In this document: positions 1-34,177 of the stretch, piece by piece
How the letters are laid out: every line of letters begins with the position of its first letter
Position numbering within the stretch: the first letter of the stretch is position 1
Source of the DNA: Gammaproteobacteria bacterium
GTDB taxonomy: Bacteria; Pseudomonadota; Gammaproteobacteria; SZUA-140
Direction: 5' to 3'
Length of the DNA: 34,177 nucleotides
NCBI GenBank assembly: GCA_021648525.1
Contig: JAKISP010000043.1
Span: 1 to 34,177 of the forward strand
The notes under the pieces: model-generated
The model's database searches: none
Told to the model about the DNA's origin: nothing
What the model saw: the letters and a program-made list of their open reading frames with translations, nothing else
Program-made: the position numbers and the translations under genes

Positions 1-5
1 CTAAT

Positions 6-66
6 CCTCTTGGTTTGTGGTTTTTTGTTCAGACTCTAAACTTAACAAATCCAAGAGGGTTTTTTA
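6..66 (+). terminator. Rho-independent terminator of an upstream gene outside the window
   Basis: Bases 6-18 and 45-58 form an imperfect inverted repeat (CCTCTTGG pairs with CCAAGAGG, with a further TTTGT/ACAAA extension), followed at once by a T run to position 66. The loop is long, about 26 nt. The orientation suits a plus-strand gene ending left of the window. Confidence 0.5.
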
Positions 67-123
67 ACCGATTACAAGAATATTTCTTTATTTTTCATGG
101 TATTGAAGATTTCTGGATGGGCA

Positions 124-294
124 CTAATTAAGGGACGAATTCACCATCTCGACCGTAACACTCATCAATTCATTTAATGGCAACGTAAATAGCTGCTCGA
201 CCGTGTAACCACCACCCCATACAGGCGTAGTAAGCGAAATCAGGCTAAAGAGTACCCAACACGTTATTTTTGGCAATATGCGTCTGGATTTCAA
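124..294 (-). pseudogene. Truncated N-terminus of a possible TonB-dependent receptor
   Basis: Minus-strand reading from a TTG at 294 gives 56 codons ending in TAG at 124-126. The residues KSRRILPKITCWVLFSLISL form a typical signal peptide. After it comes GGYTVEQLFTLPLNELMSVT, which resembles the start of mature TonB-dependent receptors, where an LxxLPLEELxxVxV stretch precedes the plug domain. A ribosome site (AAAGGGATAGAAG) lies just upstream of the TTG. The reading frame then stops, and nothing receptor-like follows down to position 1. Its divergent position next to a cobalamin/siderophore-type ABC importer is where such a receptor gene is expected. It could also be an unrelated short secreted peptide. 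The identification rests on a short motif, so it is tentative. Confidence 0.4.
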
Positions 295-498
295 ATACTT
301 CTATCCCTTTATTATTATCAGCATACTTTCTAATCAGGGATGTTACAGTCTTGCTTTTAATTCATCAAATAACCAACTGAAGATGTCAATATTGCAAGTA
401 CAACACTGTCAATTACTGGTTGTTTCACATCAGCTCAAGCTATGATGTGACTAACAACATGACCATAAGTGGGCGCATTGAAAATCTTGCAAAAGACT

Positions 499-1287
499 AT
501 GAAGAGATATTTAGCGACGGCGCTCGTAGCCGTACTGGCTCTGTTGCCATCGATTGGGACTTCTAGCCCACCAACTAAAATCTTATCGCTCGACCTGTGC
601 AGCGATTGGCTACTGGCAAAGTATGCCGATCGATCACAGGTTGTGGCATTATCACCTCTGCTAAAACAGTATCCGGTTAAATGGATCGCTGATGAATGGC
701 CGATTCATGACGGCTCACTGGAACAGATTCTTCAGTTAAAACCCGACCTGATCCTCAGTGGTGAATTCAATGCGTTGATTCTGCGACAACGGCTGATCAG
801 CCTCGGCTTTCGTGTAGAGATACTTGCCTTGCCTCGCACATTGCCCGAAGTGGTGGAATACGAACAACGCTTTCTCTCTTTAGTGGGGCTGCCAATCACT
901 CAGGCAAGCCAGCCACCGCCAACAACAGAATCACCACGCCAACCTGCGCGACTGCTTCTGCTGGGTGCAAATGGTATTGGCACCGGCCAACAGACATTTG
1001 AAAACGATGTGATTAAACGCGCAGGGTGGGGTAACTATCTTGAAACCGATGGTTACAGCACGCTTGATCTCGAACAACTGGTCTCTGATCCTCCCGATGC
1101 GGTGATGTGGTCGGCACCCAAATCACCGGCACTTGCGAACCAGTTTGCCAAACACCCTGCGTTACGCCATGCGATACCAGGCGAACGGTGGTTGAGCAGC
1201 AGCTACTGGCACTGGCAATGCCCAGGTCCCTGGACGTGGCAATTGATCAAGCAACTGCAGGAGCAGCGCACTGAATGGTCAGGTTAA
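499..1287 (+). CDS. Periplasmic substrate-binding protein of a BtuF/FecB-type ABC importer
   Basis: About 262 residues. The protein should capture a metal-chelate ligand (cobalamin or ferric siderophore) in the periplasm and deliver it to the permease encoded next. The N-terminus, MKRYLATALVAVLALLPSIG, is a signal peptide. I therefore chose the ATG at 499 over an in-frame GTG at 469, although neither has a strong ribosome site. The mature part begins KILSLDLCSDWLL and continues with LKPDLILSGEF and the class III binding-protein pattern of two lobes joined by a long helix. It lacks a lipobox, so it is probably soluble. The 3' end overlaps the permease gene by 13 nt, indicating translational coupling. 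The substrate cannot be fixed from sequence, so no gene symbol is given. Confidence 0.85.
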   Translation: MKRYLATALVAVLALLPSIGTSSPPTKILSLDLCSDWLLAKYADRSQVVALSPLLKQYPVKWIADEWPIHDGSLEQILQLKPDLILSGEFNALILRQRLISLGFRVEILALPRTLPEVVEYEQRFLSLVGLPITQASQPPPTTESPRQPARLLLLGANGIGTGQQTFENDVIKRAGWGNYLETDGYSTLDLEQLVSDPPDAVMWSAPKSPALANQFAKHPALRHAIPGERWLSSSYWHWQCPGPWTWQLIKQLQEQRTEWSG

Positions 1288-2273
1288 TTAAAACCTTCCT
1301 CACACCACTGCTGGTTCTTGCGCTGATTATCGTTGCGTCACTTTCACTCGGTTTTGGTTCGACACCAGTAGGTATTATCGATGGACTCATCGACTGGCTC
1401 AACAGCGAACAAACGGAAGCGGCGCTGATTATTGGTGAAATTCGCCTGCCACGTACATTATTGGCACTGATCGTGGGCGCTGCCCTCGGCATGAGCGGTG
1501 CCGCATTACAAGGGCTGTTACGCAATCCGTTGGCTGAACCGGGATTGGTCGGTGCCAGTCAGGGCGCAGCTCTCGGAGCCGCCACCGTTTTTTATTATGG
1601 CGTTTTTGCTGGCCTCGGAACACTTGCCACCGCCGTCGCGGGGTTACTCGGTGCGGGCGCTGCACTACTCTTTATGTTGCTGCTCGCCGGTTCCGGCAGA
1701 CCCGCGCTGGTGATTATGGCGGGCCTTGCAATCTCAACCGTCGCCGGTGCCGCACTTGCGGTGGTACTCAACTTTGCACCCAACCCTTATGCAATGCAGG
1801 AGCTCGTATTCTGGTTAATGGGCTCTGTCTCTAATCGCGGCATGGATAGCCTGATAATTTTATTCCCGGCACTTATTATTGGGTCTACCTTGATTTTATT
1901 GCAGCGTCGTCTATTGGCTGCACTTTCACTTGGCGAACAGGTCGCAGAAAGCATGGGGTTTTCGGTTAAAAAGGGCAGTCGCATCACGGTACTCGGAGCG
2001 GCCTGCCTGGTTGGCTCTTCGGTCTCGGTGGCAGGGGCGATCGGATTTATCGGCCTGCTAGTACCACACATGTTACGACCCTTTGTTGGACACCGACCAG
2101 ATAAACTATTGATCCCCGCTGCACTGCTCGGTGCCATTCTCGTTTGCCTCGCGGATATCGCGGTACGCGGCATGCCGTTCGGACGAGAACTCAAACTTGG
2201 CGTTTTAACCTCTTTGATCGGCGCACCATTTTTTGTATGGCTGGTATGGAAGGAGCGCAAGAAATGGCTATAG
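1275..2273 (+). CDS. FecCD/BtuC-family ABC importer permease
   Basis: 332 residues, the usual size for this family, with about ten hydrophobic segments throughout. Family landmarks are visible: GEIRLPRTLLALIVGAALGMSG near residues 55-76, then LQGLLRNPLAEPGLVGASQGA, and near the C-terminus GAIGFIGLLVPHMLRPFVG, which holds the coupling helix that contacts the ATPase. It forms the inner-membrane channel for the ligand delivered by the upstream binding protein. The gene overlaps both neighbours, 13 nt upstream and 10 nt downstream, so the three form a single translationally coupled operon. The exact ligand (vitamin B12, siderophore or heme) is unknown. Confidence 0.92.
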   Translation: MVRLIKTFLTPLLVLALIIVASLSLGFGSTPVGIIDGLIDWLNSEQTEAALIIGEIRLPRTLLALIVGAALGMSGAALQGLLRNPLAEPGLVGASQGAALGAATVFYYGVFAGLGTLATAVAGLLGAGAALLFMLLLAGSGRPALVIMAGLAISTVAGAALAVVLNFAPNPYAMQELVFWLMGSVSNRGMDSLIILFPALIIGSTLILLQRRLLAALSLGEQVAESMGFSVKKGSRITVLGAACLVGSSVSVAGAIGFIGLLVPHMLRPFVGHRPDKLLIPAALLGAILVCLADIAVRGMPFGRELKLGVLTSLIGAPFFVWLVWKERKKWL

Positions 2274-3004
2274 CAACCACTTTGCTCTCAATCCAGCAAC
2301 TCAGCGTCACTAAGCGGGTTGATAACGTCACGTTCGAACATAAACGCGGTGAACTACTCGGCCTGATTGGTGCCAATGGCGCGGGTAAATCAACCCTGTT
2401 ACACGCGCTCGTCGGGCTTGAACCCAGTAGCGGCGATATTATGCTTAATGGCCGCTCGTTCGATGCCATTCCCCCATATGAACGCGCCCGCATCGTTAGC
2501 ATTCAACCACAGATGGTGAGCAGTGCATGGTCGCTGACCGTTGCTGATATCGTAGCGCTCGGGCGAATGCCATGGGGTGATGAAAACCAGAGCGCGATCA
2601 AAAAAGCGATGGAACGCGCTGGGGTTTCCGATTTCGCCACACGCAATATCGACCACCTCTCCGGTGGTGAACGTGCGCGAGTATGGTTGGCACGGGTGCT
2701 CGCTGGTGAACCGCAACTTTTGCTGGCCGATGAGCCAATCGCCAGCCTCGATATCCATTACCAGCTCGCGGTGATGGAGGTACTAAAACAGTATACGCAA
2801 GAGAGCAGAGGAGTGATCGTTGCGATTCATGACCTCAGCCTCGCCGCCCGATTTTGTGACCGCCTCTGTTTGATGCACCGTGGCAAAATGATCGCCATTG
2901 GTACTCCCGCTGAAGTGCTAACCGAAAAATTGCTTTCAACCGCCTACGGCGTACCGGTCGATATCGACCTTGAACGCAATCCACCCGTTGTGCTGCCCAA
3001 ATAA
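2264..3004 (+). CDS. FecE/BtuD-family ABC importer ATPase
   Basis: 246 residues from the ATG at 2264, which has a clear AAGGAG ribosome site at 2250-2255. A longer in-frame extension back to 2144 is rejected because it lies inside the permease gene and encodes no family sequence. Visible motifs are Walker A GANGAGKST, Q-loop SIQPQ, signature LSGGERARVWLARVL, Walker B LLLADEP and H-loop AIHDLSLAARFCDR. The C-terminal GTPAEVLTEKLLSTAYGV is typical of siderophore and cobalamin importers. It powers transport by the preceding permease and completes the operon. No terminator is obvious in the roughly 100 nt before recQ. Confidence 0.92.
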   Translation: MAIATTLLSIQQLSVTKRVDNVTFEHKRGELLGLIGANGAGKSTLLHALVGLEPSSGDIMLNGRSFDAIPPYERARIVSIQPQMVSSAWSLTVADIVALGRMPWGDENQSAIKKAMERAGVSDFATRNIDHLSGGERARVWLARVLAGEPQLLLADEPIASLDIHYQLAVMEVLKQYTQESRGVIVAIHDLSLAARFCDRLCLMHRGKMIAIGTPAEVLTEKLLSTAYGVPVDIDLERNPPVVLPK

Positions 3005-3103
3005 CCCACAAAATAGCCTTTTCCGCAGTAGATTCATCTTAAATCCGACAGACTCCTGGTGTAGGCATTCACCGACAGTCATCAATAGCCGTTCCACGCT
3101 ATA

Positions 3104-5251
3104 ATGGCACGCATGAATAATACCTCTCTCGTCGAAACACCTGCCCTGCAAACACTGCGCACCGTTTTTGGTTATGAGCAATTTCGTCCGATGCAAGATG
3201 AGGTGGTCGAGCAAATTATTGCTGGCGGCGATGCGCTGGTATTGATGCCCACCGGTGGTGGCAAATCACTCTGTTTTCAGATTCCGGCACTGGTGCGCGA
3301 GGGCACTGCAATTGTGATCTCGCCATTGATTGCGTTGATGCAGGATCAGGTCGCCGCACTGCATCAAAATGGCATCAAGGCCGCCTTCCTTAATTCCGCA
3401 CTCACCTCGCAGCAAGCGGCTGAAGTGGAACGGCAATTTTTTGCTGGTGAACTCGATATGCTCTATGTGGCGCCGGAACGGTTGATGATGCCGCATACAC
3501 TATCGATGCTGGAACAGTGCCGCATTGCGCTGTTTGCGATTGATGAGGCGCACTGCGTTTCACAGTGGGGGCATGATTTTCGCCCGGAATATATCAAGCT
3601 TTCAATCCTGCATGAGCGCTTCCCGACTGTCCCACGCATCGCACTCACCGCTACTGCTGATGAAGCGACCCGCAAAGAGATCATCGAACGCCTTGCGCTG
3701 GATAACGCCAAGATTTTTAATAACGGTTTTGATCGCCCCAATATTCAATATCGTATTTCAGAAAACAGCGGCAACGCGCGTGAACAACTTTATCGCTTTA
3801 TTCGCAACGAACATGATGGCGAAGTGGGCATCGTCTATTGCCTGTCACGTAAACGGGTGGATGACACCGCCGCATGGTTGAGTCGCAAAGGGCTGCGCGC
3901 ACTGCCTTATCACGCCGGACTCGGCAATGAGGTTCGTCAAAAGCATCAAGAACGTTTTCTGCGCGAAGAGGGGATCATCATCGTTGCAACGATTGCGTTT
4001 GGCATGGGCATCGATAAACCGAATGTCCGTTTTGTTGCACACCTGAATCTGCCCAAAAGTATCGAGGCTTACTATCAGGAGACCGGTCGAGCAGGACGTG
4101 ATGGACTACCATCTAATACCTGGATGTCTTATGGCCTGCAAGATGTCATCACGCTACGGCAGATGCAGGCAGGTTCGGATGCCAATGAAACTTTCAAACG
4201 AACAGAGCGACATAAACTCGATGCGATGCTGGGGCTATGTGAACTGACCAGCTGTCGTCGCCAGGCTTTGTTGCGTTATTTTGGTGACACGCTTGATGAA
4301 CCCTGCGGTAATTGTGATAACTGCCTCTCACCGCCCGAAACCTGGGACGCCACCGTTGCAGCACAAAAAGCGCTTTCTTGTGTACATCGTACCGGACAGC
4401 GCTTTGGGGTTAACTATCTGATTGATGTGCTGCGCGGTAGCGATGCCGACCGCATCAAACAGTTTGCTCATGACAAACTAAGCACTTACGGTATTGGTAA
4501 AGAACACACTGCCGTTGAGTGGCGCACCCTTTATCGTCAACTGATTTCACACCGCCTGTTGAGCGTTGATATTGATGGTCACGGTGGCCTGCGATTGACT
4601 AATGAGAGTCGTCCCGTTCTGCGTGGTGAAACACAGTTGCACCTCCGTAAGATGACAAAGAAACTTGCCTCCGGCAAACAACGTTCGAAGACACCCTTTG
4701 GTAAAGCAGCCGATACCAAATTCTGGGATGCACTGCGTGACAAACGTAAACAACTTGCGGCCGAACAGGGCATTGCTGCTTATATGATCTTCCATGATGC
4801 GACGTTAATGGAGATGGTGGATCGTCGCCCGCAGACACTCGATCAACTCGGTCTGATCTCAGGCATCGGTGCTAAAAAACTAGAGGCCTATGGCGATGAA
4901 TTTTTATCTGTCATCGCAGAATATGAAGGGACAGCGAGCGATGATGTTAATGACACAACCGATAAAACAATTCAGCTGCTTTGCAAAGGGATGAAGCCCC
5001 TTGCCATCGCACATGAACGTGAACTAAAACTTAGCACTATCTACAGCCACCTCGCCGATGCGATTGCCCAAAGCGAAGTTGAACTCAGCGATGTAGTCGA
5101 CCTTGATGAAAAAACACTTAAAGCCATTCGTTATGAGATTGAGCAGAGTGAAGAGGGTAAATTAAAACCCGTGTTTGATGCATTGGGTGGTGAGTTTGAT
5201 TATGGGGTGTTGCGGTGTGTTAAGAGTCATATGAGCAGTCGCTACAGTTAG
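3104..5251 (+). CDS. recQ: ATP-dependent DNA helicase RecQ with C-terminal HTH extension
   Basis: 715 residues, about 100 longer than the E. coli enzyme. It unwinds DNA 3' to 5' in recombination and fork repair. Domains in order: Walker A MPTGGGKS (48-55), DEAH box (147-150) followed by [13 protein letters not shown], helicase C with [12 protein letters not shown] (near 324-334), a zinc-binding RecQ domain with C384, C401, C404 and C407, an RQC winged helix, an HRDC domain (about 540-615), and an extra helix-turn-helix-like tail (about 625-715, [22 protein letters not shown]) as in the HTH_40 type. The start could be the ATG at 3104 or at 3113; neither has a good ribosome site. A TATAAT at 3100-3105 overlaps the start without a matching -35 box. 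Confidence 0.95.
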
Positions 5252-5424
5252 ACCAATACAGATCGTGATAATGACTGCACGGCTACTTCGCTAAAAATTA
5301 TTTGGCGCCTATTCCAATAACTCATTTCCGCACCTGAAAAAATCCCCCCGGCAGTACGACAACTGATTCCTTTTCCCCAACCGTTACGTTCACTTTCTAT
5401 GATCACCTGCGACAGAGTACGGCA

Positions 5425-5478
5425 TTACCATTTGGTAACTTACTGGTTATGCCCAGATGATCTACCTCCTATAAAGTA
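5425..5478 (+). promoter_or_regulatory. Operator plus promoter of the barrel-protein gene, shared with the phosphatase gene
   Basis: The operator TTACCATTTGGTAA occupies 5425-5438 and has perfect 6-bp arms. Exactly 31 nt later TATAAAGTA begins (5470-5478) and can serve as the -10 region. No good -35 hexamer is present at the right spacing, so activator dependence is likely. The same operator, the same 31-nt gap, the same TATAAAGTA and an ATCTAC block in the spacer occur upstream of the phosphatase gene on the minus strand (9600-9547). Palindromic operators are known for CusR/CopR-type response regulators, the subfamily this locus's regulator resembles. Confidence 0.75.
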
Positions 5479-5519
5479 ACTTTCCTAATAGTGAATATAT
5501 ATCTAGAAGGAAAAACAGA

Positions 5520-6467
5520 ATGAAGCACCAAAAATCTAAAGTACGGCTTTTTTTATTCCCCTGTATTTTTATTTTTAGCTTTCCAGCGGTCGTGCTTGCT
5601 GATGCTACTGATTCGACTGGTGGTCATCATGGTAATGAAAGTAGCATCCAAATCGACTATTTTAGTCTGGGTGATTCGAAATCGGCTATCGGAAATACAC
5701 AAGTTGGAGCCGCTGGCATGCGTATTGAGGCGGAATACGAAATGAGTGATGTCGCCTTTTCATTCGGCTTCGAACGCTGGAAGTATAACTGGACAAACCC
5801 TGAAAGCCTTCCATTTGTTTCCGGAGTAACTGACACCCCCTGGAGCACTTTCAACACGCTACAATTTGGTCTCGCTTATGAGCAAGAGATAAATGACCGG
5901 TGGGAACTTAATTATTATGTTGAAGCCGAATCTTCTTATGAAAAAGAGACCAGTGCATCCCGTGAATATGAGGCAGGCATCGATTTTACTTATGAGCCAT
6001 CGAAGGCGTGGAGTTATACATTAAATGTTAATATGGAATACTTGGATGCAACTGGGGGAGAACTTGGGGTAGATTTAGAGATCGAATGGAACCATGATAA
6101 AAAAGAGGGCTGGTCAGGTGAGTTTGAAATAAGCAGCGAATTCCCAGAAACAAGTCTTTCTTATCACTTCACCAGGGCACTCTCCACTACGATGTTCTAT
6201 AGTGAAAATGGGACTAATACGATTAGACTTTCTGACAGCAGCCCGGTTACCGGCATGCAAGGCGGCTATTTTGAGGATGAATATAACAGTATTGGAATGA
6301 AAATTAATTATGAATTTTTGCCTGAAAGCTATGTTACGGTTGGATTACAGCAAAACTCTGGGAGGCGGTTTTCTTTTGTCGATAGTACAGGAAACGACGC
6401 ATCAGAAATTTCATACGAATTTTCTGATGCTATCGAAGCATCCATTGGACTTTCATATACATTTTAA
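5520..6467 (+). CDS. Outer-membrane beta-barrel-like protein, unknown function
   Basis: 315 residues. A signal peptide (residues 1-27, cleavage after VVLA) is followed by alternating amphipathic strands rich in Y, W, E and S, such as SSIQIDYFSLGD, GLAYEQEI and YTLNVNMEYLD. The protein ends in SIGLSYTF with a terminal phenylalanine, the signature recognised by the outer-membrane barrel assembly machinery. I do not recognise a named family. A ribosome site AGAAGGA lies 8-9 nt before the ATG. The gene is followed after 81 nt by the response regulator and kinase, and its promoter shares an operator with the phosphatase gene at 8705-9370. Its likely role is in the cell envelope under control of this two-component system; the ligand or activity is unknown. 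Confidence 0.75.
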   Translation: MKHQKSKVRLFLFPCIFIFSFPAVVLADATDSTGGHHGNESSIQIDYFSLGDSKSAIGNTQVGAAGMRIEAEYEMSDVAFSFGFERWKYNWTNPESLPFVSGVTDTPWSTFNTLQFGLAYEQEINDRWELNYYVEAESSYEKETSASREYEAGIDFTYEPSKAWSYTLNVNMEYLDATGGELGVDLEIEWNHDKKEGWSGEFEISSEFPETSLSYHFTRALSTTMFYSENGTNTIRLSDSSPVTGMQGGYFEDEYNSIGMKINYEFLPESYVTVGLQQNSGRRFSFVDSTGNDASEISYEFSDAIEASIGLSYTF

Positions 6468-6482
6468 TCCGAAAAATAAAAA

Positions 6483-6514
6483 GCATCATGTTTCAGCGTT
6501 AAAGAATATGATGC
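6483..6514 (+). other. Hairpin between the barrel gene and the response regulator
   Basis: GCATCAT (6483-6489) pairs perfectly with ATGATGC (6508-6514) around an 18-nt loop, followed by a T-rich stretch. It could be a weak terminator or attenuator that lowers regulator expression relative to the barrel gene. The stem is short and the T run is broken. Confidence 0.3.
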
Positions 6515-6548
6515 AGGTTATTTTATTAAAGCCGGAAAATTTACTGTC

Positions 6549-7238
6549 ATGAGAATCTTACTTATCGAAGACGATCAGATCATTGCAAATTTTATTGTTA
6601 AAGGATTGAAAGAATCGGGGTATTGTGTGGACCATGCTGCTAACGGACTAGACGGTCTGGATCTTGCGCTTAATGATAGCTACGATATCGGAATTTTTGA
6701 TGTTATGTTACCGAAACTGGATGGTTTATCTATCATAGAAAAGATGCGTGAGCAGAAGATCAATACGCCGATTATTATCCTCAGTGCTAAACGGTCTATT
6801 GATGATCGCGTAAAAGGACTGCAAAGTGGCGGTGATGATTACCTGATTAAACCATTTTCATTTAGTGAACTATTAGCACGTATACAAGCACATTTACGAC
6901 GATTTAATAGCTCTAATGAAGCTAACGGGAGTGAAACGACTCAATTAACAATTCACGGTTTATCACTTGACTTGCTAGCGCGAACCGTCTTTCGTGAAGG
7001 GAAAAAAATAGACCTGCAACCTAAAGAATTTGCACTTCTGGAATATCTTATGCGCAATGCTGAGAGGGTTGTTTCAAAAACGATGATTATGGAGCGCGTC
7101 TGGAATTATAATTTTGATCCACAAACCAATGTCGTAGAAGCTCGCATTAGTAAACTGAGAGAAAAGGTAGACAAAAATTTCAACACCCCATTAATTCATA
7201 CAATACGCGGTCTTGGTTACGTCTTTAAAAACAGATAA
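6549..7238 (+). CDS. OmpR/PhoB-family response regulator (CusR/CopR-like)
   Basis: 229 residues. The receiver domain (1-115) has the acidic pocket E7/D8/D9, the phosphoacceptor D51 in IFDVMLPKLDG, S79 and K101 in the KPF motif. The winged-helix output domain (about 130-229) carries LQPKEFALLEYLMRNAERVVSK, VWNYNFDPQTNVVEARISKLREKVD and the C-terminal HTIRGLGYVF, closest in wording to the CusR/CopR/QseB group. The stop codon overlaps the kinase ATG by one base (TAATG), so the pair is translationally coupled. The inferred targets are the two promoters carrying TTACCATTTGGTAA at 5425 and 9587. The stimulus is unknown; metals, antimicrobial peptides or envelope damage are typical for the subfamily. 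Confidence 0.92.
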   Translation: MRILLIEDDQIIANFIVKGLKESGYCVDHAANGLDGLDLALNDSYDIGIFDVMLPKLDGLSIIEKMREQKINTPIIILSAKRSIDDRVKGLQSGGDDYLIKPFSFSELLARIQAHLRRFNSSNEANGSETTQLTIHGLSLDLLARTVFREGKKIDLQPKEFALLEYLMRNAERVVSKTMIMERVWNYNFDPQTNVVEARISKLREKVDKNFNTPLIHTIRGLGYVFKNR

Positions 7239-8620
7239 TGATTCGCTTTCCTAATACTCTGGCATTCAGACTAACCTTCTGGTACACCCTGATTGTTATT
7301 GTTTTAATCACGATAGCGTTTAGTGCCTCTTATTTTTCACTTAAAGAAACATTACATCAGAACATGAAGAATGACCTGGCTGAGGGTATCGCCGAATTCC
7401 AGTCATTATATAAAAACGAAGGACTGGCTGGAATTAAGCAGGAGATAAAGCGCGAAGAAGAATCGGAGGAGGAGCAAAAATCCTTTTCCCTGTTACTTGA
7501 TAAAAATGGCACTCAGATTTATAGCTCTAATTTATCTCATTGGGAATTACTGCCTGAAAACCAGAAAATTATTAAGCAGGTATTCTCCACCAGGAAATTT
7601 GTTTTCCAGATCACCAGTATTCATGGGACTGAATATAAAACTATTTACGATTTAATTACCCCTGATATCCTATTGTATACCGGAGAATCAACAGAAGAGA
7701 TGCAGGATATTCTAGCCCTTCTGTCCAGTGTCTTTATTGGCATGCTTCTACTCGTCATCCCAATCGCATTCCTTATTGGCTGGCTAATGGCAGGGCACGC
7801 CGTCAAAGGTATTAAAGAAGTAAGCCGTATCGCTTCGGAAATAGAAAAAGGCAAGCTAGATCGACGTGTTTCTGTATCTTCACAAGGAGATGAAATCACA
7901 CAACTTGCTGATACATTTAATGGCATGCTCGACCGAATAAGGACCCTGATATCCGAAATGAAAGAAATGACCGATAATATTGCCCACGATCTACGCAGTC
8001 CACTGGCACGTATCAGAGTGATTTCAGAATCAACATTGTCAAATGATAACACCCCGCAGGAGTTTAAGTCCGCAGCATCGGATACCATAGAAGAGTGTGA
8101 TCGGTTATTACAAATGATCAATTCTACACTTGATGTTGCAGAGGCTGAAGCGGATACATTCCAGGCATCGAAACAAAGAGTGAATATTTCACAACTGGTT
8201 CAAGATGCCTGTGAGCTTTTTGAAGCGCTGTCCGAACAAAAAGGTATCAAGCTGGTTTGCCGCCTGGAAAACAGTTGTTACGTTCATGGCAACATCCAGA
8301 ACCTACAACGTATGCTAGCCAATCTTTTGGATAACGCTATAAAATACACATCAGGAAATGGCCGAGTAGATGTCATTCTAACCGGCACCCACCAGAATAT
8401 TGAGATTGTGGTGATGGACACGGGTATGGGTATTCCAGGGAATGACCAGGCACGGGTATTCGACCGATTTTTTCGTTGTGACCAAAGCCGGACTCATGAT
8501 GGATGTGGCCTGGGATTAAGTTTTTCCAGAGCCGTTGCACGCTCCCATGGCGGTGATATATACCTGAACAGTAGCCAGGATAAAGGCAGCTGTTTTACCA
8601 TCAAACTACCCATTACATAA
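7238..8620 (+). CDS. Membrane sensor histidine kinase, partner of the upstream regulator
   Basis: 460 residues. A first membrane helix spans about 11-31 and a second about 158-183. They bracket a periplasmic sensor of roughly 125 residues with a highly acidic/basic segment (KREEESEEEQK). A HAMP linker (about 184-236) follows. The dimerisation/phosphoacceptor helix contains NIAHDLRSPLARIR with H250. The ATPase domain has the N box NLLDNAIKYTSG, G1 DTGMGIP, F box and G2 GCGLGLSFSRAVARSHGG. All catalytic motifs are intact. The organisation matches CusS/QseC-like kinases, but the periplasmic domain shows no motif I can assign to a ligand. Confidence 0.92.
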   Translation: MIRFPNTLAFRLTFWYTLIVIVLITIAFSASYFSLKETLHQNMKNDLAEGIAEFQSLYKNEGLAGIKQEIKREEESEEEQKSFSLLLDKNGTQIYSSNLSHWELLPENQKIIKQVFSTRKFVFQITSIHGTEYKTIYDLITPDILLYTGESTEEMQDILALLSSVFIGMLLLVIPIAFLIGWLMAGHAVKGIKEVSRIASEIEKGKLDRRVSVSSQGDEITQLADTFNGMLDRIRTLISEMKEMTDNIAHDLRSPLARIRVISESTLSNDNTPQEFKSAASDTIEECDRLLQMINSTLDVAEAEADTFQASKQRVNISQLVQDACELFEALSEQKGIKLVCRLENSCYVHGNIQNLQRMLANLLDNAIKYTSGNGRVDVILTGTHQNIEIVVMDTGMGIPGNDQARVFDRFFRCDQSRTHDGCGLGLSFSRAVARSHGGDIYLNSSQDKGSCFTIKLPIT

Positions 8621-8704
8621 GAAATCAGCACAGTCTCTCACAGGAATTTATATCACTACCACCCACACCTGAATCTTCCATCAGTACAAATATGAGCTCT
8701 TTTC

Positions 8705-9370
8705 CTACATCGTATTCAAAGTGCTGTCATTGCCTTCTTTTCTAGCTTTGTAGTTGATAAGGAAATCTCCTTTGGGTTCCCCCCGGTCGAAGCTGCTACC
8801 ATAGAGTTTCAGTCGCGTCTTTTGCCTTGCTTGCTCACTTTCCATCCCTTCATATTCAATTCGGTAAATCGCTGAGTAGATAATGGCTCGCCCCGTGCCG
8901 TGATAACAGTGAATCAGCACAGGGTAGGATGCACTGTCATCCATCACTTCAAAAAACTTCACCAGGTTTTCTTTTGAAGGGACTTGAGCGGATGGAATGT
9001 TGACATAGCGGACACCAGGTAGTTTTTCTACTGCTGCTCGCTCAAGGTCAATACCATCCTGCTTTCCAGGATTTAAAGGGTCGGATAGTTCGGGAGCCCT
9101 GAGATCAATCACCGTTTTAATGTTGCGTTTAATGATATAGTCTGCAATTTGATCAGGAGGTATTTTTCCGGATTTATAGACCCTGTTTTCTGTGATAACA
9201 CCGAAGCGGTAATCAAAGTGCACATACCATATATATGGAATTCCGATAACCAGAAAAAATACCAGAGAAATTTTCCCTGCTTTTTTTATTAATTTTTTAG
9301 CGCCTGTGGTTGTTGGTTTTGATACCGCGTAAATTGTTCGACCTTTCAAGAGAAGACTCGACTTCAACAT
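8705..9370 (-). CDS. Membrane-anchored dual-specificity/tyrosine phosphatase
   Basis: 221 residues. A lysine-rich N-terminus (KKLIKKAGK) precedes one hydrophobic segment (about 34-51, ISLVFFLVIGIPYIWYVHF). By the positive-inside rule the rest should face the periplasm. The catalytic domain has YKSGKIPPDQI, IKTVIDLRAPE and the HCx5R loop HCYHGTGR with C155 and R161, as in DSP/PTP phosphatases. Some relatives act on phospholipid or lipid A phosphates rather than protein, so a lipid substrate is possible. It converges on the kinase gene (84 nt between stops). Its promoter matches that of the barrel gene, so it is probably an output of the same two-component system. A GGAG ribosome site lies about 12 nt before the ATG. 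Confidence 0.85.
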   Translation of the reverse strand: MLKSSLLLKGRTIYAVSKPTTTGAKKLIKKAGKISLVFFLVIGIPYIWYVHFDYRFGVITENRVYKSGKIPPDQIADYIIKRNIKTVIDLRAPELSDPLNPGKQDGIDLERAAVEKLPGVRYVNIPSAQVPSKENLVKFFEVMDDSASYPVLIHCYHGTGRAIIYSAIYRIEYEGMESEQARQKTRLKLYGSSFDRGEPKGDFLINYKARKEGNDSTLNTM

Positions 9371-9375
9371 AATTA

Positions 9376-9456
9376 TTAAACTCCATCAGTCATTGATTTT
9401 TTGCTCATAAGGAAAGCTGGGGGTATATTGAAAGTAACCTGGGGAAATGCAGCCAT
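9376..9456 (-). CDS. Possible 26-codon upstream ORF in the phosphatase leader
   Basis: In the roughly 170-nt leader between the predicted promoter and the phosphatase ATG, an ATG at 9456 opens a frame (MAAFPQVTFNIPPAFL then MSKKSMTDGV). Its TAA lies 5 nt before the phosphatase start. The position would suit translational coupling, and an internal ATG is also available. There is no homology evidence, and a frame this short can arise by chance. Confidence 0.2.
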   Translation of the reverse strand: MAAFPQVTFNIPPAFLMSKKSMTDGV

Positions 9457-9546
9457 ACTGAAAGCACAAAAAATCTTTCCAGATTTATCCAGTTATAATT
9501 CCAATATTCGTAGTTGAATCCGAGATTTGAATTCACCTTATGCGGC

Positions 9547-9600
9547 TACTTTATAAAATGTAGATTACCTAACTATTGCGAAACTATTACCAAATGGTAA
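9547..9600 (-). promoter_or_regulatory. Operator plus promoter of the phosphatase gene
   Basis: On the minus strand TTACCATTTGGTAA (9600-9587) is followed after exactly 31 nt by TATAAAGTA (9555-9547). This reproduces the layout and orientation at 5425-5478. Within the spacer AGGTAATCTACAT aligns with AGATGATCTACCT at the same distance. The predicted transcript has a long leader of about 170 nt. Confidence 0.75.
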
Positions 9601-9648
9601 CTCTGAAGTTGTCTTCTCTAGTGCTACAGCCTGAACGTTAGACTCAAT

Positions 9649-9762
9649 ATGATGGCCTCACACCGAAACAGGGATTACCGTGGTTATATTGATTACCCAC
9701 ATTCTGAAAAAAGATTAATCACTTTCATTCAAGCGCTTTGCTTGACGTCATTTGTGAAGTAA
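9649..9762 (+). other. Short unassigned ORF in the phosphatase-mnmE gap
   Basis: Two adjacent ATGs (9649 and 9652) open a 37-codon frame (MMASHRNRDYRGYIDYPHSE onward). A second open stretch in another frame continues to about 9830, ending EIYET-like and DAEIKII residues. Together they may be a frameshifted small gene, but I recognise no family. The rest of 9457-10005 holds the operator/promoter and two REP-like palindromes, with nothing else seen. Confidence 0.15.
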
Positions 9763-9836
9763 TTTATGAGACCGGTTATGGGGGTAGTGCTGAGTTACGA
9801 TATCGAGACGCGGAGATAAAGATTATTTAAATGTAG

Positions 9837-9872
9837 GTTGGGTTAGAAATGTTGTTTATTTCGTAACCCAAC
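9837..9872. repeat. REP-like palindrome GTTGGGTTA/TAACCCAAC
   Basis: GTTGGGTTA (9837-9845) pairs perfectly with TAACCCAAC (9864-9872) around an 18-nt loop. It belongs to the widespread GGTTGGGTTA type of intergenic palindrome in gammaproteobacteria. It lies 81 nt from a related palindrome. Confidence 0.65.
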
Positions 9873-9952
9873 GGTTGTACTGATAGGCAGTTACACAGAA
9901 TTCAGTACAGTCTCCACTCATTGAAATTTTATTGTGTTGCTGTGCAATGCCT

Positions 9953-9982
9953 GGTGGGTTACGCGAACACCGCTAACCCACC
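9953..9982. repeat. REP-like palindrome GGTGGGTTA/TAACCCACC
   Basis: GGTGGGTTA (9953-9961) pairs with TAACCCACC (9974-9982), and an inner GCG/CGC extends the stem past one bulged base. It sits just after the mnmE stop and could also act as an RNA-stabilising or weak termination hairpin for that leftward operon. Confidence 0.65.
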
Positions 9983-10005
9983 CTGCATTTATTTTGGCCT
10001 TCCTG

Positions 10006-11358
10006 TTATTTCCCGATACAAAAGCTGGAAAAAATTTCACCCAACAGATCATCACTACTAAACTCACCAGTAATCTCACCCAATGCCTGTTGTGCCTGGC
10101 GTAACTCTTCAGCGAGCAGTTCACCTGAGTGATGATGTTCTAACTGTTGTTTGCCCCTTAACAAATTCAGCTCGGCGCGTTGCAATGCGTCTAGGTGTCT
10201 GCGCCGTGCCATAAACACACCTTCGGCCGTGCTGTTATAACCCATCTTCTGTTTGAGGTGTTCACGCAACAGGTCGATCCCTTCAGCGCCTTTTGCCGAC
10301 AGCGCAATCTGGCTGATGCCATCGACAACATCACTACTGGCATGCCGACCACTCAGATCAATTTTGTTATAGAGCACACTGTAGTCGCAACCTCTGGGCA
10401 GTTTATCGATCAACGCTTTGCGTTCAATTTCTGCATCACCGCTATCATCAAGCAACAACAGAACCGCATCGGCCTTTTCGATCTCCTGGTAGGCACGTTC
10501 AATGCCGAGTTTTTCAACCACATCATCACTATCACGCAGTCCGGCGGTATCAATAATATGCAGTGGTAAACCATCAATGGTGATCTGTTCTCGTAACACG
10601 TCACGGGTGGTGCCCGCAATATCGGTCACGATGGCCGCTTCTCGACTAGCAAGCGCATTTAACAGACTCGATTTACCGGCATTGGGTCTGCCAACAATTA
10701 CAGCACTCATGCCATCTCGCAACAATGCACCTTGTTGGGCCGATTGCATAATGTTGTGATGGGTAGCGATGACACTATTTAACATCTCCAGCACTTTGCC
10801 ATCGCTGAGAAAATCGATCTCCTCTTCCGGGAAGTCGAGCGCGGATTCAACATAGACACGCACTTCAATCAATTGTTGTAACAGTCCATTTATCTGCAAT
10901 GAAAACTCACCTTGCAGTGAGCGCAGTGCTGAGCGCACCGCCTGTTGTGAAGTGCAGTCGATCAGGTCGGCAATCGCTTCGGCCTGTGCAAGATCCAGTT
11001 TGTCGTTAAGGTAGGCGCGCTCAGAAAACTCACCGGGCCTTGCCAGGCGTGCACCGAGTTCAATCACTCGTTGCAACAACATATCTAACACCACTGGGCC
11101 ACCATGGCCTTGCAACTCTAAAACATCTTCGCCAGTAAACGAGTGGGGGGCAACAAACAGTAGTGCAATGCCTGCATCGATCACATCACCATTGGCATCA
11201 CTGAAATTTAGATAGTCTGCATGACGTGGGGCAGGGCGCTTCCCCAGCACCTGCTCTGCAATCGCGACGGCCTTGTTACCTGAGACACGCACAATGCCAA
11301 CACCTCCGCGTCCAGGTGCGGTAGCAATAGCCGCGATGGTGTCATCTTCATTTAACAT
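10006..11358 (-). CDS. mnmE: tRNA modification GTPase MnmE
   Basis: 450 residues, full length. With MnmG it installs the 5-carboxymethylaminomethyl group on wobble uridine of certain tRNAs. The N-terminal folate-binding domain starts [22 protein letters not shown]. The G domain has G1 GRPNAGKS (223-230), G2 [10 protein letters not shown]3 DTAGLRD (270-276) and G4 NKID (331-334). The C-terminal FCIGK carries the catalytic cysteine. It is the last gene of the leftward cluster, 79 nt after yidC with a terminator between them, so it probably has its own promoter or depends on readthrough. mnmG is not in the window. Confidence 0.97.
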
Positions 11359-11387
11359 ATGGCTAATTGTACGTTGTTGTTATCAAT

Positions 11388-11418
11388 AAAAAAGGGCTGC
11401 TCTTTCGAACAGCCCTTT
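11388..11418 (-). terminator. Terminator after yidC
   Basis: AAAGGGCTG (11391-11399) pairs with CAGCCCTTT (11410-11418). On the minus strand the stem is followed by a T run (complement of 11385-11393), placing it 20 nt after the yidC stop. Confidence 0.8.
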
Positions 11419-11437
11419 AAGTTTAATCGCCAGTTAA

Positions 11438-13225
11438 TTAATCACTGGCAGCCTCCAGGGCCTTTGGCGGTGGTTTAGGTTTATCTTTCTTTTTGCCTTT
11501 ACCCTTACCTTTTTTATCTTTCTTTTTATCGTCGTCATCGTTATCCAGTCCCATATCAATGCGGCGGGTGATATACCACTGCTGCAAGATCGAGAGGATT
11601 GCGTTGACCACCCAGTAAAGCACCAGCCCTGATGGGAAGAATGCAAAAAAGAGGGTGAAGATAAACGGCAGTGCCGCCATGATCTTCGCCTGCATTGGAT
11701 CGGGTGGCTTCGGATTCAGCTGCTGCTGAATGTACATCGTTAGCCCCATCAACAATGGCAACACATAGAATGGATCTTTGGTTGAGAGATCATCAAGCCA
11801 AAAAATGAAGGTTGCCTGGCGTAGTTCAACACTTTCCAGCAGTACCCAGTAAAGTGCGATAAAGACCGGGATCTGAACCAACATCGGTAGACAACCACCC
11901 ATTGGATTGATTTTTTCTTTTTTATAAAGCTCCATCATCGCCTGACTCATGCGTTGACGGTCATCAATAAAACGCTCACGAATCGCAGTAATCTTTGGTG
12001 TTACCTTGCGCATATTCGCCATTGAGCGGTAACTCTTTTCAGAAAGCTTGTAGAACACAAGCTTGATTACCAGTGTTACACCAATAATCGCCCAGCCCCA
12101 GTTACCGATCCAGTCATAGAAAAACTTCAACAACCAGAAAAGTGGTTCTGCGATCAGCGTCAGGATGCCATAATCAACCGTCAATACAAGTCCGTTCGCT
12201 ATTGGCTCTAAACGTTCCTGTGTTTTAGACCCGACATACAGCCCACTTGAAAATATATTGGTCGTACCCGGTTCAACCTGAACCTCTGGCGAAACAAGCC
12301 CGAGGATATAACGACCATCATCAAGTGCCTTACTATAATAGTCGTTAACTTCATTTTCGTCTGGAATCCATGCGCCGACAAAGTAGTGCTGAATGATCGC
12401 CGCCCAACCACCACTGATTTCACGTGCCAGGTTTTCATCTTCCATGTCACTAAAGTGAATTTTTTCATAACTCTCTTCTTCACTAAAGATCACACCACCA
12501 GTATAGGTGTGAATAAAGAATGAGCTTTCACTATCGGCAGCGGCGGTGCGCTGTAGTTGTCGATACTGAAGACCACGCCACACTTCACCACTATTATTAA
12601 TAACCTCATGTTCAACTTCGATCAGAAAACTATCGCGCTTAAAGGTATAGGTTTTGATAACGGTAATGCCGTCGCTACTGACCCAACGAAGCGGTACTTT
12701 TAACTCATCGCTTGAGCCAGAGAGGGTGTAATCAAGTTGCTCTGCTTCGTAGATGGCGTGATGGTCCGGTGCTGAACTACCAGAGAGAAGACCACTTTGC
12801 GCAATAAAGAGTCTAAAGCCTTTGTCTTCCATTAACGTAAATGGCACATCAGGCTGATTCGCGGTAACCGGGTAGGTGAGTAGGTTTACTTTTCGTAGAT
12901 CGCCACCAACGGTATCAATCTCGATATCGTAGAGATCCGTTGTAACATGAATACGTTTATCCGAATTTAGTACCTGACTCATTGGTGCAATACCTGGCTT
13001 CGCTGCCGGTGCTGATGTCATCGCTGGACGATCCTGGGTCACAGCCGCTGACTGACCCTGTGGAACTTCAAGTTGTACGGCAGCTCCCTGGCCAGGTAGT
13101 GCAGAGATAACAGGCGAGGATAATGGTGTTGCCTTCGGTACGACGTAATCTTCTTGCCATGCCTGCCATATCAGCAGCAAGACAAATGAGAGTACAAAAA
13201 AGAGGATGGTTCTTTGGTTATCCAT
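11438..13225 (-). CDS. yidC: Membrane protein insertase YidC
   Basis: 595 residues. It inserts and folds inner-membrane proteins, alone or with SecYEG. The first membrane helix is at residues 6-22 (TILFFVLSFVLLLIWQAW). A Pro/Ala-rich linker and a large periplasmic beta domain (about 75-340) follow. The conserved insertase core with five helices comes next, including YKKEKINPMGGCLPMLVQIP and a MYIQQQLNPKPPDP segment. The tail is very rich in Lys and Asp (DNDDDDKKKDKK type, about 560-590), longer than usual, and suited to ribosome contact. The start is conventional for the family (MDNQRT). It lies downstream of yidD with an 83-nt gap holding an inverted repeat. Confidence 0.97.
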   Translation of the reverse strand: MDNQRTILFFVLSFVLLLIWQAWQEDYVVPKATPLSSPVISALPGQGAAVQLEVPQGQSAAVTQDRPAMTSAPAAKPGIAPMSQVLNSDKRIHVTTDLYDIEIDTVGGDLRKVNLLTYPVTANQPDVPFTLMEDKGFRLFIAQSGLLSGSSAPDHHAIYEAEQLDYTLSGSSDELKVPLRWVSSDGITVIKTYTFKRDSFLIEVEHEVINNSGEVWRGLQYRQLQRTAAADSESSFFIHTYTGGVIFSEEESYEKIHFSDMEDENLAREISGGWAAIIQHYFVGAWIPDENEVNDYYSKALDDGRYILGLVSPEVQVEPGTTNIFSSGLYVGSKTQERLEPIANGLVLTVDYGILTLIAEPLFWLLKFFYDWIGNWGWAIIGVTLVIKLVFYKLSEKSYRSMANMRKVTPKITAIRERFIDDRQRMSQAMMELYKKEKINPMGGCLPMLVQIPVFIALYWVLLESVELRQATFIFWLDDLSTKDPFYVLPLLMGLTMYIQQQLNPKPPDPMQAKIMAALPFIFTLFFAFFPSGLVLYWVVNAILSILQQWYITRRIDMGLDNDDDDKKKDKKGKGKGKKKDKPKPPPKALEAASD

Positions 13226-13259
13226 GATGATTTGTCATTCTACTGTTGCTGCTCGGTTT

Positions 13260-13313
13260 AATAGTGCTAAGACGCAATGTTTAAATTGAATGCGTTATCT
13301 AGCCAGCACTATT
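13260..13313. repeat. Nested inverted repeat between yidD and yidC
   Basis: AATAGTGCT (13260-13268) pairs perfectly with AGCACTATT (13305-13313), and an inner ACGCA/TGCGT pair lies inside. It overlaps the last codons of yidD and occupies most of the yidD-yidC gap. It may be an mRNA processing or attenuation hairpin, or a small mobile repeat. No target duplication is visible at its edges. Confidence 0.55.
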
Positions 13314-13536
13314 TTAAATTTTTATTTTCTGGCACTAAATCCACACCACCCTCATGCCATGGGTGACAACGACAGATCCGGCATAGCGACATCCACCCCC
13401 CCTTAACTGCACCGAAGCTTGTGATCGCTTCCTGTGCATAACTTGAACAAGTAGGGTAGTAACGACAATTACTTCCGAATAGAGGGCTTATACAGTAACG
13501 ATAAAACCTGATCAGTAATAAGAGTGTCGTTTTCAT
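13309..13536 (-). CDS. yidD: Membrane protein insertion efficiency factor YidD
   Basis: 75 residues, normal size. It assists YidC-dependent insertion. The hallmark pattern is complete: IRFYRYCISPLFGSNCRYYPTCS in overlapping pieces near residues 9-31, then SSYAQEAI and CRICRCHPWHEGGVDLVP. The amphipathic N-terminus associates with the inner membrane. Its ATG overlaps the rnpA stop by 4 nt, so translation is coupled. Confidence 0.96.
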   Translation of the reverse strand: MKTTLLLLIRFYRYCISPLFGSNCRYYPTCSSYAQEAITSFGAVKGGWMSLCRICRCHPWHEGGVDLVPENKNLK

Positions 13537-13874
13537 GTTGCTAGTGTTGTCCAGAGCCTCTCTAATGCGCTGTCCAGGCGTCTGTTATCTTTTTTAGCCA
13601 GTCCAGGACGAGCAATGACCAAAACGTCATAGCCGCCAATCCTGTCTTTTTCTCGTCTAAATCGCTCTCTTACTATCCGTTTAAAACGGTTTCGTTCCAC
13701 CGCTAGTTTTGAGCACTTCTTTGAAACGATTAAGCCAAGTCTCGGGTGACCCAGGTCATTTTCACGAACAAGTATGGTGTGGTCTTTACTTGGAATCTTT
13801 CGTGCTTTCTGAAATACAAACTGAAACTCTTGCGGTTTTGTCAGTCGATATTCTCGGCTATATATTTCTTTCAA
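13533..13874 (-). CDS. rnpA: Ribonuclease P protein component
   Basis: 113 residues. It is the protein subunit that helps the RNase P RNA mature tRNA 5' ends. The family signature appears as RLGLIVSKKCSKLAVERNR followed by FKRIVRERFR (about 45-75), and the N-terminus has the typical LTKPQEFQFVFQ. It is basic throughout. It follows rpmH after 39 nt and overlaps yidD by 4 nt, the standard arrangement. Confidence 0.97.
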   Translation of the reverse strand: MKEIYSREYRLTKPQEFQFVFQKARKIPSKDHTILVRENDLGHPRLGLIVSKKCSKLAVERNRFKRIVRERFRREKDRIGGYDVLVIARPGLAKKDNRRLDSALERLWTTLAT

Positions 13875-13913
13875 CAGGCTAGTAGTCTGTTTTTTATAAA
13901 TTTTTCTTAACTA

Positions 13914-14048
13914 TTAAGCGCTAAGACGTACCCGGCCTTTAGCGCGTCTTCTTCTAATGACCGCGCGCCCACCTGGGGTGCTCATGCGTGCGCGAAAACC
14001 GTGAGTACGTTTGCGTTTAATGTTACTAGGTTGAAATGTGCGTTTCAT
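13914..14048 (-). CDS. rpmH: 50S ribosomal protein L34
   Basis: 44 residues, the normal length for L34. The minus-strand reading begins [20 protein letters not shown] and ends [13 protein letters not shown] with TAA at 13914-13916. The sequence is highly conserved and unmistakable. It is the first gene of the leftward cluster, divergent from dnaA across a 212-nt gap. A sigma-70-like promoter lies about 64 nt upstream of its start. Confidence 0.98.
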
Positions 14049-14119
14049 GCTGGTATGTCGTCCGTTAAAATCGATTAAAACCAAAAATCTGCCTGGTCAG
14101 GCGTAAAACAAAGCAGGGC

Positions 14120-14149
14120 AGGATACCTATTTATCCCCCCTGATGTCAA
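14120..14149 (-). promoter_or_regulatory. Sigma-70-type promoter of the rpmH-rnpA-yidD operon
   Basis: On the minus strand a perfect TTGACA (complement of 14144-14149) is followed after 18 nt by TATCCT (complement of 14120-14125). The predicted start of transcription is near 14112, giving a leader of about 64 nt. Confidence 0.5.
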
Positions 14150-14260
14150 TATTGTTACTACGATTACTGCCTTTAATGTTGTTGCTGGCCTCATCTCTGG
14201 AACAGGTATAGAATCTCACCTCTCAAATATTGACTGACCTGAAATCATCTGGAGAAACCA

Positions 14261-15634
14261 GTGGCGTTATCGCTTTGGAAAAAGTGCCTTGATCACCTTG
14301 AAAGCGAACTTTCTGCGCAGCAATTCAATACGTGGATAAGACCACTGCATGTGGCTGAAACTGCTGATTCTTTAAGAATTTTAGCACCAAACCGTTTTGT
14401 CCTTGATTGGGTTAAAGAGCGTTTTCTCGAAAAAATCATAACAATCTTAAACAAATTCAATGACTCTGCTGAGCCACTCAGTATCATTCTAGAAATTGGC
14501 ACTAAAAAAATTGGCGCTGGACCAAAGACAGCACCTAAAACCGTGACTGAGCCGTCAAAGAAAAATGAACCCGCTTCATTTGCACCAAAAGCAGCTGGGA
14601 TTGAAATCAATCATGTTTCAAGTCTACAACCGGGTTTTACTTTTGAATCATTTGTAGAGGGTAAATCAAACCAGTTAGCTCGTGCTGCCGCTGCACAGGT
14701 TGCCGAAAATCCAGGTAACGCCTATAACCCTTTGTTTATTTATGGTGATTCAGGCCTTGGTAAAACGCATCTAATGCATGCCGTTGGCAATTCAATGATT
14801 GCAAAAAACCCTAAAGCACGTGTCGTTTACATTCATTCTGAGCGTTTCGTGGGTGATATGGTACGAGGCCTGCAACACAATGCGATCAATGATTTCAAAC
14901 GTTACTATCGTTCTGTTGATGCGTTACTAATTGATGATATTCAGTTTTTTGCTAAAAAAGAGCGTTCTCAGGAAGAGTTTTTTCACACCTTTAATGCATT
15001 ATTAGAAGGCCAGAAACAGGTGATCATGACCTGTGATCGTTACCCCAAAGAGGTCGGTGGTCTGGAAGAGCGCCTTAAATCTCGTTTTGGCTGGGGATTA
15101 ACTGCATTGATCGAACCACCTGAGCTTGAAACCAGTGTTGCGATCCTGATCAGCAAGGCGGCTCAATCACGCGTAAACCTCAGTCAGGAAGTTGCCTTCT
15201 TTATTGCTAAACGAATTCGTTCTAATGTTCGTGAGCTTGAAGGTGCTATGCGCCGTGTGATCGCAACATCACGTTTTACTGGCCAGGCTATTACGGTCGA
15301 TTTTACCAAGGAAGCGCTCAAAGACCTGCTTGCACTGCAGGACAAGCTAGTCACCATCGAAAATATTCAAAAAACGGTGGCTGACTATTATAAAATTAGA
15401 GTAGCAGACCTTTTATCAAAACGACGCTCTCGTTCTGTTGCTCGTCCTCGTCAGATGGCAATGGCACTGTCGAAGGAACTAACAAGCCATAGCCTGCCTG
15501 AAATTGGCGATGCATTTGGTGGCCGTGACCACACCACTGTGTTGCATGGTTGCCGTAAAGTAAAAGAATTAAAAGAAAGTGATTTACGTATTCATGAAGA
15601 CTATGCCAATCTGTTGAGAACGCTATCAACATGA
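14261..15634 (+). CDS. dnaA: Chromosomal replication initiator DnaA
   Basis: 457 residues. It binds DnaA boxes at oriC and opens the duplex. Domain I (1-85) begins [25 protein letters not shown] in overlapping form. A short linker follows. The AAA+ domain has Walker A GDSGLGKT (162-169) and Walker [10 protein letters not shown]. Domain IV carries the DNA-binding signature [15 protein letters not shown] near residue 420. The start is GTG at 14261 with GGAG seven nt upstream, and the encoded ALSLWKKC matches the family start. The upstream gap to rpmH has no convincing DnaA box, while the downstream gap does. Confidence 0.98.
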
Positions 15635-15645
15635 TGTATATATCT

Positions 15646-15654
15646 TGTGTATAA
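15646..15654 (-). promoter_or_regulatory. DnaA box, perfect
   Basis: TGTGTATAA is the reverse complement of TTATACACA and matches the TTATNCACA consensus fully. Confidence 0.75.
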
Positions 15655-15663
15655 CTATTTACC

Positions 15664-15672
15664 TGTTGATAA
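15664..15672 (-). promoter_or_regulatory. DnaA box, one mismatch
   Basis: TGTTGATAA is the reverse complement of TTATCAACA, one base from the consensus, ten bases after the previous box and in the same orientation. Confidence 0.55.
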
Positions 15673-15680
15673 CTCGATAT

Positions 15681-15689
15681 TTATCCACA
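15681..15689 (+). promoter_or_regulatory. DnaA box, perfect
   Basis: TTATCCACA, the strongest DnaA box sequence, in the opposite orientation to the two preceding boxes. Confidence 0.8.
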
Positions 15690-15840
15690 GTTCATTCAGT
15701 TATTATTAACCTGATTTACGCGTAGATACACACAACTTAGTAACAAGATAAGATATTGAATTATAACAATTTTTACCTAATTTAAGTGAAATTACTGGCT
15801 CCTTAATAGTAACAATAACAAAAGTACATAATATTTAATT

Positions 15841-16950
15841 ATGAAATTTACTATCCAACGCGAATCGTTAATCAGGCCTCTCCAGATGGTAAGTGGTGTT
15901 GTTGAACGACGGCAGACATTACCTATCCTCTCAAATATTCTGGTCAAGATTGCAAACAGTTGTCTGTACATGACTGCAACTGATCTGGAAGTTGAGATGT
16001 CAATCCAGATTAACTTAATTGACCAGACTAAAGGGGAAGCAGGCGAGATCACAATACCTGCTCGAAAATTCATGGATATCTGTAAAGCACTGCCAGATGG
16101 TGTTGACATCAATGTTGCCATCGATGGAGACCGTGCGATTGTTAAAGCAGGTAAAAGTCGTTTTGTCTTATCAACATTACCGTCGGATGATTTTCCTGGT
16201 ATCGATGCAAACAAAGATCTTTTAGAATTTTCAATTCCACAGATTGAGCTTAAACGAGCAATTGAACAGACCCAGTTTGCAATGGCACATCAGGATGTTC
16301 GTTATTATCTAAATGGCATGTTATTAGAGATTAGCTCAAATGGATTAAGATTTGTTGCTACTGATGGCCATCGTTTAGCACTGTGTGACCAGGCGTTCGA
16401 ATCATCTCAAAATGAAAGTCAGCAGGTTATTGTGCCTAGAAAAGGTGTTATGGAGATTGCTCGTTTACTTGAAGATACTGATTCAATAGCAAAAATTCAG
16501 ATGGGATCGAACTATATCCGGGTTACTACCGATGGTGTCAGTTTTACTTCCAAACTGATTGATGGTCGTTTTCCAGATTATCAAAACGTATTACCAGATG
16601 GTGGCGATAAGATCGTTGTCTGTGATAAGAGTGAATTAAAACAGGCACTTAGTCGGGCTTCGATTCTCTCTAACGAGAAATACAGAGGCGTAAGACTTCA
16701 ATTTAGCAATGGATTACTACGCATATTTGCTCACAACCCAGAACAGGAAGAAGCGGAAGAGGAACTTGTTGTTGATTACAATGGCCCTAATCTTGAAATT
16801 GGATTTAACGTGACTTATCTGATGGATGCTGTTTCTGCCTGTACTACAGACAATGTTTCACTTTCACTTTCTGATGCTAATAGCTGTTGTATGATTCAAC
16901 CGCAAAGTGATAGTGGCTGTAAATATGTTGTTATGCCTATGAGGCTGTAA
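15841..16950 (+). CDS. dnaN: DNA polymerase III beta subunit (sliding clamp)
   Basis: 369 residues, close to the usual 366. It forms the ring that tethers polymerase to DNA. It starts MKFTIQRESLIRPLQMVSGV, continues with ERRQTLPILSNILVK and FVLSTLPSDDFPG, and ends in the conserved YVVMPMRL, where the last residues border the peptide-binding cleft. Three clamp repeats are expected across the length. It lies 32 nt before recF in the standard operon order. Confidence 0.98.
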   Translation: MKFTIQRESLIRPLQMVSGVVERRQTLPILSNILVKIANSCLYMTATDLEVEMSIQINLIDQTKGEAGEITIPARKFMDICKALPDGVDINVAIDGDRAIVKAGKSRFVLSTLPSDDFPGIDANKDLLEFSIPQIELKRAIEQTQFAMAHQDVRYYLNGMLLEISSNGLRFVATDGHRLALCDQAFESSQNESQQVIVPRKGVMEIARLLEDTDSIAKIQMGSNYIRVTTDGVSFTSKLIDGRFPDYQNVLPDGGDKIVVCDKSELKQALSRASILSNEKYRGVRLQFSNGLLRIFAHNPEQEEAEEELVVDYNGPNLEIGFNVTYLMDAVSACTTDNVSLSLSDANSCCMIQPQSDSGCKYVVMPMRL

Positions 16951-16982
16951 TCGGCCACTTTTTTAAAAGGCGTTAGTTTGTT

Positions 16983-18065
16983 ATGTGGCTTGATCGTCTT
17001 GATATTTGTAATGTTCGAAATTTAGCAGAAGTCTCTTTAAAACTTTCCCCTAAGTTTAATATTGTCAGTGGTGCGAATGGCAGTGGTAAGACAAGTCTAT
17101 TGGAATCGATTTATCTACTGTCATGTGGTAAATCATTCCGTACACACCGTTTTTCAAATATTCCCACTCAGGATGAAATCTGGATGGGAGTCTATGCAAA
17201 ATTATCTGGCAAAGATATTCGTTCTATTCCGATTGGCCTGGAATACAGGGATAGAAAAAACATATTCAAAGTTGACGGAAATCGTTTAAAGAAAGCTTCT
17301 GAGCTGGCAACTTATCTGCCTGTTGTTATTATCCATCAGGAAAGCCAACGTGTTTTTACTCAGAGTCCTAAATATCGGCGTGCATTCCTGGATTGGGGAG
17401 TGTTCCACGTGGAACGGTGCTTTTTAAGTACCTGGCAAAACTTTAATCGTTCGCTAAAACAACGTAATGCTCTATTATCTCAACGAACACAGCTGAGTTC
17501 TATCGATCACTGGAATATAGAAATGAGTGACAATGCAAACCTGATTGATACCCACCGACGCCAGTATCTCGATAAATTTGTATTATTATTTAACCACTTT
17601 GTAAATAAGCTATTGGTAATTGATGGAGAGATAAAGGTTGACTACCGCCGTGGCTGGCCTGAAAAAGAAGATTATCTCGATCTGCTAAGATCATCGTTCG
17701 AAAAAGACCGTATTATGGGGTATACGCAACGAGGACCACATCGTGCAGATATCTTGTTTAAGATTAATGGAACGCCACTACATGAGTATGTTTCGCGCGG
17801 ACAGCAAAAATTATTGGTTTGCTCGCTATATATTGCTCAGGCAGCGTTGTATTCACAAATAGCTGATCGTGGCTCTATTTTCTTAATTGATGATCTAACC
17901 GCTGAGCTGGATGCCAGGCATGTAGCAAACTTGTTGATGGTTTTAGATGAATTAGATACTCAGGTTTTTGTCACCACGCCAGATCTGGAGTTGTTAGATA
18001 GTGGTTTCCTGTCAGAATTAAAAACGTTTCACGTGGAACGTGGCATAATCTCAGAGGTGCTATAA
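16983..18065 (+). CDS. recF: DNA replication and repair protein RecF
   Basis: 360 residues. It is an SMC-like ATPase that loads RecA at gapped DNA with RecO and RecR. Walker A GANGSGKT is at 30-37 and is followed by LLESIYLLSCGKSFRTHR. QRGPHRADI is followed by the ABC-type signature SRGQQKLLVCSLYIAQ, and Walker B is IFLIDDLTAELD. The ATG at 16983 gives the usual MxLxRLxIxNxRN start. Two parS-like sites are embedded in the gene at 17401 and 18025. The first falls on WGVFHVE, a conserved RecF stretch, and the second on the C-terminal FHVERG. gyrB follows after 27 nt. Confidence 0.97.
   Translation: MWLDRLDICNVRNLAEVSLKLSPKFNIVSGANGSGKTSLLESIYLLSCGKSFRTHRFSNIPTQDEIWMGVYAKLSGKDIRSIPIGLEYRDRKNIFKVDGNRLKKASELATYLPVVIIHQESQRVFTQSPKYRRAFLDWGVFHVERCFLSTWQNFNRSLKQRNALLSQRTQLSSIDHWNIEMSDNANLIDTHRRQYLDKFVLLFNHFVNKLLVIDGEIKVDYRRGWPEKEDYLDLLRSSFEKDRIMGYTQRGPHRADILFKINGTPLHEYVSRGQQKLLVCSLYIAQAALYSQIADRGSIFLIDDLTAELDARHVANLLMVLDELDTQVFVTTPDLELLDSGFLSELKTFHVERGIISEVL
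17401..17416. promoter_or_regulatory. parS-like ParB binding site inside recF
   Basis: TGTTCCACGTGGAACG contains the full GTTNCACGTGNAAC core of bacterial parS and matches 15 of 16 positions of TGTTCCACGTGGAACA. The codons read V-F-H-V-E-R. An origin-proximal location is typical for parS. Confidence 0.8.
18025..18040. promoter_or_regulatory. Second parS-like ParB binding site inside recF
   Basis: CGTTTCACGTGGAACG has the complete GTTNCACGTGNAAC core. It also encodes T-F-H-V-E-R, 624 bp from the first site and near the recF 3' end. parA and parB are not in the window. Confidence 0.75.
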
Positions 18066-18083
18066 TGATTTTTTTTTGGATGA

Positions 18084-20510
<2,427 letters not shown>

Positions 20511-20601
20511 TTAACCATAATCTGGCTGTGACAGGTAAACGTTTAGCTTGAGCAAGTTTGAGGTTGTAAATAGTCCGGTGTAACTGCCTATTATTACCCT
20601 C

Positions 20602-20628
20602 AGCAAACGGTTCAGACCGTGGTTTGCT
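20602..20628 (+). terminator. Weak hairpin after gyrB
   Basis: AGCAAACGGT (20602-20611) pairs with ACCGT-GG-TTTGCT (20616-20628) with a bulge. The T run is poor. It is the only stem seen between gyrB and the convergent zinc-ribbon gene and may be the gyrB terminator. Confidence 0.3.
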
Positions 20629-20677
20629 CTGCTCTCACGATCTAACCTTGTTCGTTATCAGCGCATTCGTTGAGCAA

Positions 20678-21295
20678 TTATTTACCATCAATATATTTAA
20701 ATAACTTATCCAGCAAGCGTTCACTTTTTCCAAAGTCAAACATTTGCCCCTCAATTTTTGTTGAGGCGTCTAACAACGTCTCTTTATGGGTTTTTTTCAC
20801 CATCACTAAAATGGTTCCCTTCCATGACAAGATATCGGAGGGTATTTCGGCCTCTATAAGACAACCATCATCAGCCTGCTCTACATGTATGACTTTTTGA
20901 CCCAACTCAGCGAACAAGCAGAGTAACTTTACTATCATTTTACCCGGGGGAAGATCAAACTCCGCACACCGCTTCTTCTTTATATTTATTCCAAACCTGG
21001 CGGATACTGGTTTGGAAATAGCGGCCAATTTCCCTAACGATATCCCTCCCGCAAGTGGTTTTAACGAATCACCAAAAAGATCAAACAACTCCTCTATTGA
21101 TAAATTCTTCCTGTTTTTTTGTGCGGCGATAGAAATTAAATCTCGTACCTCTGGGATGCGCAGCAATTTTGAGTAATTTGTCTCACCGCTCCAGTCAGTT
21201 TCTTCAATATCATGTGAATCTGTTGCAGCCAACTCTGCACCGCATTTAGAACAATAATTTCCTCCTTCTTTTGAACCACAATTAGAACAATACAT
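20678..21295 (-). CDS. Zinc-ribbon protein of unknown function
   Basis: 205 residues. The N-terminus is a small zinc ribbon with C3, C6, C15 and C18 (YCSNCGSKEGGNYCSKCGAE), a double CxxC as in many regulatory or adaptor proteins. After an acidic linker (about 25-38) there is a soluble region of about 165 residues with no signal peptide or membrane helix and no motif I recognise. A basic patch IKKKRCAEF lies mid-protein, and the C-terminus is predicted helical (SERLLDKLFKYIDGK). An AAAGG ribosome site precedes the ATG. It converges on gyrB and is probably transcribed alone. Confidence 0.65.
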   Translation of the reverse strand: MYCSNCGSKEGGNYCSKCGAELAATDSHDIEETDWSGETNYSKLLRIPEVRDLISIAAQKNRKNLSIEELFDLFGDSLKPLAGGISLGKLAAISKPVSARFGINIKKKRCAEFDLPPGKMIVKLLCLFAELGQKVIHVEQADDGCLIEAEIPSDILSWKGTILVMVKKTHKETLLDASTKIEGQMFDFGKSERLLDKLFKYIDGK

Positions 21296-21692
21296 TAGAA
21301 GTTACCTTTGTACATAAACGAGGCTGCAGAAAAACCGATCTTAACGGGGCATCATACTTCTTAGTCAATCCTGGTTCGATTAACTGATTTTTACTCACTG
21401 ATGTTTATATTTCAAGATAAATATTGGGTGTTTTTCAGCTAAGTACCTATGATCTATAGCATGTTTTTAAAACGTTTCTGTACTGGAAACAATCGCTATT
21501 AAGCGACTGTTTTGTCTAAATTATCGATGACCTTCAGTTAAAACGATATTTGTGTTCGAATAACGACAGATCATGCATTAAATAAGGATTACTTTAAAGT
21601 TTATTTAAGGATAGGGACGACATCACTTGACCGATGTCGCACATCAACATAAGCTTCATTTTTACGTCAGTTTACTTTGGGGGAGAGGGGAT
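21296..21692. other. Gap between divergent genes
   Basis: This AT-rich stretch must hold the promoters of both divergent neighbours. The only structures seen are CGACATC/GATGTCG (21618-21624 and 21633-21639), a 7-bp hairpin in the leader of the YhcB-like gene, and a short CGCT/AGCG stem near 21493. I see no RNA gene and no coding remnant. Confidence 0.4.
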
Positions 21693-22301
21693 ATGACAGC
21701 AGCACTCGTGGCAATTTTTAGCCTGATCCTGGGCCTGGTGTGCGGCCTGCTTTTTGGCAGAGCAACCAATGCACCATATCAGGAAGCACAGGAACTAAAA
21801 GACTCACTTAATCAGGCTCAGTCTGAGTTTGATGCATACAAGGTTGAAGTGACTCAACACTTTACAAAAACGGCAGAGCTGGTGAACTCGATGACAGATA
21901 ATTATCGTAATGTTCACACACACCTTGCGGGTGGCGCGCAGACACTTTGTAGTGGAGCGCTTCAGTTAGAGTCAATGAATGATAAAGGTGCGCTTGAGGC
22001 ACAGGCTGAAGAGGTAACAGCAACAGAAGAGGTGCAGAGCAGTACTGAGGCGGCTGCAAATGATGACTCGTCTACACCCGCTGTAGAAACAGTCGATGAA
22101 AAAACAGCGAACAATGTTGATACGGTGGTAGCAGCGTCAACGACTGAAACAGAAGTTGAACAGATAAAAGTAGATGCGGATACGGTTGCATCTGCAGAAG
22201 AAAAAGCAGCTGTTGCAACAACGGCTGAAGAGACTGTTCCAGAAGAGCTAGTGGCTGATGTGGCAACAGAGAAAAATCAGAGTGAAAAACGTATACACTG
22301 A
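21693..22301 (+). CDS. YhcB/ZapG-like DUF1043 protein with long acidic tail
   Basis: 202 residues from the ATG at 21693, chosen for its purine-rich ribosome site GGGAGAGGGG and because the membrane helix then begins at residue 4. An upstream in-frame TTG at 21627 is less likely. The N-terminal anchor TAALVAIFSLILGLVCGLLFGR and the following coiled coil (LKDSLNQAQSEFDAYKVEV) with HFTKTAELVNSMTDNYRNVH match YhcB, a cell-envelope and division-linked inner-membrane protein. The C-terminal half (about 110-202) is low-complexity, rich in Ala, Glu, Thr and Val, and probably disordered. It runs longer than in the E. coli protein. Confidence 0.85.
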   Translation: MTAALVAIFSLILGLVCGLLFGRATNAPYQEAQELKDSLNQAQSEFDAYKVEVTQHFTKTAELVNSMTDNYRNVHTHLAGGAQTLCSGALQLESMNDKGALEAQAEEVTATEEVQSSTEAAANDDSSTPAVETVDEKTANNVDTVVAASTTETEVEQIKVDADTVASAEEKAAVATTAEETVPEELVADVATEKNQSEKRIH

Positions 22302-22326
22302 TTGTTCACCTGAAAATGCTGGAGTT

Positions 22327-22354
22327 AAAAAGGAGACCTGCAGGTCTCCTTTTT
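22327..22354. terminator. Bidirectional terminator between the YhcB-like gene and folA
   Basis: AAAAAGGAGACCTG (22327-22340) is the exact reverse complement of CAGGTCTCCTTTTT (22341-22354), a perfect 28-bp palindrome with A and T runs on both sides. It can end the plus-strand YhcB-like transcript and the minus-strand folA transcript. The folA stop codon begins at its edge. Confidence 0.88.
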
Positions 22355-22845
22355 TATGGCTGGCGTTCTAGCGTGAGAAAGCTATACGGATAGCTGTTTT
22401 TTTCATCTGGTACACAATCCAGACGGTCTATCTCTTTCCAGGTTGCGTTATCCAGTTCAACGAAGTGTGCATCCCCTTCAAATTCATGATGGATGATGGT
22501 GAGATAGATTCGCTGAGCAATGGGTAACATCTGTTGATAAAAGGAAGCGCCGCCAATCACCATCACTTCGGCATCATCTTCTGTTTGTGCCAGTGCCTCA
22601 TCAATACTGTTTACAACATGGCAACCGTCAGCAGAATATGAACGGTTATTAGTGATAATAATATTTTTTCTTCCAGGGAGTGGGCGCCCAATTGATTCAT
22701 AGGTTTTTCGCCCCATCAAAATAGGCTTACTCATCGTAACCGCTTTAAAGTGCTTGAAATCAGCGGGCAGATGCCAGGGTAGGGTGTTGTTGATACCGAT
22801 AACACGATTAGATGCCATCGCTGCGATCAGTGACAGAGTTGTCAT
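22354..22845 (-). CDS. folA: Dihydrofolate reductase
   Basis: 163 residues, normal length. It reduces dihydrofolate to tetrahydrofolate with NADPH, the trimethoprim target. Visible landmarks are SLIAAMASNRVIGINNTLPW, LPADFKHFKAVT with the catalytic acid, PILMGRKTYESIGRPLPGRKN in part, VMVIGGASFYQQMLP and a C-terminal YSFLTLERQ. It functions with ThyA, encoded about 5 kb to the right on the same strand. ThyA makes the dihydrofolate this enzyme recycles. Accessory genes and transposase remnants now separate the two. Confidence 0.97.
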   Translation of the reverse strand: MTTLSLIAAMASNRVIGINNTLPWHLPADFKHFKAVTMSKPILMGRKTYESIGRPLPGRKNIIITNNRSYSADGCHVVNSIDEALAQTEDDAEVMVIGGASFYQQMLPIAQRIYLTIIHHEFEGDAHFVELDNATWKEIDRLDCVPDEKNSYPYSFLTLERQP

Positions 22846-23097
22846 CTACACAGTTACCACGGTTTTGATGTTATAGCCTCTACGATTTTTTCTATAGTAG
22901 TGTTCCAAAACTTTTAGTCTCCTCAGTACGGGCGGGAAAAGTGTAGCATATTAATTTCCTCAAGCCCTTTTCTTATGATGACTGTCTCTTTTGTGATGCA
23001 TGATATGACTTTCAGTCCAGAGTCGTTGAGTAATCTGTACAAAGATTAGTATTTAAAACATGCTTAATTGGATATCAAGATTTGGTTAAATTATAAT

Positions 23098-23397
23098 ATG
23101 AATATCAAATCAGCCATAAATAAAATGGCTATATGTTTGTTTTTAACGGTGTTTCTGAACGCTTGCGCGATAACACCTGAATTTAAAACAAATGAAGTCG
23201 CCAATCAATTTGCTAAGACTATAAATAAAAACGATGTACAGGTATTGATTACGTTAAGTGGTTTCCCTTTTTACGTACACAACCAGAAGTGGAAAACAGC
23301 TAATGGTGGATATGGTTTTGTACTGGGAAAACAAGACAGGCGAGTATTTGAGAAAAACGAAAAATTATCAGTTTATCTGAGAGAGCTGGTCGGATAG
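23098..23397 (+). CDS. Small lipoprotein, unknown function
   Basis: 99 residues from the ATG at 23098. An in-frame TTG at 23068 would only add hydrophilic residues before the signal peptide. The N-terminus has a lipoprotein signal with the lipobox LNAC and lipidated C23. The mature part is only about 77 residues (EVANQFAKTINKNDVQVLIT onward, then SGFPFYVHNQKW). Its opening pattern resembles NTF2/SnoaL-like secreted domains, which are normally longer. The gene may therefore be a C-terminally truncated copy. A transposase remnant begins just downstream. No ribosome site of strength is seen. Confidence 0.55.
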   Translation: MNIKSAINKMAICLFLTVFLNACAITPEFKTNEVANQFAKTINKNDVQVLITLSGFPFYVHNQKWKTANGGYGFVLGKQDRRVFEKNEKLSVYLRELVG

Positions 23398-23429
23398 CCG
23401 AGGGTATCTTTCCCCTTAATTAACCACGT

Positions 23430-23590
23430 CAGTATCGCAGACAGTTTCTATTGATAGTTCCTCGCTTGTCCTGGCGAAGCATACGCCCACTCCCACCCAT
23501 CAGTTCAAGATAGTCGGTTAATTTAAACGTTAACCCAGATGGTACTCATCACGTGGATTACCAACAAATGAAAATGCCTTATAGCCTGCT
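23430..23590 (-). pseudogene. C-terminal remnant of a Y1-type transposase
   Basis: Minus-strand fragments AFSFVGNPRDEYHLG and LTDYLELMGGSGRMLRQDKR, then GTINRN, match the C-terminal region of the large IS200-like/REP-associated (Y1_Tnp) transposase family. Relatives there read FxGNPR...GLPFRLTDYLELVDWTGRxIRxDKRGAI. Stop codons and frame changes between the pieces show it is dead. The remaining sequence in 23398-23747 shows nothing else except the ribosome site of the next gene. Confidence 0.7.
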
Positions 23591-23747
23591 GTTGTGAGTG
23601 GTTAGTCAGATGTGTAGTTTGTGCCTGAGCAATGCATTTTTTAATGTCTCGTTAGTATCGTAATTGTAATACCTGTTACATGTTGCAGTTGTTAGCACTT
23701 GATTTTTATTAAATACTGTTTTTTTAACACAATAAGTCAGGGAGAAA

Positions 23748-24326
23748 ATGATGCTGAGATTACCTCATAAAATATTTTTTATAATGTTCATCATGTTTGC
23801 ATTTGGTGGAATAGCCAATGCTCATCAAAAACCACAGAAAGAATTTGTTCACGGGATAACAATTAAGTTAGGTCATCACAGCTATTATTTCGCAGGGGCT
23901 CCTGATGGGAAAAATGGCGCTACCGATGTACCAGGGCATCAATGGGTACGCATTGGGAAACATCACTTGATAGGAAAACACTATAATACAGGGCCTTTTG
24001 GCGCTCCTGACTGGTGGTCTAGTGATGCTGGTGATGGTGAGCTACTCTATATTATGGATGCAATTATCGATAAGTGGAGCGAAATTAAAGCGGCCCACTA
24101 CGTAACCAAAGGGTATAATCACTACCATATGCTTGTAGATACTGAGACAGGTGAATTACATCCCAATAAAGTTGTGTGGTTTAAGCATGTAGCTGTAAAG
24201 TCTTTCATGTTTGACGGAGAAGGCCCGCTTGATTTTTTGGGTATAGAAGCCTATCAAGTAGTGCCTGGAGTTGATTACAATGTGGGGCCGAACTGGCATA
24301 TCCCATACAACCCTAACCCAGAATAA
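23748..24326 (+). CDS. Secreted His-rich protein, unknown function
   Basis: 192 residues with an AGGGAG ribosome site. Either of two adjacent ATGs (23748 or 23751) can start it. A signal peptide (LPHKIFFIMFIMFAFGGIANA, cleavage after ANA near residue 25) is followed by a compact domain of about 165 residues with no cysteine. It is rich in His, Trp, Tyr and Gly: LGHHSYYFAGAPDGK, PGHQWVRIGKHH, GAPDWWSSDAG, NHYHMLVD. The spaced histidines could bind metal, but no known site motif is complete. I do not recognise the family. A strong terminator follows, so it is probably monocistronic. Confidence 0.7.
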   Translation: MMLRLPHKIFFIMFIMFAFGGIANAHQKPQKEFVHGITIKLGHHSYYFAGAPDGKNGATDVPGHQWVRIGKHHLIGKHYNTGPFGAPDWWSSDAGDGELLYIMDAIIDKWSEIKAAHYVTKGYNHYHMLVDTETGELHPNKVVWFKHVAVKSFMFDGEGPLDFLGIEAYQVVPGVDYNVGPNWHIPYNPNPE

Positions 24327-24338
24327 ATAAAAAACCCT

Positions 24339-24376
24339 CTGGTGGGTAACGCATCCTCGTTACCCACCAGGTTTTT
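24339..24376 (+). terminator. Rho-independent terminator, probably bidirectional
   Basis: CTGGTGGGTAACG (24339-24351) pairs perfectly with CGTTACCCACCAG (24358-24370) around a 6-nt loop, followed by GTTTTT and preceded by an A run. The stem core GGTGGGTAACG resembles the REP-like palindrome at 9953-9982, suggesting a repeat reused as a terminator. Confidence 0.88.
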
Positions 24377-24877
24377 CATTTCGCTAACAAATCTTCTTAT
24401 AAATTACTTATTCTATTTTTTCATTGACCTACATTATTTTTTAACCAATGAAATAAAGAAAAAACAGATTCAGATTTTCTCACTTAACTCTCAAGTGGTA
24501 AAAAATCGTGGGGGATGATTGGAAATAAACCATGATGAAAAGCGATTACTCTGAAGTAAACAGGCATTCTTTCCCGCGAGGCAAGCGGTCTTCTCGGCAG
24601 GGTGTTGATTAGGGTGGGATAATGATTTGATTATCCAAACTTAAGAAAAATAATACTCACAACTACGAATGCTGGGGCTTCTTCACTGTCTTTCTATACT
24701 TTTAGGGTAAATACTATAATGGTACTTACAATCTAAGCGTGTGTGTGTCAGACTTTTGTAATCTCTCGTTACTATTATCCTGTGTTATTTTTGAATATAG
24801 ACTATGGGAAAGGTCAAATTCTATGAGAGTCCCCCGGAAAAAAAGGGGGTTTATCTTATTGATATTAGGAATGAAAA
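24377..24877. other. AT-rich gap upstream of the second lipoprotein gene
   Basis: About 500 bases with no convincing gene. A 26-codon frame from the ATG at 24532 (MMKSDYSEVNRHSF onward) has no support. A GT microsatellite of four to five units lies at about 24739-24749. The leader hairpin at 24831-24855 is listed separately. No riboswitch fold was recognised. Confidence 0.4.
24831..24855 (+). terminator. Possible attenuator hairpin in the lipoprotein leader
   Basis: CCCCC (24831-24835) faces GGGGG (24845-24849) across a GGAAAAAAA loop and is followed by TTTATCTTATT. It lies only about 28 nt before the ATG at 24878, so it could attenuate transcription or affect translation of that gene. Confidence 0.35.
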
Positions 24878-26458
24878 ATGAAAATAGCCCCGCTTTTAAA
24901 AATATTAATTTTTTTATTAATGACTCTTTCTATAGTAAATTGTGGTGGTGGAGGTAGTGAAGCTCCCGCTAATAACAATACAGGGGACAATCCTCTCATA
25001 ACCGGGTCAATTAGCGGTATTATTCAAGATGCAGATACCCAACAGCCGGTTGAAGGCGCCATTGTTTCAGTCAACGGGTCGTCAGTAGCAACCTCCGTAT
25101 TCGGCATCTATAACCTGGAAAATATATCAGCCAATGACCGTATTGTGGTCACAATTCAGCGTACAGAATATGCTGAACAATCAAAAATTGTTAGTCTGAA
25201 CAAACAAAATCAGGTCATCAATTTAAACGTTTCGATTTTGCCGGTCGATTCCATTGAAGAGTTTGATCCTGATCTCGCACAAGCGTTAACGGTGACCGAT
25301 TCACCGGCAGTGGTGATACTAACAGCAAGCTCACTGGTACAGGCTGATGGCACAACATCCCCTTCTGGAATGGTGATCAGTAATTTAACGGTGATTGATC
25401 CAACAATCGACATTGACCTCATGCCCGGTGACATGCAGACGGGTACCGATGACGGCACACTTGCCCAGATTGAAAGCTTTGGAGCCATTACTGTCACTTT
25501 TGTAGACGCTGCGGGTAACGATTTGAATTTAGCAGGCGGCTCACCCGCTACCATTCGTATTCCCGTCGCGAGCAATTCAGACAACCCACCCGCGACTATC
25601 CCTTTATATTTTTATGATACGGAAACCGGACTGTGGATTGAAGAAGGTACCGCTACACTTGATCCAACTGAAGGATTTTATGAGGGTTCTGTCACTCATT
25701 TTTCTACCTGGAACGCAGATCTTATATTTGAACGGGTCACAATTAATGGTTGTGTCGAAGATACGAATGGCAGGCGCTTAGAAAATATTTTTATCCGCTC
25801 AAAAGGTCAGGACTATTCAGGCACTTCTGTTGCTCGTACCGATAACGCAGGAAATTTTTCCATTTTTGTAAAATCTGATGCGCGGGTATCCATTTTTGGA
25901 CGCGCATTTTCCAGATCCACTAATACCGTGGATGTGCAAACCGGAACATCCGATATTACTTTAGACAGCTGCCTGGTATTACAGGATGCGGTAATACTAA
26001 TACCTGGGCCAGGTAATACAACTGGTGGCGGCATCTTAACGTTATCAGGTGCAGATACGGGAGCGGTGGGTACAACACTTGAATTTCTTGATGCTGCCAA
26101 TCTGTTTAGTTCTGTCGGTGGAGTTGTTATCTTAGCAACTGAGGGGGAAGATGTTCTTGTAGGCCCAACTGACCCTGACAACTATTTTTTACTATCCAGT
26201 ATCGGTGATGCCTTCTTTAATTTGCGTATAACGGTTGAAGCTCAGGAATATCGTTATCTCTGTGGTACAGGAGGAACATATCCAGATGTAGGGGTTGGTT
26301 GTGGCGTTGGCACCATTACGTTTAATATAGTAGATAATTCTATGACATTTACAAATACCATATTCCGACGATTACCAGACGGCAGTGATGCAATAATTGA
26401 CCTTGTTGTCAACGGAACTATTCAATGGCGCAATATTGATGTTTCTGAATTACCTTAA
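24878..26458 (+). CDS. Surface lipoprotein with carboxypeptidase-regulatory-like repeats
   Basis: 526 residues. The signal peptide ends in SIVNC with C22 followed by GGGGSE, typical of exported lipoproteins, although Asn at -1 is unusual. Residues about 42-120 (ITGSISGIIQDADTQQPVEG, GIYNLENISAND) form a CarboxypepD_reg-like beta-sandwich. A second similar unit begins near 290 (INGCVEDTNGRRLENIFIRS). A central region contains IRIPVASNSDNPPATIPLYF and GLWIEEGTATL, as in large surface-anchored proteins. The C-terminal part has four cysteines (CLV, YLCGTG, GVGCGVG) and beta-rich sequence. It is probably an outer-membrane or surface adhesin-type protein. The partner is unknown. The base composition is typical of the AT-rich accessory block. 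Confidence 0.7.
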   Translation: MKIAPLLKILIFLLMTLSIVNCGGGGSEAPANNNTGDNPLITGSISGIIQDADTQQPVEGAIVSVNGSSVATSVFGIYNLENISANDRIVVTIQRTEYAEQSKIVSLNKQNQVINLNVSILPVDSIEEFDPDLAQALTVTDSPAVVILTASSLVQADGTTSPSGMVISNLTVIDPTIDIDLMPGDMQTGTDDGTLAQIESFGAITVTFVDAAGNDLNLAGGSPATIRIPVASNSDNPPATIPLYFYDTETGLWIEEGTATLDPTEGFYEGSVTHFSTWNADLIFERVTINGCVEDTNGRRLENIFIRSKGQDYSGTSVARTDNAGNFSIFVKSDARVSIFGRAFSRSTNTVDVQTGTSDITLDSCLVLQDAVILIPGPGNTTGGGILTLSGADTGAVGTTLEFLDAANLFSSVGGVVILATEGEDVLVGPTDPDNYFLLSSIGDAFFNLRITVEAQEYRYLCGTGGTYPDVGVGCGVGTITFNIVDNSMTFTNTIFRRLPDGSDAIIDLVVNGTIQWRNIDVSELP

Positions 26459-26491
26459 GTTATGAAGTATTTAACCTGACTTCGTAGGGGA

Positions 26492-26517
26492 TAGCTCTAG
26501 AGCTAGAGCTAGAGCTA
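26492..26517. repeat. Short tandem repeat of AGCTAG hexamers
   Basis: The hexamer AGCTAG/CTAGAG is repeated about three to four times just after the lipoprotein stop. It is noncoding and may vary in copy number. Confidence 0.6.
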
Positions 26518-26540
26518 ACAAGATACCCATAACTAAGATT

Positions 26541-26778
26541 GACAATATAGTTGCCCAGTTGGCTTTTCCCTCTGAACGCTATCTGCGTGGAGAGTCGATG
26601 AGTCGTGTTGAACGATTACGTCACTTTATGGCGCAAACGGCTGATTGATATTAGCTGCTTTATGCGGGCCTTGAATGAAGGCATTGCTCTGTGGGCGAAT
26701 GCAGGAGGTTATCGTTCATTCAACGGTTTCAGAAATAGTATATCTTTTTACTGCGGTAGGCTGGATATGACTCCATAG
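26541..26778 (+). pseudogene. Decayed internal fragment of a Y1-type transposase
   Basis: One frame reads SERYLRGESMSRVERLR. After a frameshift near 26620 another frame reads VTLWRKRLIDISCFMRALNE followed by GIALWANAGG, up to a TAG at 26776. These match the middle of the same large Y1_Tnp family (typically LSEAER...[24 protein letters not shown]). The end beyond GG is too diverged to place. It is the second fragment of this family in the window, in the opposite orientation to the one at 23430-23590. The rest of 26779-27017 shows no gene. Confidence 0.7.
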
Positions 26779-27017
26779 CTTTCAGATAGTTCTACGAAGA
26801 ACCATTATTATAAAGGGTCTAACGATCCAGGTTGGCGTTTGCGAGGGCCACTTAATAAATGCCGCTGCTGATCTGTTCCAGTTATCATACATGAGGTTAA
26901 TAGAGCAAGAAGACAGCCATAATATAAAAACATCCAGCACGCAAAAAAGAACAGCGCTTCGTTTGCGCCGCACAGTACAGCTTGGTTGTTATGCCTCACA
27001 CAACACATGAGAAATAG

Positions 27018-27647
27018 ATGGGCCTATCTAAAATTAAAAGTCCGGTAAAGGGTGATTGGTCATTTATGAATCCACCGGGACATCACCCGGATGCTAAAGA
27101 CTTTGTAGCTGTAGATCAAAATGGTAAACCCTACGAAGTGGCAAAAGTCATACGCCATTTATGTTACAAATTATCAGTTGAAGATACGTATTCCTGGGAG
27201 AAAAAAATATTCTCTCCATTTGAGGCAGAAGTGATAGCGGTCAAGAATGATGCCAAAGATCGTATGACATTAAACATATTCAGGGACTTAGTTAATGGCC
27301 TGATTATCGCCCCAAAAAATGGGAAGAATGATGTTGAGTATTTTCTAGGTAACTACATTATTCTGAAATCAGAAAAAGCAGAATTTGCTCTACTCGCACA
27401 CTTGAGGCAGGGGAGTGTGTTGGTAAGTAAGGGAATGAAAGTAAAGACTGGGGAGATAATTGCAAAAGTTGGCAACTCCGGTAATACCATTCAGCCTCAT
27501 TTACATTTTCAAATCATGAAAGAAAGTGATCCTGCTAAAGCTATACCCATTCCTTTCACATTTGAGTATAGTCAAGTCTGTGATGGGAAAACGGAGGGTA
27601 CTATGGACTCAACGTTGCCGAAAAATTGGAAAAAATTCAGGGTATAA
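27018..27647 (+). CDS. M23-like (LytM fold) metallopeptidase-related protein without signal peptide
   Basis: 209 residues. The C-terminal half has the LytM pattern: GNYIILKSEKAEFALLAHLR (H128), a V..G..V..GEIIAKVGNSGNT stretch (about 134-157) and HLHFQI (161-166), which supplies zinc ligands. GHHPDAKDF near residues 21-29 may provide the first His/Asp pair, though its spacing to the rest is longer than usual. M23 enzymes cut peptidoglycan crosslinks, but this protein has no signal peptide or membrane helix. It may be exported another way, act on a different substrate, or be inactive. The ribosome site is weak. It lies between a transposase remnant and thyA. Confidence 0.65.
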   Translation: MGLSKIKSPVKGDWSFMNPPGHHPDAKDFVAVDQNGKPYEVAKVIRHLCYKLSVEDTYSWEKKIFSPFEAEVIAVKNDAKDRMTLNIFRDLVNGLIIAPKNGKNDVEYFLGNYIILKSEKAEFALLAHLRQGSVLVSKGMKVKTGEIIAKVGNSGNTIQPHLHFQIMKESDPAKAIPIPFTFEYSQVCDGKTEGTMDSTLPKNWKKFRV

Positions 27648-27718
27648 AGGCATAACAACAGGCTCATCAACTCGGATAAAACCATGAAGCTGTCAATTAA
27701 ATTGTGTAACTGCTCATT

Positions 27719-28513
27719 TTAAACCGCGACAGGTGCTTTTATATGAGGGTGGGATTCATAGCCTGACAGTTCAAAGTCTTCAAATTTAAAATTAAAAATA
27801 GACTTTATTTCAGGATTAATTTTCATCGTTGGTAACGGGTAAGGTGTGCGGCTTAACTGAAGATCAGCCTGTTCGAAATGGTTCGAATAGATATGTGCAT
27901 CACCCAGGGTGTGAATAAATTCACCTGCTTTTAATCCTGCCACCTGTGCAATCATCATTGTCAGTACCGCGTATGATGCAATATTAAAAGGGACACCCAG
28001 AAAAATATCTGCACTGCGTTGATAAAGCTGGCAGGAGAGCTTTCCATCAGCAACATAAAATTGGAAAAAAGCATGGCAGGGTGGTAGTGCCATGTTTTCA
28101 ATCTCACCAACATTCCACGCTGAAACGATTAGGCGACGTGAATCGGGGTTGTTTTTGATCTGCTCAATCACATTTGAGATTTGATCAATTTTTTCTCCAT
28201 TAGGTGTTGGCCACGAACGCCATTGTGAACCATAGACCGGCCCAAGATTGCCCGCTTCATCTGCCCACTCATCCCAGATTTTAACGCCATTATCTTTCAG
28301 GTATTTGATATTGGTATCGCCAGAGAGAAACCATAGCAGTTCATGGATGATACTGCGTAGATGACATTTTTTTGTGGTAACCAGCGGAAAACCTTGATTC
28401 AGATCAAAGCGCATCTGATAACCAAACACACTTTTGGTTCCCGTACCGGTACGGTCATTTTTATCGGTACCGTTCGTTTTGACATGTTGTAACAGGTCTA
28501 AATACTGCTGCAT
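27719..28513 (-). CDS. thyA: Thymidylate synthase
   Basis: 264 residues, identical in length to the E. coli enzyme. It methylates dUMP to dTMP using methylene-tetrahydrofolate. [40 protein letters not shown], the catalytic C146 in [14 protein letters not shown], and [18 protein letters not shown] are all present, and the C-terminus ends in APVAV. It lies 21 nt after lgt on the same strand, the same lgt-thyA order as in E. coli, so the two are probably cotranscribed. Confidence 0.97.
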
Positions 28514-28534
28514 GAAATTAATTTTCCACCAGGT

Positions 28535-29317
28535 TTATTTATCAGATTTTTTGTGTGCCCAGAGCAGCAGGCCAAACCCACCGAGGATCATCGGCGCGGA
28601 AAGTAACTGTCCCATCGTGAGCCACTCAAATGCAAGAAAGCCAATATGGTCATCCGGTGTTCTAAAGAATTCGACGAAGGAGCGAAAGATGCCGTAAAAC
28701 AGCAGGAACATGCCGGAGACCGCCATTGTTGGGCGTGGTTTACGTGAATAGATCCATAAGATAGCAAACAGCACTAACCCTTCAAGCAGGGCCTCATAAA
28801 GTTGTGAAGGATGGCGTGCTGCTAACCCTTCACGTGGTGCCATCGCCCACGGAACGTTGGAGACGCGTCCCCACAGTTCGCCATTGATAAAGTTACCGAT
28901 GCGGCCAGCAAAAAGACCGAGCGGTACTAGCGGTGCGATAAAATCGGTCACCTGAAAAAAGGTGGTACGGGTTTTTCGTGCAAACAGTAACATGGCGACT
29001 AATACACCCAGCAGGCCGCCATGGAATGACATCCCGCCTTGCCACACATAAAGAATCGTAATGGGGTCTTCAAGGCGACTACTGAGATCATAAAACAGGA
29101 TATAGCCAAGACGGCCACCCGCTACCACGCCAATTGCGCCGTAGAAGATCAGGTCACTAATCTGTTCCGAGGTAAACAATGCACCGGGTTTTCGCGCCCG
29201 TAGTGAGCCAAGCCACCAGGCTGATGCAAATGCGGCCAGGTACATTAAGCCGTACCAGTGAATCTTCACGACGCCGAGATCAAGCGCAACAGGATCAATA
29301 TTGGGGTGGATCAACAC
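28535..29317 (-). CDS. lgt: Prolipoprotein diacylglyceryl transferase
   Basis: 260 residues with about seven membrane helices. It transfers diacylglycerol from phosphatidylglycerol to the lipobox cysteine of prolipoproteins and so serves the lipoproteins encoded at 23098 and 24878. The N-terminus reads IHPNIDPVALDLGVVKIHWYG. The Lgt signature GRIGNFINGELWGR is intact, along with GGMSFHGGLLG and HPSQLYEALLEG. The start codon is GTG at 29317 with AAGGTAA upstream. thyA follows after 21 nt. Confidence 0.96.
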   Translation of the reverse strand: MLIHPNIDPVALDLGVVKIHWYGLMYLAAFASAWWLGSLRARKPGALFTSEQISDLIFYGAIGVVAGGRLGYILFYDLSSRLEDPITILYVWQGGMSFHGGLLGVLVAMLLFARKTRTTFFQVTDFIAPLVPLGLFAGRIGNFINGELWGRVSNVPWAMAPREGLAARHPSQLYEALLEGLVLFAILWIYSRKPRPTMAVSGMFLLFYGIFRSFVEFFRTPDDHIGFLAFEWLTMGQLLSAPMILGGFGLLLWAHKKSDK

Positions 29318-29544
29318 GTGGTTAGTTACCTTAAGTAATTGATTTTTTTGGTTTATAGCTGGTTTTAAGTAAATGGATCTGAAAAATATCAGGCCATAAA
29401 ATTACAGTATAACGGCAGATGTGACCCAGTGAAAGGTAGCAATATAGGCTATCCCTTTATTTTCCGAGCAGAAACCGGGATAATACCCCACCACAAAAAT
29501 TTCCTGGCTTTCCGTTTTAATCATATATTTTAAGGAATAACGTT

Positions 29545-30549
29545 ATGCACAATGGTGTATCCGTAACTCAGTTCATCATCGAAGAGCAGCGCCGTATACC
29601 TGGCGCAACTGGTGACTTCACTTCACTGCTAAACGATATCGTTTCTGCCTGTAAAGTCATCTCAAACCTGGTTGAAAAAGGCGCTATTAACGGCATGTCT
29701 GGCGCTGCAGAATCTGAAAATATTCAGGGCGAAACTCAGAAGAAGCTAGACATCATCACTAATGATGTATTCATTGCCTCTAACGAATGGGCAGGTCACC
29801 TGGCAGCCATGGCATCTGAAGAAGAAGACGACATCTACCCAATTCCTGCACAATACCCAAAAGGAAAATACCTGATGTCTTTCGATCCGTTGGACGGATC
29901 TTCAAACATCGACGTCAATATCTCTGTGGGCACTATCTTCTCAATCACCAAGTGCCCAGAAGGTATCGAAAGCCCAACGAAAGAAGACTTCCTAATCCCA
30001 GGAACAGAGCAAATTTGTGCCGGGTACGCACTGTACGGTCCTTCTACCATGTTGGTGTTAACAACAGGTAACGGCGTAAATGGTTTTACTTTGGATCGCA
30101 ACATCGGTGAGTTCATCCTGACCCATCCAAATATGACTATTCCTGAAGACACACGTGAGTTTGCAATCAACTCATCTAACCAACGTTTCTGGGAAGCGCC
30201 CGTTAAAAAATACGTTGACGAGTGCATGCAAGGTGCTGAAGGCCCACGTGGTGAAAACTTCAACATGCGTTGGGTTGCCTCAATGGTTGCTGAAGTTCAT
30301 CGTATCCTGGTCCGTGGCGGCATCTTCATGTATCCAAAAGATACAAAAGACCCGACTAAAGCAGGCAAGCTGCGCATCATGTACGAAGCAAACCCAATGT
30401 CTATGATCGTAGAGCAAGCGGGTGGCCTGTCTCACACGGGTTACGAGCGCATCATGGAGATCAAGCCAACGGACATTCACCAACGTGTGCCTGTTATTCT
30501 GGGCTCTAAAAACGAAGTTGAGCGCGTTGTTGGTTACCACAATAACTAG
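29545..30549 (+). CDS. fbp: Fructose-1,6-bisphosphatase class I
   Basis: 334 residues. It hydrolyses fructose-1,6-bisphosphate in gluconeogenesis or, in autotrophs, the Calvin cycle. The metal and substrate motifs are clear: [20 protein letters not shown] and [12 protein letters not shown], then [39 protein letters not shown] and [15 protein letters not shown]. The coding region is strongly C-ending in its codons compared with neighbours, suggesting high expression. An AAGGAATAAC ribosome site precedes the ATG, and a clear terminator follows. It is divergent from lgt, and the 227-nt gap contains no other gene. Confidence 0.97.
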
Positions 30550-30580
30550 TCAACGTTGTTTGATTGAGTGTTAAAAAGGC

Positions 30581-30604
30581 CCCCGCAATCGCGGGGATTT
30601 TTTT
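30581..30604 (+). terminator. Rho-independent terminator of fbp
   Basis: CCCCGC (30581-30586) and GCGGGG (30591-30596) with an AATC loop, followed by ATTTTTTT. It lies 32 nt after the fbp stop. Confidence 0.92.
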
Positions 30605-30632
30605 GTCTGTAATAGCGAGATAAAAGGTTTGT

Positions 30633-30980
30633 TTACTCAGATAGCTTTTCAGAACAGGCAACGCAGTACTCACTTTCTGGCACTAGCATTAAACGTGCAA
30701 AAGGGATTTCAACGAGACACGCTTCGCACTCATTGTATTCAGCACAGTCTATTGTTGGCAGGGTTTGGGTGAGTTTTGCGAGTCGAACCTTAGCTGCATT
30801 CAGTGCTGTCTGATTGGCACTTCTGGTATTGATCGCGTCCATCCGGCTGAGGCGACCAATGGCATTATCCGGTGAGATTGGTTGTGTCATCGCCTCAAGC
30901 CCAGAAATATCTTCCTGCAGTTGAAGGATATCGGCTTCGATTTTAGCTTTAAGTTGAGTGGTTTGTGTTGGCGTTAACAC
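30633..30980 (-). CDS. DksA/TraR-type C4 zinc-finger protein
   Basis: 115 residues, shorter than DksA (about 151). An N-terminal helical hairpin (about 6-72) includes IGRLSRMDAIN. A C-terminal TraR/DksA zinc finger follows with C85, C88, C106 and C109 (ECEAC ... YCVAC). DksA-family proteins enter the RNA polymerase secondary channel and modulate initiation with ppGpp. The DxxDxA tip motif of DksA is not evident; SRMDA is the nearest match, so the activity may differ. It lies downstream of yajQ with a terminator between them and converges on fbp. Confidence 0.82.
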   Translation of the reverse strand: MLTPTQTTQLKAKIEADILQLQEDISGLEAMTQPISPDNAIGRLSRMDAINTRSANQTALNAAKVRLAKLTQTLPTIDCAEYNECEACLVEIPFARLMLVPESEYCVACSEKLSE

Positions 30981-30987
30981 AGAAAGA

Positions 30988-31034
30988 AAAAGGTGGTTGC
31001 TTCATCGCCAATGGCTAATGAAGCAGACCACCTT
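30988..31034 (-). terminator. Terminator after yajQ
   Basis: AAGGTGGT..GCTTCAT (about 30990-31004) pairs with ATGAAGC..ACCACCTT (about 31018-31033). On the minus strand the stem is followed by TTTTTCTTTC. It lies 15 nt past the yajQ stop and just before the DksA-like gene start. Confidence 0.82.
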
Positions 31035-31048
31035 CTCTTTTGTTACGA

Positions 31049-31537
31049 CTAATCGCGGAAGTTTTCATATTGCAATGGAAGCTCAAGATCAGACTCGCGG
31101 AAAAGCGCGATGGCCTGTTGCAGGTCATCACGCTTCTTGCCAGTAATACGAACCTTTTCACCCTGAATCGCAGCCTGTACTTTAAGCCTGGACTCTTTGG
31201 TGAGTTTTACTAGTTTCTTTGCGAATACTGAATCAAGCCCCTGTTGCAGATTGAGTGCCTGGTGAACTTCTTTCCCCTGGGTAACAGAGTTATCCGTCTT
31301 TAGGCAACCCAGGTCAATGCCACGTTTTGAAAGCTTACTGTGAAGGATGCTGGTCATCTGTTGCAACTGAAAAGCACTCTCAGCATGCATCATGATGAGC
31401 GAATCTTTTTCCTTCAATTCAAAGCGTGCGTTGCTTCCTTTGAAGTCAAAGCGTGTACTGACTTCTTTATTGGCCTGGGCAACGGCGTTGTTGACCTCAT
31501 GCAGGTCAACTTCTGAGACGACATCAAATGATGGCAT
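31049..31537 (-). CDS. yajQ: YajQ family nucleotide-binding protein
   Basis: 162 residues, normal length. It starts MPSFDVVSEVDLHEVNNAVAQ and contains STRFDFKGSNARFELK, LSKRGIDLGCLK, LVKLTKESRLKVQAAIQGEK and VRITGKKRDDLQQAIALFR, ending PLQYENFRD. YajQ proteins bind nucleotides; one from Xanthomonas is a cyclic-di-GMP receptor acting with a transcription factor. The gene follows the histone-fold gene on the same strand with a 34-nt gap, so the two may be cotranscribed. Confidence 0.96.
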   Translation of the reverse strand: MPSFDVVSEVDLHEVNNAVAQANKEVSTRFDFKGSNARFELKEKDSLIMMHAESAFQLQQMTSILHSKLSKRGIDLGCLKTDNSVTQGKEVHQALNLQQGLDSVFAKKLVKLTKESRLKVQAAIQGEKVRITGKKRDDLQQAIALFRESDLELPLQYENFRD

Positions 31538-31571
31538 ATGAACGCTTCCTGTTTAGGCGCAATAGTCTGTT

Positions 31572-31952
31572 TTAAGAGAGATCACGATCCATCACAGTTT
31601 TGCGGCGATCTTTCTGCGCATTGGCAATGGCATCATCACATAGTTTGGCAATGATGCCAGAGAGTGCAGGCACAACATTGCCTGCTGTACTCATGCCGTC
31701 AGATTTTTCTTTGATATAAGCTTTAAGCTTAGAGGTGACTACCAACGCATCATGAGTACCGGTATCGCTTTCGAAGTCGCGATCCATCACCGTTTTACGA
31801 CGATCTTTAGTCGTGTTCTCAATAGCAGCATCACAACGGGTGCGAATAAGATCCGAAAGTGCTGGTGCGAAGTTACCCGCAGTGCTCATGCCATCAGATT
31901 TTTCTTTTATGTAGCCTTTGATTTTAGAGATTACTACCAGTGTTTCGCTCAT
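31572..31952 (-). CDS. Tandem histone-fold protein (two near-identical repeats)
   Basis: 126 residues made of two copies of a 57-residue unit, residues 5-61 and 70-126, 41 of 57 positions identical, joined by SDTGTHDA. Each unit reads as helix 1 (LVVxSKxKxYIKEK), loop SDGMSTAGN, a long helix 2 (PALSxxIxxxCDxAIxN) and the loop/helix 3 start RRKTVMDRD (51-59 and 116-124). That order and the RKT...D pattern match the histone fold (compare GRKTIKAED in archaeal HMf). Helix 3 looks short. Single-unit relatives exist in bacteria; the tandem form could fold as an intramolecular dimer. No signal peptide. It could bind DNA or act as a protein dimerisation module. The family assignment is inferred from pattern only. 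Confidence 0.7.
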   Translation of the reverse strand: MSETLVVISKIKGYIKEKSDGMSTAGNFAPALSDLIRTRCDAAIENTTKDRRKTVMDRDFESDTGTHDALVVTSKLKAYIKEKSDGMSTAGNVVPALSGIIAKLCDDAIANAQKDRRKTVMDRDLS

Positions 31953-32070
31953 TTTTACTTCTCCAAAAAAGTATTTAAATTGTTGACGGCCACTATCAGG
32001 TAAGCCGTTGGGTTTCGATTGTACGCCATTCAGAAATTAAATCACATGGTAAAACGAGGGGTTAAGTGGA

Positions 32071-32162
32071 TAAATTATCAGGCTATTTGGTAATCACAGC
32101 AAATTGTCTTAAATATGACTGTTATTATAAGGTTATAAAATGACTAATAGCCTGATATAAAT
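32071..32162. mobile_element. MITE-like 82-bp element with 12-bp inverted ends and TAAAT target duplication
   Basis: TATCAGGCTATT (32076-32087) and AATAGCCTGATA (32146-32157) are perfect terminal inverted repeats around a 58-nt AT-rich centre. The element is flanked on both sides by the direct repeat TAAAT (32071-32075 and 32158-32162), as left by transposition. It encodes nothing. It lies just upstream of the secreted-protein gene at 32226 and may carry or disrupt its promoter. Confidence 0.6.
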
Positions 32163-32225
32163 AACATAATTGACCAATTCCACAGTAAACTGGGAGTTGA
32201 AGTATTGTCAAGACAGGATTTTAAA

Positions 32226-32603
32226 ATGAGAAAATTATTCATACTAATAGGGTTTATTCCCTTTGTAGTGCAGGCAGAAGTGCCTGATGATCTGCTAGCC
32301 AGGACGGTTGCGCAGCTCAATAAACACACCCCGCTAACGCTTGATGACGAGACCAGACTAGATGGCGTTAGTGGTAAAAACAGGGTGTTGGCCTATGAAT
32401 ATACATTGGTCAATTATGCAAAAACGGAACTTGATCTTACAATACTGGAGTCAAACATCGCACCGGTTGTTACCAGTGGCGCCTGTGCTGAGACATCGAT
32501 GAAGCCACTGTTTGATAGCGGCGTGAGTGTTCACTATCACTATAAAGGAAAAGCGGGTGAAAGCCTGATACTGGTGAAAGTCACCCCCTCTGACTGCCAA
32601 TAA
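32226..32603 (+). CDS. Small secreted protein, unknown function
   Basis: 125 residues from the ATG at 32226, chosen because it begins the signal peptide MRKLFILIGFIPFVVQA with AGGA upstream. An in-frame TTG at 32205 would add seven residues before it. The mature domain is about 108 residues with two cysteines (GACAET and the final SDCQ), which could form a periplasmic disulphide. LDDETRLDGVSGKNRVLAYE and YTLVNYAKTELD recur in small periplasmic proteins I cannot name. It is the first gene of a tight run: the cupin gene starts 23 nt later and the transferase gene overlaps that. Confidence 0.65.
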   Translation: MRKLFILIGFIPFVVQAEVPDDLLARTVAQLNKHTPLTLDDETRLDGVSGKNRVLAYEYTLVNYAKTELDLTILESNIAPVVTSGACAETSMKPLFDSGVSVHYHYKGKAGESLILVKVTPSDCQ

Positions 32604-32626
32604 ATACCAACAGACTGGTTTAAATA

Positions 32627-32998
32627 ATGACTAAAACAACGCGAACTTACTGGAATGCATTGTTGCCGCAAAGTGAGGCTGCATGGCAGCCCATTGAAGG
32701 GCTAGCGGGAATGGTAGACGAAGTCACATTAAGTATCTGTGATGACACGGGTGAATATACCCGCCTGACTCGCTTTCAACCGGGTGCTGATACCAAAGAC
32801 TTTGGTACTAAAGTGCATGACTATCCAGAAGAAGTTTTTATTGTTAGCGGTCGTCTGTTTGATGCCGCGTTTGAGCAGTGGTTAGATGCCGGTTGTTATG
32901 CCAGTCGTCCAGCGGGTGAAGTACATGGGCCGTTTAAGACCGATGTTGGTTGTGTGGTGCTGGAGATTTCATTTCCGGAAAGAAAAGGAGTGCAATGA
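32627..32998 (+). CDS. Cupin-domain protein (ChrR-like)
   Basis: 123 residues, one cupin beta barrel. The first metal-binding motif appears as H64 with E68 and E69 (VHDYPEEVFIVSGRLFD), and a second His is H100 in EVHGPF. ChrR-like cupins bind zinc or other metals; some sense singlet oxygen when attached to an anti-sigma domain, which is absent here. The repeated cupin pattern TRLTRFQPGADT precedes the metal site. Its stop overlaps the start of the following glutathione transferase gene. It could be an isomerase, dioxygenase or small sensor; the substrate is unknown. Confidence 0.85.
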   Translation: MTKTTRTYWNALLPQSEAAWQPIEGLAGMVDEVTLSICDDTGEYTRLTRFQPGADTKDFGTKVHDYPEEVFIVSGRLFDAAFEQWLDAGCYASRPAGEVHGPFKTDVGCVVLEISFPERKGVQ

Positions 32999-33600
32999 TG
33001 AAACTGTTTTATACAAACACATCCCCTTATTCACGTAAGGTAAGAATCACCCTATTAGAAAAAAGGCTGGATGGTGAGGTTGAATATATTTTGTGCAACC
33101 CATTCGAAGATGCAGTAGAGCTAAAGGGCTTTAACCCGCTGGGTAAGATACCAACATTAGTGCTGGATGATGGTCGGGTGGTTTATGACAGTCCGGTAAT
33201 TTGTGAATATCTGGATACATTAAATAGTAACAGTGAATTAGTTCCATCGAATACAGATGCGCGCTTGTTGGTGAACACCTGGCAGGCGCTAGCGGATGGT
33301 ATTGTTGATGCGTCCTATAACACTGTGATGGAAGGACGACGTGATGAAAGTGAACGGTCACAGAAAAGTATTGAACGTTGGCAGGGTAGTATCGTCGATT
33401 CGCTTAAACAGATAGAACGACAAATCGGTACATTGCCTGATGAGATAACCATGGCACAGATCTCATTGGCGGGAGCGCTGGGTTACCTTGATTTTAGGTT
33501 GTCTTATTTAGAATGGCGAAAGGGGCAATCAAATACAGTGGCATGGTATGAGGAGTTTGCGAAGCGGGCTTCGATGGTTGAAACGCAACCGCCAGTGTAG
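32998..33600 (+). CDS. Glutathione S-transferase family protein
   Basis: 200 residues. The thioredoxin-fold domain starts MKLFYTNTSPYSRKVRITLLEK, with S9 or Y12 in the usual activation region. FNPLGKIPTLVLDDGRVVYD followed by SPVICEYLD is the glutathione-binding cis-Pro and DSxxI pattern. The all-helical C-terminal domain follows (about 88-200). It resembles YibF/YfcF-type bacterial GSTs. Two tandem ATGs exist at 32995 and 32998; the second has the better spacing from AAAAGGAG. Coupling to the cupin gene suggests a shared detoxification or redox role. Confidence 0.9.
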   Translation: MKLFYTNTSPYSRKVRITLLEKRLDGEVEYILCNPFEDAVELKGFNPLGKIPTLVLDDGRVVYDSPVICEYLDTLNSNSELVPSNTDARLLVNTWQALADGIVDASYNTVMEGRRDESERSQKSIERWQGSIVDSLKQIERQIGTLPDEITMAQISLAGALGYLDFRLSYLEWRKGQSNTVAWYEEFAKRASMVETQPPV

Positions 33601-33619
33601 ATAGTGGTATTACACCGCG

Positions 33620-34066
33620 TTATTTACCCGCCTCCTGAAATCCCTCAAGGGCAAACGGATTGAGAAACTGACGTTTCCAAAATAGAGCGCGATCCGTTTC
33701 GCTCAAATTTGCCTCGTCACATACGCTTGTCCAGTTCGCTTCAATTACCTCAATTTGATGCTCGATAATCGCACGGGCTTCTTCGCGGGAAAGCAGAAAG
33801 TTTTGCGCAGCATCCAGGCAAGTGGTGAGCTGACTCATTCGGTTATCGCCGGATATCAGCATCGCTTGCGTGGCCTCATTGCCGGTTCGTCCTTGCGGAC
33901 AAATATCATAGGCCGGGGTGAGGGTGAGCATGTCTCCATCCCAAAAGGCGGCATGATTACGCGCATGGTCGTCTGTATTACCGCACAGGATATTGAAGAC
34001 AAGGCGCGAGAACAGTTCTTTTAATGTCACGGAAGCATTCCTGAAACGGTGGTAAGCGCAAAACAA
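33620..34066 (-). pseudogene. C-terminal remnant of a HipA-like kinase
   Basis: About 148 residues, versus roughly 400-440 for intact HipA toxins. The sequence LKELFSRLVFNILCGNTDDH, then ARNHAAFWDGDMLTLTPAYDICPQ, is the HipA C-terminal core with the catalytic and metal-binding NTDDHxRNH region. The normal C-terminal ending QFLNPFALEG is present. Upstream the frame runs through unrelated residues to a TAA at 34112-34114, and the N-terminal kinase lobe and the usual HipB antitoxin are missing up to the window end. The only start available is a TTG. The piece is probably a dead toxin gene; the upstream part could lie beyond the window only if a frameshift intervened. Confidence 0.75.
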
Positions 34067-34177
34067 ACGACACTCTAGCCAGCGGATAACCGCTAATGCA
34101 GGCTCTGCTTTTTAAATACAGCAGAGAGCACGCATGGATCATTCACCCGACATTCAACTCACAAAACGGCAACGTTA

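Follow-up and report, generated by a model that had tools for sequence, protein, structure and literature searches.

A tandem histone of the HBb type, predicted from homology, encoded next to yajQ in one gammaproteobacterial genus

We describe a gene predicted to encode two fused histones in a single chain. It lies on the minus strand of a 34,177-nucleotide contig from a gammaproteobacterium (JAKISP010000043.1, assembly GCA_021648525.1; this whole stretch is referred to below as the window), in an open reading frame at 31572-31952 that starts with ATG and encodes 126 residues. By homology, its product is an alpha3-truncated "bacterial dimer" (HBb-type) histone in tandem. The interpretation we favor, and regard as probable, is that this doublet is a nucleoid-associated alpha3 HBb-type histone derived from a singlet by tandem duplication, which would form a covalent intrachain pseudodimer and bend DNA beside HU and IHF. 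The parts of the gene are as follows (residue numbers 8, 27 and 38 in HBb numbering):

31572..31952, minus strand: tandem (doublet) alpha3/HBb-type histone gene, 126 aa, assigned by homology; present in 8 of 10 genomes of the genus
31773..31952, minus strand: histone unit 1, residues 1-60, with I8, F27 and R38
31749..31772, minus strand: linker ESDTGTHD, 8 residues, joining units 1 and 2
31575..31748, minus strand: histone unit 2, residues 69-126, with T8, V27 and L38; the DNA-contact residues of unit 1 are also kept

The internal repeat is plain. BLASTP aligned residues 1-60 with 66-126 without gaps (41 of 58 identical, E 3e-29), and in strict register 41 of 56 residues are identical, which bears out the two-unit repeat with 41 identical positions claimed in a preliminary description of this DNA. 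That description had also read the units as histone folds, a reading upheld by homology to crystallized histones. Searched as a single sequence, the doublet matched HBb in its crystal structures 8cmp and 8fvx (E 4e-8, with the whole unit covered) and HLp of Leptospira (9qt0) at E 7e-7. When 18 units, taken from the window and from its relatives, were built into a profile, it matched HBb (8e-17), HLp (1e-14) and HTkC, an archaeal histone (9f2c; 2e-9). The profile search against histone families that had been proposed as a check placed the whole protein in the Pfam family of archaeal histones and NF-Y, CBFD_NFYB_HMF, with an E of 1.6e-5 and a score that exceeds the gathering threshold. Because this homology is to solved structures (HBb and HLp), we assign each unit, from its sequence, to the alpha3-truncated kind of histone.

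The sequence motifs of this type are present: R51, K52, T53 and D58 (the RKTxxxD motif and RD clamp) and the alpha1 lysines K10, K12 and K16 are invariant in both units. By alignment, alpha2 would have the same length as in HBb, and each unit stops one residue past D58, as the matched HBb segment does; the helix ends are thus predicted from alignment, the model at hand being of low confidence. The protein has a computed pI of 8.6 and only two cysteines, one per unit. We found no face-to-face (FtF) signature, which is R48/N52 at the dimer-dimer contact (PMC11390915); Asn and Asp align with the R-x-x-x-N of HLp. Nor did we find an N-terminal match to the zinc finger of ZZ histones, and searches of Pfam and NCBIfam to a limit of E 1 gave no match to DUF1931. 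The preliminary description had supposed that loss of most of helix 3 alters the dimer interface. This needs correction: truncation of helix 3 characterizes all alpha3 histones, and HBb, which shares it, dimerizes nonetheless (PMC11317129). The family lacks the nucleosomal tetramer contact, and the short helix is no bar to dimers.

Structure prediction says little about the fold. AlphaFold2 modeled the doublet from a thin alignment of 8 rows at pLDDT 59, with four helices roughly at histone positions; Foldseek and VIA-align searches with this low-confidence model returned unrelated helical bundles and no histone. Unit 2 alone, from a thin alignment of 18 rows, reached pLDDT 75 and pTM 0.43, and Foldseek gave no useful match for this model, also of low confidence. 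Thin alignments of few, similar rows are the likely reason for the weak models, which we take to be uninformative rather than evidence against a histone fold. In terms of a double histone fold (DHF), the chain holds two folds by homology, and their intrachain pairing is not seen in the pLDDT 59 model.

We then compared the two units at the residues that could govern pairing. Position 38, a dimer-interface residue in HBb, is Leu or Met in all 13 singlets and mostly Leu, Ile or Val in unit 2. In unit 1 it is never Leu: it is Arg in 6/6 gammaproteobacterial sequences and Ala, Ser, Asn, Gln or Thr in 29/29 sequences of a Bdellovibrionota lineage that also carries doublets. All 35 unit 1 sequences have Phe27, which is absent from every unit 2 and every singlet; 33 of the 35 have an aliphatic residue at position 8, where unit 2 has Thr, Ala or Ser. 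When every position at which the gammaproteobacterial units differ was taken as a control, parallel similarity exceeded crossed similarity only modestly (2.9 vs 2.1), so the asymmetry depends on the few positions named above, chosen after the data had been seen. The recurrence of unit-specific residues at 8, 27 and 38 in both lineages suggests that unit 1 is tuned for obligate pairing with unit 2, and this unit-specific interface pattern makes a putative tandem pseudodimer within one chain plausible.

We propose the following mechanism. An ancestral HBb-type singlet would have been duplicated in tandem, and the two units would pair within one chain as a pseudodimer that corresponds to the homodimer of HBb, residues 8, 27 and 38 making unit 1 pair with unit 2 and not with itself. 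One chain would then present two L1-L2 loop pairs and two alpha1 N-termini, the elements with which HBb grips minor grooves and bends DNA, and the pseudodimer may bend DNA likewise. It would act alongside HU/IHF-family proteins, of which the window's genome has four genes, and not as their replacement. The units might instead pair with other chains, as domain-swapped dimers or daisy chains, so that the doublet cross-links or coats DNA. The linker would suit such an arrangement, being only 8 residues in all six gammaproteobacterial doublets measured and shorter than the 10-11 residues of Bdellovibrionota doublets, as would the absence of a resolved pseudodimer in the low-confidence AlphaFold model. 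Those tandem histone folds that have been characterized are, however, reported as intramolecular pseudodimers (PMC13088155), and we regard pairing between chains as unlikely.

The intrachain pseudodimer is expected to bind DNA, as the contact residues known from HBb-DNA structures (PMC11317129) are largely kept. Both units retain S9, K10, K12, K16, T23, K52, T53 and R57 together with the R51/D58 clamp. In both, Ser takes the place of N22 and Ala that of S24; unit 2 still has T8, for which unit 1 has Ile. Bacterial double histone folds of the DUF1931 type are pseudodimers that lack DNA-binding residues (PMC12701072, PMC13088155). That precedent, the loss of T8 from unit 1, and the constant adjacency to yajQ described below would fit a doublet that has likewise taken on some role apart from DNA binding. 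Against such a shift, neither unit has lost any of the eight contact residues or the clamp in the aligned genus members, and the computed pI is basic; we give this reading even less credence than pairing between chains.

The gene lies in a conserved neighborhood, whose features are:

31049..31537, minus strand: yajQ (DUF520), 34 nt downstream of the histone gene on the same strand; adjacency kept in all doublet loci of the genus
32017..32040, minus strand: conserved upstream block TTAATTTCTGAATGGCGTACAATC, with a -10-like TACAAT at 32018-32023; nearly invariant in the 7 species aligned
14261..15634, plus strand: dnaA, marking the replication origin region; followed by dnaN, recF and gyrB

The histone gene is directly upstream of yajQ in all doublet loci of the genus, and fbp, lgt and thyA come next where the contig extends. 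With a gap of 34 nt in the window, co-transcription of the two genes is likely. The upstream block was not reported by a consensus promoter scan; its conservation across 7 species nevertheless makes it a probable promoter of the histone gene. The ribosome-binding site, GGAGAAG, is strong and also nearly invariant in the 7 species. An inverted pair, CGGC...GCCG, lies in the conserved leader at 31953-32040 and may form a hairpin with a regulatory role. At 30633-30980, a small DksA/TraR zinc-finger protein is encoded after yajQ on the same strand, as in some members of the genus; in other members no such gene was found at that place. In the window, 16 kb separate the end of dnaA from the histone gene, and in two other species the distance is about 10.5 and 12.4 kb, so the earlier placement near the origin was right in the three genomes checked (dnaA 10-16 kb away).

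Within the genus, the doublet is conserved. Its eight carriers are the window's genome, six others with both units in frame, and one in which the gene is frameshifted; the two genomes without a match are incomplete assemblies (66 and 86%). The halves share 65-74% DNA identity across the genus (71% in the window), and different codons are used at about half of the identical residues (21 of 41 in the window). The duplication is thus old and conserved, and of the "recent or conserved duplication" in the preliminary description only the second term stands. Between species, dN/dS over the gene is about 0.02-0.08, with both units constrained. One of the six others with both units in frame lacks the usual start: in this genome (L024, CALZHD010000016.1, 4980-5010), a deletion of about 50 bases, real or misassembled, removes the ribosome-binding site, the start codon and the first residues. 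The frameshifted copy (L025, QIJH01000235.1, 5001-5480) is split in unit 1; because the adjoining yajQ is split too, we attribute this to assembly or sequencing error rather than to a pseudogene. The relatives named here are metagenome-assembled genomes, one of them frameshifted, but that the doublet is a duplicated singlet created in assembly or annotation is hardly credible when both units are in frame in seven separate assemblies, the halves have diverged at silent sites and dN/dS is low.

Beyond the genus, the doublet is rare. Among 398 evenly drawn genomes of Pseudomonadota, only the window's genome gave a match at E 1e-12, which supports the earlier claim of rarity in gammaproteobacteria, and within the class Gammaproteobacteria we saw doublets in the window's own genus only. 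Among 369 genomes of the class, singlets of about 62 residues occur in 10, not counting two genomes of the window's genus. On the question, raised earlier, of whether relatives carry one unit or two, relatives within the genus carry two, and sister genera of the family, like scattered gammaproteobacterial families, have singlets only. In seven genomes the family singlet is found away from yajQ, ahead of a fabA-like and a ketoacyl-synthase gene; in loci L036-L042, the fabA-like gene and then the ketoacyl-synthase gene consistently follow it. Full-length HBb-type doublets recur in another phylum, in 46 of 129 genomes of the order of a Bacteriovoracaceae metagenome-assembled genome (L026, Bdellovibrionota); none was found in 240 other genomes drawn from Bdellovibrionota outside that order. 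In many genomes of this order another open frame, of about 150-190 aa, also gives a single-unit histone match; ZZ histones might be expected to have that length, and some of these frames occur alongside a doublet.

Several origins were considered. Searches of phages, plasmids and viral contigs found no relative of the doublet, and a mobile-element origin is therefore without support. Duplication in place of the family singlet is also unsupported, because the singlet sits at a different, conserved locus. The best tree, built from 55-59 columns (too few to settle the history), joins gammaproteobacterial units 1 and 2 (98/89) next to two gammaproteobacterial singlets (89/83). A one-residue insertion in loop 1 is common to both gammaproteobacterial units only; together, the insertion and the grouping favor a separate gammaproteobacterial duplication. 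We also considered transfer of the doublet from Bdellovibrionota: set against the grouping in the best tree, a common origin with unit 1 grouped across phyla was not rejected (p-AU 0.51-0.56, or 0.25 without columns 8, 27 and 38). We tentatively suggest, at somewhat below even confidence, that tandem DNA-binding HBb-type histones arose independently in the gammaproteobacterial genus and the Bdellovibrionota order and converged on one asymmetric interface, with a mostly aliphatic residue 8, Phe27 and a non-Leu residue 38 in unit 1.

Each unit is a full-length homologue of HBb (Bd0055) of Bdellovibrio bacteriovorus (8CMP, 8FVX, 9EZZ, 9F0E), keeps most of its DNA contacts and, like HBb, ends just past the RKTVMxRD signature. 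Unlike HBb and other alpha3 histones, which have a single homodimerizing fold, the chain fuses two non-identical units, in the window as well as in those members of the genus whose copy is intact, with one more residue in loop 1 and a unit 1 altered at 8, 27 and 38. The doublets of the Bdellovibrionota order (~129-136 aa) are likewise tandem HBb-type units with similar unit 1 changes at these positions; they differ in the longer linker, in having no loop-1 insertion, and in a unit 1 that ends in RKTVMG(K/R)DF. Gammaproteobacterial singlets of the same family (L010-L014, L016, L017) are 51-60% identical to the matching unit and differ in having one unit of ~62 aa and in lying upstream of fabA-like/ketoacyl-synthase genes, not yajQ. 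The doublet of Methanopyrus kandleri (HMk, 1F1E) and viral and haloarchaeal doublets are also tandem histone folds that form a pseudodimer, but they are nucleosomal-type histones with longer helices. Among bacterial proteins, DUF1931 (1WWI, Thermus; 1R4V, Aquifex) also places two histone folds in one chain, and it is the only double histone fold in bacteria that the reviews consulted describe (PMC12701072, PMC13088155). Schwab et al. describe bacterial dimers and make no mention of tandem ones, and Hocher et al. count a doublet size class without naming HBb-type doublets. We found no description of HBb-type doublets in the open-licence PMC literature; the supplementary table of Hocher et al. 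may list members. As judged from its sequence, the tandem HBb-type doublet differs from the described bacterial double histones in keeping its DNA contacts, and it is new relative to DUF1931 because those proteins lack DNA-binding residues (PMC12701072, PMC13088155).

The doublet offers a single-gene, single-chain system in which to test how homodimeric histones turn heterodimeric. It also allows a test of the HBb dimer as the functional unit, and the study of a histone working beside HU and IHF in a gammaproteobacterium. If independent origin and convergence were true, the protein would be an obligate pseudo-heterodimeric bacterial histone, and nature would here have repeated the transition by which homodimeric histones became heterodimeric.
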